Shown one piece after another: positions 1-64,000 of a stretch of DNA of 64,000 nt. A model generated the notes under the pieces. The model made no database searches and was not told the origin of the DNA. It was given only the letters and a program-made list of their open reading frames with translations. Numbering within the stretch: position 1 is the first letter of the stretch; each line of letters opens with the position of its first letter. Origin of the DNA: Rhypophila decipiens (taxonomy: Eukaryota; Ascomycota; Sordariomycetes; Sordariales; Naviculisporaceae). A program made the position numbers and the translations under genes. The DNA lies in assembly GCA_033297075.1 (NCBI GenBank), contig MU858108.1, positions 1-64,000 on the forward strand. Direction: 5' to 3'.

Positions 1-766
1 AGTCCCTGCTTAGTCCCTGCTCAGTCCTGCTTAGCGCCTGTGAAAGCGGTGCGGACATTGGGGGCCGAAGAGGGCAAGATTCGGCCAGCTCAACAAGACA
101 TATGATTCCAGGGCGATGGGATGCAAAGAGACGACCAACAAATGGTGCCAACACCAAGTAAGAATGTGAGATTCGCTTGGAACGACTTTGAGAGAGGAAG
201 GTCATTGATGTTGTGGCGAGGGTGCCAGGGGTATTAGACTCGACACCATATATACACCAGCCCTACTCATATTAAATGCATTCACTGGGTATACATCAGC
301 CCTGTCAGCGACTTGTGGGGAATCAGGGGATGTAGGCTGGCCGGAACCGGATATAAAAACCACGTTTGAGATTATCATTGCCCGACTTATTCCAAAAGAC
401 ATCCTTTGATGAGAAGCCATGATCCATCAGCAGTCCCACGCCCGATATTGAGGATGGGAGGTGGTGACAAGAATCAGGCATATTTACATCGCAGAGACTG
501 CCGGGCTCTCAGGCTGGGACTGCATTTGACTGACTTGCCCGTTGAAGCAACGGCTTGCAAGGGTGGAGACAAAGCTGGAGAAGGAACAGTCTGCAAAACA
601 TCATTAGATTCATTACCAACACAGCGAATTAGAGAAATAAACCGAGTATAGCCGCCATTCCTTTCCTTGGCCCTCCTTCCAGCCAGAGCTAGCAACATGA
701 CCAAGCTTTGCTGGGCGATTGCAAGTCCTCCGCCTTGACTCTCTCTTGTTCTAACTTCTCTGATTT
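1..766. other. Intergenic, no gene recognised
   Basis: No reading frame here has recognisable protein features. The first 35 bases hold a short imperfect tandem repeat built on agtccctgct (three copies). The stretch runs up to the 3' end of the GFA gene on the minus strand. Confidence 0.5.
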
Positions 767-1294
767 CTACTCCTTCTTCTCGTCCTTCCCATCCTCCTTC
801 TTGACAGCCAAACTCTCCGGGTACCGCTCATAGCAATCCCACCCATCCTCAAGCTTCATGACCGCCGACTGGGTAAAGATATGCCGAGTATTCAGACTCG
901 GCCAATCAATCCCGCCATCATCAAAAACCCCGCCCTTGAAACTCGTAAGCCCTCTCTTCCCACTCCCATCCGCCATATCCGCCACATGCAAGATGCGCAC
1001 CCCGCAGCGCGGACAGAAGTAGCAGTTCATGATGTTTCCGCTGTCGGTGGAATGCCGAAACACGCTGAGCTTGGATTCCAGCTCCTCCGAAAGAGGAAAG
1101 ACTTTGGCGGTGGGGAAGTAGACCGAGGTGCCGAACATGGAGGCGCTTTGCTTTCGGCAGGAGGTGCAGTGGCAGTGTGCTGTGCCTAGAGGGGTCGAAG
1201 AGGGGGTGCGCATTTTGATGTAGCCGCATTCGCAGGATAGAGGGAGGCCGGGGTCTTGGGCCTTGGAGCCTGAGGAAGTGGATGGTTCGGACAT
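767..1294 (-). CDS. GFA/CENP-V domain zinc protein
   Basis: A single-exon protein of 175 aa. It carries the zinc-ligand pattern of the GFA (glutathione-dependent formaldehyde-activating enzyme-like, Mss4-like fold) family: a CxC at residues about 21-23 (SCEC), then CHCTSC around 42-47, and a later CxxC in CYFCPRCGVRI. The length is normal for stand-alone fungal GFA proteins. Family members bind zinc, and some are proposed to act on S-hydroxymethylglutathione, but most fungal copies have no assigned substrate, so only the fold is assigned. The C-terminus is charged and lysine/glutamate-rich. The ATG at 1294 is the first in frame and lies just before the conserved domain. No functionally related neighbour is visible. 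Confidence 0.88.
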   Translation of the reverse strand: MSEPSTSSGSKAQDPGLPLSCECGYIKMRTPSSTPLGTAHCHCTSCRKQSASMFGTSVYFPTAKVFPLSEELESKLSVFRHSTDSGNIMNCYFCPRCGVRILHVADMADGSGKRGLTSFKGGVFDDGGIDWPSLNTRHIFTQSAVMKLEDGWDCYERYPESLAVKKEDGKDEKKE

Positions 1295-1558
1295 TGCGAG
1301 TTTTCCTTGTTGAAGTTAGACGTGCTTGTGTTGTGAAGTGAGCTGAAGTCGATCAGTCGATGAACTGCTGGAGTTCTTTTCAGTCCGTGTCCTACCTAGT
1401 TGAAGACGTGAGTGTAAATCCGGTATATTTCCGCGGGAGTTACACAACAGTCTAGAATGTGGAGAAAGGCGCGCCCTGCGGCCTATCGGCACCGGGACCG
1501 ATACCGGTCTCGATCGAGAATAAGAGTTCTCTCGAATAATAACCCTTTGCATCACATG

Positions 1559-2998
1559 TCATCTTGCAATACCGAAATGGAGGCCCGAGTGCTTCCCTTT
1601 CTTATGTCCATTGCCCTGCACAATAGCTCTTTCGCCGCTTGCCGTCCTGCTCGATTGCTGCTGGACGAGGTAGTAGTCCCCGATATCTTCATCCGAGACT
1701 GTGTGTCGAGTCTCGGTAACCTGAAGTGACGTCTCCTTCAGTATGCCCCCAGAAGTGGGGCTTGGAGCCGCAGATGTTCCAAAGCCCTCCTGGTCCAGGT
1801 CGCTGACAGCCGTCTGTTGTCGGTCATGATGCTCATTTGTCTGCTGATCAGAGTAGATGCGTTCCTGGCTGCCGTCAAACGAAAGCCCGGTAATCGGATG
1901 AATGCTTCGTGGGCCCATGCCCCGTCGCGGATTCTTGTCTTCGAGACGAAAGACTCCTGGCCCTCTGGAATCAGCACTGCGGGAGAGACCTGATGCTTTC
2001 CCAGCGTGAGAGGTCAGGGAACGGAGAGAGCCGAGGACCGGACGAGCCCAACGGCTGATGAGCGGAACGATCATTGGAATGTTGGATGTTATTACTGCGA
2101 CAAAGGTCTCGCGGACTGCCCATGAGCCCGCCATTTGTGCGCCGTTGACTGAATCCTGTGGTTCAGTGAGAAGTGTCAGCAAGAGTTTCTGTTTACACAA
2201 GGCGCAGCCCAGTGGAAAGAACCCACCGTCAAGATCAAAACACATCGCAAAATGCCAGCCATGGTGACAAAGAGCCCCCCTGAAAATAGCAATATCAACC
2301 CAGCCTTTTTAGCTGGCCTCAAAGCAGCTTTCCAGAGCATGGGTATTGGTATAGTGAGTAAATAGAGATCAGTGAGAACATTCAGCACGACCGTGACAAA
2401 GATATCAATCTTGGAAATCGCAGGCTGACAGAAATTGCCAGGATCGGGATAAATCTGCCAGTTCTTGTGCAGCGGGACACAACTTAGGAGGATCGACAAC
2501 AACACGGCAAGCCATGTGACGGCGATGAGGCCAAATCCGACATGTATCCTTGATCGAAACTCGAGGCCCTCGGTGAGTCGGAGGTAAAAGGTGCACATGG
2601 CCGCTTTGATGATCCAGAGAAGCAAAGTGTACGTCGACCAGCCTGCAACCTGAGTCTTGGAGCCGTTGACGCGGAGTCTATACTCTTCGCTGTTGGGGTC
2701 AAGAAGTCGTCTTTGCTCGTCGGTCATGGCATTGTTGGCGAGGCCTTTCCAGTACGCCCCTACTGAATAGGCCAGTGCTGTTTCGACCGAGTATACGATC
2801 TGTAAGAGTTGTGAATATGACTGTTTCGTTGTATTAGTTGGCATTGGGCTGTGCTCTTACAGCGGCCAGAACCATCAAAGCATCGTCCGCTTGCAGGCGA
2901 GAAAACCCAACAGTGGTTATCCTGGCGTAGAGGCGAAGGCCGATGATTGATATGCCCACGCCAAGAAGCGTAAAGGCTTCGGTGGTAAACAAGTCCAT
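1559..2998 (-). CDS. Rhodopsin/SAT4-type seven-helix membrane protein 1
   Basis: A three-exon model: 2998-2861, 2799-2227 and 2155-1559, giving 435 aa. Introns 2860-2800 (GTAAGA...TTACAG) and 2226-2156 (GTGGGT...CCACAG) keep frame. The product has about seven hydrophobic helices and fits the fungal Rhodopsin (SAT4/Pth11-related) family: an early helix with GLRLYAR, then QADD before the second helix, WSTYTLLLWIIKAAMCTFYLR, SCVPLHKNW with a following NFCQP, and LTDLYLLTIPIPMLW. Proteins of this family sit in the plasma membrane; some act as non-canonical GPCR-like receptors, but most are uncharacterised. The cytosolic tail of about 170 residues is polar and low in complexity. The start lies immediately before the first helix with no signal peptide. 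A second family member lies 1.2 kb away on the same strand, but the two are quite diverged. Confidence 0.85.
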
Positions 2999-4233
2999 CT
3001 GAGCGATTTTCTAGTACAGCGTCGAGACCATAAGAGCGGGCTGGTCACGTTGCGAGATGTCCAGCTCACGGAGGGGATTGGGACATGCTAGAATATATTC
3101 ATCACGTAAACCAGGGGACAGGACTGTGTCGAGCTTAATCAAAATCATCAACGACCGAATTTTGGAAAAGTAAAAGTAAGGGCGGAATCAGATAGTTATG
3201 GATGGCGATCTTCAGGGGTAAATTCCAGCTCCTCGGGACGTATCTTTGTAATTACAGGGGTCCTCGGGGAGCCGGAGAGATAGGAACAGAACCAACTTTC
3301 ATCATCTAGACCCGATGAGCGAAATGGAGTTTTAACGTGATAGAGTTTCGCTAAGACGCATCACAATCAGCCACTAGCCCAAGATGGAGATCGAGAAACG
3401 GCCAAACCTGTCACCTCCCACCCCAAAAGACACTTTCGAAACGGTTATTGGTGATTCACACGCGCTGATGGTGCTGGAGGAAGGCGCTCCGTATGCGGCT
3501 AGTCTGACGAGATGATCAACCACCCATCACGACTTCCAAATGCCGCATTTGGGTTAACGTTACGTATATAGCTTTTAACGAAAGGACATGTTCCATTTAC
3601 AATCCCAAGGGAATTACAGAGTGATTACAAACTTGTAGCTCTAATTCCGGAGCCTAAATTGACATAAAAGTCGCATGAAAGAGCTTTCGCAAGCGGTCCG
3701 GATTCAGGGATCCCTCAGAACTGGCGGAGATAACGATTGAAGGTATCCCAAGGCGTGGGGTACCCTCCAAAGTTCACAACAAATGAGCAAGAGAGCAGCA
3801 TTATTTCTCCCAGAAAGGCATAATCCAAGTCTTGGAGCTTGAGAGCTTGTCAGCACTTCACATGCTTGGCCGAAGAATCATTGGCTTACCGGCGGAAATA
3901 TCACGCCCCCCACTCACACCACATCAGATCACAATCGCTTGGTTGAAGATATTGCCCGAATCAGGATGGCTCAATATGTGCTATTTCAGCCAATCCGATA
4001 TCTTCAACTGCAAATCCGTTCAGAGGTTTCGTTTCTTTTTCCTTCTTGACTTTTTGTTAATTTCTTGTTTAACACATGACAGGCTCACCAAACTCCGTGA
4101 CGGGCCGACTTGGAGCTCATCACCGGCCAAGACCCCCGTTTCTCCTCGTCATATGCGCAAAGCCGCAGTTGTCAATACAGCAGGTAATGTCATGCTGCGG
4201 AACAGAATATGTTTCGTTTCTTATATTATGAAA
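2999..4233. other. Intergenic region between two rhodopsin-family genes
   Basis: This is the promoter side of the 435-aa membrane protein and the 3' side of the 431-aa one. A frame of about 560 nt on the plus strand from 3832 overlaps the end of the next gene antisense and shows no family features. Nothing else was recognised. Confidence 0.5.
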
Positions 4234-5529
4234 TTATACTTCTTCTTTCTTACTATTAAAACTGCTATGATCCGATATGCTCTGCTCGCTCGACCCTCCC
4301 TGCGACGGCGGGTTAAGAATGACGTCCGGCGTCCATTTGGGGCTCAGAAAATTACCACCAGTTACTTTCACTGCCGGCAGCAGTATGTTGCTTAATCTCA
4401 AACTACCTCTCCTGTCGTGGTTGGTGTGATTATGTATGTGCGCTTGTTTGTAAGGGTGATCGTGGTCGTGAACGTGAGTATAAGTGTGTGGGTGTTCGTG
4501 GCCGTGGCCGGGGCCGTGAGAACCATGATGACCGTGGTCAAGATTATGGGAGTGCCAGCTCCCACCGTAGCTCCCGTGGTCACTGCCGTTGGAGGCCGTA
4601 CTCTTGAGAACCCCGACGCGCCGCAGAAAACCTTCAAACGGCGACTTGAGACAGGGCACCGATGCCGCAATGATGCCCATGTATGCCTCGATAGACGACC
4701 ATTTCATGATCCCAATCGTGTCCGACAACGCATCGCCGTATTTCCCGTACGGCTCCACCATCGGCAGCTTGACCACGGTTGCGACGGCCGTAAAAGCCGC
4801 CAAGCCCATGAGGAAGATGAGGATCGCCCGCTCCCGAATCGACCGTCGCACGTTCTTCAGAAACGATATCGGCGCCGTTGCTAGGAATATGTCGCTCATG
4901 ATGGCTAGCGCGCCGGTGATATATATGGCCAGGTGGGCGATCCGAGGGTCCTGGCACTGAGCTCCGGGAATCGTGGGATTCCAGATGGCGCGAATAGGCC
5001 GGCACTGCGTCAGCTGCACGATGTTGGCGGCGACGGCACATGCGATCTGGATGATGATGAGAAAGTAGAGGGGAATCTTCCACGGCCAGAGCCCCTCGCT
5101 CGTGGGGCTCTTGAGGCGGAGGAGCAGGCACGCGATGCTGATCTTGGCGAATGCGACACTCCAGCCCCAGGGCAGCTGGGAGAAGAGAAGCAACATATTG
5201 GCTTCGACTTGTTCCTCGTAAGGGACGTAGTAGCTGTGCCGACCGACGCCGTGGGGGACAGCGGCCATGAGCAAGCTGAACTGGAAAACGGTGAACATGA
5301 GGGCGAGGAGGAGAGTGGCGTCGTCCCAGCTGAAGGCGAAGCTAAAGTCGATCCCTTTCCGGCGGGTCAGGCGGGAATAGAGGCGGAGTGAAGCGAGGAA
5401 GATGGCGATGACAAAGAAGGGGATTACCGGACCGAGCAGTCGGCCGAGCATGCTTTCGTCGGGCTCTGGCGGTGGTCCAAGATCGGGGGGTGGTCCTTGA
5501 TCTCTTTGCCCGAGTTCTTCCCCCGTCAT
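4234..5529 (-). CDS. Rhodopsin/SAT4-type membrane protein 2 with histidine-rich tail
   Basis: A single-exon protein of 431 aa. The N-terminal 310 or so residues hold seven hydrophobic helices of the fungal Rhodopsin/SAT4 family, including the SWDDATLLLAL motif after helix 1, PHGVGRH, WGWSVAFAKISIACLLLRL, a loop with two cysteines (TQCRPIRAIWNP and AQCQD) and AIMSDIFLATAPI. After the last helix the cytosolic tail has an unusual stretch, roughly residues 320-375, in which histidine alternates with Gly, Asp, Thr and Asn (HGHEHPHTYTHVHDHDHP is part of it). Such a stretch is a plausible Zn/Ni/Cu-binding segment, but that is inference; the family itself is not known as a metal transporter. The tail ends in a Ser/Lys/Glu-rich region. 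The start at 5529 precedes helix 1 by about 30 residues. Confidence 0.85.
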   Translation of the reverse strand: MTGEELGQRDQGPPPDLGPPPEPDESMLGRLLGPVIPFFVIAIFLASLRLYSRLTRRKGIDFSFAFSWDDATLLLALMFTVFQFSLLMAAVPHGVGRHSYYVPYEEQVEANMLLLFSQLPWGWSVAFAKISIACLLLRLKSPTSEGLWPWKIPLYFLIIIQIACAVAANIVQLTQCRPIRAIWNPTIPGAQCQDPRIAHLAIYITGALAIMSDIFLATAPISFLKNVRRSIRERAILIFLMGLAAFTAVATVVKLPMVEPYGKYGDALSDTIGIMKWSSIEAYMGIIAASVPCLKSPFEGFLRRVGVLKSTASNGSDHGSYGGSWHSHNLDHGHHGSHGPGHGHEHPHTYTHVHDHDHPYKQAHIHNHTNHDRRGSLRLSNILLPAVKVTGGNFLSPKWTPDVILNPPSQGGSSEQSISDHSSFNSKKEEV

Positions 5530-7143
5530 GATGTTGCCAAGTCTGGCGGCGATTGCAAGCTACCCATTCGACAGAAATGCTCGACTGTTCAGGCCGGTTT
5601 ATGCAAGGAGTAGGACGGAAGAGATATCGTTCATGTCGGGTCGTGCCAAGGAGGGAGTGCGTTGAGGTATTCGGGCTGGCGTTGTGATCGACATGGCCAT
5701 CATTTACCGCGACTGGCGTGGTATCATGATGACGATGGTTGGTATGGTGAATCGTTTGTTCGGCAGTCTGCCTGCTGGTGGTGTTTAGGTTGAAAGGTGA
5801 TGGAGAGAAGATGCAAAGGTGAACCATTCTTGAAACATGTTTGCGAGTCAGTTCGGTGGCAAGGCATTGCTTGTTCGGACAGCTGCATCGGAAGATGTGT
5901 CTTGTCGTCTCTGTCGTGTCATGGAGGTCCCCGGTTCTACATCAGCCAGAGTGGACGTGGCGTTTAATACTGCGCAGGATGGGACCGAACAAGGTTTGCC
6001 AAGCACGGCATCCGGTTCACCGAGCCCCAAGGTTTACATCGGTACGATCGTAAGATGCTCAAGCAGCTTAGCGAAATAGAGTTTACCTGACATCCGGGAT
6101 CGTCCTCGTATCGGAACCACTCACGTGAATCTCCGGGGAAATTCCCTGCAGCCGCTCAAGGTGCCCCAGACCAACCGGTCCGTTCCTTTTCGCCGGGTAA
6201 CGGATCCGCGGGGCGGACAGGCTGGAGACTCGACTGAACCTTTGGAGGCAAAGCGTGGAAAATGCAAGTATGGATAAGATGGTTCTTTTTGCTTCTTTTT
6301 AAGCCCCGACCACAATGTTTATAACCCCTTTTTGGAAAACAAACATCCCCGAATGTCTCCGAGACATTGACACATCACAATTTTCCACATCGCAAAGCCG
6401 TGGAAACCTGTCTAATTGGACACATTATATTGGCATCAAAACCATTGATCTGAATGGATTACCGGTATATCCCGGCTGCCCCGTACTTTAGTATACTTAC
6501 CTTCCCTACACTCACTCCACCTGGTGTCCATGACTCCCGGTCACCGAGGTCACCAATCAAGATAGCTTTCACAGCCACAAGCAACTTCAGAACACTGCCG
6601 AGCCGAGTTGAATGTTGGATCACTGCCTTTAATCGGGCCTGAAGTCCCTTATTCTCAGGTCCAAAGACTGTCGGAATGCCATGAGTCCATGACAAAATCT
6701 GATAAAAACCATTCATTTCAGCTTACATCGTTATGTGGATTTTGTATTTTACACGCCGCCGATGCTATGCACATCAAGCTGTCAAGAAGTCACCTCATAA
6801 AACAGATCAACACTGCTAGTCTCGACATCAAGCCCACTATTGCAAACTAATTCTATGGAGATACGCTCCATTGCAAAGGTGTACGAGTACGGCACGGCAC
6901 CAACACAATCATGAGGATACCGACTGAATCAGCGGCAAGCTTCCATCCGTGATTCGATACCCTCTAGTGTAACACAACTGTTTACAGTATTCTACGGTAA
7001 ATAGTCAACTTACACTACACGACCATGGCTTTCCAACGTCAGCTTTTACAGAAACGAAGTCATTCAATGAGTGCGGAAAGGTGGACTCCTCGCACCAGGC
7101 CAAGAATCGAAAACCAGGTAATTGACAGGAAACAAAAGCAAGA
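5530..7143. other. Intergenic, no gene recognised
   Basis: About 1.6 kb between a divergent membrane-protein gene and the beta-lactamase-like gene. Only short frames without family features occur. It probably carries the promoter of the 431-aa membrane protein and that of the damaged hydrolase gene. Confidence 0.5.
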
Positions 7144-8902
7144 GTGTATCGGACGATAATAATATCCATTGCTGTAGCCGCGATGGGTTTCGCCATTTCA
7201 CGTCCTACACCCGCGCCACTAGCAAGTCGGCTCAAGGACGTCAACCAAAAGATGGACGATATATGCCGTCTGTCAGGCGTTCCAGGGGCCTCGGTGGGAA
7301 TCATTCACGACAAGAGAATCATTCACACTCATAACTATGGGTTTGCCGACGTCGAGAGGAAAATAGCAGCCTCTTCAGACACCATCTACGGCATCGGCTC
7401 CGTCACAAAGTCTTTTGTCGTTGCCGCCGTCGCCCGACTGGTAAACGACAATAAACTAACATGGACACCAGAGTGCGAGATGTCTTGCCAGGGTTCGAAC
7501 ACGACGACCCAGTTGTCAATGACATGTTGACCGTCACCGACATCTTGTCGCATCGAGGTGGTCTGGCAGGCAGTGGGACCATGAGCCTCGCTTTCCAGGG
7601 CGATGGAGACATGCTTCTTCCCCGGGACAAACTTCTTGAACTTGTGAATCACTTCCCCGTCTTGTTTCCCATCCGCCAGAGCTGGGACTACTTCGTCTGG
7701 GGCTATTCGCTCGCCGGCCTGATCGTGGAGGAGATCACCGGGAAATCCCTCCAGGATTTCATTTCCGAGACGCTTCTCTCCCCTCTTGGGATGAACGATA
7801 CAGCTCTCAAGCTTCAGGCACTGGACCCAAAGAGGCTGGCGGAGCCTTATTCTGCGCTTGCCGACGGGACTCCGTTTCACTTGACCCGACGCCAGGTCTT
7901 TGAAGACACCTTCTTCGAGGCTTCCGGTGGCCTCTTCTCGACCAGAAACGACCTCCTGAACTGGGCTCTGGCCACACTTGAGGCCATCAACGAGACCAGC
8001 AGCGGATCCGCCAAGGCTTCTTCCTCCACCGTTTTGAAACAAATGCCCTACATCATGAGCAACCATGCCGCAGTCCTCAACCCATCGATGCGAGAGCGGT
8101 CCTGCGGTCTCGGATGGGTTCGCACGCAGCTTCCCGGAGCGGCAGGTGTCATTGGGGACAATTTCCCTCTCTGGACGACCGTCGGAGACCAGCCAATCCT
8201 CGGTGACAAGGACCATCCCCTCCTCATGATCTACCACCAGGGAAGCACCGTGGGGTACTACTCGCATATAGCTCTCTTCCCCGACACCAACTCGGCCGTC
8301 GTGATCCTGACCAACTCAATCGCGCTGAGCGACGCCCCCGACTGGATCTCCCGAGTCATTATCCAGGCCATGTTTGGTCTCCGAGACGGCGGCCACGACT
8401 ACGTGCGCCTAGCGAGAGAGGCAAATTCTCGCCAGATAGCAGAATTCCAGACAGTGGCCGATCAAATCTCTGCAAAGCGACTACAGTCCTGTTCATCCGC
8501 CGCCCCACCGAACCTTGGTGCGTTTGTGGCAGGTACACCAACAAGGCCAAACTCTTCCATATAGATATTCTGCATCGCAGCAGCACGAGGACGACGCTCG
8601 AATTGCGATTTCAGGGCCTCGAGACGCAAGCGTACGAGCTCCGCTACCTTTGCGACAACGTCGTCTTCGAGTGGAGCCTGACGCACGACGAGAACAAGAA
8701 GCGAGGGAGGTATACTATTGCGGCGCTGGAGTACTTTTTGTTCACGTTCAAGTTGGATCGGGAAGGGAAGCCGGCCTCAATATCCTGGGTCACTGATCCG
8801 CTGCAGCCCCAGATGGCAGAAGAGTTCTTTTTGGAGGTGCAACCGGGTCTTCTTCTAATGGACAATACCGACTTGAAGTTGAACCCTGATCCTACGAGCT
8901 AA
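7144..8902 (+). pseudogene. Serine beta-lactamase-like (class C/PBP-like) hydrolase, frameshifted twice
   Basis: The translation follows the fungal beta-lactamase/transpeptidase-like family (AmpC/esterase EstB/LACTB type) over about 570 residues, but in three frames. Segment 1 has an Ala/Ile-rich leader and the nucleophile motif GSVTKS (SxxK). The frame breaks near 7464, after NDNKLTW; segment 2 resumes with DTRVRDVLPGF and runs to about 8527. It contains WGYSLAG at the second-motif position, where the Asn of the usual YxN is replaced, and HQGSTVGY at the third. A second break near 8527 leads to segment 3, the C-terminal beta-rich domain, ending at TAA 8902. Each break is repaired by one extra base, so both look like one-base losses. 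The first in-frame ATG is at 7183, inside the hydrophobic leader, so the 5' end is also doubtful. It could be a young pseudogene or an assembly error. The substrate is unknown. Confidence 0.8.
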
Positions 8903-9900
8903 GGTAGCTAGTTTGCAGTGGCTGTATGCCACACGGAAAAAAGAAAAGAAACTAAGAAAGCAAATGGAAACTAAAGTCTGGTTCTCGGGAAATTCGTAAC
9001 GCCAACTTTCGGACTGCAGAAATTGCTTATTACGCACTTGTACAAAAGTTAATTTAGAACGCATCTTACAAGGGCCGTCTTTCTTGGATGTCAAAGGCGT
9101 GGGGACTCTGACTTGGACTCTGAAGACAGCCTCCAGACGGCTAAATGTACCCAATGTTTGCGGTGCTGCTTACCTCAATTTTTCACCAAGGCACCTCTTA
9201 TGAGACCATCCTGTTCGGTACTTACGCTACTAGAAATGTGAGCTCCAGAATCAATTTCTAGCTCCATAAAGCAGGGCCCTCCCAAGATCGCTCAAAGATC
9301 ATCAAACTTCCATACATAGTGACTCAAAAAGTTGTTACACAGTGAGGCGGATGTATGGCGGCCGCTGGGTGGGCGTACAGCAGTAGTCAAGGCGACTAGA
9401 GAAAAACGCGCATCATTTGACTGTCCCCCGGCAGGCAAGAGTGAACTATCAAAATAAATTCTTGTAAGAAGACCTACATATGCTGTGTAGCCATATGTAG
9501 CCTCACTTGCTTAGAGCATTGCCTGACGGCGCTTGGTACGAGCAGCAGGCAAGGCAAATGGTCGGCGTCATACTTTGTAGTGCGCATTATCTGACCAGCT
9601 CTTCGTCTTTATGATGTTGAACGGCAAAGTTAACTGGAAGGGAAGAAAACCATCTGTTCAAAGGGGTGGTGTGTGCAGATATGTCGTAACATTGGAGTTT
9701 TGATCTCGTCATAGATATAGGCATGTTCTTTCGGATCCTCCTTAACTCAAGCACACTGATAGTCATAGAATACATTCGGGAATTAATCGTGAAAGGAGAA
9801 ACGACAAAACGAAGGAAATTTGACAGTAAGCCGAGAACGTGGTCAGAATACGTATAAACCCCCAACAATAGAGCGCTCCAAATTATCCAGAACCAGTGTC
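8903..9900. other. Intergenic, convergent 3' ends
   Basis: About 1 kb between the 3' end of the hydrolase gene and the 3' end of the minus-strand disordered protein gene. No coding or RNA features were recognised. Confidence 0.5.
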
Positions 9901-11091
9901 TCAACCAAACAAAACCGACTTTCCGCTCGAAACAGAGACATCAAAGCGAGATTTCTTCCTGACCACCAGCTCGGTTGATCGCACAGATGGCAATTTAGAG
10001 CTGGTTGGTGCCGTGGAACGATGGCTGACTGCGCTAGCAGCGCTCGGGAGGCTCTGGTAATAATTGCTCCTGGCACTGGCAATATTCGTCCCGCCGCTGC
10101 CAGAAGTCAGGAACGCAGACGGGATAGGATCTTCGGCGAACGTGTTTGAAAGTATCGGTGGCGAGATGTGCATGGCTGCAGGGAATTGGTTCTCGGGCAT
10201 AGACCCCGATGCGGAGGACACAGGCGTGCCTTCTTGCGAAGCTGCAGAGGTTTGTCTTTTCCATCGCCTGCCACTGCTCTTGCTTCTGTTTCGCCAAGGC
10301 ACAGAAGTCTGTGGAACAGCAAACTGCGGGATGACGCCCTTCCACTTCGAGCCGCCTAGCTCAGGAGCCGACATGAGAGGGCTTCTTCCAAATTTCTTTG
10401 TGTTGGTTGAAGTCTTGGGTATTATCGAGGTTGATGGCGACGGCTTGGGAGCGTATTGCACAGTTGAGCTCGAGGATGGAGGATGGATTCCTTTGGCCAG
10501 GGTACTAAAGGCAGAGGCCTTGAGGTTGAGAGACTTGGGCTTGTTGAGATCTCTTTTCTTTGGCGCATTCGGTGGTAGCACTGGTAGGGGAGCCATGAAC
10601 ATGTCAGCTGGTGATGATGAGCTCTCATTAGCCAATAGAGGAGACCGAGGATCGACTCCCGGGGTGTTCGTGGAGATGCGAGTTCGATTCGGAGGCGGCA
10701 TGCCTCTGAGGGTGCCCGTGTACTTCAGATTCGAGGGGCGAGGCTTGACAATGCTCCCACTGGGCGGGGACGAGCGAGGAAGGTTAAGTAGCTTATCAAC
10801 ATTTCCGAGCAAGATTTGGTCGTAGTACTCCCCGTTGGTCTTGAACGTCCTTTCCTCTGTCTGGATGGGTAGAATGATGTCTGGGGTGTGTGGTGTCGCA
10901 GGCGGAGTGAGAGAAGCAATGGAAGGCGAGAGCAAAGCTCCGCCAACATTTCCGCTTTGTTTCGTATCGTCTACAGGCTGATGTTTGTTTTCTTCAGTGG
11001 CTTCGAAATGCCTGTCGTTAGTCGTGTCGTCAGGAGCGGACCCGGTTGTGTTGGCCTTTCTTCGACCTCGGCGGAAGAATCGCTCGAACAT
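9901..11091 (-). CDS. Hypothetical Ser/Pro-rich basic disordered protein
   Basis: A single-exon protein of 396 aa that I do not recognise. It starts with a short basic N-terminus (MFERFFRRGRRKAN) that could bind a membrane or nucleic acid, followed by a long low-complexity region rich in Ser, Pro, Thr and Asn. This region has many SP/TP sites (for example SLTPPATPHTPD and KPSPSTS) and basic patches such as WRNRSKSSGRRWKR around residue 265. No globular domain or membrane helix is visible. The sustained Ser/Pro composition over an uninterrupted frame argues for a real gene. SP/TP density suggests phosphorylation by proline-directed kinases, but this is inference. The nearest neighbours give no functional clue. 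Confidence 0.7.
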   Translation of the reverse strand: MFERFFRRGRRKANTTGSAPDDTTNDRHFEATEENKHQPVDDTKQSGNVGGALLSPSIASLTPPATPHTPDIILPIQTEERTFKTNGEYYDQILLGNVDKLLNLPRSSPPSGSIVKPRPSNLKYTGTLRGMPPPNRTRISTNTPGVDPRSPLLANESSSSPADMFMAPLPVLPPNAPKKRDLNKPKSLNLKASAFSTLAKGIHPPSSSSTVQYAPKPSPSTSIIPKTSTNTKKFGRSPLMSAPELGGSKWKGVIPQFAVPQTSVPWRNRSKSSGRRWKRQTSAASQEGTPVSSASGSMPENQFPAAMHISPPILSNTFAEDPIPSAFLTSGSGGTNIASARSNYYQSLPSAASAVSHRSTAPTSSKLPSVRSTELVVRKKSRFDVSVSSGKSVLFG

Positions 11092-12140
11092 GATGACCGA
11101 TGACAGAGAAAGTCGAGGTCCAGGTAGTCCGGGGTGAGATGAACCTCAGGAGCGCTGAGAACTTCGGGTCTTTCCGTCAGGATGGCGGTGGCTCTTATGC
11201 CTGGCGAAGAAGCAGGCGCAATGGCGGGCGGGCCAATAATATAATGGGCTCAGGTTGCAAAAGAATCCGTGAAAAGTTAGCCAGATATTGTCAACTCGGG
11301 ACTTGCACAGGGTCTGCGGCCTGTTGACTCGGCAGTGTTACCCACCATCTTGAAAGCAAGGTCCGATTCTGGAGAGTTGGGCGAGTGAATGTAGACTGGA
11401 ACGTCAGGATCTGGAGCGATAGGAAGCATCCTTCGACTTGGTCGGTGCTAAGACCCACCCTCGAAAATAAGATATTCGGGAGAAATGAAGAGGAGCCATC
11501 GCCATGGTGGTATGGATCGTGTTGGGGGCCATTTAGCAAGCAAAGGGGTGTGGTGAATTGCATCCGAGGGGTGGAAGAATAAATTTAACAAAGACGGATT
11601 CATGTATTGATGCGGCGTCGGCGAGAGCCAAGTCATTGCCGCACACCCTCAAAGCCCTTACAACTCGGATTTGATGGGTAGAAAAGGGAAATGATGGGGC
11701 CCCACCCAGCCTTTGAAGGCTGAAAACCGAGAAGGAGCGCTTAGTTGCCAAGCAGATTGTGTCACCGTACATAGGGTGCCACTTCTTTTCTGCGGGTGAT
11801 CGGGAGGATGCATCACAGGAAGGCTTCGCTGGCGCCTTCCCGAGATACTCATACTAGCCTGACAAGTCACCGTTCTAGATGCATACTGTATTACCCACCA
11901 ATATGGTTTGATATCTTACCAACATCCTTGAAAGGGCGCTTGTATTTTTGGGTCGTTATTAACCGACCGATTTTGGTTTTCTTAGCTTAAAATCAAAGAT
12001 AAATAAATAAGAATCTTGTTAAAGATTCGAAAAAAAAGCAAAAAGAAATTCTACGCAGTGCCTCAATGACACCACAGACGAACTCGACGATCTGGCGGTC
12101 GCAAGCGGCCCCAATATGCCTTAGATACTATTGCCATGGA
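11092..12140. other. Intergenic, no gene recognised
   Basis: Upstream DNA of the disordered-protein gene. Short frames only. An A/T-rich run with several taaataaa and polyA tracts occurs near 11990-12050, just before the tRNA-like relics. Confidence 0.45.
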
Positions 12141-12142
12141 CT

Positions 12143-12230
12143 GAAACTGCGGGGGAATTGAACCCTCATGTTTGGGTGTCGTTGGTGCGGCATGAGAAGC
12201 CACAGACACACCACTGCACTGAATAGAATT
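12143..12230 (-). pseudogene. tRNA-Glu(CTC)-like relic, copy 1
   Basis: Read on the minus strand, this holds a B-box-like GGTTCAATTCC in a T-arm with four of five stem pairs. It also holds an anticodon arm with loop TTCTCAT (anticodon CTC, Glu) and an A-box-like stretch with a one-base disturbance. The acceptor ends do not pair well, so it is not a convincing functional tRNA. Copy 2 lies 40 bases away in the same orientation with a near-identical anticodon arm. Confidence 0.5.
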
Positions 12231-12270
12231 TGTAGGGGGTATTGTGAGATTCTGTGTAGAAGAACAGGCT

Positions 12271-12355
12271 GTCACCTGCCGTGAATCGAACCCGCATGTT
12301 TCGGTGCGGTGCGGCATGAGAAGCCGCAGCACACCGCTGCACTACACAGCAGCTC
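12271..12355 (-). pseudogene. tRNA-Glu(CTC)-like relic, copy 2
   Basis: The minus strand shows a perfect A-box match (TAGTGCAGCGG), a five-pair anticodon stem GCGGC/GCCGC with loop TTCTCAT (anticodon CTC) and a B-box-like GGTTCGATTCA. The T stem pairs at only three of five positions and the acceptor arm is not regular. It is therefore a degenerate tRNA gene or the head of a tRNA-derived SINE rather than an active tRNA. Confidence 0.5.
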
Positions 12356-13041
12356 ACAATTGATGGTAATCTGTCTTTGATTTCTCCCTTATAAGCTACG
12401 GAGCTGTGGTGCTCAGGCTGGGGTGGCTCGAGGCGGGGAAGGAGACAGCTGCCATCTGTCGTCTGAAGTAGCTTGGAGGAGGTTGGTCGGGTGCCAATGT
12501 TTTGGTCTGAACTCTGAACATTGACGAGATTGTGGTGCTCCAGCGTGCTTAGGCAAGCTGGGCCCATAGGCTAGCATCGCCGTCAGGAGCATCCCTTACC
12601 CAGAAAGAGAAAAACAGAGGAGTCTCAGAGGTCTCCGAGCTGTATTTTGTGGTCCAGATACTTGAAATAGTATCTTCCAGCATCTAACTAGGTTCCCATG
12701 GCAGTTCATCTCAATTAGCAGCCCAAAAAGCTGTGATTTAGCTTCAACAATAGCAAGGGCACCATGTGGTGGTGGTATGTTCAGATTCATTGACTGCTCT
12801 TCTGACAATTGCAGTTTGGTGTTAGCATTGTGCAAAAATCATCCTATTCATCTCATCTGATGTTGTTGAACACGCCCACCCCGCTCAGACTGATCTTGCG
12901 CCAGCAATCTGTAGTATAAATATGTCGTGAACACTCTGCGTTTTCAAACCTTTTCCTGATTTTCTTCTTCCTCAGATACGGCGATTCACCCACCTGCTCC
13001 TTCCAAGATTTCCCCTTGCCTCAGTCAGTGGCAGCAGTCCG
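12356..13041. other. Promoter region of the unknown acidic-tailed gene
   Basis: No coding frame was recognised. A pyrimidine-rich tract around 12950-13030 precedes the first inferred leader exon, as is common at fungal transcription starts. Confidence 0.4.
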
Positions 13042-13458
13042 GTAAGTTATATGCCTCCTCCTTCGCCCTTCCACACCTCAACTTCCGCCAGCACAAGCCT
13101 TTATTTTTGATCCACAACGCCTATCCTTCTTTTTTCATAGGCGTATGAAATATCCCAGAGATGCCTCGTGGAGATGCTAACTATGCATACAGAATCAACT
13201 TTATAAGCCTACTCTACCAAACTGCATAGCAGTATAACCCTGTGCTCGCTCGGTAAGTCTGGCCCTTTCTCCGTTCGCAATTCATCCATCTGACGCATTT
13301 TCTTCAATAGCAACAGACATTCATCCAGCAGCAGCAGTAAAGAGGAAGAGAAAAGCTCTCCTCAACCAGTAAGCTATGCTTTCCTTTACTTGCCTTTTTC
13401 TTCAGCCTGTTTCTAGAAAATGTTACTGACCTTTGACTTTTTATACAGAATAAAAAAA
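13042..13458 (+). promoter_or_regulatory. 5' leader with three introns and upstream ORFs
   Basis: Three well-formed introns precede the coding start: 13042-13140 (GTAAGT...TTCATAG), 13253-13310 (GTAAGT...TTCAATAG) and 13369-13448 (GTAAGC...TTATACAG). The exon 13141-13252 contains two small upstream ORFs, 13145-13180 (11 codons) and 13161-13229 (22 codons). The predicted mature leader therefore begins with translated-looking ATGs ahead of the main start, which suggests translational control. The introns are inferred from splice signals only. Confidence 0.55.
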
Positions 13459-14166
13459 ATGCCTTCTGAGCGGTTGCTGAAGCAGTGTCTCCCGCGAAAT
13501 GGGATGAACTGGGGCACCGAGGCCTATGTTCTGGCCAGAGCTCGCCGTGATCGAAAGGTGAAGCAGGCGCTGATTGCGTTGGGTGTCCGGGCCAAGCCGA
13601 TGAACGTTCAGATTTTCTTCCGGGAGATGTTCGAGGCGGCCACCAGATATATCGAGCGCCACCAGTTGCCAGATGATATGTCGTTGGGAGGATTCTGTGC
13701 GGTCTTCGGCCGTACCCAGGCTTTGGCTCGAAAGCTGGCTAGCCCCGTGGTGTTCGCAGACCTCTTCGAGGCTCTGATCTTTGCGCGGGTTCGCTTTGTG
13801 CAGCGAGCGGTGGAGGCTGGTTCCCGAACCGGCATTGTCGTTGGGGTCCAAACCCAAACCGGTGCTCCCCCTGCTCCGCTGGCCGTGGCCATCGATGCGT
13901 TCGTTGCGGCTGCCCCGTGTGTCGACTGGGACAGCACTCGCGCGCTGGTTGCTGCCGACGTCGACGAAGACGTCACCGAGGTGGTGTGGGACGAGGCCCG
14001 GGGTGCCTGGAGTGTTGCGGTCCGGCCTGCTGCCAACGAGGAGGCTGGCTTGCTCGCTCTGGCCGAAGGGCTCAACGTGATGGGGGTGGAGGGCGGGGAC
14101 GAGGACGAGGATGAGGATGATGACGAGGACGAGGATGATGACGCGGTGATGGATATCACCATCTAG
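13459..14166 (+). CDS. Hypothetical protein with acidic C-terminal tail
   Basis: A protein of 235 aa that I do not recognise. The start at 13459 is chosen because an intron acceptor (TTATACAG) lies only ten bases upstream, so the in-frame ATG at 13420 falls inside the intron. The N-terminal half is helical and basic (for example VLARARRDRKVKQAL), the middle has FGRTQALARKL and LFEALIFARVRFVQRAV, and the C-terminus is almost pure Asp/Glu (residues about 212-228). There is no signal peptide or membrane helix. The acidic tail could interact with histones or other basic partners, which is inference only. An intron-rich leader with upstream ORFs precedes it. Confidence 0.72.
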   Translation: MPSERLLKQCLPRNGMNWGTEAYVLARARRDRKVKQALIALGVRAKPMNVQIFFREMFEAATRYIERHQLPDDMSLGGFCAVFGRTQALARKLASPVVFADLFEALIFARVRFVQRAVEAGSRTGIVVGVQTQTGAPPAPLAVAIDAFVAAAPCVDWDSTRALVAADVDEDVTEVVWDEARGAWSVAVRPAANEEAGLLALAEGLNVMGVEGGDEDEDEDDDEDEDDDAVMDITI

Positions 14167-14610
14167 GCTTCTGTGGGAGGGATGGAGATTGGCGGGATGC
14201 TTTTCTTCGTTATCCTGTTTTGTTGAGCATTCTTGGGCCCGCGTTTTTCACTTTAATATACATATTTGCGGAGATATCACCCTTAACGATATTTTCTTTC
14301 CTGTCTCTGTCTCTGTTCTGATGAGCTGATCAGGGAATTCCAAACAAGTAGGATACTGATCTTGAAGGTTCAACTCTTGACTAAGCAGTAATATCGTTTC
14401 AAAGGTTACATCAGGTAAAATGTAGTGTACACCCTGGACTGCAGGTTGCAGGAACCGGAGGCACGAAATTCGGGTCACTCACGTGATGACGACATTCCAG
14501 TCAGCAATGCTCGGCGCCTTCCAGTTTGACACCACTTCGTTGTCTACCCTCGCCATTATCGAACTCGCGAACTCGGTACTAGAACACAGATCTTGTCAGC
14601 GGAAAACAAG
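14167..14610. other. Intergenic between tandem plus-strand genes
   Basis: 444 bases holding the 3' end of the acidic-tailed gene and the promoter of the TENA/THI-4 gene. No further feature was recognised. Confidence 0.45.
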
Positions 14611-15501
14611 ATGGGTTCCACGCTGAAGTGGTCGCTGACGGAGCACCTCCTCTCGAATTACCAGGGCGAGTTCCAAACCGCCACACAGCATCCGTTCCTC
14701 CTGGCTGCTGCGGAAGGCCGCCTGCCCAAGGACGTTCTCGGGAAATGGCTCGCCAACGACAGGCTGTACATTCACTCGTACATCAGAGCCGCAGGAAAAC
14801 TCCTCTCCTCGATTGACCTCCCGCCAACTGCTCCGAAAACTCCCGGCGCGGAAGCTTTTGAGACTCAGCTGGTTGACTGGCTGATCGAAGCTCTCACTGC
14901 CGTCCGCCGAGAGGAGCGGCTCTTTATCGATGTGGCGGATCGGTATGGACTGGACGTCAATCTGGGAACCATTCAGACCTCTACGACTTCCGATACCACT
15001 GCGGGCGCTGTGATTGACGAGACGGCCAAACTTCCAGGTTTGGTCATGATAGAGGATATTTTCAGCAGCGTCGCACAATCATCCTCCGCGTCGGAACAGA
15101 TTGCTCTCGGAACGGCGAGCTTTTCGGATAGACCGCCTCGGAGCACCTTGATCCCATGGCTGGAAGGCGCTGTCACATTTTGGGGAACAGAGCGATGCTA
15201 TCTTGAGGCGTGGTCGTGGGCCAAGGCGAGACAGTCAACGAGCGGTGCGCCTGGAGATGTGAGGGAAGATGCCGACGGTGGAGCATTGCGCAAGGAGTTC
15301 ATCCCCAACTGGAGCAGTCCTGACTTTGCGCGGTTTGTGCAGAAATTGGGGAGCCTAATTGATTTTGCGATTGATGAGGTGCTGCAGAAGGTTGGCGAAG
15401 ACGAGGTTGAGAGGGTCAAGACGGAGATTCTGGGCCGGGTGGAAAGCCGTTGGAAGTCTTTGCTTGCCGCTGAGGCTTCATTCTGGCCGCAGGTGGACTG
15501 A
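14611..15501 (+). CDS. TENA/THI-4 (thiaminase-2 fold) family protein
   Basis: A single-exon protein of 296 aa with the all-helical TENA/THI-4/PQQC fold signature. It opens LTEHLL...FQTATQHPFLLAAAEGRLPKDVLGKWLANDRLYIHSYIRAA, typical of family helices 1-3, and has PWLEGAVTFWGTERCYLEAWSWA near residues 190-205 and a C-terminal helix ending in the expected Glu-rich segment. Bacterial TenA hydrolyses aminopyrimidines in thiamine salvage; many fungal paralogues have unknown substrates. The catalytic Cys of classical TenA was not confidently located, so a thiamine role is not claimed. The start is the first ATG (14611); the upstream in-frame codons lack an ATG. Confidence 0.85.
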   Translation: MGSTLKWSLTEHLLSNYQGEFQTATQHPFLLAAAEGRLPKDVLGKWLANDRLYIHSYIRAAGKLLSSIDLPPTAPKTPGAEAFETQLVDWLIEALTAVRREERLFIDVADRYGLDVNLGTIQTSTTSDTTAGAVIDETAKLPGLVMIEDIFSSVAQSSSASEQIALGTASFSDRPPRSTLIPWLEGAVTFWGTERCYLEAWSWAKARQSTSGAPGDVREDADGGALRKEFIPNWSSPDFARFVQKLGSLIDFAIDEVLQKVGEDEVERVKTEILGRVESRWKSLLAAEASFWPQVD

Positions 15502-16507
15502 AGGCATGTTTGTTTGAGATTCAAGACGATATCTCGGGAGTCAAGCTGTTTGCTTCCTATTAGTTCTCACTCACTTATCAAGCCTTATAGTCAGTGGTTC
15601 CAATAAGATATGAGGATAAACAGAGTTTCGGGAAGGAGGCGGGAGGTGAATTGGTTACGGAGACTCCCGGTACGGTACGTATTCGTGTGTATGGAAGCAG
15701 CAGACTGGGGCCGGGCTGGAGGGAAGGGTCTCCTGGTCTCACTGCACGACCCTGGATTGTGCGCCGTCGATTGCGTCACCCAAAATCCTCATCAAATTTA
15801 ACAGCTGTGACGATTTTAGCTATTGCACTCTAAATGTGAGAGTGAGAAGATGTTTTCGCGAAAGATACCGTAGTCAAGATGAGGTAATTTCCATATTTCC
15901 TCATTCGGATTTCATCGCCCCCTGACTAAGCACTTGGAGAAAGGGGCTTGGCGCCGACCCGCCAGGTTAACGACTTGCGTGCTGTCGCCAAGGACCCCTG
16001 GACGTGCGGCAGTGCCGCAAATCCCAGAGTGCCATCCTGTTGGGCAACCGTATCCAGAGACAGGAGAACCTCCATGCTCCCCAAACCGTCAGAGTTGTAA
16101 TCCCGACGGCAAACCACTTTCCCATCCCAACTTACCATCAATGATTCCAGCTCACGGAGCAGCTGGACTGATGAGCGCCTTTTGTTGTTTCAATCCATCG
16201 TTTTAATCGAACCGAACGAAGAGGAATAGAATTCGCTTCAAACCACGCTCCTTACGGATTACCAACCCATTGATTTCATCGAATCGAGAACCTCGATCGG
16301 CACACCGGGACGAACAGACAGACGACAGGGACACCATACCTCATTTTTCTTTTGCACGACATTGAAATTTCATTAAACGAATCGAAGCGCGTGTTTCTCA
16401 ACGATACGCAGACTTACTCGAATCGAATGTCCGCGCGTGACCAATCCCAATAACCCCAAACTTAAGCAGCCCCCTGCGGCCCATTTCCAGCTTTATCTGC
16501 ATTAAAG
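15502..16507. other. Intergenic and promoter of the M28 peptidase-like gene
   Basis: About 1 kb without recognisable coding potential. The last 150 bases before 16508 are a plausible 5' UTR. Confidence 0.45.
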
Positions 16508-19362
16508 ATGGCGCCCGAAAAAGCCCAATACACGGCAGTGCCCCCGATACCGACGTACGACGAGGCCATTGCCGGCGGAAGCAGCTGGCACCACCTCCAA
16601 GAAGACGACCGCGCCCGCTCGCCGATCGACGATGCCAATCGCGAAACGAGAGAAGCGCAATCTTTACTCAACAACAACAATAATAACCAATCAAATACTT
16701 CTTCTTCTAGACCGGGAGGTTACAGGCCGCCGACGGTCGAGTCGGAAGACGACGACGATGGCTGGAGCTCATCAGACTCGGACACAGACGAGGCGGAACA
16801 CGTCCGGCGGGAGATGCAAGAGCTGGAGATAGAAGACCCGAATGATCGCTCGCAGTCGTCGTGGGGGAAACGGATAGGGTTCTCGCTGAACAAGTGGCAG
16901 TGGCGGTGGAAGAAATGGAGGTTACCGCAGATGCCGTCGTTCAGGAGGCGGACGACAACGAGCGAGGATGGTCCTGGCGGTGCGACGGCTACGGGGAATA
17001 ACGAGAGCGGGAATAACAATAGCAGCCAAGATTCACCCGGCCGGCGCTTCGCGTTCCCGACACTGGGAAGCACGGCCTTGTTCTTGCTCGTTGGACGGCT
17101 CCTCGCCCTCTTTTTGGTGCTCGGGTTTGTGTATCTCTTGTTTGTCAGCGACATGTTTAGCGGCATGGCGAGGCGCATGAACAGCAAGAATTTTGAACCC
17201 GAGAGCGTGCGCGTCTTTGTGCAGTCCAACATTAACCCAAAAGAAATACGGCAGAATCTGGCGCACTTCACAAAGTATGCGCATATCGCGGGCACAGAGG
17301 GTGATTACTTTTTGGCGGAGGACACCGAGAGGATATTCAGGGGCTACGGGCTGGAGGATGTCGTGATGGACGAGTACAAGGTCTATTTGAACTATCCCAA
17401 GCCTGGCGGGCGGGCGGTCGAGTTGATTGGCAAGGACGGCAAGGCGACTTGGTCGGCTAAGCTGGAGGAGGATCGCATCCCTGGGGAAGATTCGGGAAGG
17501 TTGACTGCGGCGTTTCATGGTCATTCCAAGTCTGGAGATGTCAGAGGTCCCCTGGTTTACGCTAATTATGGGTCGAGAGAGGACTTTCAGAAGCTCAAGG
17601 ATATGGGCATCGGTACGCGTGGTGCAATTGCGCTAGTCAAGTACTATGGGTCGCAGGGCGATCGCGCGTTGAAGGTCAAAGCGGCGGAGATGGCTGGCTT
17701 TGCTGGTTGTCTTATTTACAGCGATCCTGCTGATGATGGGCTTACCAGGGGCGACACAGCACCCAAGGGCCGTTATATGCCTGCGGATGGTGTGCAGAGA
17801 GGATCTGTCAGCCTGACGAGCTGGGTGGTGGGTGATGTGTTGACACCGGGCTGGGGAAGTAAGGACGGCGTGCAACAACGGGTGGCGGTCGACGAGAGCA
17901 AGGGCCTGGTCAAGATTCCCAGTCTTCCGCTGTCATCTCGTGATGCTCACGCCCTGTTGATGGCGCTGCAAGGGCACGGTCAGAAAGTTCCAGACGGCTG
18001 GGCCGGCGAGGTGCCCGGTGTCAAAGAGTGGTGGACTGGCAACCAGTCGTCGCCGATTGTGCGCTTGAAGAACGAGCAGGACGAGAACGTGAAACAGCCG
18101 ATCTGGAACGTTTATGGAAGGATAAACGGCATCGAGCAGCAGGAGAAGAAGATTATTATTGGCAACCATCGCGACTCGTGGACACTCGGAGCTACGGACC
18201 CGCACTCCGGCACAGCTGTTATGCTTGAGGTTATTCGGGTGTTTGGAGAGCTCCTGAGGAAGGGCTGGCGGCCTTTGCGCACCATCGAATTCATGTCCTG
18301 GGATGCCGAGGAGTACAACCTGATTGGGTCGACCGAATACGTGGAGCAGAATGACGAGCTCCTCAAGAAGAACGCGTTTGCCTACATCAACCTCGACACC
18401 GCCGTGACTGGCGATAGCTTCCATGCCGCCGGCTCCCCCGTGTTCAAGCAGCTCCTTCTGCAGGTTTTGAACCGCGTCGGCGATCCTGTTCACAACACCA
18501 CGCTCAGGGACCTTTTTGATAGGAGACATGGCGAGCTCGAGGGTCTCGGTGCTGGCTCTGACTACGTCGCTTTCCAAGATATTGTGGGCACTTCGTCGCT
18601 CGATTTGCACTTTGACCATGATATTGTGAACACTTCGTCGCCCTTGCACTTTGGCGACCACGCATATCCGTATCACTCGAGCTACGACACCTTTGAGTGG
18701 ATGGAGAATGTCGGAGACCCCGGTTTCATCTACCACACGTTGTTGGGCCAGATTGTCGGGCTGCTAATCTTGGAACTCGCCGATCGCCCCATTCTCCCCT
18801 TCGATATTTCGGGATTTGCCGATGCTCTGCCACGCTGGATTGATGATCTAAGCAAGTGGGCGAAAGACGAAGGAGCCGCAGGCAAGGTTTCTTTTGCCCC
18901 TCTCAAGGAAGCTGCTGGCGAGGTTACCATGGCGGCCCGACGTTTCCACAGGTGGGAGAACAAGTGGGAGAATAGCATCGTGGCGTCGAGCGGATGGGAG
19001 CCGGTTGCCCTCGGGAACACGAGAGCCGACTACAACAGCCGCATGGGCATGTTTGAGACGAATCTGCTGGATGAATATGGTGTAAGTCCTGCTCTCTCCT
19101 TTTTTGATCCTCTTGCTGTTCCAACCGGCGTGTAACTACAGCCCGATGCTGACTGACGTAATTACAGGTACCAAACCGCACCCAGTTCAAGCATGTGATT
19201 TTCGGCCCACAATTATGGTCCAGCTACGACGAGGCGTATTTCCCGGCCATCAGGGACCTCATCGCCGCAGGTGAATTCGACAAGGCGAAAGAGACCGTGC
19301 ACAAGGTCGCCGGCATCCTAAAACAGGCGGCATTCAAGCTGCTGGATGGCGGCGCCGCATAG
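16508..19362 (+). CDS. Glutamate carboxypeptidase II-like M28 metallopeptidase (TfR/Vps70-type)
   Basis: A two-exon gene (16508-19081, 19168-19362; intron GTAAGT...ATTACAG) encoding 922 aa. A disordered acidic cytosolic N-terminus of about 180 residues is followed by one membrane anchor around residues 184-214, giving a type II protein. Next come a PA domain (about 330-460) and an M28 zinc peptidase domain. Visible metal-ligand motifs match GCPII: GNHRDSW (His), TDPHSG (bridging Asp), MSWDAEEYNLIGSTEY (Glu pair), INLDTAV (Asp) and YPYHSSYDTFEWM (His). A transferrin-receptor-like dimerisation domain ends the protein. All ligands are present, so it is probably an active peptidase, likely in vacuolar or endosomal membranes as for yeast Vps70. 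VPS35 lies next door in convergent orientation; that may be coincidence. Confidence 0.92.
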
Positions 19363-21183
19363 GTGTTCTCCGGTCTCTTTTGGTTATGAGAGGCAATGAG
19401 AGGGTTGACCTGCATCAGTTGGATTCACTGACGTATTTGATGGTCCAACCCTTGCTGTCATTTTTCAGTGGGATTGATCGGAAGGTACTCCACACTAACC
19501 TTTCCTTCCTTCCTTTCTGCCCTCTGGCACTGTTTATCACGCCACACCGCTTTCCTTTTCTTTTACGGATATCCCATGCATGTACAAATCTTTGACCGGG
19601 AGGGCCTTTGGATCCATTATATCCACCGGTGTGAACAGCTTCCCGTTGCAGTCTCGAAAAGGGAAGGAGGACAGAATTCCTCTAAGCTCTACAGTGGCCA
19701 ACGCAACTATGGCGCACCACCTACTACCTACTTATCTACCTACTACTGATCCTTTTGTTTTCCTTGGCTTCATCTTTCACTTTTGTCTATCTAGCATTGC
19801 ATTGGCGCAGAACTAACGGGTTGGTTCTTATTCTTGGTTTAAATTGCAATCTCCTTACCTTTTACACCGAGCCTTTTTCTCTTCTTTACTATGGGGGAGG
19901 TTTCATTTTGCTTTTATCCTAGCCCGGGTATCTACTACTTATTTACTAATAAGGAGGTACCGTACTCTCTGCCTGTCTAAAAAGAATTTTCTCAGCCATT
20001 TTACATGACGCGTCTGTCATCATCTCAGCAAGCAAGCTAAGCTTTGTATTCGGGAGAGAGAAGGACGGGATGTTTGTTCACATTACTCGTATATATATTA
20101 CATCTTTATATACCTTTACCATGGCCTTTCTGATGCGACGGTTAATACCTAACTTCGTGACATGACATGATACCGTCAAGTCGCTGTGCTGGTTATTGAT
20201 CTGTGATTTGCCTTGCCCAAACTATTTGCGAGACCGCGTCGAAACAGAGGCATGTGTAAATGACTATCAATGATATATAAAGAACACGACACATGCATTT
20301 TTCGTCATGTATTCTGCCCATTTACAGCTTTTGAAGGACCCTCTCGTTGGTCCTCCTTAGCCCTGTAAGAGAAATAATATATGCGTATTCCACTTTGGTC
20401 AAAGTCGCACAAAGTTTGTTTCACATTCCATGGCATTTCTCTTTGAGCTAACCAACATTCAAGCCTCTCGGGCGGGAGAATAATGACAGACAGTGAGCTC
20501 ACAGACGGATAGTCAATTCTTCGGATAGCTCATGCTCCAAGGACGGAATGAACCTGTCAGGTTTTACACGGCAGGAAGTTATTAGGGTGGCTGGATCCTT
20601 CATTACGAACATTTCTTCCATGACAACCAGGTGTGATGTCTTTGTTATTTCTTTGAGATTTCTCTGTCGGTGCACTTCGTCGATGGCTCGGAAGACATTC
20701 TCGTGTTCGTGTTTCCAGTGTTCCTGTGCTGCACCAGCGGTCCATTATGATAAATTGGGATATCGTGGCAATGGAGTAGCAAACGAAGGAAGAAAATGGT
20801 CTATCTACGATACGCAGCTCATCACAACAACACAACGGATGTACAAGCGTTCGAAACACACAACTCCGAGCCAAGATATCCCACACTGAACACGTGAATC
20901 TGTGCAGCAGACTGGCTGTCGAGAACAAAAAGTAAGATATTCAATGCAGATGGGTATGATGGCTGTCTCGTATCGTATTGGATACCTTATCCACCACGTA
21001 ATAACTGCTCTAATCCAATTACGCCGAACCGGCGTCCATCTCTTCACACCGATCCTCACTTCCAATCTTCCCAATAACATACATGTAACTAACTGCACTG
21101 CCAACAATGCCTCCTCCTAAATACGCTATAAACAAGTCGCTTGAGGCCCCAAGACTCCAACGTTGCGCTCACTCCCAGGCCCC
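19363..21183. other. Intergenic between convergent genes
   Basis: About 1.8 kb between the 3' ends of the M28 peptidase-like gene and VPS35. Short frames only. T-rich and AT-rich blocks around 19840-20110 may include 3' UTR or terminator sequence. Nothing else was recognised. Confidence 0.45.
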
Positions 21184-24117
21184 TCACTTGGGAGTCAACA
21201 CAACGCCTTCGTACTCCTTGCTCCTGATCATCTCCAGCGTCTGCATGAAATGTTTCCTGCTCGCCTCTACCGAGGCAGAGTCCTGCTGGTTCGTAGCAAG
21301 GTTGGAATGTATAAGCTCGATCAGGCCATTGAGATATTTCGTCGTCACCTTTCATTGTTATGAGCAGTTAGTAATGGATATTCCTTCCCCCTTTGGGCTC
21401 AAGTTCGAACATACCGATTCGTTCTTCTGGTCAAAGTAATACACATATCTGTCCAAGATCTCGACAAAGAGTTCAATGGACGTGGCCGTCTCCATGCAAG
21501 AGTCGGCAACACGCAGCGCGCGCTGCAGGCATTCTAAAACGCGCTTACCATCCCGATAGAGCTGATGTTTTTAACGTCAGCACAAGACCTAGCGACGGCG
21601 ATGGTCCGAGGCGAAAGGGTTCTTACATCGGTATCCTCTGACTCCCCGTGTCCAACCATTGGCGTCGCCCACCACAAGTGACTGGCCAGATAGACAGCAC
21701 GGCACTGGTCAGGCTTGCGCAGCAACTTGCTCGCGTGCTGGGCACACTTCGTAATCAGGGTATCATAATTCTCCTTGCCAAAGTTGCGGGTCCGGTGGAG
21801 AGCATTTGAAATGACGCAAACGGCCTGGAACTGAGCCTTCGAGTCACTAACTGCTTCCTCGTATACAGTGAACGCCTGCGCAAAGAATTCATATGCGACC
21901 TCCTCAAAGCCAGTCATGTCGGCAGTCTGTCCGCACATGCAAAAGAGACGGAGACACAACTCAGCGGCCCCGGCGCCGTTGACTCGGGTGTAGAGTGTTG
22001 ACACGGCAGAGTGCAAAAACTTGAACAAGGCAGAGGATTGCGACGACCAGTTGTCATCGTAATGCTCCCTCAGCTTGTAGCGACGGGCCAGCCTGAGACC
22101 AGCAGTGATGAGGGGAGGGGTGGTGGTTCGGATCCGCTCGTTACCCTCAGCGTAGGCCTTCCTCGTCATCTGGAGCAACCGGAACTGCGTGTCATTATCT
22201 TCCGAGTTGAGCAAGTGAACAAGTCGCGCCAGCCAGCCTTGCTCTTCCATGGTCTCATCTGTCTCCAATGCCCGAGCCCGCTGCTGCACAACTCCTGGGT
22301 AGCCAGAAGGAGCTTGCGATCCTTCCTTGATAAGGACCTTGAGCACCTCGAGGACATTCTCAAGCTGTGCTGGGGTGGTGATGGACGTTTGGTTCTTGAT
22401 CAAACTCCGTGCAACCTCTCCTGCGACCGCCCTCCTCGTCGGGTATGTCTGAGACTGGAATAGAGGGACATAGGTAGGGAGCGATAGCGCGGTGAAGATG
22501 GACACATATCTTTTAAGAGGTGCCTGTAAGAGGGCCAAAAGACTTTGTTGTGCCGGCTGTGAGTGTAGATCTGGGCTGTTGGCATGATCGTACACCTTGG
22601 AATTGGCATAATCGAGGATTTGGTCCACGTAATCCAGCCTCTCTGGATAGATGTTGAGAGCCAGATTTGTGAGCGATACGAGGAGGGCGATGGTGTCTTG
22701 GATGGGAAGATGTTGAGCTTGCACGAGGTTTTTCACCTGGGCAAAGAAGATCTCGTACAGCTTGATATTCTCTGGAATGCCCCGGCGTTTCTTTGGCGCC
22801 TCTTCCTCTTCTCTTTCTTCCTCTCCGTCCACTGCCGTCGACTCTGTCTCGGCTATTGAGGGTGTTTGTTCGTTGCCCTTCAACGTGTCCGCCGTGGAAG
22901 CAGCATCGCCTTCGGTTTCGTCGCCGTTCTGGGGAGCTTCGGAGTCGTTATGTGGGGGTGGTGACGATTCTTTGCCAGCAGCAGCATCGGCCGACGCGAG
23001 TTTTACCTTTTCGAGAAGGGCTGCCAAAGCTTCCTCTTCCATTTTTTCTCTGTCTTGGTCCGACTCGTTCTGTGATTCGCGCTCGGCATAGTCTGAAAGT
23101 CGGTCCATCAAGCCAATGACGATAGCTTTAACGTTGACGTGAGGATTCAGCCTCGACACGGCGCCGAGAAACTGGTCGAGAGTGTGGAGATGAAACTCGT
23201 CTGGGAAGACCTGAGTAATGACCTCGAGAAGATACTCCTGGGCAAGAACATCGCGACATTGCACGACCTGTTCCAGCAGAGGGGCCAGAATACCGTTCTT
23301 GTACGCCTGGAGATCCACCAGTTGGCTAAGACGGACAATGTTACTTCCCACCAGCAATTGGAGCTCCTTTCTCTCTTGTGTTCTCTGATCTCTTTCCCTC
23401 GAGTGGCCCTGGTGTTGAAGTCGTACCCATAATTTGTTCATCTCGACAAAATTTGTGAGAATGAAGTTGATGGAGTCTTGAAGGTTGCCCTCGGGCCCGT
23501 CTGAATCACCCGCCGGGAGGTAGTCTCGTGCTTGGCCTGACAAATAGTATCGTAGGAACAAACCGCGAATTGGGTGCTGCACGCCGCGGCTCATGTCCAT
23601 CATATCCTTCATTAACTCCTTCACCGGGGCCCCATCGACCGACATGTACGCCGTACCGACCGTGATCATGAGGTAGAGTCTGGGTATGATGTTGCCGGCA
23701 TATTGGACGAGCTCGTACAGGTCGGCGAGGTGGTTCACAGGATGGTTTTCCCGCAAGTGGACAGAGAGGTATCGTAAGGCATCGAAAACGGACATATAAA
23801 GCTCGTAGTACTGCTTGGGACCCAGGCTGCTCGTTCGAAGTTCGGATACGAGTGTGGAGCTGGTTTCAAGGAAACTTATTAGCGGGCAACAACAATTGGG
23901 AGTCTGGCGATGAGTATCGTCGCAAATAATGACAAAGAGGACTGCATGTCGTCAGAAAATGGTGAAATCGGCGTTGAACGAACCAGCATTTGAGAGCATC
24001 CATCAACTTCCCCGGAGTGTCCAGACATTTGCGCATCAGCGCCGTCTGCTGGCGCACCGCAATCAAGGCATCCTCGAGGAGTCGGGCCTGATCCTCGGGC
24101 TGCGCGGGATTTGACAT
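21184..24117 (-). CDS. VPS35: Retromer core subunit Vps35
   Basis: A four-exon gene (24117-23984, 23859-21627, 21561-21415, 21348-21184) encoding 892 aa; all junctions keep frame. The N-terminal exon gives [18 protein letters not shown], and the second exon restores the family pattern [19 protein letters not shown] followed by the Vps26-contacting PRLYLM motif near residue 100. The rest is the alpha-solenoid that carries Vps29 at its C-terminal half. A charged, disordered insertion (about residues 350-410, SSPPPHN...[13 protein letters not shown]) is typical of fungal Vps35. Retromer sorts cargo from endosomes to the Golgi or plasma membrane. The last exons ([17 protein letters not shown] and [21 protein letters not shown] end) match the conserved C-terminal region. 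Confidence 0.96.
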
Positions 24118-25779
24118 GTCGCTTTCCTATTCTTGGAGCTCGTGTTGATGCAATGACTAAAAGATAGGTCGCAGCAATAATTGTGGTGAAGCTTGCGGGG
24201 GTATAATTGTCGGATGGTTGAGTGCGCGGTTCACGGTTTGAGCTCGAGAGGTGGAATCGGGGGATGACGACTCCAGACTCCAGCGGCGTCTTCACTCAAT
24301 TGATGCCTCTCACAGCAGCAAATGACAGCACTGTTCAGGAGCTTGGGGATTGGTCGGCAGTTGCTTACCTAATGAGCCCCGCCATTTACGGCTAGGCCCG
24401 GGGACCTGGCGAGCTAGCTCCTTTTGACGACTCGGAGCCAAGCTCTCCACTTTTCACTTCGTCACGAACTTGTACCAGTCAAGTTCCTTCTCCCAACCTA
24501 GATGCCCGACTCGTTTTATGCGCTTGTAGTATGTAAAGATATGGAACTTTGATGCTCTCTGCTTCATTGTTCTTTTATCTTCTGAACCCTTACCACACGT
24601 ATTCGAACCGGGATCCAACCCTGACCGGTCTCGCTCCAGTCTCCACCCACTCCCTCCTGTCCGCGCTCAGACAGACATGAGAACTGATACTCGATACTTG
24701 GCTGCAACGTCCGGGTACGGAGTCCGAGGTATTCAAATGTTCCAAGGCAAGCCGTTATTCCTTACAGCCTCACCGATACTGCACGATAGCTGCCTGTGAC
24801 GGGACGAGGTGAATGTACGAGCCGATGAGCCGCTGAGCCACGCACAAACGACTCTCCTGGACGCCCGACCCCCGATCTAAACGGTACTCCCAAGCAGTAT
24901 AAAGGGCCAGCATGGGAAGGGGAAAGTCATGCTGCGCTGTGTGAGTCTTTGGACATTAATATGTCAACTGGTTCGAAAAGATGGGGTGTATACCTCAACC
25001 CAAACATCCCTTGGGCGCATACAAAACGCGTTATAAAACTTAGGCAACGCCTCTAAAGTTGACTCTACAGGCCTTATGAGCTTCTCTTGTACACATATTT
25101 CTGGACTGCTTGATGTATTTGAGAGATGTGCTACGTCTAAGGATTGACGCAATATGGCTCCTTTATCTGTATCACATCCCAGGGCATTTTCGATCAGTCA
25201 TGGATGAGTTTCCCACGGCTTATGAAGATATGAAAGATATCACGACCCAGCCTGTCTGCGCACCATCCGCGGAAATATCGCCGGCTTAGTGAGCAGCAAT
25301 GTGTGAGCACAATCATGGCTCATCGCAACGACCTAGTCCCGATTGGCCATGCGAATGGAAACGAGCCGTATCTGCTCATGCGAAACAAGATCTCGTCGTT
25401 CCCGATACGGTATCTCGTAAAGTGCAATCAAGGATCGGCAGCACTCCTCATCTACTCTCTCCCATGTTAATTTTCTAGAACATGCTGTGCGTTTATTTAC
25501 AGGCCAAACAAGGCACCAACAACTTTTTCCAGCCTGGTGATGAAAAAAATACCTCCTCCATTTGTAAGTCGGCTTACCAATGGTGCCGAGCCAGCACTCG
25601 AATCTTCAGAGCACAAGCAAGACGATAGTATAGAATAATGGCATTGTCTCTTGGTGTCCTCTGGTATAAAAGCGGTCCTATTTCACCGTGGAAATGACCA
25701 TCACTCTTCTCAGACACCAATCAAAAGACATCCTCGGTTTCAAACAATAATTCAAATTCTATTCTCTTGTCCCCGGACA
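24118..25779. other. Intergenic between divergent VPS35 and SDR genes
   Basis: About 1.7 kb with no recognised gene. A TATA-like tataaag at about 24898 has no obvious gene downstream. The proximal SDR promoter element is listed separately. Confidence 0.45.
25665..25672 (+). promoter_or_regulatory. TATA box of the SDR gene
   Basis: A consensus tataaaag lies 108 bases upstream of the SDR start codon at 25780, a usual distance once a short 5' UTR is allowed for. Confidence 0.6.
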
Positions 25780-26735
25780 ATGGCCCCCGATACTCTCTCG
25801 TCGGCCGGAAAGGTCGCCATCATCACAGGCTCTGGTCGTGAGAATGGAATAGGAGCTGCCATTGCCCTGGCTCTGGCCCGCAATGGCGCCAGCGTCGTAA
25901 TCAACTACGTCTCGGAATCATCAGCACCTCGAGCCGTCAAGGTAGCTGATAAAGCCAAGGATCTCGGTGCCAAAGCTGTGGTCATCCAGGCGGATGCGTC
26001 CACACAGGAGGGCGCAACCAAGCTCGTCCAAGAGACCCTAGCTGGTTTTCAGACTGACAAGATCGATATCCTTGGTAAGCCTGCCAGATGCGATTTTTCC
26101 AACTGCTCACTGACAAACTTGATTTTCCGTAGTCAACAACGCCGGGCATGGAGCCGCACAGGGAAAAACGTTCAACGGGCTCACGGCCGATGAAGTACAG
26201 TCTGCATTCGTACTCAACACGTTGAGCACCCTATATGTCATCCAAGCAGCAGCGAAGTATATGCGGCGTGGAGGGCGGATCGTCAACATTGGCTCGATCG
26301 TCTCGAGGATGCGCAATCTCCCTGGGGTTTCCATCTATGGGGCGAGCAAGGCCGCTCAGGAGTACCTCACAGGTGCAATCGCCACCGAGGTCGGTGATAA
26401 TGGCCCTCTTTCTTCACCTGCCTGCAGTCAAATGAGAAGAATTTCAAATCAGGCTAACTACGAGCAAAACAACACGCATATAGCTCGGACCGAACACGGG
26501 TATCACGGTCAACACAGTGGCGCCTGGACCGATTGCCGAGACCGACGCAGGGAGCTGGTTCCCCAATAATGACGTGAAGCACGTGGCTTTTCAGAGAATG
26601 GAGGCAGAGACAAGACTAGGCAAACTCGCCGGAAACGTTGACGACGTGGCTGATGCTGTTCTCCTGCTTGTGTCGGACCATGCTCGTTGGATCACGGGAC
26701 AGTACATCGCTGTGAGTGGGGGCGTTACCGAGTAA
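25780..26735 (+). CDS. Short-chain dehydrogenase/reductase (classical SDR)
   Basis: A three-exon model (25780-26074, 26133-26389, 26484-26735) encoding 267 aa, the usual classical SDR length. The Rossmann cofactor motif TGSGRENGIG is at residues 13-22 and VNNAG is created exactly at the first splice junction. Catalytic Ser lies in NIGSIVS, the Tyr/Lys pair in YGASK, and VAPGPI follows the second junction; the C-terminus ITGQYIAVSGGV is typical. The first intron is GTAAGC...CCGTAG. The second is inferred from family continuity (ATE then LGPNTGITVN) and uses the unusual donor GTCGGT. The enzyme is a cytosolic NADP(H)-dependent oxidoreductase of unknown substrate, similar to fungal versicolorin-reductase-like and beta-ketoacyl-reductase-like SDRs. 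Confidence 0.9.
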
Positions 26736-27523
26736 CAGGTCATCCATCCCTACAATCGGGTTTGTAACTCGAACTGAAGAAGGGGAAAGGAGCCAGTGAG
26801 ATCTTTCTCCAAATGTCAGCCTCTATATCTTACAGGTGTGACTGAGAGACTTTCTTGAGCGAATATGTGTAGGGGCATCGTTTGTCGGACATGGTGAACG
26901 GAAATTTAATACTGTTAAATGAAAATGTCTATATCATTGTGCCAGATGCCAAGTTCCGCGGTGCCCAAACGGGTAGAATTGCACATGTCTTTCTTCGAAA
27001 GCTTTCCTTTCTTTGCGTTGCGTTGTGTAGTGGCTGGAAAAGAAAACTTAAAACAACAGAGGCGCTGCGCAAAGGAAGGATTTCCCGGCAAGCGGCAGCC
27101 AATGAACAGGCGTTCGACGTCGATCAAACCCCGCGGCTAGTGGGCCTAGGAGCCCCTGGCAGGCGCTAAGGAACCAACCAGCTGGATTTTAGGGCCACTG
27201 CCACTCCACGTTTTGGCCTGAAAGATCAGGTGTTCATGCACTCAGCGGAAATTTCAGCACAATCCCAATCTGGACCAGCTCATATCTCACAAGATCCATT
27301 TCGTCACAGAGGCCCGCCCACTGCAGCAGCGCGACGCCAAAACTCAAACCGGGCTCCGAGGTTATCATTTCCCCCGTCATCAACTACCACTATCTCATCA
27401 AGGAATCTTACAACAGATGGTGTAGACGATCCCAAGGCACCCGCTCACCACGTCGTCAACTCAAGCGGGCGGATTTTCCATAACAATCCTACCGCAATTT
27501 TGTCGTCCAATCACGACTTGAAC
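26736..27523. other. Intergenic / possible N-terminal extension of the ankyrin gene
   Basis: Between the SDR stop and the F-box start. The frame of the ankyrin gene stays open back to an ATG at 27236, which would add 96 Ser/Pro/Gln-rich residues. No other gene was seen. Confidence 0.4.
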
Positions 27524-30500
27524 ATGGCTTCCTTCCGTTCTCTGCCCCCAGAGCTACTGCTCCAGATCGCAGGCTGGATCGACGACAAGTACACACTCTC
27601 CGCCATCGCGAGGGTCAACCGCACGTGTAGTGCAGTTTATATGCAGCCACTCTTTACTAGATATGGTTCTGAGGCCGTCCAATGGGCGGCCCGACATGGT
27701 AACCGCGAGATTCTAGAGAAAGCAACCTTCTTCGCCCGGGACGGGAAACACGCCCTTGTTAATGCGAAATACCGGCCAGACCCTTCAGGGGCCACTGGGT
27801 TGACCTTGGACGAACATGCTGAGCAGCGTTATAACGAGAGGTACGGCACTCCTTTGCACATTGCGTGCGCCGCAGGCCATATCGATATCGTCACTTTTCT
27901 CCTTGACAATGGCGCCGACATGGGCTCTCCATCAAACCGAATGTGTGACTGTCTCTACATGGACGATTCGTTTGGCGAATATTATGGCGATGACGATATC
28001 ATGGATCGACCAAAGTGGCTGCCTCTTCATTTTGCACTGTGTCATCAACATCCCGAGGTCGCAATTCTTCTGCTGGAGCGCGGGGCACCCTTGCATGTTT
28101 CAGCGTCTTCGGCCAGCAGAGGGAGGTATTCTGTTACTGCGCTCCAGTCAGCCGCTGAGAATGGCTTGGTGAGTGTGGTCCGATACCTGAAGGAGTACTT
28201 TCAAAGGCAAAAGGGCACGATGGAAGCCAGGGGGTCATCTGATTCGACGGAGGGGCAGGAGCTTTTTAATGGACCGGACAACTCAAGGACACAAGACGAT
28301 GTCGCTACGGATAGTGATTCTGACCCCGAGGATGGCGAACCCTTTGACAGCGACATGTCGGAACTCTTTGACAGCGACACGTCGGACTCTGAAGGACTAG
28401 ATGACGACGATGACGAAATGGGATCAGATTCAGCCATGGAAACCGACTCTGACGGATCCGACGCATCTGATGACACTACCGATACTGATGAGCTGGACTT
28501 TTGGGGGCAGTCTGCAGACCCATCGGACCCCAGGTCGGCGGACTTGTATGGAAACACGGCCATGCACTATGTTTCGCTATGTTTCGACTTTGAGGCTGCC
28601 TGCGCTATTGTCCAAGATCTCAAGGAGCTTGGTCTGTACGTTGATGAGCGAGGCGGGAGGCGAGATGCCACGCCGTTGCTGATGGCCTGCTGCATGGGTA
28701 ATTTCTCGGCTGCTCGCGCGTTTTTGCGGGCTGGGGCATACGCTGAAGCCACTGTGGAGGAAGACTTCGCTGACTATGATGTTCTGGAGGGAGCCAGCAG
28801 TTGTCTGGATAATGCTCTGTATGCCAGGTTCAGCGACCGAGCCGCAAGACATCAGGCCGAGGAAGTATGGCAGCAGGAGCGCTACCAACTCGTCAAGGAG
28901 CTGATCAAGGCTGGCGTGGACGTGGAAGTACTCCCCGGGACAAGCGGCGCTACGCCAATTGGGATTGCTGCTCAGAGAGGCCTTGAGCATGAAACACGGC
29001 TGCTTCTCGAGCTTGGAGGTGCATATGTCAACGGGATGGCCGAGTCTGGCAAGACTGCTCTCATGGCCGCTGCACAACGTCAACACATTGAAACCGTCAA
29101 GATTCTACTTGAAGCAGGCGCGTCGGTGAATCAAATAACCGGATTCGGTGTGACGGCAGTCGACTTTGCATGTTCTTCGCCGTTCGCGAGCACCTATGCC
29201 CACGCAGAAGGAATCCTGAAGCTTCTACTGCAGTACGGAGCTAGGGTCGGCATTCCTGTCGAGGATGCCCTTACCACCACCATGTGCCGGTCGCATCCTT
29301 GCATCCACGACTCGTTTCTTCTGAAGATGGTTCGACGGGCTACGATCTGCGAGGATGACGATGAAGAGGATTCGCGAGCGAAGACCATTCTCGGCGTGTT
29401 GCTGGATCACTCGACGGAAGCCAATATTACGCGGGATTGCTGGCAAGAGGCGGTCATGGAGGCCTTCATTCATTTCAAGTCCGAGCCCGCAAACCCAGCA
29501 GTGTGCAGACAACTCGGCGCCTTTGGCCGGAGACTTGGCTACGTCTTTGACGATGCGACCTTGGCCAACACTGTCGTCAAGCTCATTGTAGCAGACGACC
29601 CAGCTGAGATAGGTCCTCTTTTCATGTTGGGCGACGGGGAGGCGATTCGGACCGTTACCGGCGTTTTCACAAAGACGGCCCTGCTCACCTTGATTCTGGT
29701 GAGGCACCATCGTGAGGATTTCCCTGCAGAAGCGTCAAAGCTGGTCGGGCCCCTTCTCGACTCGGTCAAGCATGTCAAGGGCACGATACGGCTCCTGAAA
29801 AACAAGGGCACTTTGCTACATCTTGCGGCTTCGGGGAAAGATGCCGATCATGTCAGGACGCTTCTTGACAGAGGATGCGACATCAATGCCATGAATCTGC
29901 ATGGCATGACGCCTCTGTCGGAGGCAGTCCTTTGGGGGGACCTCGCAGCTGTCAAAATCCTCCTTGACCGTGGGGCGGATCCGTACCTCTCCAACAGGCA
30001 ACGGTCATCCCCAATACTGCCTGACGCTTCACAAGATGTTTTGAGTCTTCCTCCGGGTGAGCGTTGGGCGCGGGCATTCGCGGAACTGCTTGCCAAGTTT
30101 GACTGCGCTGGCTCGCCATATCATTTGTATCTCGACGACCCGTCGCCTTTTGAAATTGTATGTTCTCTCTTGTTCCTCACTGACGTTTTGACAAGTCCCA
30201 AATGCTGATGTCATCATGAAACCAGGCTGTCCGAAAGGGCCGAAATGCCATACTGGAGGAGTTTATAAAACGAAGAAGCGTCCTACCAGCTATACCGCCC
30301 GACGCGAAAAAGTCGTACATGACGGAGGTGGTGGTTAACGGCCATTTTTCGACCGCGCATCTGCTTTTGAGGGCGGGAGCGGACCCTAACGGCGGCGAAG
30401 GAGTCGACATGCCGCCCATTTTTTACTTGGCCTACACGCTCAGATCTACGGCCTCGTCCATTCGAGACCCGGACGAGAAGCGCATGGAAATACTCAAGAG

Positions 30501-30753
30501 GCTGGCAGTGATTTCCCATCTCGTTCGCGCAGGCGCTGACGTGGACAGGAAATCAAAGCTTGAGCCTGACTCGAGCGCGGTAGTGTTGCTGGACAGCATT
30601 CTCCATGGGGTCTACAAGACTGTTATGGACCGATGGAACTTTGAGTTCTCGCTTGCAAAGGTCGTTGGGGAGGTGTTGACCATCAGGACTGATGAGAGCG
30701 GGAAGCAGACAGTCAGATGTCGGAATCGGGGTATTGATAGCTGGGTAAGATAG
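27524..30753 (+). CDS. F-box and ankyrin-repeat protein
   Basis: A two-exon gene (27524-30157, 30226-30753; intron GTATGT...AACCAG) encoding 1053 aa. The chosen start gives MASFRSLPPELLLQIAGWI, an F-box-like motif (about residues 3-45) expected to bind Skp1 in an SCF ubiquitin ligase. An in-frame ATG at 27236 would add a disordered 96-residue extension. Ankyrin repeats follow: TPLHIACAAGHIDIVTFLLDNGAD near residue 108, LPLHFALCHQHPEVAILLLERGA, an acidic Asp/Ser-rich spacer (about 265-330), then GATPIGIAAQRGLEHETRLLLE, KTALMAAAQRQHIETVKILLEAGAS, GTLLHLAASGKDADHVRTLLDRG and MTPLSEAVLWGDLAAVKILLDRGAD. The second exon adds another repeat. The role is probably substrate recruitment, with an unknown target. 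Such genes are often rapidly evolving in fungi. Confidence 0.87.
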
Positions 30754-31388
30754 ATTACGCGGCAGTTTGTATTCTATGGGTGATGGTATGAAACAAGTCC
30801 ATGCTGGCCCTCTTTATCTGGTAGTTGGACCAATTGTCCTCACTACCTAGATTTAGAGCGAATTCAAGCCTCTTATGGGCCAATATAATACACTCATCAT
30901 AGGGTCGAAAAAGGTGGATGTGAACTTGAACACAGCGCCTGAGGCTCTCAAAGATACGGTATATACAAAGAACAATTACACGCCTCTAAATCCAGCTTTA
31001 TATGTATCGCAAGTGTCCCTCCTACACGTACATGTAATCTTTGTTCTTTTACGTATGCAAGAGATTTCGTATATGGTCTCTCGTTTTTATTAACCCAAGT
31101 TAACTCTTCTGTGAAGATCGGCGTAAATGACTGAGAATTACGATGTATCATTACCGGTGGTCAACCCTGTTCAGTTGGTTGATAACGATGTAACTCGACC
31201 AAGCCAAGCAGATCAAAGGAGGAAGTGGGGCCGGTGAACGGACTTGTCGGATCCTCTCATCTCGGCGCGTTTGTTTCGACGACCTGCCGCCGACATCCGA
31301 ACACCACTTTCTTCAATTTCAATCATCAACCACCTCTTCTTCCAAAACTCACTCACCCACGCGCCCACGATCAGAAGCGCACGCAAAG
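30754..31388. other. Intergenic between tandem plus-strand genes
   Basis: About 630 bases, AT-rich in the first half, with no recognised gene. It holds the 3' UTR of the ankyrin gene and the promoter of the membrane-protein gene. Confidence 0.45.
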
Positions 31389-32707
31389 ATGGCTTCCAAA
31401 CCAATAATCCCGATCTGGCTCGCGCGCCTAGTCACGCTCCTCGGGTTCGGCACAGCGCTGTACTTTGGCCTCTGGGGAACGTACATCAACGGTGCGCAGA
31501 ACGGGCTCTTTGCGGCCATCGGGAAAACGATTGGTCGGAATTCCAAGGAGCTGTATATCCCCGGTGGACCGGCGCCGTATACATGGACTTATACGGGCGT
31601 TGAACGGATTGATCGGCAGCTGAGGATCTTGGTGTCGTTCTTTGGTGGGTTTCTGCATGGCGAGACGGATGTTGCTGGCCGGGTTGTTAGTCGGTATCTT
31701 ACCATGCAGTTTTGTGCTGGGTGGTTTTTGTTGAGTCTTGAGGGGCTGAGGGGCGGTAGTCGCGGAATTATGCGCTGGTGAGTTATGTGTTTCCATTTGG
31801 GTGGCTTTTGTCTCTGGCGATGGCTGGTGTCTTGGCGACGAATTACTGATATAAATCACTTTTCAGGACTGGCGTAATGGGCCTCATCTTCCAAAACGTC
31901 GCGTATACCAATACCGTTCCAATCTGGCTCGCCCTTCACCTGTTCCTCTCGCGGACCGCCAAGGCCAAGACGCTTACCCCTTCGACTATCGCGGCTGACC
32001 CGGTGGCTGCCAAGATCCTGCCGCTGTGTGTCTTTCTCGGGTTCGGTATTCCTACTATCGCAATGGGTCTGCCTTCACCCGATGTTCTCTCTGCACCGGC
32101 GCACTATGCCTGGGTCGCTATCTGGCAGCTCTTCCCCGTTCTGCAGTCTTTGGTCCTTATGATACTGAGACCCTTGTTCTCGTCCCGTTACTCAACAACG
32201 GATTCGCGCAAAGCCCTCGAGAGTGTATACATGGCTATCCTTGGCCTCGCTGTCATGAGCCATATGACCGTTCTCATCATGGCTCTGGTTCCGGCAAGCG
32301 CGATACCGAACAGCCTGGCCGGTTCCTTGCCGTCTGGGTTGCTTGAGCGGTTCAAGGAGGTGGATCTTTACAAGGCGTTTGTCCCAATCTGGCCGGGTAA
32401 TCCTCCCACTATCGATCCCGCAAGTGTGAAGGTTATCCCCACGGACTGGATGGCGCCGCTGGCGACGCACTTTTTGCAGTGGGATGTTTATTGTGGAAAT
32501 CTTGCGGTTTTGCTTTGGGCGGGCTTTCTCTATTACGCTGCCTCGTATTCCTCTTCAACGAGCTCGGGGGTGAGTGGGATAGTGGTCGTCAAGTCACTTG
32601 GCTGGCTTGTGTTTGGAGGACCAGTGGCCGCCGCCACCTACCTGCTATGGGAAAGGGACGACGGCGTCTATCAGAGGGAGCTGGCTGGGGGGAAGAAGGT
32701 CAGATGA
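31389..32707 (+). CDS. Conserved multi-pass integral membrane protein, function unknown
   Basis: A two-exon gene (31389-31777, 31867-32707; intron GTGAGT...TTTCAG) encoding 409 aa. About eight hydrophobic helices are visible, starting with LARLVTLLGFGTALYFGLWG, then YLTMQFCAGWFLLSLEG, TNTVPIWLALHLFLS, ILPLCVFLGFGIPTIAMGLP, YAWVAIWQLFPVLQSLVLMIL, AILGLAVMSHMTVLIMAL and two more towards the C-terminus. The two exons join exactly in the middle of a conserved-looking helix-rich protein, which supports the model. I do not recognise a named family; the general look is of fungal membrane proteins found beside secondary-metabolism or lipid genes, but no such genes lie next to it. Confidence 0.82.
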
Positions 32708-33390
32708 GCTAGACCTCCATGTGGTATCTGTAGGACAATATTCGAAGCACGTGGGCAGTTGAGTCTGAATTTACTTGGCATTTATCAACATATAAAGGCC
32801 TTTCAAGTCGTGAGTAAGGGCCTCGGTGAGTGTTGGTAAAACTAGCCAGAGTAGACGATCTTGAACACGGGGATCACGACCACCGTAGCCGTAGGCGTAC
32901 AGTAACCAGCGGTCAACGAGTACACATAGAACTGGCGTTGCTATTCCCAACACTTACAATTTGGTCCACTTCTGCAATTTGGGACCTCTTCGGGATTGCT
33001 CGCAAGAATGGACTCAACACTCGGCTTTTCGCGAGATACTTGACATACTTCCCAACCACACCCATGGCAAGTCACAGCCAGTGCTGCCTGTCTTGACGTG
33101 GCACAGCATCAATTATGGGCCAGCTGACTCGATCATCATGGCTGATATTGAGCTCTCCGCCCTTGCTGCCTCCAGCTATCACTTTGTCTACAAGTATCTC
33201 AAGGCCCTTGGACATTCAGACTGTTCGGCAACACCCATTCGCCCGCTCGCCGCCATGTCCATCACCGCGACTCCTCCAACCTATCCACCGTGCACCGAAT
33301 ACGTGTGAGCCCTCAGGTAAGTGTGACGACCCCTGTGACTCTCCTGATGATGGTCATGATCTTCTAATCCGCCATCTTCTACAGCCTGTA
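32708..33390. other. Intergenic, possible decayed coding sequence
   Basis: A 115-codon frame at 32961-33308 (plus) lacks an early ATG and matches nothing I recognise. The stretch may be the eroded edge of the repeat-rich region that starts at 33391. Confidence 0.35.
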
Positions 33391-33520
33391 TGATACGAAT
33401 TGAGAGTCAGAAAAGGAGGTTGAAAGAGTGTTGATTTCTAGGCAAATAGCTGGGGGGTGGTTGCACCCTCTTATATACAGGAAATGACCCAATTTTCCAC
33501 GTCACACGCCCCCCCCCCCC
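33391..33520 (+). repeat. Dispersed repeat, copy A
   Basis: It begins gatacgaattga and contains the block gaggttgaaagagtgttgat followed by a ggtggttgcaccctcttata segment. The same ordered blocks recur as copy B (34527) and, more diverged, as copy C (47279), all in the same orientation. A run of about 13 C residues follows near 33508. It may be an LTR or another transposon end; no coding part was seen. Confidence 0.65.
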
Positions 33521-33758
33521 AGCCAACTACCCATTCCGTTGTTGGCTGTTTAACGACTACCAGTCCGGTCTCACTGCCATCGGGCTAAATTACCTGCCCC
33601 AGGGCTAGAAATGACCAGTCTTCCATCCCTTCCTCATCCGGAGCTTTTGCCCTCAATGATGGTTTAAACCAACTAAACCGAATGAGTATAACCCGCTTTC
33701 TTCGAGTCTCCGAGATCAAGAAACGTATCGCACTAGTCATTAAATTACCTTCGAGGCC

Positions 33759-33951
33759 CCCTTGCTGAAATACAGCAAACATCTTTATGCCTAGATTTAG
33801 AACACCGGTTTTTCTGAAGGTTAATATCGTTCTTATACACATACTATGTTAAAGACATACTAATATAGTATGTGTATAAGAACGATATCAACCTTCAGAA
33901 AACCGGTGTTCTAAATCTGGGAATAAAGATCGTTACTGTTATCCAGCAAGG
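33759..33951. repeat. Foldback (hairpin) inverted repeat
   Basis: Arms 33759-33845 and 33866-33951 are reverse complements around a 20-base loop. The inner 57/56 bases (33789-33845 against 33866-33921) differ at only two substitutions and one length change; the outer about 30 bases are more diverged. Such a structure fits a foldback or MITE-like element. Confidence 0.75.
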
Positions 33952-34526
33952 ACAAAACCTCCCTAGAACACCCTCCCCACCCCCCCCCCCCCTCTTACTG
34001 GCCCGCACCGGGCCAGCTACCCGATGGATCGGAAAAAGGGTTTCCGAGCCGGCCACTCTGTTGGCCAGCGATGGGTCCGAGACGGCTCCAGTCGGTCGAG
34101 GGGCCAACGGCTGGTTGATGACGCTGTTGTTGACTGGTGGTGCCGTTGCCCAGGGGTTGAACACTCCTCTTTCCTTCCATTTCCAAGCAGCTCGATGCAG
34201 GGAGGGCTCGGCGAATTGGCGTTGAATCGGCTGTTTTGGCTATACCAGGGTTAGAAAAGCACTCCGATGGTATTGGTTTGGTGACGACGCAACTTGCCTT
34301 GGCGATTTTCGGGAGCTTGGTGGGACTGGCTCCTCTTTTGAGCTCCTGATCTTGTGATGCGAATGTCTTTCGTTTTTGACGAAGCTGACGGCTTTTGACG
34401 TGCTGAACAGGCCGTATGATGTATCCGTAGATCAGTCGATTTTGTGGCTCGTAGAAGAGGTTGTTGACGTAGGAAGGAAGAAATCATCTGGCCAGACTAC
34501 GGCAGGAAGGCGCCGGGCTCATAACT

Positions 34527-34660
34527 ATGACGCGAATTGAGGGTCAGAAAAAGAGGTTGAAAGAGGGTTGATTTCTGGGTACGTAAATAGGGGGTGGTTG
34601 CACCCTCTTATACCCGTCGGGGCACCCCAAAATGACACATTTTTCGGCGTCACAGTGACG
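34527..34660 (+). repeat. Dispersed repeat, copy B
   Basis: It starts atgacgcgaattgag, with the gaggttgaaagagggttgat block and the ggtggttgcaccctcttata block, closely matching copy A 1.1 kb upstream in direct orientation. Together A and B could be the two LTR-like ends of a short degenerate element, with the foldback repeat lying between them. Confidence 0.65.
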
Positions 34661-34867
34661 CACCCAGAACTCGCACTACCTACGCTTGGGCAACTCCTGG
34701 CCGGCACCGGCCGATATCCGCCATTGACCGAGTGCCTAACTTGGACAACTTCCACAAATGTTGATGTGACCCCAATATGGGTCTTTTGCCAACGTTGAAA
34801 GGAGTAACTTAGCCACTAGAATCGAAACCAGGGCGGGTGAGGTGGACAGTAGACAGGAAAGATACGC

Positions 34868-35519
34868 ACAGATACCAAAAGCTCCTCCTTGAAAGACCAG
34901 GTCACTCATGAAGAGAATCCGCCACTCCCATTTTCGGCGAATATCGCCTGTTGGGTCGTGGTGCATGCGGTCGAAGCCCTAAACTCGACCGACAAACTGA
35001 AGGCTAGTAGCTTGGGCTACTTGGTAATGCAACGCAGCAACGTAAGCCCCTTGGTCGGTGGCCGTGATGTCGATGACGAAATTTCGTATCTGGCGATAGA
35101 AATTGGCCTGGATCGAGACGGAAAGTGTCAGCCGTCATCTTCACTGCGCAAGTCAATGTTAACGGAAAACTAACTGTATTTATGAACCACTGTTTTGCGT
35201 TGCCATCGGAGCCGGTGCCGCCATTCTCGACATAGTGATCTGTCGAAATGACTCCAAGGCCAATGAATGACGCAGCCGCTTTGATGACCGGTCTGTTATT
35301 GGCCTGAATGGGTCAGTCTTGGTTTGATATTCGTGTCAGCGAGTTCAAACTACTTACATCACCAATGAATTGCGTGCCGTAGAATGTCTCTATCGTACTG
35401 CTAACGAGGTATGTGCCAGGGCGGAAGTAGATGATCGCCCCTTTAGTCGTCGAACTCTAGCATCCTGGACCACAAGCCTTCCCAGCTGCTACAGCCTTTT
35501 TAATAGCTGCAGTGTCATC
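34868..35519 (-). pseudogene. GH55 glucan 1,3-beta-glucosidase (pectate-lyase-3 fold) pseudogene fragment
   Basis: Minus-strand segments keep the N-terminal pattern of fungal GH55 exo-beta-1,3-glucanases. Exon-like 35519-35358 gives DDTAAIKKAV, then CGPGC, then IIYFRPGTYLVSSTI...FIGD, with an in-frame TAG at 35459-35457. Exon-like 35303-35175 gives NNRPVIKAAASFIGLGVIS and DGNAKQWFINT. Exon-like 35107 onward gives NFYRQIRNFVIDITATDQGAY and HYQVAQATSLQFV, then a stop, followed by frame jumps through IFAENGSGGF and MSDLVFQGGAFGI. Intron signals still sit in place between the pieces. The sequence ends near the dispersed repeat B, so most of the enzyme, including the second beta-helix, is missing. 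Two stops and two frame changes make it non-functional. Confidence 0.85.
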
Positions 35520-35863
35520 CTGCGGGTAAAAAGACTTATTGTTAGCAAAGCAAATAACTCATATCCTCTATAAAGGAAAAAGGACATAGTCGGGGCACTC
35601 ACAGTTTTGCCAACCGTTGGTTCGGATGTTGCAACCGTTGGTCTGTTGGTTGCTGCATCGCCCGGGAAAAGGCCGAGCGGATATGGGAAGCCTGCCATCT
35701 GATCTGGTGGCGCGTACACCCCGTGATCTCGCAAACTTGCATCACTCCTCGCGTTTCCATCTATTTTACATCCTGATCTGATGATTCTCACACATCCCCA
35801 ACCAGCCTGGTACCGGCTGGTTCGCAGTTGTCATTTGCATAGCGTGGAATTTCTAGCAGCAAG
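35520..35863. other. Intergenic next to the GH55 relic
   Basis: A minus-strand frame from about 35791 leads through a possible intron (GTGAGT at about 35608, acceptor CCCGCAG at 35520) into the GH55 relic, but its residues do not resemble a GH55 N-terminus. It also carries the promoter of the plus-strand membrane-protein gene. Confidence 0.35.
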
Positions 35864-36573
35864 ATGGCCACCAGTGGCTCTTTCATTCTTGCCATCGTCA
35901 GACTCGTCCTGCACGTAATGGCTGCCGTCGTTGCAGTTTTGACCCTGCCCTACCTAGCGTGGTCCGCTCGACACGGCGGCCGCCGACGCGTCGACAGTTG
36001 GATTGTCTTGTGTATTGCGGTAAGTCTATCAATGATGCACTCAACTCATATCATATGCTATTGCTGATTGATCCTCTCACGGCGCAGGCCGGCTGGAGCA
36101 TCGTTCTCAACCTCTATGAGGCCATCCGTCAGGGCCTCACTGGCATCGGCAGCCAAAATCCTCGTCTCCTACGGCCTTCACCAGGGCATTGTATCGGCGC
36201 GCACATGGTGACTCTCATTGTCCTCCTTGCCGGGCTCATTGCACTAGTTCTCAGCCAGTGGGGTCGTGAATCTCCTCTGCCGAGGCCGCCGACCGACGAG
36301 GATCAACTCGAAGAAGAGGACAACAAGCTGATGGTCATGACACTGATTGCCGGCTCGCTAGCCTGGCGAGTGTCCCCCATATATACATACAATACTGAGA
36401 ATGTTCGAGTACTAGGTAACTGATCGTGTGTTGCTAGCGGTCTTGAGTTACTATTCTCCATCTTCACCTGCATAGATTATCGCAGGATGCGACGCAAGAC
36501 GAAGCTTGAGAATACTTCTCGGCGGGCTGCGAATAGATCGCCATCGGCTGGGATCCGGCTCCGCTCACGATGA
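35864..36573 (+). CDS. Small fungal integral membrane protein, function unknown
   Basis: A three-exon model (35864-36019, 36088-36369, 36448-36573) encoding 187 aa. The first intron (GTAAGT...GCGCAG) is clear. The second (GTGTCC...CTTGAG) is inferred because it joins a fourth helix in frame: TLIAGSLAW to LLFSIFTCIDYRRMRRK. Hydrophobic segments are FILAIVRLVLHVMAAVVAVLTLPYLAW, WIVLCIAAGWSIVLNLY, MVTLIVLLAGLIALVLS and the last pair of helices. The C-terminus is basic. The topology resembles four-helix MARVEL-like fungal membrane proteins, but no motif confirms this. If the second intron is wrong, the protein ends at 36423. Confidence 0.6.
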
Positions 36574-36711
36574 ACGGTACTACTGGACAGGAAGCTTAGA
36601 ATCCGTATCATTTCCCGAGTACTGTAAGGTACCTATCAACTAACACACCAACCATACACATCCCAAGTCTTGTCACTGGCCCTCGGATTCTCGGCAATTA
36701 ATTACCACCAC

Positions 36712-36881
36712 GCCCTTGAAAATCCTCACGACGTCATATTTGCTTTTGGTTGCCTGGGGGAGGGAGAAGAAGGATTTCATTGATGCGAGGAAGTCGTCTT
36801 GGGTTTGGGGGGATATGCTTGACTGGGCTGGGGAGGACGAGTGGGTTAGGAGGAAGAAGCCCCATGTTTAGGCTGCGCTGT
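36712..36881 (+). pseudogene. Orphan C-terminal coding fragment
   Basis: An open frame gives a coherent protein-like end: PLKILTTSYLLLVAWGREKK followed by DFIDARKSSWVWGDMLDW, then a Glu/Asp/Arg/Lys-rich end at a TAG. The Trp-rich composition and charge pattern look like a real protein C-terminus, but no start, upstream exon or family was identified. It is probably a gene relic. Confidence 0.35.
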
Positions 36882-38321
36882 GGACTTGTTGGATTAGGGG
36901 GGCTAGAGCCGTGGAGGATTGACTGGTTTCTTTGGTGAGGAAGCTGAGGTAGGGGGATATGTCGATTATTGGGATTTGCTCCTCTGGGTTGGTTTTGCTG
37001 GTGGCCATTGTGAGATATGTCAGAGAGGCAGTTGGTGGTGGCGGTGGTTGATTATCGCTTGTTTACTTGGGCCTCGCGGACCGGTCGTCAGCTGAGATGG
37101 TATGGCTCGGTGGGATAATCTTAATCACATGATGCTCTATTAGCTGGAAGTCAAAGATTAGATGGAAAGTCGGAATTGGTTCCCGGAGATATCTTGGGGC
37201 AAATTTATAGTAGTCAGAATTTTGCATTTTACCTCGGATCTAGAATCTGACCTAAAGCCGGTGTGGCGCGCTCCATGTGTCATGTCGCCGGATGGTGGAG
37301 AACAATGAACGCACGTCTGATGGATCATGGACTTGATTCACTTGAAACGTGAATAAGTACACTACACTCTTACTTTGATTGTTAGCGTGTTCAGAGCGGG
37401 GAAGAGTGTAAAACATCACTAAAATCTATCCAAAAAGACAGTTAAAAAGCGAAAAATTTATGCATTTTGTTAAACTCTACAAGAAACGTAGTGTTTGACC
37501 CTTTTCAGCGAAAAGATTAACGGGTTGGCTGCAAAGTTGTGCGAGTTTGAGGGAAGTGTCCCACGCTAACAATCAAATCAGGGGGTTAGTGTACATACTC
37601 ATCATGGCTTTTATCTCTTTATTTGTCCCGTTAACCCAATCAATGTAGGTTGTCACCAACAGGACCCGACTAAGCCAATGATGAGGCTCAGTGGCCCCCT
37701 CTTTGGACTGTTTAGGCAATCATAAGCGGTTTGCTATGCAATGTATCATGGGCAGCCACCTTCTTGTTTCTTGCTCCTGATTGTATAAGACTCACCTTCA
37801 ATCCTTCTCTCCCTGTTTCTGATGTCGGAACAAACCATTGCCTATTTGGTCGAATGTAGGCCATGGTTGCATTCTGATGAGATGCACTGTTATCAGAGGG
37901 TGTCTATCGATCTGTTGACAGTTGTGTCGTGTTTAAGTCGGGGGAAAAGACCTGATATCAAAGTTGTCCCTCAAGTATCCATAATGATGATTATAGCTTT
38001 GTAACGAGAGAGCATCATGAATAGCAGGCTGGTCGACACTTTTAGTTCCCATATTGTAATGTTATAGAGGAGTTATACACAAGACATACTGATATTAATG
38101 ATATTGATACCTACATACTGTCGCCAGCTCGCTTGATACTGCTTTCATTCTGATTGGTAATTACGTTGTAAGCGATTGCCCTCTTTCCCACGAAATTACG
38201 GCTCTTCTCGTCACGGAACGTTCCGAAGTTCACCCATCATCTGCTTCAAAGCGGCACAGCTGCCTAAAAGAGGAAAGCGCAGTCTACATCAGCTTTGTGT
38301 AACATTGAGCCAACGTCAAGC
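36882..38321. other. Intergenic, contains one TIR element
   Basis: About 1.4 kb upstream of the Zn2Cys6 gene, AT-rich in part. The 238-base element at 37357-37594 lies within it. No gene was recognised; the last 150 bases are the likely 5' UTR and promoter of the transcription factor. Confidence 0.45.
37357..37594. mobile_element. MITE-like element with 33-bp terminal inverted repeats
   Basis: The ends 37357-37389 and 37562-37594 are reverse complements at 27 of 33 positions, including an identical inner block tttgattgttagcgtg and an outer gtacacta. The internal 170 bases are AT-rich and non-coding. The size and structure fit a non-autonomous DNA transposon. No clear target-site duplication is visible. 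Confidence 0.65.
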
Positions 38322-40657
38322 ATGACAGCTCCTTGGCTTTTGCACCAAAACCCTCCCAAACCCTCCATGCCAGTCACCATGTCGTCTGCCGAGACCCAAA
38401 ATACCATAACTCGAGGCCATGCATGTATAACATGCTCTCAGCGGAAAGTCAAGTGCGACGGCCAACGTCCTTGTAGCTCCTGCGTTCGCAGCGGGCGTGC
38501 TTCAGACTGTCACTCTGCTTCAACAGCTACCAGTCTTGCCGCAAGAATCAGAGATGCCAGGGTCAAGGAACTCGTCCTCATTCGCCGTCTACGGCACTAT
38601 GAGAGTCTCCTGACCGCCCATGGTATCTCTTTCTCTAACTCCGAGCCATCCGCTATCGTCGGGCAGGGAGACGGCCCGCAAGACGGTTGTTTTTCACCGA
38701 TCCAGCGTATCAAGCCCGATTCACCTCCTTCAGCCGATGAAGGGCATGTTATAAGACACAGGGGTCACCCTAGATTCGTGGACAAGTGATTATCCCGTCT
38801 CTTATTGACTGGACTTTCTTTTTCGGTTTGGCTGATTATTCGAATCCTCCAGCATTATATGGAATTCGTTAAGGGACGAGGTGAGCATGCCATAGGAACC
38901 ATTCGATTCCACAAACGAGTTCGCTTTGCAGTGCTGACCAAGATGCTCATTAGCTTCCAGAAGACGACTATTATTCAGTGCTTGATGGCGAAGATGAGGA
39001 GACTCTCGCCGGGGACGAACAAGGGTCCCTAACTCCGGAATCACTTTTGTTCTCTCGGGCCACTCCTCCCGGCACCAGTGCAGACGAAACGGTCCCATCT
39101 ATTCCGCAGATACTGAAGCTCTGGCAGATATTCCTCGACAACTTCAACCCGCTTGTAAAACTGTTTCACGCCCCCACGGTGCAGCTTATTGTTCACCAGG
39201 CTGTCGTTGACAGTGGATCGCTAGGAAGGAGCCAGAAAGCCCTGCTCCGCGCCATCTTCCAATGCGCCGCCGTGACCCTGACCGACGACGAGTGCATAGC
39301 TCAGCTGAACGAGTCTAGGGAGGTTATTCTGAGTCGCTATTCCGCCGCGACGAAACTAGCACTCGTTCGTGCAGACTTTCTCAAGTCAACAGATCGCACC
39401 ACCCTTCAAGCGTTGACTTTATATCTTGTAAGTAGCAATCGCCCATCTGATTCATGTCAGTGAACAGCCGTTAACGTTTGACCTCAACAGCTCGCAATTC
39501 GTGACATGACGGATGAACAGTCGCTATGGATCCTCACTGGGACAGCGAGACGGCTCGCCCAAGCCATGGGTCTTCATCGCGAACAGAGCCTAAAGAAGTG
39601 CTCCCACTTCGAAGCCGAGCTACGCAGACGTTTGTGGTGGCAAATCGTCGTCTCAGACCATCAAGCCGGGAGGATGATTGGGGTGTCATCACGCGACGTT
39701 CCGGGTCCATATACAACCGACACCAAGCGTCCGGTCAACATAAATGACAGCGATCTCTACCAGGAAATGAAGGAGCCGCCGACCAGCCGTAATTACCCCA
39801 CGGAAATGGTTTTCTGCGCGGTCCGCTATGAGATCGGCCAGTGTATGAGCCAACTGAGTCTGGGCCCATCAGATCACACGCTTGCACGCAAACTGGAGCT
39901 CATCAACGAGTGCGAGAAGAAGATAGTGGCCACATTATCGCAGTGCGACCTTTCCATCCCTCTACACCTCTTGACCACCTTGATGGGGCGGTCTGCGATC
40001 GGCCAGTTCCGATTCAACACGCTCCTCTCGGGCGCACGGAATTCCAACGACAACTCGCCCGAGACTGCAGCCAGACTCTTTGGACTGGCGCTTGAGGTTC
40101 TAGACGAGATGTGCCTAGCGCTTTCTAGTCCAAGTCTAAAGAGGTTCCACTGGCATATGCGAGGAGTGCACCCATTCCAGTTCCTCATCCTTGTATTGAA
40201 ACATCTGCTTGCTCATCCCGGCGGCGATGAAGTTCCGCGAGCTTGGGCAACGCTCAATCGAATGTTTGAGCACCGCCCCGATCTCGTCAATGACGTCAAA
40301 ACCCCCCTGTCTTTTGCATCGGGCAGTCTGGTGCTCAAGGCTTGGAACAAATGTTGCCAGGACGCCGCTCGACATGTGTTGGTCAAGAGCCAAGTCATCA
40401 TAGAATTGGAAAAGCAGCGAGCCCCTGTGAGCTCTCGGACACCCGGGCCGGAATTTGATGCAGCCGGTGTGCTGTCAAGTGATTCGTTCACGAACCTGGG
40501 TCTGTGGGCGCCTTCACAACAAGGCCTCATGGACGCGGCATTCTCAGGCACCAGCGACCAAGACTTTTCCCATCTCTTGAGTGGTAATTCGGTGGGCCCT
40601 TGGGATCTCCAGTCTGACACACAGTTGGAGGGCTTGCTATGGCCGCAGCAGCAGTAG
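38322..40657 (+). CDS. Zn2Cys6 fungal transcription factor with fungal_trans domain
   Basis: A four-exon gene (38322-38785, 38853-38880, 38954-39427, 39491-40657) encoding 710 aa. The binuclear zinc cluster spans Cys35-Cys63 with spacing C-x2-C-x6-C-x5-C-x2-C-x8-C (CITCSQRKVKCDGQRPCSSC is part). A short coiled-coil-like linker (ARIRDARVKELVLIRRLRHY) follows. A 28-base micro-exon restores VDNIIWNSLRDE, a segment conserved in this class before the acidic DGEDEE stretch. The middle homology domain includes LARRLAQAMGLHREQ-like TARRLAQAMGLHREQS and FEAELRRRLWWQIVVSDHQAG. The C-terminus is Gln/Ser-rich, as in activation domains. It is a nuclear activator or repressor; targets are unknown. An AA9 LPMO gene starts 700 bases downstream on the same strand, so control of lignocellulose genes is possible but unproven. 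Confidence 0.88.
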
Positions 40658-41358
40658 CAGAACACCACTGACGAGTGTGCCCGTCTAGTGTGTACGGAGA
40701 CCTCTCCTCCGTTGCCCACCACAGAGTGCGCCAAGCTCCCGATCCTTGATGACTTTTATCACCTTTGAATGAGAGTGCCAACTGCCAACAATCTCTTTGG
40801 CATGGGGGCCTTTGTCTTGGAATCCCAGCACGCTCCTCCATGCTCCGATCTCCAGCCCTGGTCATGATGCCGATTGGATACGACCACGACTAAATGCCTC
40901 GCATCTTGCACCCCTGAGCACAGATAGCAAACAATTTGGGCTTTGGTGCACGCAAAAGACTAGTCTCGACTCTCTCGATTCCATGTCGTCGATCGTCATC
41001 AGCGTCCTCGGATCTTGGCAACCCCGACCTTGCTCCTCTCAGTAACTCCGCAAGTATAACGTCCGCCTTGGGGTAGCACTGCTAATGTATCACCGTCGCA
41101 TTGGGCCCCGGATTCCACGAATGACTATTCGCCTCTGCCTTGTCGCTAGCATAGCAGCAAGCCACGCAATCCGGGATCAAGATGCTTTGCGGGTTATGCC
41201 TCTTGATAATACCGACGATGGAACACAGTAGAATACATGTCAATTAATATAAATATGTACCCCAGGTTTCGCTTGTCAGTCATGCTCATGTCAATCTCGA
41301 GCAAGCGGTTCACCATCAGCCAGCCTCTTGCAATCAACCAGGTTCAGATCAGCACAAG
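40658..41358. other. Intergenic, promoter of the AA9 gene
   Basis: 700 bases between the transcription-factor stop and the AA9 start. Several ctgggg/ttgggg-like hexamers occur that could be carbon-catabolite (CreA-type) sites, but these are too short to be decisive. The TATA box is listed separately. Confidence 0.4.
41248..41255 (+). promoter_or_regulatory. TATA box of the AA9 gene
   Basis: tataaata, 104 bases upstream of the AA9 start codon, as expected for a strongly inducible secreted-enzyme gene. Confidence 0.6.
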
Positions 41359-42271
41359 ATGCATTCCAACTCTCTCCTCCTCGCCGCCGCGACTTCGGTC
41401 TCGTTTCTCGCCGACCTGGCTTCGGCCCATGGCTTCGTCACGGGCGTCAGGGTCAACGAAGGCACGTGGTTCCCCGGCGCCGACCCCGTGTGGTACTACT
41501 ACCCGCAGGGAGCCCCAGCCACCACAGGATGGAACTCATTGAACCAGGACCTCGGCTTTGTGTCTCCTTCCGACTTTGGCTCCAACAACATTGCCTGCCA
41601 CAAGAGCGCCACCCCCGGCAAGCTCTACATCAACGCCAACGCCGGCGACAGCCTGACCATCTACTGGAACACCTGGCCCGGCGACTCGCACAAGGGGCCC
41701 GTCATCAACTACCTTGCGCAATGCAATGGTGAGCCACTCAATCACCACGTCGTCAAGTTGCATAGCTGACCAATTTTTTAACAGGTGAATGCACCAACGC
41801 CAACGCCGGATCTCTCTCCTTCACCAAGTTCGACGCGCAGGGCTACTCCTCGGGCACGTGGGCAACCGACAGGATCACGGCCCCCAACAACTTCACCACC
41901 ACGGTGCGCATCCCGCCCAGACTCAGACCAGGCAACTATGTCCTCCGCCACGAGATTATCGCTCTGCATGGAGCTGGTACGTAAATCTTTCTTACCCGCC
42001 TCCTCTATCCGGTTCCCCTTTGCATGCAACTTCTATAAACCACGATACTAACCAACCTACGTGCAATCCACCAGGAAGCGACAACGGAGCCCAAAACTAC
42101 CCCCAGTGCCTCAACGTCAAGATCGGCGGCGGCGGAAGCGTCAGCCTCCCCGGCGGAACCCCGGGCAACAGGTTGTACACCCGCTCCGACCCCGGCATCC
42201 GATTCAACTTGTACACCAACAACATCAACTATCCCATCCCTGGGCCTGCGCTCTGGACTGGGGCTAATTAG
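41359..42271 (+). CDS. AA9 lytic polysaccharide monooxygenase
   Basis: A three-exon gene (41359-41728, 41785-41976, 42075-42271; introns GTGAGC...AACAG and GTACGT...CACCAG) encoding 252 aa. A 23-residue signal peptide ends ADLASA, exposing His24 (HGFVTG) as the N-terminal ligand of the copper histidine brace. The second brace His is His111 in GDSHKGP. His178 in LRHEIIALH, and Gln194 with the axial Tyr196 in AQNYPQC, are also present, so the active site looks complete. Cys residues for the usual disulfides are in place. There is no CBM1 or linker. Family members oxidatively cleave cellulose or related glucans outside the cell, needing an electron donor and O2/H2O2. The regioselectivity cannot be read from sequence alone. 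A Zn2Cys6 factor lies upstream. Confidence 0.95.
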
Positions 42272-42489
42272 GTTGGTTGACTATGTATGGTCTGGGGGTT
42301 GAGGCTATTGTGGAACTTTGAAAGTGAGGTTGCCTGATCTTTTGCGAGAAATATCTGGACCAGTAGGATCATTTGATACATGGCTGTCTTTTTGGCTTGG
42401 TCATAGGACTAGTACTGATCCTAGCGTTGTGGAACTGTAGATAGCCTTGCAGAATCTCGAAAATGAATAGTCTTCTAATAGCAGTCATC

Positions 42490-42870
42490 AGAAAACCTGG
42501 GAAAACCATAGACCAACAAAAGGAACAAGGCCCCAAGGGGCATACAGACCGATCGCCCTTCTAAACGTAGTAGGGAAGATAATGGAGATGGTGATCGCCG
42601 ACCGCCTCAGTCGCGCAGCCAAGAAATCACCACCTTCTCCCCGACCTATATATGGGTTGTAGGAGACAAGGATCAATAGAGGTCGTCGTCAGGATCATAA
42701 CTGACAGCGTTCCGCACACTGCATGGCCGCAACGTAGAGCATGTCCGTCGGTTCCGCAACTCGACCTCAAAGGGGGCCTTTGACAGAGTAGATTGGACAT
42801 TGGTTACTCCACTCTCTTAGAGAGATGGGGTCTTCAATCGTTTCTTCATTTAATGAGAGAATATGATTTA
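42490..42870 (+). mobile_element. Decayed LINE (Tad/I-type) reverse-transcriptase fragment
   Basis: Three reading frames carry consecutive pieces of a non-LTR retrotransposon reverse transcriptase. PIALLNVVGKIMEMVIADRL starts at 42549. MGCRRQGSIEVVVRIITDSV starts at 42652. KGAFDRVDW (catalytic motif A region, AFD at 42776-42784) follows, trailed by LREMGSSIVSSF-like residues. The order and spacing match the finger/palm region of Tad-type elements. Frame changes and stops show it is dead. No endonuclease or RNase H part was found. Confidence 0.8.
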
Positions 42871-45084
42871 ATGCGAGACTACCTTGTAGTACAATAGAGC
42901 CAGACTTGGCCTAACCGGGGATATATCCAATGTACTTGTTCAATTGTTTTGCTGGAATGAGATAACCAGTATCATCTCAAGACAGGTCAGACACCATCTT
43001 GATCATCAGCAGCAGCCGCAGCAATCGTCGGCATCGTTCCGGGCATGATACCCTGCAACGTACCCATCCTCTGCCCCGACATTGTACCCAGTCACTGCCC
43101 CGGCATTGTACCCATTCACTGCCCCGTTCCTGTACGCTTGTTGACGACGCTGTTCGGCGTATTCCATCTGGGGGTTTGGGGCATATGCCCTCTGGGTCTG
43201 ACCAGACCCTTTGGGTCTGGATCTCCCTTTCCGGTGGCCGCGGTAAGCTTTTGGTGGGTAACTGAAGAAAGAAGTCTTAGAATCAAGACGGTGATATATT
43301 ATAGAGGTTGAGTGGAATGATCTACCTTAGCTCACCGTTGGCAGGCATGCTGTAAGTATAGTTGGTTTGGATTGTAATCTTAATTAGTTCTGGATTTTCT
43401 GACCAACTTTGTGTGGGACAGTGTGGGAGAAAGGTCGTAAAAAGGGTGGGATCTCGAGATGTTCAGTCACCCGGGGAACGGGGCGCGTCTTCTCTAAATA
43501 TAGTGTGAGATGAAGCCGCCAGAGCCCAACCCGTGCCCAGGGGGGAGCACCTGCTGTTCCGTGTTACGCACCATAGATAAAGGACTGGCCTACTATTTGT
43601 CGGGGCTGCATATGTCGGGAAGCCCTTTTGGGCTATGAGGGCGAGTTTGGCTGGGACTCGGATATTCTGTGGTTCTAGATCCTAGGTACCTTATCTAGGC
43701 CGGGTGACTCCTAAAAATATTGGTTTACGGTGCGTTAAGCGTCCTATGCCGCGGCAGCCTGCTTCTGCTGTATGCAGTCTCTTCTATCTCGACCGAAAGT
43801 CAACCCCCTGTCATACACCCCCCTGCGAAGTGCAAACCCCCGGTAAATGCAACTTTTTCAGTAGTTGGAATTGTCAGTTTGTATGAGGAGAACCTACTAG
43901 TAAGTACAACTCCCCTCTAAATGCAAAATGTTTTGCCATAATCGGTGCTCTGAATTGGTTGTATTTACAGGGGGATTGACTGTATTGATAATCTGAGGTT
44001 AAAACAACCCGTGTATCTGACATACTAATTCCGTCTTTCTCGGTGTATTACAAACGCTACCTTGGAAGCGAATATAACTATCTCCTTGTTGGTTGCAATT
44101 TAATGTAAAGACGTCTGAATTGTGAAGTCAAGGACCCAGATCACGTTGCACGAGGCCTACTGCTGCGGCAGGCTGTTATGCGTTGTGATCAGGTCTGTTG
44201 TTCTTCCTTTTTCTATCTCGGTTCTCTGGCCTCGCCAGAGAGCCTCTTATAGTTGTGAATGGTGGCAAGCCATTACGCGTCAGTTTACGCGGCTGTGGCA
44301 ACTTATTACAAATACATGGTTCTGGCCACTGCCAGAACCTTCGCTTACAGCGTTTGTTCCAACACTCCTCGATTAAGACGGTATTATGAATCCACTCTAG
44401 GACAGTAGCTAAGACCCCTAGACTGGAAGTTTACCCTATACCTTCTTGTCGTTCTAAGCACTGGGTGTCTAAGTTTTTAGCTGTAAAATACTGAAATTTC
44501 AGGCTAGTTACTTAGAAAAGTAGGGGGGCGTATGCCTTGAGTAATTAGGGTGTATGCCCCGATTATATTCTCTTAAGAATATAATCTTGTCTATAAATAT
44601 GTAATTTAGTTACGAGTCGGAGGTAATATTACAGGTTATAGGTTTAACCATAACACGTGTTGGATAATAGGTATGACTAGGCAGGGAGAAAGGGTATTAA
44701 GGTGTGTTAGAATGTTTTCTTAGATGGAACTCGCTGGAAAACACCAGAATCTACGATTCGTCATCCTCACCACGAGAATCTGTCATAGAGATTGCCACAT
44801 ATAGACGTATAATAAGGAAGCATTCTGGCTCTACCAGAATAAAAGAGAGGAGAATAAACTCAAGTTGAAACCGAAGTGCTGAATCTAACAGCATGTACCC
44901 AACACCTGTGAGTGTAAGGCCGATTTGTTCTGTCCCTGCTACTGTCCCGGCTTTAACACAACCAGTCACAGGCCCTCCATCGTGGTCCTTTCACGGTGAA
45001 CTCGAAAGAACTGACAATTCCAACAATTGGGTTTAAATGTCGTTTCGGGAGGAGATAAGCGCAATTCACACATGAAATTCGAAA
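42871..45084. other. Gene-free, partly AT-rich region with repeat debris
   Basis: About 2.2 kb without a recognisable gene. It holds a 24-bp tandem repeat (43056-43128), a possible small TIR element (43799-43984) and a palindrome (44561-44586). GC falls markedly around 44400-44720, which would fit repeat-induced point mutation of old transposons. Confidence 0.5.
43056..43128 (+). repeat. 24-bp tandem repeat, three imperfect units
   Basis: Units start caacgtacccatcctctgcc (43056), cattgtacccagtcactgcc (43080) and cattgtacccattcactgcc (43104). The 24-base period would encode an eight-residue repeat if translated, but there is no supported gene. Confidence 0.55.
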
Positions 45085-46330
45085 TCACGGACATGATCTG
45101 ACCAGCGTTTGTCGCTCGACCCAAACCGCCACGCTCCGCATTTCCTCCGCCGAGCCATACAGACTCAGACATACATTGTCATTCAGGTACCAGTTCAGCC
45201 CTGGACTGGGTTGATCGCCTTCCTGGTTCAGCCTCGCCCAGCTCGAATACCCCCCCGTCAGCGAGTCGTCACAAATGCCCGACCACAGTTCCCGAAAGCA
45301 TCGCATCGCCAGCTCGTTGGCCAAATCCAGATCTCTCGTCGACCACTTGACGGTGACGGTGCCTTTAGGATTGATGACATCCGCGCCAGCGCCAGATCGG
45401 GGGGTAGGGGAACATGGCTTGGAGGCGAGCACGAGGTAGACCGTCTCGTCCTCTCCGTCTTGGGCCGTTGGCGGAAACTTCACACCCTCGAGCATGGCCT
45501 GCGGAAACGCGACCCCGCTGTCGGCGCCTTGCTCGCGGTTCGACTCTCGTAGCTTCTGCAGGTTCATGGGGTGGGGCCGGGGGTTGGCGGATACTTGGAG
45601 CGGTGGTCTGCCGGTGACTGCGTGGAAACATGTCAAACAAGCCGAAGAAGGATGACTCTTTAAACTTCTTACTGCTCGGTGATACTGTGTCTGATCTTCC
45701 ACTCTCATCTGCTGATGCTATCTCGGCGGCGGCTTGGATTGGGAGTTGTGTGGGAGGGGATTGGGTCCTTGGTGTGTTAATGTACTGGCCCATGGCGCGG
45801 TCCACCCAGGATTGGGAGACTCCTAGAGCAACGGCATCTGCCGCGGCGTTTTGCATTCGTTTGATGTATTCTTCGCGGATCGGCCCATCCTCCTTGTACT
45901 TGTCGCTGATGTACACGAGAGCAGGACGGGTCTCCTGGCGTGAATGTGAGAGGTCTATGTTGGCGTCAAGGTTGTCACGGTTGTGTTCCAGCCATCGGGC
46001 GACCTGCGATGTCTTTTGGTTCATTCGTAGGGGGTGTTCTTGGAGGGTAATGCGGAGGTCCTGGCGCTCATAAAACTTTTTGGCGACGCCCTCGTTTCGG
46101 TCCAGCGCCCTCTCGTCTTTCGCCGTCACGGAGAAGACCAAACCCTCGACCGAGTCGCTTGGTGCTTCGACGATGTTGGCCACGCCCCGCTGGTTGATCT
46201 GCCATCGGTAGCCCTGCAGAGTGCCCCTGCCCATGAAGGAGCTTCCGGGACATCGCTTGGCCATCTGCTCGAGCCAGAGATTGCTGCCATAGGCGAAGTA
46301 GAGGCGGCTGCCATCTCTCCGACCTGCCAT
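45085..46330 (-). CDS. Gamma-glutamyl cyclotransferase-like (AIG2/GGCT fold) protein 1
   Basis: A two-exon gene (46330-45673, 45617-45085; intron GTAAGA...CACGCAG) encoding 396 aa. The GGCT/AIG2 glycine-rich substrate loop is YFAYGSNL (residues 11-18). The catalytic-type Glu is Glu80 in LDRNEGVAKKFYER. QRGVANIVEA, VEGLVFSV and ALVYISDKYKEDGPIREEYI are further family landmarks. Known GGCT-fold enzymes split gamma-glutamyl amines or peptides, releasing 5-oxoproline. Exon 2 adds about 175 residues with no clear family, including VTVKWSTRDLDLANELAMRC and GLNWYLNDNVCLSLYG, likely a small alpha/beta domain. It sits head to head, 1.3 kb from an amidoligase gene, and a second such pair follows. The start at 46330 is the first ATG. 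Confidence 0.87.
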
Positions 46331-47630
46331 TTTGCTGCGATTGCTTTCAAATGATTTCAAACTGGTTTCACGGGGAAGCCCATTCGTAAGATGTCTATTA
46401 AGGTCCGACAGTGACGGCGACTTGAAGAGGAGAAAAAAGGGAAAAGAATTCCAAGTCCGTAGTAAGTGTGCGAGTGAGGGGAAGTTGGAGTGCCGCCGTC
46501 GCTGTCATTAGAGCCCAAAATGAAGCACCGATTGGCTGAAACAACCCTGTTAGACCCGCTTATGCATCGGCACCCGAGTATGGTTTTACAGGGGTATAGG
46601 AATTGTTACCATATTAAACCTTGTAAAACCTATAGCACTATACCCGAGTTTAAAGTTGGGTAGCCGCTTTAACGAAAAACACGGAGTACATACTGTGCGC
46701 AGCAGCCCTGGTTTCCGGCTCACCTTCTCAATTTGGTTGCCATCACATCATGGACTCAGACCAACGGGTTGCCAGTGCAAATGGTTGCTTGGTTTGAAGG
46801 GGAGTGGAGCTCGAGCACCCGAATCAGCTAATCAGCATCAGCCACGATTTTTACTCACTCCCGAACGAGGCTCAGTGTAAGGGCTTGGTGAGCACAAGAG
46901 GGAAGAAGACTGAAGTGTCAGGCGCGATGATGGAACGATGATGCTATGGCTACCTGCTAAAGGCTAGTAAACTAAGCGTGAGAGTTGGGTGGGTATTGAA
47001 CTCTGGCCCCTTTTTTCCTTCCTCTGGGGCCTTCCCTCTTCTTCTTATCTCGCCCGCAAGTCTTAGACAGCTTGAGCAGGCCAGTCTACTACATTCTACC
47101 TAGCGTCATGCCTTTATAAGCCTCCTGCAGCGGTACAGTCTGCGCGCGCGGGGGTTCTATGCGAGCTTATCGCGGGCAACTCGCGAGAGTCCCTGTGAGG
47201 CTCTGACACTCAACGAGCTGCTTTTCTCTCAACGGAAAATGCAATATCTGCACAGATTTCATGGCAATATCCGCACATATGACACGAATTGAAGGGATAA
47301 AAAAAGAGGCTGAAAGAGCGTTGATTTCTAGGTAAATTGAAACAAGAAAAAGGGGGGATGGTTGCACACTTCTTAGAGAGGAATCAGGCCCCAGAATGAC
47401 CCACACAGCACATCTTTCATTGGGCTTAACATGGTTCGTATTAACGGGCGCGTTAACCGCCGGCAGATTGATTCCCGATTCTTCACTTTTCGAAGCCTGA
47501 TCCAAACATCTTTAAGCGTGGCCAACAAGTTCATAGTTCATTAATCGTAGGAGAGCCGCTCTTCAGGAAACCTGTTCATACCTTAGCCTCTTCTGTCGCG
47601 TCAATTTAAAATCCTTACTCGTATCGTGCG
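46331..47630. promoter_or_regulatory. Shared intergenic region of GGCT-like 1 and amidoligase 1
   Basis: 1.3 kb between divergent start codons, longer than the 931 bases separating the second pair. It contains dispersed repeat copy C (47279-47410) and a short inverted repeat around 46590-46645. No other gene was seen. It probably carries both promoters. Confidence 0.5.
47279..47410 (+). repeat. Dispersed repeat, copy C
   Basis: It starts atgacacgaattgaag, then gaggctgaaagagcgttgat and a ggatggttgcacacttctta block, the same order as copies A and B near 33.4 and 34.5 kb but more diverged. It is inserted about 220 bases upstream of the amidoligase 1 start. Confidence 0.6.
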
Positions 47631-48755
47631 ATGGCGGGCCCAACACCACAATACAGTCTTGGTGTCGAAATCGAAATGGTGTCAAAACCCCACAAGATCA
47701 GAGACAATCTTGGTGAGAAGCATGCCCTCTATTACGGGAAGCTGGCCAAGGCCCTCCGGAACAGAGGTCTCCAGGCAGCACACAACGACTTGACTCAGCA
47801 ACGGTGGCGGTCTACCGACTACAACAAGTGGTACATCACCAAGGATGGCTCTCTCGGACATCACCGAGACAACTTCAGTGAGTTGAGAGTTGAATCACTT
47901 GATTAACTCCACAACGGTCAGACACGTGGGCTGATGTGTATCATGATTACCAGTCCCGATGGAGGCCGTCTCACCGGTCCTTAACACGGCCAAGGACTGG
48001 GACAAGGAGATCGACACTTTCTGGGAAGCTGCGAGGGCCGTTTTCCATATGCCGGAGCGCCATGAAAAGTGCGGGAGCCACGTCCATGTCTCAAGAGGCA
48101 AATACCAGCAATTTACTCTTGACGAGCTTAAGACCATCGGCTACGGCATTGTCATTTACGAAAATCTAGTCTTCCATCTTCTCATGCCATACCGACAAGA
48201 AAACCCCTACTGCCAGGGCAACAGCGTGAGTTCCGTGCAGCTCCAGAACTGCCGAGGGAACCATATAGCCATTGCAAACACTATCCGAGCCGCGACAAGC
48301 CCTGATCAGTTGAGGAACGTTATGCAAACCAGTAGGTATGTGTTGTGGAACTTTGACAACGTCGCCACCGGCCAGTCGGGCACCATAGAATTCCGTGGCG
48401 GCCGCTTCCTCCGGGGCGAGGTCCGCACCAAACGCTGGATGACCTTTGCCGTGGCTTTCATCCATGCTATGCTTCGCATAGTGAGTCCTCCCCTTACTGA
48501 TATCATCCAACTGCTGACTGCCGGGTATGGTTCAACTAACACACCGCGCACAAAGAACGATCTCGCTACCAGTGGCGTTTCGATTCCGGACATTGATGCC
48601 CTGTACTCCGAGATCAAGAAGGCCGCACGACAGCTACGCATGAAAAGGTTCTTGCCCGACCAATACCAGGTCCTAAACGAGACGCTACCGTAAGTATTTG
48701 ACAACAGACTGATACAGATTGGGGCTAATACTTGGCTTGGGATAGGTCCACCTGA
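47631..48755 (+). CDS. Putative amidoligase (COOH-NH2 ligase, GS-like fold) 1
   Basis: A four-exon model (47631-47877, 47954-48480, 48556-48689, 48746-48755) encoding 305 aa. Features of the fungal Amidoligase_2 family: the N-terminal strand with the metal-binding ExE pair (GVEIEM, Glu13/Glu15), YNKWYITKDGSL, PMEAVSPVLNT at the first junction, CGSHVHVS (His125/His127), a WNFDN segment, and EFRGGR with the conserved Arg followed by RTKRWMTF. These are the expected ATP/Mg and substrate positions of the glutamine-synthetase-like ligase fold. Such enzymes are predicted to form amide or isopeptide bonds using ATP; no fungal substrate is known to me. The last exon adds only three residues. It is divergent from GGCT-like 1 and paralogous to amidoligase 2. 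Confidence 0.87.
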
Positions 48756-49121
48756 GGCATGAAAGGCGACGTAGCGTTTTAGACACATATATAGTGTAAG
48801 TGCTTAGCGAGGTTGAATATCTGTTTTGTGCTTTAGGTTCTCAACGGTAGTCACTGGCTCGGAAGTAGCTTGAAAACATTGTGAACGGTTAGAATAAGGT
48901 GTGTGCAGTGGTTAAGAGTTTGGCTTTTGCGGTTCAAGAAGGTTACCGACTACCATTGATACGGATGTGATGTGGAGTTTGGCTTGCTATGAGGCCGCTA
49001 GTGAATAAAGCAGATAGTCTAATACTGTTGAAAAGAGTGAATTACTAGATCCGGTTTGAACTAAGACAAAGTAAAAATATCCAAAGTCGGGGCCAGCGAG
49101 ATATGACGACCCAGGCTTCTT
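48756..49121. other. Intergenic between the two gene pairs
   Basis: 366 bases between the convergent 3' ends of amidoligase 1 and GGCT-like 2. No feature was recognised beyond probable 3' UTRs. Confidence 0.45.
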
Positions 49122-50003
49122 TCAGAGCACTGAGCGCCGGCGGCTTCTCTTGAGATACCACTCCACGTCGTCATCCGGAGACACCGTCCGAATAACCGGC
49201 GCGTAGTAACTGCTATAGTTATTGTTTCTCTGAGTCGAGAGCGGACGCCCCTGATAGTCGTATTGCGGGTCCTCCACTTCATCCCTCCACCGTCCACCAC
49301 TTTTGCTTCTCCTGCTGGGTTGTGTTGAACTATTGTACCTGTAACCGTCACTACTATAATATTCCTCATCGCCATCTCTGCCCTCCTTCTCCCTCGCCCT
49401 TATCTCTACCACCGCTGATCGCGACCGCACCCTCGACCCCTGTGGTAACAGAGACACCGGCACTGACCGCTCAGGGATATACTCACGTACCACATTCTCA
49501 AAAAACGCCTTAGGAATGTCCATTGCAACCCCGTCCTCAATTCCCGCATTAATTCTCCGTATATACTCCTCCCGCGGCTCCCCTCTCTGCACATAGGTCT
49601 CGCTCATGTAAACCAGTACATTGTTTTCCATCCGCCCCGACTTTTCCCTTCGGCTATTGCCCACAGCCACAGCACCACCACGGTCCACAATCCTTCTCGT
49701 CCGCATTTCGTCCGAGGCCGGATAGACAATCATGGGCAACGAGACCTTGCTATAACACCCCCTGTGCACACCCTCACTACGATCAAGGCGGGCCTCGTCA
49801 TCGCTGGAGCTGCTAAGCCAGTAGACCAGGCCGTGCACGCAGTTCCCTGGGCTTGGGATAATATTGGCAAACCCTCGCTGGTTAATCTGCCATTTGTAGT
49901 CGGGAAGAACGGCGCGGCCGTGAAAGAATGAAGCCGGACAGCGCTTGGCCATTTGGGTGAGGGAGAGGTTGCTGCCGTAGGCGAAGTAGAGGCAGCCTGT
50001 CAT
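49122..50003 (-). CDS. Gamma-glutamyl cyclotransferase-like (AIG2/GGCT fold) protein 2
   Basis: A single-exon protein of 293 aa, clearly paralogous to GGCT-like 1. The substrate loop is YFAYGSNL (residues 6-13), followed by LTQMAKRCPASFFHGRAVLP and WQINQRGFANI. The catalytic-type Glu77 lies in LDRSEGVHRGCY, and VLVYMSETYVQRGEPREEYI matches the corresponding part of copy 1. After about residue 190 it lacks the extra domain of copy 1 and instead has an Arg/Ser/Tyr-rich disordered tail (for example SRRSKSGGRWRDE and a Tyr-rich DYQGRPLSTQRNNNYSSYY segment). All core residues are intact, so activity is plausible. It is divergent from amidoligase 2 with 931 bases between starts, reproducing the arrangement of the first pair. 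Confidence 0.87.
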   Translation of the reverse strand: MTGCLYFAYGSNLSLTQMAKRCPASFFHGRAVLPDYKWQINQRGFANIIPSPGNCVHGLVYWLSSSSDDEARLDRSEGVHRGCYSKVSLPMIVYPASDEMRTRRIVDRGGAVAVGNSRREKSGRMENNVLVYMSETYVQRGEPREEYIRRINAGIEDGVAMDIPKAFFENVVREYIPERSVPVSLLPQGSRVRSRSAVVEIRAREKEGRDGDEEYYSSDGYRYNSSTQPSRRSKSGGRWRDEVEDPQYDYQGRPLSTQRNNNYSSYYAPVIRTVSPDDDVEWYLKRSRRRSVL

Positions 50004-50934
50004 GATTTCTTTTTATTATGTTGTCCTTGCTCACTGATGCTTTCTGAGAGATTTGATGAAAAACGGATTTGATATTGCTGGTATGTAGCACGAAGCGTGC
50101 GGTATTCGACGTTTGCTTGAGCGGGGTTGGGATGTTTGAGTGTGGGTTGAAACGTGGAGGTGATGGTGTGAGACAGCTGCCTAAGGATTCTCTGACCAAA
50201 GGGGCCCCATAGAGTCAGATAGATGGTGGCCCTATGAGGCATCCTGACCAAACACTGCGTGCCAAAACTGACTAATCAATCCGTCATGGGGGCTATTGTC
50301 GCTTGGAGTAACCCCCTTCATGCAGAAGCACGAGACATGCAGCTATTCGAGGCTGAGGCGGAGGATCATTTACTTCACTCGGCTGCAGTGTTGCCCAAGT
50401 GACTCGTGAGTGACACAGGGGTTGGGCCGACTCTGCGAAGGCCCGTCCGCGGTCCTTCAAATCCAATCACCGGCGAACACATAAGCAGACAAAAATCAAG
50501 TGCCCACGGTGCCATAGGTATTATCGTCCAATCTATTCTTTGGGCCCTGCACACTCGGATTTAAGCATGGCCAGTGGCTTCCCCAGTACAGTGCGGGAGT
50601 GATCAAACCCCATCCAGTACACCCATCTCCCTTTCAAGCGTCCAACCAACCGAGTTTACCTTATCAGCGAGAGCAATGTCGCTGATGCAGACAAACAGCC
50701 ACGTCCACATCTGGGCTTCTGGTGCTAATTTCGTTCTATGCCGGCGACCAATATGAGTAACCCCTGTGCATTCAGCTGCGCCAAAGTATTGTCTAGTAAT
50801 TCATGTTCAAAATGGCAACTCAACTCAGGCCCTGCGGTCCCCCGACCGGTCGCCTTTGTCCAGCCATCCTTCCAGTCATCCTTTGCAGTGTTTTACAGTC
50901 CTTCGCTCCCCCATTTCCCCGAGATTGAACAGAA
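50004..50934. promoter_or_regulatory. Shared intergenic region of GGCT-like 2 and amidoligase 2
   Basis: 931 bases between divergent start codons. No coding frame of note. It is expected to hold promoters for both genes of the second pair; comparison with the first pair's spacer could reveal shared motifs, but none was obvious by eye. Confidence 0.5.
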
Positions 50935-52428
50935 ATGGCGAGCTCATACTCCTTTGGCATTGAGATCGAACTGATCGCAGAGCCTCGTCACGTTTCGGGT
51001 CCACATAGGCACCGCCGCGCCGTGCTGTACGAGGATCTCGCCTCGGCCATTCGCTTCCAAGGGTCCTACGCCGACGCAGACACACTCCAGGAAAGGTACC
51101 GCAAGCATCCAGAGCACTACAACAAGTGGTGGATCACAAAGGACGGTTCGCTCGGCAACCCTGAAGACCCTCTGAGTCAGTTCGATCTTGAACATCGGTC
51201 CTTGGAATACTGTAGGGCGTGGCGAAGGATACCTGCTGACTTGCCACTACAGTCCCTCTAGAAGCCGTCTCTCCCATCCTCAACACCGCCAACCCCTGGG
51301 AGCGTGAGATCGACAGTTTCTGGGACGCATACCACATGGTCTTCCTCATGCCCGAACCCTCCAACCTCTGCGGTAGCCACGTACACGTGTCGCCCTCCCC
51401 GACTAGGTGGTTCACCATCACTGAGCTCCAGAGCATCGCTTTTGGCACCATCTACTACGAAGACCTAATCCTCGAGTTACTACCCCCTTCCCGTCGCGGA
51501 AACAAGTACTGCGTGCCAAACACTTGTCACGCGAGAGCGCTGCGGTCGTTGGATGGGCGGGGCCTAGCGTATGTGTGGGAGATGATCAAGATACAAACAG
51601 ATGAGCAGAGCCTTAGAGATTTCATGCAAGATCCGGGCGGCGAAGAGCCGAGGAATCCTCGATACGTCCTGTGGAACTTTGATAATATCCTTAGTTCCGG
51701 GTCGGTTGAGTTTCGCGGGGGAAGGGGGTTGCGAGGTCCGGTGAGGACCAAGAGGTGGGCTGCGTTTGTGGTGGCGTTTGTGCATTTTTGTCTCATGCAG
51801 GTGGGTTATTTTCTTTGAGTTAGCAACTGCTGTGGCTTCCCAGGTGCTGATTATTGTTTGTAGGACTTTCACTGCTGGCCCAGCTGGCCACAATACCGTT
51901 TCACGGTGCCGGACATGCAGCAGTTCTGGACGGGGATCCGGAATGCAGCACGAGATATCAGTGTCAATGATAGCCTGCCGTCCGACTGGCAGGCTATGTC
52001 TGAGATGGCGATGTACGTACTTCACAATATCATTGCTTTACAGGCGGCTGACGTTGTGCGACAGTGATGGCATGTTGGAGGGAGTGTGCGATGCTTTTGA
52101 TGGCTCTGGTATTTATAGCGACTCAGATTTGGACTCGATGAATGGCAAGTCAGACTCGGACTTTACCGGGTCTGAGCTTGATGATGATGAGCTTGATGAT
52201 GATGAGCTTGATGATGATGAGCTTGATGATGATGAGCTTGATGATGATGAGCTTGATGATGATGAGCTTGATGATGATGAGAGTGATGATGATGAGCTCG
52301 GTGATGGTGAGCTTGAAGGTTATGAGCTTGGCAGTGATCCGTGTTATGATGAGCAGCTTGATGACGAGAGCTTGAGGATGATGGACTCGATTATGATGAA
52401 CTTGATTACGATGAGCTTGGGGAGATAA
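50935..52428 (+). CDS. Putative amidoligase (COOH-NH2 ligase, GS-like fold) 2 with acidic repeat tail
   Basis: A four-exon model (50935-51175, 51253-51800, 51864-52012, 52065-52428) encoding 433 aa. The core parallels amidoligase 1: GIEIEL (Glu10/Glu12), YNKWWITKDGSL, PLEAVSPILNTA, CGSHVHVS (His123/His125), YVLWNFDN and EFRGGRGLRGPVRTKRW. Exon 3 gives HCWPSWPQYRF and ends SEMAM. The first intron uses donor GTCAGT. The last intron is taken as 52013-52064 (52 nt, branch-like gctgac). The tail of about 120 residues is unique to this copy: seven ELDDD repeats, then degenerate ones, from a 15-bp DNA repeat. Ligase activity is predicted from fold only. If exon 4 is not used, the protein would end shortly after exon 3. 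Confidence 0.83.
52174..52338 (+). repeat. 15-bp tandem repeat coding for ELDDD
   Basis: Seven exact gagcttgatgatgat units (52174-52278) followed by four degenerate ones. It is in frame with amidoligase 2 and gives an acidic, probably disordered tail. Confidence 0.85.
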
Positions 52429-52826
52429 CCAAACTGGTGATGCGAATCTAAGTTGTTTAATCTCGGGTTTAAGGATATGCCGGTGAATGACCAAACACCT
52501 TGTCGTGCTATCCTATCAAACTGCGGCTTCCCCGGCAATCCTGGGAAATTCAGCAGGACTCGTCCCCGGGGGAGGATTAGTAACGTTTCTTGTGCGCATC
52601 CACCTATATAAAGTCTTAGCCTTGATGGATATGACACTCTCGTTCCTCTTTGCGGGGTGGTGACCGGTCGGGGCACGGTGGACCGGTAGAGGGGACGAGG
52701 GTCGTTATGCCCCGTTCGCTGTTAGCGCCGGCGATGTCGATTTCAGAAGAGCGCTACCGCTGGTCCTGTCGTCGTTCAAACGACTACCGCTTTGGTCCCG
52801 GGCGTGGTTGAAAATAAATATGTTTT
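52429..52826. other. Intergenic, no gene recognised
   Basis: About 400 bases between amidoligase 2 and the HET relic. Nothing identifiable. Confidence 0.4.
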
Positions 52827-53066
52827 TTTTTCTGCGGCCGAATATTCATCACCAAATCGGGAATGATTGGTCTGGGGCCTTTTGACACGCGTGTTGGAGA
52901 CGAGGTTTATGTTCTCGCTGGTGGAAAATGCCCATTTCTTCTGCGAAGAGCTGAAAAAGATGATGGAGAATTCACCCTTGTCGGTGCAGCCTTTGTACAA
53001 GGCCTTATGTATAACGAGGGAGACCCTGCGGATTGGAGTGTTGCCAAACCGGTGACTCTGATCTAG
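52827..53066 (+). pseudogene. HET (heterokaryon incompatibility) protein C-terminal relic
   Basis: An open frame ending at TAG 53066 reads FITKSGMIGLGPFDTRVGDE, then VYVLAGGKCPFLLRR and EFTLVGAAFVQGLMYNEGD. This closely follows the conserved C-terminal region of fungal HET-domain proteins (GLGP...GDxVxVLxGxxxPFxLR...YxLVGxxYVxGxM). No HET domain or start codon was found upstream, so only the last 80 residues remain. HET proteins control non-self recognition. Confidence 0.8.
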
Positions 53067-53563
53067 CAGTCATATACCATATTTGCATAATACCATGGAA
53101 GCAAGATTTCTTTTCTCGCTAGGTCGTCGTGTTGGTTGACGATTTACGGTGGAATAATTGGGCATTTGTACGAGGACGAACAAGGTGGTCCACGACGGCC
53201 GGGACATTGGAACTGCAATCAAAACAGTCGCTGGCATTGGAACGCAGTGCAGATATGCTACCATTTACAAATCATCTTGGGACTAAAGTTAAGTCGAAGA
53301 CCGTCTATTATGACCCTCTGTCCATCCCTGTTGCCCATGAGCTGCCTGTGCATACTGGTATTGACCGGTCGAGTGCTGCTGAGGGTACTGTGTCCCGCCT
53401 GTCTTGGTATTGATGTTCATGGTAGCTGGCTTGGTACTTTACCCACGATTATATTACAAGGCTCTTACGGGTTATCACAAACGCCAAGCTTTACGTAGCA
53501 GCGGCTTATTCGAGGCTAAGCATCGCTGCAAGCACCGAAGACGCGAATAACGGCTCAACTCAA
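53067..53563. other. Intergenic, no gene recognised
   Basis: About 500 bases between the HET relic and the TIR element. Overlapping frames of 60-120 codons exist but have no recognisable features. Confidence 0.4.
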
Positions 53564-53924
53564 GAGTCCTGCTGTTGGGACTGTACCTAACTGCTAACAG
53601 GACCGTATTCTAGCACTAATAACCCTAACCCGTAGGCCCGGTACACACTAAGGGTATATCCGTTATTGAATTCTTAGGCTGAAACCTATTTAAATACGAT
53701 CTTTTAAGCTCTAAGTTACTATTTTAATTGCTTTTAACCCTTTAAAACCATTTATAGCATGTATTTAAGGGTTTAGTATAGTTGTAGAAGTGGTGATCTG
53801 AGGGTACAGACCTATGTTTCTTAGCGAAAGCTAGTACAAAAAGTACATGTTGTATAGGTTCGTACCTTTTCGGATGTATACACGGTCCCGCTAGCAGTTG
53901 AGTACGGTCCCAACAGCAGGACTC
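53564..53924. mobile_element. MITE-like element with 43-bp terminal inverted repeats
   Basis: The ends 53564-53606 and 53882-53924 are reverse complements at 38 of 43 positions, with outer block gagtcctgctgttgggac. The 275-base interior is AT-rich and non-coding. This is a non-autonomous DNA transposon, ending about 110 bases before the next coding start. Confidence 0.75.
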
Positions 53925-54036
53925 CAACTCAAACAGCAATCCATTCAAGAAAGATCAATCTCAACTGTGCCAGCCCGTTTTTCATTCTTCGGTTTATCTA
54001 TCCTAGTCATCAATTATAACCGTCACCTGGCGCAAC

Positions 54037-55386
54037 ATGTCCACCGTCAACCTGAATCCCAGCCGTCGCTCTGGGCCAGGAAATCCCGCACAGGATGAGC
54101 TCGACGGCATGAACATCTTCTGGACCATCTTCGCACTCACCTGCGCATCGTCAATGCATAACCTTGGCTCCGCACCAGGTTTTCCCGCATCGTTCAGACG
54201 ATACTACTTTCGTGTTTTGCCACTCTGCAGCCTCTTTGACATGCTCGTCATGCATCTCGACTTTTGGACGCGTTGGCGACAAGAGTCTGGGAGGAGGCAT
54301 GGTATCTCGATCAGGCAAATTCTGAAGTCGGCGAGGGTATCCGCTCGAGAGGTGGCTATTTTGCGTCTATCTCGGACTCAAATTCGTGCAGGTGATGACC
54401 AAGTCCGCCGTCATGGTGAAGGAAATTCGGGAGGCATGTCAGCCAACGCGGGTGACAGTGTCGAAGATTCGTTCCTCTTTGACTCCTGGCCACGATTCTT
54501 TGCCGACGCGGGTCTTATCTTTGTGTATACCAAAATCAACGGCTTCCGCTTCACCAACGCGCCGCTCCTGCATGCTATCGCGACGGTGTACTTTGTGTCG
54601 TGGTTTGGTATGGAGATATTTCTATACCTTGCCTTTGGATTCATGATTGGAACCCACGGCGGCAGTTTGGCAACGGACGTCGAGCTGCGCCGTGCATCAG
54701 AGAAAACCCGGCCATTGTGGAGTCAAAGCAACGATGCTCGTAAGAGGTTACTCCGAGCCATTGGACTGTTGCTGGTCGTTGGTCAGATCATGGCACCTTT
54801 GTCACTGTTCCTCCCGGCCGCAGTCGACTGGTCACGAGAGGCATTGTACGGCGAGGGCTCGGCTCTGGTCTCACCGCCGGCAGACAGGGAAGCAAAGAAA
54901 ATGGACAAGCCCTGGATGGAACGTTAGACTATGTCCAGATGTGGTATACACAGGTTGTTCCCTTCCCTGCTTCTACTTGGCCATCTTTGCTTTCTCAGAA
55001 AGGAGTGGACCTTGGTGACTATACAGTTCAGTTGACTGCTGGTGATATTGTAGTATATGTTTTCATGGCCAACCTCGTCGTTTGGTGGAACATATTCGCT
55101 TACACTTTATTTTGGCCATTCTCCGTTTTCGTCAGCTTGTTCTTGGCCCTTCTTCCCTTTTACTTGATGGTATTTGCGTTTCTGTTTGCCGAAACTGCGT
55201 TCAGGTATATCCTTTTCCTGGCGAGAATTGTCGACAGATGGGCTCGAAGGGTTGGGGTTCGACGGCGGGTTCGGGTTCTGTAACCTGGCCATTGTAGCTC
55301 TTGTTGCAGGGGCATCGGTGTATTTAAAGGCTTATGTCGATGCTCGCCAGACGGGCAAGGAGGATTGGACAGGGAAGCTCACTTAG
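54037..55386 (+). pseudogene. Multi-pass membrane protein gene with several frameshifts
   Basis: Coherent membrane-protein sequence runs across the stretch in changing frames. Frame 1 from ATG 54037 includes MNIFWTIFALTCASSMHNLG, RRYYFRVLPLCSLFDMLVMH and later RFFADAGLIFVYTKINGFRF, LLHAIATVYFVSWFGMEIFL and LLRAIGLLLVVGQIMAPLSL, ending at a stop at 54927. The next frame picks up GTLDYVQMWYTQVVPFP and helices MANLVVWWNIFAYTLFWPF and SLFLALLPFYLMVFAFLFAE. The original frame then gives a last helix, FCNLAIVALVAGASVYLKAY, to TAG 55386. At least two shifts (near 54890 and 55240) are needed. Another is possible between 54260 and 54480, where LDALATRVWEEAWYL is in a different frame. I see no splice signals that explain these. 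The function is unknown. Confidence 0.6.
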
Positions 55387-55579
55387 GTCAGGTGGCTGTA
55401 GCGTTGATTCAGGCGCATGATGTTCATATCATGATGATATCATCTCCTTCCCCGCGAACGACCTCCAACGCTTGGTATCACCTCGGAGAATTTATCAGGC
55501 AGATTGTTGCGCTCGTCGCTGGAAGTGTGATCACCTCGTCTACTATTAAGCCGCCTAGTCGTCATTAGCATAATCCAAC

Positions 55580-56721
55580 ATGGTTCTCGGAACAAACAAA
55601 ACATGGATTTTCAAAAAGCCGCCATCGGGGCTCCCCATAGAGGGAGTCAACACGGCCGTTGAAGACCGACCGCTTCAGTTGGTCCCACCACCAGGCGGCC
55701 TCGTAGTCAAGCTCCTCGCTGCCGGCCTCGATCCCCACCAGAGAGACCGCATGCGCGGCGTCGGTCACGTATCCTATGTGCCGGGATACGAGGTCGATCA
55801 GCCCATCACCAACTTTGCCATTGGAAAAGTCTTGCGCTCAGACACTGAGAGCTTTGAGCATGGGGACCTGATCGCGGGAATGCTACCAATAGCCCAATAC
55901 AGCGTGATCACCAAGTCAGCCCTCGAGGCCAAGATGGGAGCAGCTCCGCTCCTGTGGAAGGTGAAGGACGAATACATGCTCCCGATGAAGCATTTTGTTG
56001 GCGCACTAGGATTGGCCGGACAGACTGCCTGGAACGGATTCTATGGCCTGGTGAAGCCATACGTAAAGAAAGGCCAGACTATTTGGGTGAATGGCGCATC
56101 GGGATCGGTCGGTGAGATTGTGATCCAGTTGGCCAAGATGGAAGGGCTAGAGGTGATTGCCAGCGTGAGCTCCGAAGACAAGCTCAACTACGTCATGAAT
56201 CAGCTCGGGGCCGACGCAGCCTTCAACTATCGGAAGGAATCGTCCATCAGCGATGCTCTGAGGAGGATAGCCCCAGATGGGCTGGATTTTGTGTTTGAGA
56301 ATGTTGGGGGCGCTCACTTTCAAGCCGCCGTGGAGAACATGAAGTGTTTTGGGCGGATCATCGTCTGTGGGATGGTAAGTCATTATCTGGGACGTTTTGC
56401 TTATCTTGTCTGTACTGACGGCTGTGTATCTGGCAGGCCTCGCAGTACAACAAAGCCATCGACGAACAATACGGCGTCAAGAATTTGCCCGAAATCTTCC
56501 GCCGGCGAATTACCATCCAGGGATTCATCTTTTCGGATGAGAACGTGTATCCGGACAACATTGGCAGGTTCTGGGAGAAGATGCCGAGGTGGATTTCAGA
56601 GGGAAAGATCATGGCACGATACACGGAATTTGACGGGATTGAGCAGGCTGACCAAGCCTTTCAGTCCATGTTTTGTGGAGGAAGCTTTGGCAAGACGGTG
56701 ATCAATGTCAGTGTTCCATGA
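55580..56721 (+). CDS. MDR-family NAD(P)H-dependent oxidoreductase (PTGR/LTB4DH-like)
   Basis: A two-exon gene (55580-56374, 56437-56721; intron GTAAGT...TGGCAG) encoding 359 aa. It has the N-terminal catalytic beta fold and the Rossmann segment WVNGASGSVGEIVIQLAKMEG around residues 171-191, followed by NYVMNQLGADAAFNY and DFVFENVGG. It lacks zinc-ligand cysteines, as expected for the prostaglandin-reductase/leukotriene-B4-dehydrogenase-like branch (zinc-independent medium-chain reductases). FSDENVYPDNIGRFW and EGKIMARY match that branch. These enzymes reduce alpha,beta-unsaturated ketones or enals in the cytosol using NADPH. The splice junction gives GMASQYNKAID, as in the family. No pathway neighbours are visible. 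Confidence 0.92.
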
Positions 56722-58253
56722 GGGCTGAAATACACAGCAAGTTCTCGGTGTAAAGTATAGAGGTCCAAAAGTCACTCGTTGTGTGCGGCCGGAGATGGGT
56801 AATCGCACTAAGCACCCGCACCTTCCTTCTTCAAGTCCTGATTTTGCCCTTGTCCCGAGGCCTTAATTGGTTTGCTCTTGCGCGGTTGGAACTTTGAGTT
56901 CTCATTTAGGAAGGAGTTTCCATCTATCTCCACGTTACGAGAAGGTCTTTGTCGTGGAGATGGAAAGACCTGAACCGGGTCTGCACATCCTTGGAATCTT
57001 TTGTTTGATCAGGCCCAAGTAAACAACGCTCCCTTCATAAGCGAGACCAAGTTGTGAAGGACACCGGACATTTAGTACACGCCGGTATAGGTTCAACTCT
57101 CCCGGGGAAGTCCACGAGACAAGAGGAATAGCCGCAAATTGCTGTAGGTGCCACAAACGGGTCTGGTACTGAAAACAAAGAATCAGGCTAAAGGTGTTGA
57201 CTTCCACATATTGTTTACAACGTCGGACGTCCAGCAACATTGTGTGCAGCAAACACCGGGGTACACACCATTTTGCCCCTGCATTACGAGATTCTTGCAA
57301 TTCTGATGTTTATTAGAGTGACTTGTGTGTTTACCTACTATATCGGCGGTTTTGTGGTCCTGGATCCAGCCCGTGATTCGTCGATACTCGAGCCTCTCAT
57401 ATAGTTTTGCTCTTCCATCCTCATGTACGGATACCGCTGTAATCAGCAGTACAACAATAGTGGCCGCCTTGTGAAATGAGAATGGCCAGGTCTCGACCGG
57501 GCCCGTCACATCCCGTCTGAGAGATACCCGGCCGGACGGGACTACATCTGTCGAGTTTAATATGTTCCGCGCCTAATTATATCCATTTCGCACCATTTAT
57601 TTCCGGGTTAGGTAGCAGTTCTTGGGGGATCATGAACAAGCTTTTTCTCTACCACCCACCGCTCCAGGCATCGGTTCCATCAACTTTCTGTATGCCAAGA
57701 CTTGTAAACTAACCATCTCACTGTTTGTGAGTCCCGGCAGAGACTGGATTCTCTTCTGTTCACCTCATCAGATCATAAAAGTCCCCACCTTCCGGTCCGA
57801 CATAAAGGGAGTTTTCTACACGAAATATTAACACCGTCGGTAATTGTCGCGGGGGGGGGGCATTCGCCAACCCGGGGCTTGACATATATCGGGCCATCGG
57901 ACCAGGTAAGTGAGTGGCTGGGCCAGAAGACTGAGGGGAAATGGGCATGCTCACTCTTCTCGGTCCATACCGGCCGCAGCATATGACACTTCCAGAGCAC
58001 GCCCAGGGTAAATGCCAAAGGATCTATAAAGGTCCAAGAAGAAACCATGGCCAAGAGGAATATATAAACCTCGCCCTGTCCAAATGCGCAGTGGTGAATG
58101 CCAAACTGTTCTCCTTCTTGGCAGGGTCTTGAACTAACCTCCTCACGAACACCTCCTTCCTTGGGCCATTTTCTCTCATCGCTACCCGTCCCGGGTGTTA
58201 CCCAGTCTCAGTACTACTACATACCACACGATAGTTAGGGCCCAAGTTCCACT
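56722..58253. other. Intergenic, promoter of the CBM1 gene
   Basis: About 1.5 kb with only short unsupported frames. A G-rich run (10 G) occurs near 57852. The proximal promoter element is listed separately. Confidence 0.45.
58061..58068 (+). promoter_or_regulatory. TATA box of the CBM1 gene
   Basis: tatataaa, 193 bases upstream of the CBM1-protein start codon. The leader would be about 160 nt. Confidence 0.5.
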
Positions 58254-58940
58254 ATGCTCCCCAACTCGGTCCTCCTCTCAGTTGCGGCCGTCCTGGTCGG
58301 ACTGGCCCAGGCCCAGCGTACTCAAAGTGTATGGGGGCAGTGTATGTTTACCTAACCAGTGGTTCTGTATCTTGTCAAACGAGCAGTTGACTAACACCAT
58401 CGTGACACAGGCGGTGGATCTCAGTACTCTGGTCCAACCCAATGTGGGCAGAATAATTACTGCTCCAAGGGGAAGTAAGTCAAGACTCAACCGTCTCACA
58501 CTCATGCCGTCATGCTTTTAACTAACCCGTCATCTCACCAAAAAAGCGAGTACTACTACCAATGCGTCCCCGCAACCCAAGTAGCAGACGACCCATACTA
58601 TGACCCAGAAGAAACCGGCATCCCCGAAGACGATCCTTACTACGGCGGTGAAGAAGGTGAGGAAGAACCCAGTGACGGAGAAGATTCTGGCGAGGAAGGC
58701 TCCGGTGAAGAAGAAGAAGAGGGCGAAGGTGGTGGGGGGGAAGAAGAAGAAGAGCCTTATACGCCGGTCCCAACACGCACCACAGTAACTCGAACAATCT
58801 ATTATACCCCAGCAAATCCAACACCTACCAGTACCCAGCGCGCAGGCGGCGGCAGCAGTGGTAAAGGAAAAGGCGGCGGAGGCGGACGAGGAGGTGGAGG
58901 TGGTGGTCGCGGCGGCGGCGGACGAGGGGGAGGGCGATAA
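58254..58940 (+). CDS. Secreted CBM1 protein with acidic and Gly/Arg-rich tail
   Basis: A three-exon gene (58254-58341, 58411-58474, 58547-58940; introns GTATGT...GACACAG and GTAAGT...AAAAAAG) encoding 181 aa. A signal peptide (VLLSVAAVLVGLAQA) is followed directly by a fungal cellulose-binding module CBM1: WGQC, then four cysteines at 30, 41, 47 and 57 and aromatic residues YYYQC. This module binds crystalline cellulose or chitin. No catalytic domain follows. Instead there is an Asp/Glu-rich segment with two DDPYY motifs (about 62-110), a Thr/Pro linker-like stretch (TPVPTRTTVTRT) and a final Gly/Arg/Lys-rich tail of about 30 residues. It could be a wall- or substrate-anchored adhesin-like or charge-exposing protein; an effector role is possible but not shown. 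All splice junctions keep the CBM1 pattern. Confidence 0.85.
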
Positions 58941-59203
58941 AGATGAGGGTGTTGATACTGGGGAGGAGAAAGTTCCTGTTGAAGGAGAGGGTGGTGAGGA
59001 AGATGAGTCAAAAAGGTGTCTCGATTTCTGGGTCGAAAAAGGTCAATGTCTTGTCATAATTCGTATCCGATGTATTATATTGCTCTTGATATTATCAGCT
59101 CCTGTTCACAGGTATCCTCTATGTATTTGATCCGCATTTTTCACTCATCTCTATGTCATATTGTACATGTCACCCTCGCCGCCCAGCCCAGTCTTTCGAC
59201 AGA
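58941..59203. other. Short gap between convergent CBM1 and ALG9 genes
   Basis: 263 bases of 3' flanking sequence. The reading after the CBM1 stop remains rich in Asp/Glu/Gly codons in another frame, so the 3' part of that gene may have been longer in the past. Confidence 0.35.
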
Positions 59204-61103
59204 TCACTTCTTTCTCTCCAGCAGGCAATGTCTTCCCCACTTTCTCCTAAACGCCTCAGGGATGATGTCCCAGTCAGGGGCCCAGAGTGCTCTGGCCAAG
59301 AACGGGGTGCTTGCCGCATCCAAAAAGGGCACGCACTTGACCTCCCGCCAGTGCTCGGTATCGGCAACGTAATCCGGCTCATTCGGCGGTGGGGCCCAGC
59401 CGAGCGTCTTTTGCTGCTCTGGATACTGCGTGTCGACAAGGAAGACACATGACCGCAAGTCGACGTACTTGCCCAAGTCTTCCTCGTTGCGGTCATTTAG
59501 ACCAATGGTTGGGAGCCAGGTACCGCTCCAGAACCCAAAGCCTGTGCGTGCCTCGGAGAACTCACCGGGCAACAGACCCCGGAACTCGGAGCGGATGAAT
59601 TTGGCATGCATGTCCCGGGGCAGGAAATACGAACTGGGGAAGCGATACCAGTCCTTTCCAAAGCAAACATTGTCGCCCTTGCCGCCAAGTTCGCTCAGCG
59701 GGCTATAAACGGACAAAGGCGCAGAATATCCCTGGTAGAGACCCAAAATGCGAGCAAGCCCAATATTCGCCGAAAGAAGAAGTCCGGTGGCTACCACCAG
59801 CAGCTTCAGCTTGCCAGGGATCTTGCCAATCAAACTCTTTGGGTCGGCATTTCCGAATGCACCCAGAACGAGGTGAAGCGCCAAGGCAGCGTTGAGGGCC
59901 AGGAACGGATACGCAGGGTACATGAAGCGTTCCTCCTTATGCGGCTGCAACGTGAAGATTGCAAGCCACATGTAGAAGGGGGTGAGAAAGACCACCGTCC
60001 GCAGACCAGACTGGAAGGTCTCGGTTGACTTGGTGAACAGCTTTTGCAAGAGGAATATCGGCAAAGACAATATCGCAAGAACGAACCAGATGTTGAAGTT
60101 CAGTGCGAGATTTCGAAAGTAAAAGTCCCATGGTTCAGTTCCATAGAGCTCCGGGCCGCCAGTTGACGAGAAGATATTGTACTTGACAATATTGTACGCT
60201 GCCACCTCAACTTTCTTGTAGAAGAAGGTGTTGATGACTCCATCAAAGAACTGCAATAACGACTTAGCACTTGCTACATGAGAGGGGAGCAATGACAGGA
60301 CTTACGATCAATACGAGTGTCGCGACGACGCCACGGAGGAGTCGGAGACCAGCCTCAAAGAAACGTTCCTTATCACTGAATGCGGCAAAGAAGCACTCTT
60401 CCAAGACAAAAGGCGCACAGAGAGCGGTCGCAAAGGGCCATCCCAAGACGCCCCCAACCGCAAACCAGAACATGCCCTGCGACGTCTTGATCCCCCCGCG
60501 CCAGTTTATAAACGCCGCGGCGCCTAGCATGGCCATGTACATGGCGAAGCTGGACGGCAGGTATGCAGCGCTCGAGTGAAAGTTGCCAGGACTGAATACC
60601 AGGGACAGGATGAAGAAGATGCCCACTCGCGGATTGAGTGCCAAGCAGATAGACCTCCACATCAGCGTCTGGCAAAAGGCACATCCGAATGCGAGCACAT
60701 ATCGGACGAAGTAGAACTCGGCTGTCTTGTCCGACCACGGGAAGAGACGTCGAAGGTTGGCCGGGATGGCATGAAGGACAACATAGAGCCAACTTCGGAT
60801 GGCGTAGTCGGGAGAGTACTCCCAGGTTTGGAGGCCATAGCCATGACTGATATAGTGCGTCGGCTCCCAGTAGTTGAAGGTCTCGTCGCAGTCTTGGATC
60901 GGGGCGAAGGCGGCGGCGACAAGGTTCGCGACTAGAAAGATGTAAAAAGCCGAGATGGGTTCAATAGCATATGCATTCTTGATGGCACTGAAACAGTTAG
61001 TTTGGGTTCCGTGTGCCAGATAATTGATATAAACTCACGCCTTCCTTGCATGCTTTGCCGAAGGATGCGTAAACTCCTTCTTTTGCGCGGCTTTTGGCGG
61101 CAT
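59204..61103 (-). CDS. ALG9: Alpha-1,2-mannosyltransferase ALG9 (GT22)
   Basis: A three-exon gene (61103-61039, 60987-60306, 60250-59204) encoding 597 aa, the usual length. The N-terminus MPPKAAQKKEFTHPSAKHAR joins AIKNAYAIEPISAFYIFL. The GT22 signature follows: QDCDETFNYWEPTHY in the first luminal loop, including the catalytic-type Asp/Glu pair, and later HKEERFMYPAYPFL. About ten hydrophobic helices are present. The enzyme sits in the ER membrane and adds alpha-1,2-mannoses from dolichol-phosphate-mannose to the lipid-linked oligosaccharide for N-glycosylation. The soluble luminal C-terminal region (GKDWYRFPSSYFLP, EFRGLLPGEF) also matches. It is divergent from NAF1 with 538 bases between starts. 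Confidence 0.95.
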
Positions 61104-61641
61104 TTTGGCTTGTTGATATTGACCCTTGCGGGCGTTGAAGCTTGAAGCGGGCGGTTACTTTGACCGAGACGAAGTATGATGATGTCGTGTTCCAAGTCTT
61201 GAGAGATTGTTGCGCAGGTCCACCCCCTGACCCAGCCGCTTTTGGATCCACTGTGGAGCGTTGCGCTTAGCCAGAATAGGGAAGGCGCTCCCGCAGCTCG
61301 AAGCTTTGCATGCCCCACCTTCGTCTATCGATAAACTTTTTTTTGTGATCGATGCGATAAAGGCTGGTTTTCTTCTTATCATTCCGCAGCTTTCTACCAA
61401 GAAGACCAAAACACCACGCTCTCTCGTCCTGTTTACAATCGCCACACGACCGAAAAGTTCATACAACAAGAGTATTTCTAGCATCAAAAGATCAGCTGTA
61501 GTGTTTGTATCTACTTGTACGCATCGCTTACGCATATCTCTTTTGTACGAGCACTTTGCGCAAACTCGAATTCAGTTCTCGTTCGTGTGATCGATTCGCG
61601 ACAGACACTTACGTCAAGGCGAAGTTCGCAAGAGTGTCGCC
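61104..61641. promoter_or_regulatory. Bidirectional promoter region ALG9/NAF1
   Basis: 538 bases between divergent starts of two housekeeping genes; it must hold both promoters. No TATA box is obvious, as is common for housekeeping genes. Confidence 0.5.
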
Positions 61642-63767
61642 ATGTCGGGCGAGCCCTTTCGAATCCCTGGCTTAGGCCAGCTCCCGGTTACCAATGCCGC
61701 GATTGCCCCCGATGTTGCCATCGCCGCGCAGTATGCCCTGGCAGACCAGAAGAAGTTGGCAGAACTTGCCGCCAAAGGTGGGTACCGCTCAGTCAATGGC
61801 ACCATCATAACTCTCAATTTTGGACTTGAATGAAACTAACAACAATGGACAATACTGCAGATACCAATAACGAGCCACATGCGACAGAGACCGCCCCCAT
61901 CGACCACAACCAGGAAACTGCGATGAGTGCCCAGAACCAAGCGACTGTCGAGAATACGAGTGAAGCTGCCACCAAGGATGCTATGGAAATCGAGAGCAAA
62001 TCCAATCCCACTATGGCGGCCATCATAAATCCGGTCACCGAAGTTATCACTGAAGGCGCCCCGAATGTCGAGAATAGCAATGAGGGCACCACGCAAGACG
62101 CGATGGATCTTAAGAGCGACGCCACCGACGCTATCACTGCCGAAGCCAATGGTCAAGGCGCGCCGGATATCGAGAATGGAAGCGAAACCAACACCAAGGA
62201 TGCTATGGAAATCAAGACCGAAGATGCTGTGGAAATCAAGACTAAAGTCAACTCTACTGACTCTGCAACAACACATCAAGTCATGGAGATTGTGGCTACC
62301 GAAACAAATGGCCAAGGCCCAGCGAATGGTGACATCATTTCGACACTGGACGCGGCGCTTGCTCTCGAGGACGTGCCACAAGAAGCCGAGGCCGAGGCCG
62401 AGCATCCGGAGTGGGAAGCCGACTCTTCTCCATATGAGTCTTCGTCCGAGGACTCGTCAGACGATTCATCCGATGACGATTCCGACGGCGGTGATCATCC
62501 AATGCTTGGGATCGAAGAGACGGTGCGCCTCCTCATGGCCGAAGATGACGGAGACGGAGACGGAGACGGACAGAGACAAGGACGTGGTCCTGCCCCGCTT
62601 CGTAGCAAGAACGAGCTGGATGAAGCGCCCCTGCCGAAACCCGAAGTCACCATTACTCCCGAGATGAGGATTGAGCTTATTGGTCATGTCGCGTCTGTTG
62701 TAGAGACCACCATGGTCATTGAGTCTCTCAAGGATGGCGAGACCCGAGTCCTCAACATTGGCTCAGTCTTGTGCAAGGAGGACCGCACCGTTGTTGGCGC
62801 ACTTGCAGACACTTTCGGCCCCGTCAGAGAACCCAGGTATCTGGTCTTCTTTGACAAGCCCGAGGAAATCACAGATCTCGGATTGGAGAAGGGGACACCC
62901 ATCTATTACTCTGTCGCACATGCCGACTACGTCTTCACTCAGGCTTTGAAGCAGGAGAAGGGCACAGACGCCAGCAATCTGCACGACGAAGAATTGGCTC
63001 CAGAGGAGATGGAATTCTCTGATGATGAGAAGGAAGCCGAGTACAAAAGGTCGCTCAAGAACAAGAAGAAGGGCGGCAAAAAAGGCCGCGGACGGGATCA
63101 AAACCCCAGTGCTGAGCTAGACCAGAGCGAATTGAGATATGACGAGGATGAAGATGGCCCATACAGACCATTGGCCCGGCCCGAGGTCTTTGCACAGGGG
63201 GTTCCATCATTTCTGCCGCCTCGGCCTGACAATGGATACGTCGCAGCTCCTCCCACTGGCAGAGGTGGCTCACATCGCGGTCGTGGTCCGCGTGGAGGCC
63301 ATCGCGGCGGCCGCGGTGGGCGTGGTGGGCGTGGTGGGCGTGGTGGACATGGCGGATCGAACAACTATGAGAACCCGCCAGCTGCGCCTCGACCTTACGC
63401 AATGGCCCAACCACCACCAACTGGCCACGGCTTTGTGCCGCCTCCACCGCCCGGATGGAATGGCCAGCCGGCGTTCCCAGCCCCGCTGGCTCCATTCTCT
63501 CAACCTCCTCAGGGTCATCAGCACCAGGTCCCCTCGGTAGCATTCAACTTTGGCTTCCAGGGATGGAACCAGGGTCAACAAGGCCCACCGGCTCCCGCAT
63601 CGGGCTATTCTCCTCAAGGCTGGCAAGCGCCAGCGACCGGACCTAACCCGGCGGCTGCCTATGGCAATCCGGCGTACTACCAGGGCAATGCCTACAACCA
63701 GCAGCAGCCCGGACAAGGACGAGGACAACCACCGGCCTATTGGCCCCACGGACAGCCCCCTACTTAG
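61642..63767 (+). CDS. NAF1: H/ACA snoRNP assembly factor Naf1
   Basis: A two-exon gene (61642-61777, 61861-63767; intron GTGGGT...ACTGCAG) encoding 680 aa. A disordered acidic N-terminal half with Ala/Glu/Asn/Thr-rich repeats precedes the Gar1/Naf1 beta-barrel domain at about residues 305-410 (MRIELIGHVASVVETTMVIE, SVLCKEDRTVVGALADTFGP, DLGLEKGTPIYYSV). Next come an acidic/basic linker (MEFSDDEKEAEYKRSLKNKK), an RGG-type Gly/Arg/His box near 512-542 and a Pro/Gln/Asn/Tyr-rich tail. Naf1 binds Cbf5 in the nucleus during H/ACA RNP assembly and is later replaced by Gar1. The N-terminal repeat units around 'TKDAMEI' recur with variation, a feature of this copy. Confidence 0.93.
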
Positions 63768-64000
63768 GAAGCATGGAGCAGTTCGTCGACTCCCAACAAG
63801 CCGTCCCCACGTTCTGATAACTCGAGCCGTAGGTCATCAAGGAACGGGTCAGTATCCTCAGCCACGTCTGAAATCTCCCACCTTGACCTAAATGACTAAC
63901 AAAGCTACAGACATCGTCGTCGTCGCCGTCGTTAAATGATAATATGTAGCATCTGTACATCAGCAGAGCTACGAGTCATGATTAGGTCACAAGGTAACGA
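63768..64000. other. 3' flank of NAF1
   Basis: Probable 3' UTR. A GTAAT/AACAAAG-like pair hints at a UTR intron but is not supported further. Confidence 0.35.

Follow-up and report, generated by a model that had tools for sequence, protein, structure and literature searches.

The window, a 64-kb stretch of a Rhypophila decipiens contig, contains two GGCT-type gamma-glutamyl cyclotransferases and two PF12224 amidoligases within positions 45085-52428, all with intact active-site motifs. Such an arrangement raises the question of whether one enzyme type forms a bond that the other breaks, and of how old the pairing is.

Organization of the four-gene block

The genes are found in the order G1(-), A1(+), G2(-), A2(+) (Table 1), and the gene models together with the Pfam matches confirm the original observation that the same divergent pair occurs twice, side by side. 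The A1 model is identical to the database protein P0001 and that of G1 to P0239 (100% identity over 396 aa). The A2 model is purely a prediction, above all in its last exon, which contains the acidic repeat and extends as far as the stop codon (52428). The end of a gene for a Zn2Cys6 regulator lies 4.4 kb away from the quartet.

Table 1. Features of the four-gene block in the R. decipiens contig
Feature	Coordinates	Strand	Remarks
G1, GGCT-type gamma-glutamyl cyclotransferase	46330..45085	-	396 aa; one intron, 45672-45618; conserved extra C-terminal region
G1 second exon	45085..45617	-	
G1/A1 divergent intergenic region	46331..47630	.	1.3 kb; from coordinates
A1, PF12224 amidoligase	47631..48755	+	305 aa; introns 47878-47953, 48481-48555, 48690-48745
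G2, GGCT-type gamma-glutamyl cyclotransferase	49122..50003	-	293 aa; intronless
G2/A2 divergent intergenic region	50004..50934	.	0.9 kb; from coordinates
A2, PF12224 amidoligase	50935..52428	+	440 aa in the present model; introns 51176-51252, 51801-51863, 52013-52043
15-bp tandem repeat	52173..52419	+	would encode an acidic (LDDDE)n tail of A2, provided that the last exon is correctly predicted

Active sites and predicted folds

The main exons of both amidoligases scored above the PF12224 cut-off of 22 (33.0 bits for A1 and 34.2 for A2), as did the cyclotransferase frames for PF06094 (34.4 bits for G1 and 31.3 for G2; curated cut-off 22.8). The core motifs that had been claimed for all four genes are indeed present: VEIE or IEIE, CGSHVHVS and EFRGGR in the ligases, and YFAYGSNL and an E-G pair, within LDRNEGV or LDRSEGV, in the cyclotransferases. 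In an A1 alignment of 63 rows, selected by hand from 120 listed, residues E15, H125, E228 and R230 are invariant, and E13 and H127 are conserved in at least 90%. The AlphaFold model of A1 matches the fold of the glutamine synthetase/YbdK/glutamate-cysteine ligase superfamily, at 9–15% identity in the rows shown, and a search of A1 against PDB sequences gave no match up to E 5. A1 thus has both the GS-like fold and the conserved Glu, His and Arg of the active site expected of PF12224, and A2 would adopt the same glutamine synthetase/glutamate-cysteine ligase fold, judging by its similarity to A1. The closest fold matches of A1 are small-molecule ligases; the Pup ligase PafA and the depupylase Dop are among the weaker ones (E 0.015-0.045).

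Glu80-Gly81 of G1 and Glu77-Gly78 of G2 are invariant in all rows of their alignments (56 and 32, respectively, selected by hand from 238 listed), the glutamate being presumably the catalytic residue. Human GGCT (2rbh, 3cry, 2i5t, 2pn7) is a sequence match of both proteins and has the LDxxEGV segment in common with them. It is also the fold match of the G1 AlphaFold model, which thus has the GGCT fold, and its alignment with G2 places the YGSN loop and the glutamate of the latter. Compared with the human enzyme, G1 and G2 have long additional C-terminal parts. That of G1 (residues about 235-396) forms a further predicted alpha/beta part, for which a structure search of the predicted model found no clear fold match. 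Among the best 120 of 309 G1 homologues listed, coverage reaches 93-99% in many Sordariomycetes, and the C-terminal region is covered in proteins from several genera.

Linkage of the two families in other fungi

One proposed check was whether the pairing recurs in fungi more often than expected, and the two families do lie close together in several of them. A listed cyclotransferase is present on 40 of the 102 contigs with a listed amidoligase, that of R. decipiens included, against fewer than 0.3 per size bin in the offset control, and linkage is far more frequent than would be expected of unlinked genes. Two genes were called as being on the same contig when the size of the longest contig was identical in both lists of 90%-clustered proteins (best 120 of 122 rows for A1, all 118 for G2 and best 120 of 309 for G1), a proxy that yields a lower bound. 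Chance linkage is ruled out by both comparisons, except on contigs shorter than 3 kb, where the single linked case in 15 is at noise level and does not exceed what the control gives (mean 0.28, maximum 2). Conversely, 40 of the 217 listed GGCT contigs bear a listed amidoligase and 177 have none listed; Thermothelomyces, for example, is present in the G2 list (all 118) and absent from the A1 list (best 120 of 122).

Within the A1 and A2 clades linkage was found on 31 of 64 contigs, again a lower bound, so homologues of these genes cannot be described as usually unlinked. The value for other amidoligases is 1 of 22, which leaves linkage unsupported as a general property of the fungal family, and the contrast may be inflated because the GGCT lists were seeded with the G1 and G2 of this locus, so that partners of other clades may have been missed. 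The R. decipiens genome itself contains at least four further PF12224 loci (C205, C44, C235 and C114), to which more diverged copies may have to be added, since the same genome search did not list A1; no GGCT match was found on the contigs of these four.

In six further ascomycetes (species names as given by the sources), all four genes are located on one contig, and the usable gene numbers agree with the order G1-A1-G2-A2; labels were assigned by best BLAST score, and the agreement concerns gene order only. The presence of the same four-gene block in other fungi suggests that its products work jointly.

Age and inheritance of the two pairs

The copies are clearly diverged, as originally noted: A1 and A2 share 135 identical residues out of 299 aligned (about 45%), and G1 and G2 are 40% identical across the matched part. 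A recent local duplication is ruled out by the divergence of the ligases and by the recurrence of both of their clades in many genera. Both pairs are old and were inherited in parallel. In the trees, the grouping of A1 with A2 and of G1 with G2 was neither shown nor rejected, and the two pairs may have originated independently. The careful version of the ligase tree did not recover A1 and A2 as one group, and such a grouping was not rejected by the AU test (p 0.32). A cyclotransferase tree of 44 hand-picked rows placed other fungal GGCTs beside G2; after removal of eleven rows, including most of the long-branched ones, G1 and G2 came together with weak support (69/32), and in the same reduced set a grouping of G1 with two other GGCTs was likewise not rejected (p 0.32). 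A1 and A2 also share introns. The first shared one is missing in C44 and C235, but splicing of C205 allows a phase-1 intron in that position, so it may be ancestral, which removes shared introns as proof of duplication.

Selection on each ligase together with its divergent neighbour, as had been suggested, did not emerge from the distance correlations. In these, the adjacent gene is not favoured as partner (A1-G1 0.72 versus A1-G2 0.93; A2-G1 0.65 and A2-G2 0.95), and no pair-specific co-evolution was found among the four ligase/cyclotransferase combinations. This result, like the 177 GGCT contigs with no listed ligase, would fit genes that are kept linked by common regulation or infrequent recombination and whose products have separate targets, with, for instance, the ligases modifying an amine and the GGCTs breaking down gamma-glutamyl amino acids. 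Retention of the linkage across many genera and the parallel phage operons described below argue against such independence, which we consider quite improbable.

A possible make-and-break reaction

We consider it an even call that the block is a conserved set of two ligase/cyclotransferase pairs making and undoing a gamma-glutamyl-type amide; the folds and motifs behind this reading come from sequences and predicted models. In the proposed reaction, the ligase would use ATP to join the carboxylate of glutamate, or of a glutamyl group, to an amine X, giving gamma-Glu-X, from which the cyclotransferases would free X with release of 5-oxoproline. X, which could be a small amine, an amino acid or a peptide, would thus be kept capped and freed later, and having two diverged pairs might provide for two substrates, locations or stages. 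The idea of an amide mark that is made and removed stands in part: linkage and parallel inheritance support it, and folds and active sites are those expected of one enzyme that forms an amide bond and another that cleaves a gamma-glutamyl bond. The gamma-glutamyl nature of the bond is read only from the partner, since ligases with the GS fold use a wide range of acids and amines.

The same bond chemistry could serve one-way protection in a biosynthesis, the ligase adding gamma-Glu as an amine shield that the cyclotransferase removes at the end. In butirosin biosynthesis the ligase BtrJ adds gamma-Glu and the GGCT-fold BtrG removes it in this manner; BtrJ, however, is an ATP-grasp ligase, and no biosynthetic cluster is seen here. 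The nearby Zn2Cys6 regulator gene would suit such a role, whereas a Pfam scan of 20 of the 29 non-quartet ORFs of at least 150 aa listed in the window found no assembly-line domain, be it of a polyketide synthase, a peptide synthetase or another type. We regard such a role as unlikely.

Phage operons and previously known neighbourhoods

Amidoligase and cyclotransferase are also encoded together in phage operons, with a RimK-like ATP-grasp protein. In Pseudomonas phage Bjorn (NC_042103; L022) and in L021 the operon comprises a COOH-NH2 ligase, an amidoligase, a GATase, a RimK-like ATP-grasp protein and a GGCT, thus sharing two enzymes with the fungal block and containing three further ones. No GATase, ATP-grasp or COOH-NH2 ligase gene was found by Pfam in the same 20 of 29 ORFs of the window. 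The L021 cyclotransferase is of the short VYGSLRxG type, and the L021 amidoligase shares 23% identity with A1 in the best matched segment. A pattern scan of viral contigs yielded one locus related to A1; for bacterial relatives, the scan of genome contigs gave 34 pattern matches, of which 0 were confirmed.

The phage operons, with the same enzymes plus the RimK-like protein, also speak for a role in peptide or protein tagging, in which the ligases would add a tag consisting of a gamma-glutamyl group or another amino acid, the GGCTs would remove it and the C-terminal region of G1 would choose the target. The PafA and Dop matches and the coverage of that region in several genera point the same way; the closest fold matches of A1 are nevertheless small-molecule ligases, the substrates of human GGCT are small gamma-glutamyl amino acids, and the Pfam scans found no tag or target gene. 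We regard tagging as distinctly unlikely. A broader version, a two-channel gamma-glutamyl tagging in filamentous ascomycetes, in which two ancient ligase/eraser pairs would place and remove a mark on a class of peptides or proteins selected through the G1 C-terminal region, as a eukaryotic counterpart of the phage operons, seems to us highly improbable.

Amidoligase-GGCT neighbourhoods are thus already known, in phages as seen here and in fungi, where, in work from 2009 and in the Pfam text, PF12224 amidoligases reportedly have an Aig2/GGCT neighbour. The same two families stand side by side in that fungal pairing; what appears to be new is the ancient duplicated quartet, with the pair occurring twice as G1-A1-G2-A2 in old and diverged copies, and the conserved extra C-terminal region of G1. 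In the part of the literature available as open access, a search found no description of this quartet. If the make-and-break reading is right, fungi would have a conserved route for the reversible capping of an amine, and the prediction of 2009 would become directly testable in saprobic ascomycetes, where the four genes could be deleted jointly or singly. The recurring block provides an argument for a functional link that is masked by the names "hypothetical protein" and "swim zinc finger domain protein".

Organization of the quartet

The quartet consists of two GGCT-type gamma-glutamyl cyclotransferases (G1 and G2) and two PF12224 amidoligases (A1 and A2), and the arrangement G1(-), A1(+), G2(-), A2(+) given in the original prediction is real, as judged from coordinates, strands and Pfam matches. 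The divergent genes G1 and A1 are separated by a spacer of 1.3 kb and the divergent G2 and A2 by one of 0.9 kb, A1 and G2 being convergent. The A1 gene model matches its top homologue in the homologue list, a protein of Rhypophila decipiens, a species of the Naviculisporaceae within the Sordariales, at 100%.

Features of the quartet and of the rest of the window
Feature	Position	Strand	Description
G1	46330 to 45085	minus	one intron; PF06094 above curated cut-off
A1	47631 to 48755	plus	PF12224 above curated cut-off
G2	50003 to 49122	minus	without intron; PF06094 above curated cut-off
A2	50935 to 52428	plus	gene model; PF12224 above curated cut-off
Repeat in A2	52173-52419		15-bp unit, 16.5 copies; predicted (LDDDE)n acidic tail
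M28 peptidase	16466-19132		PA and TFR-dimer domains; 26 kb from quartet
tRNA-Glu (ctc)	12271-12352	minus	ARAGORN

Linkage across fungi

Two genes were counted as being on the same contig by proxy, when an identical contig size appeared both in the homologue list of the amidoligase A1 and in those of the cyclotransferases G1 and G2; with sizes offset by up to 60 bases as a control, the mean was at most 0.28 in every size bin. Among the matches listed, a cyclotransferase was also found on 40 of 102 distinct amidoligase contigs, the window's own counted. By the same proxy and among the same matches, 11/20 contigs of 3-20 kb were linked and 1/15 of those below 3 kb, the latter figure being noise. 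On the 33 contigs of 3-100 kb, 17 were linked, against 0.12 expected for unlinked genes (assuming six GGCT genes per 40 Mb), and the pairing originally predicted is thus non-random. Conversely, only 40 of 217 cyclotransferase contigs carried an amidoligase among the matches listed; the G families are therefore wider than the pairing.

Besides R. decipiens, whose A2 was taken from the window for this count, a single contig carries all four genes in Diplogelasinospora grovesii, Xylaria telfairii, Xylariaceae sp. FL1651, Nemania sp. NC0429, Hypoxylon sp. FL1857 and Xylaria cf. heliscus. In genomes whose genes are numbered in sequence on the contig, the numbers are consistent with the order in the window: X. 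hypoxylon (g8704 G1, g8703 A1, g8702 G2), F. gaditjirri (3414 G1, 3415 A1, 3416 G2), C. trifolii (6385 G1, 6384 A1, 6382 A2) and F. anthophilum (5267 G1, 5265 G2). Our best reading, which stands about an even chance of being right, is a conserved four-gene block that makes and breaks a gamma-glutamyl-type amide; a role in tagging is possible.

Some Sordariales (e.g. Thermothelomyces) appear among the G2-type matches and are absent from the listed A1/A2 ligase matches, owing either to loss of the ligase or to the limits of the search. In their source records, several relatives of A1 carry the name "swim zinc finger domain protein" with PF12224 as the sole domain given, which is likely a propagated misnaming.

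Aig2-family neighbours of PF12224 genes in fungi are described in the Pfam text, and were reportedly already mentioned by Iyer et al. in 2009. An amidoligase and a cyclotransferase also occur in one gene run in a viral locus (L021) and in Pseudomonas phage Bjorn, a run that additionally encodes a COOH-NH2 ligase, a glutamine amidotransferase and a RimK-like ATP-grasp protein. Published accounts place an amidoligase beside AIG2/GGCT genes, or in their vicinity, in C. difficile Tn6164 (PMC3485107), Arthrobacter phages (PMC5513430), LUZ24-like phages (PMC3890496) and Clostridium prophages (PMC11318856), and the amidoligase domain is enriched in Sclerotinia and Botrytis (genome paper, PMC3158057).

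Specificity and history of the pairs

The ligase tree separates an A1 clade (45 rows, SH-aLRT 97) from an A2 clade (34 rows, SH-aLRT 99). A listed GGCT is present on 31/64 contigs of these clades versus 1/22 for the tree's remaining ligases (Fisher p 2e-4); as G1 and G2 served as seeds for the GGCT lists, this comparison could overlook diverged partners of the other clades. The R. decipiens genome has further PF12224 matches on contigs C205, C44, C235 and C114, with open frames of 427-547 aa (L001, L002, L004 and L005) whose amidoligases are far diverged from A1 and A2; a search of these four contigs found no GGCT match.

The GGCT tree sets a 37-row G1 clade (98) opposite a 32-row side (98; 31 labelled G2, one G1). 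A1 and A2 have two introns in common, at the same aligned codon and in the same phase. The first is missing in C235 and C44, and C205 admits a gene model with a phase-1 intron at its site; the introns therefore fit common descent and do not prove sisterhood. A careful tree of the ligases, with three further ones from this genome included, failed to group A1 with A2, and their grouping was not rejected by an AU test (p 0.32). Other fungal GGCTs fell beside G2 in one cyclotransferase set, and a reduced set joined G1 and G2 with weak support. On these sequences, the trees do not settle whether A1/A2 or G1/G2 are sisters.

A-G distances are parallel in all four combinations (Mantel r 0.65-0.95; 19, 16, 14 and 10 contigs), 0/999 permutations being as high as the observed correlation, and these four correlations contain no pair-specific signal. 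Such parallel distances fit inheritance as a block.

Surroundings of the quartet

The Pfam scan took in 20 of the 29 non-quartet ORFs of at least 150 aa in the window. Among those 20, one flank has genes for a Zn2Cys6 regulator and an AA9 oxygenase, the opposite flank genes for an alcohol dehydrogenase, an Alg9-like transferase and a Gar1/Naf1 protein, and no assembly-line enzymes were found. Rfam gave no family at the gathering threshold across the window, where ARAGORN called the tRNA-Glu. With its PA and TFR-dimer domains, the M28 peptidase is built like a glutamate carboxypeptidase II-type enzyme, and its closeness to the quartet is probably a coincidence.
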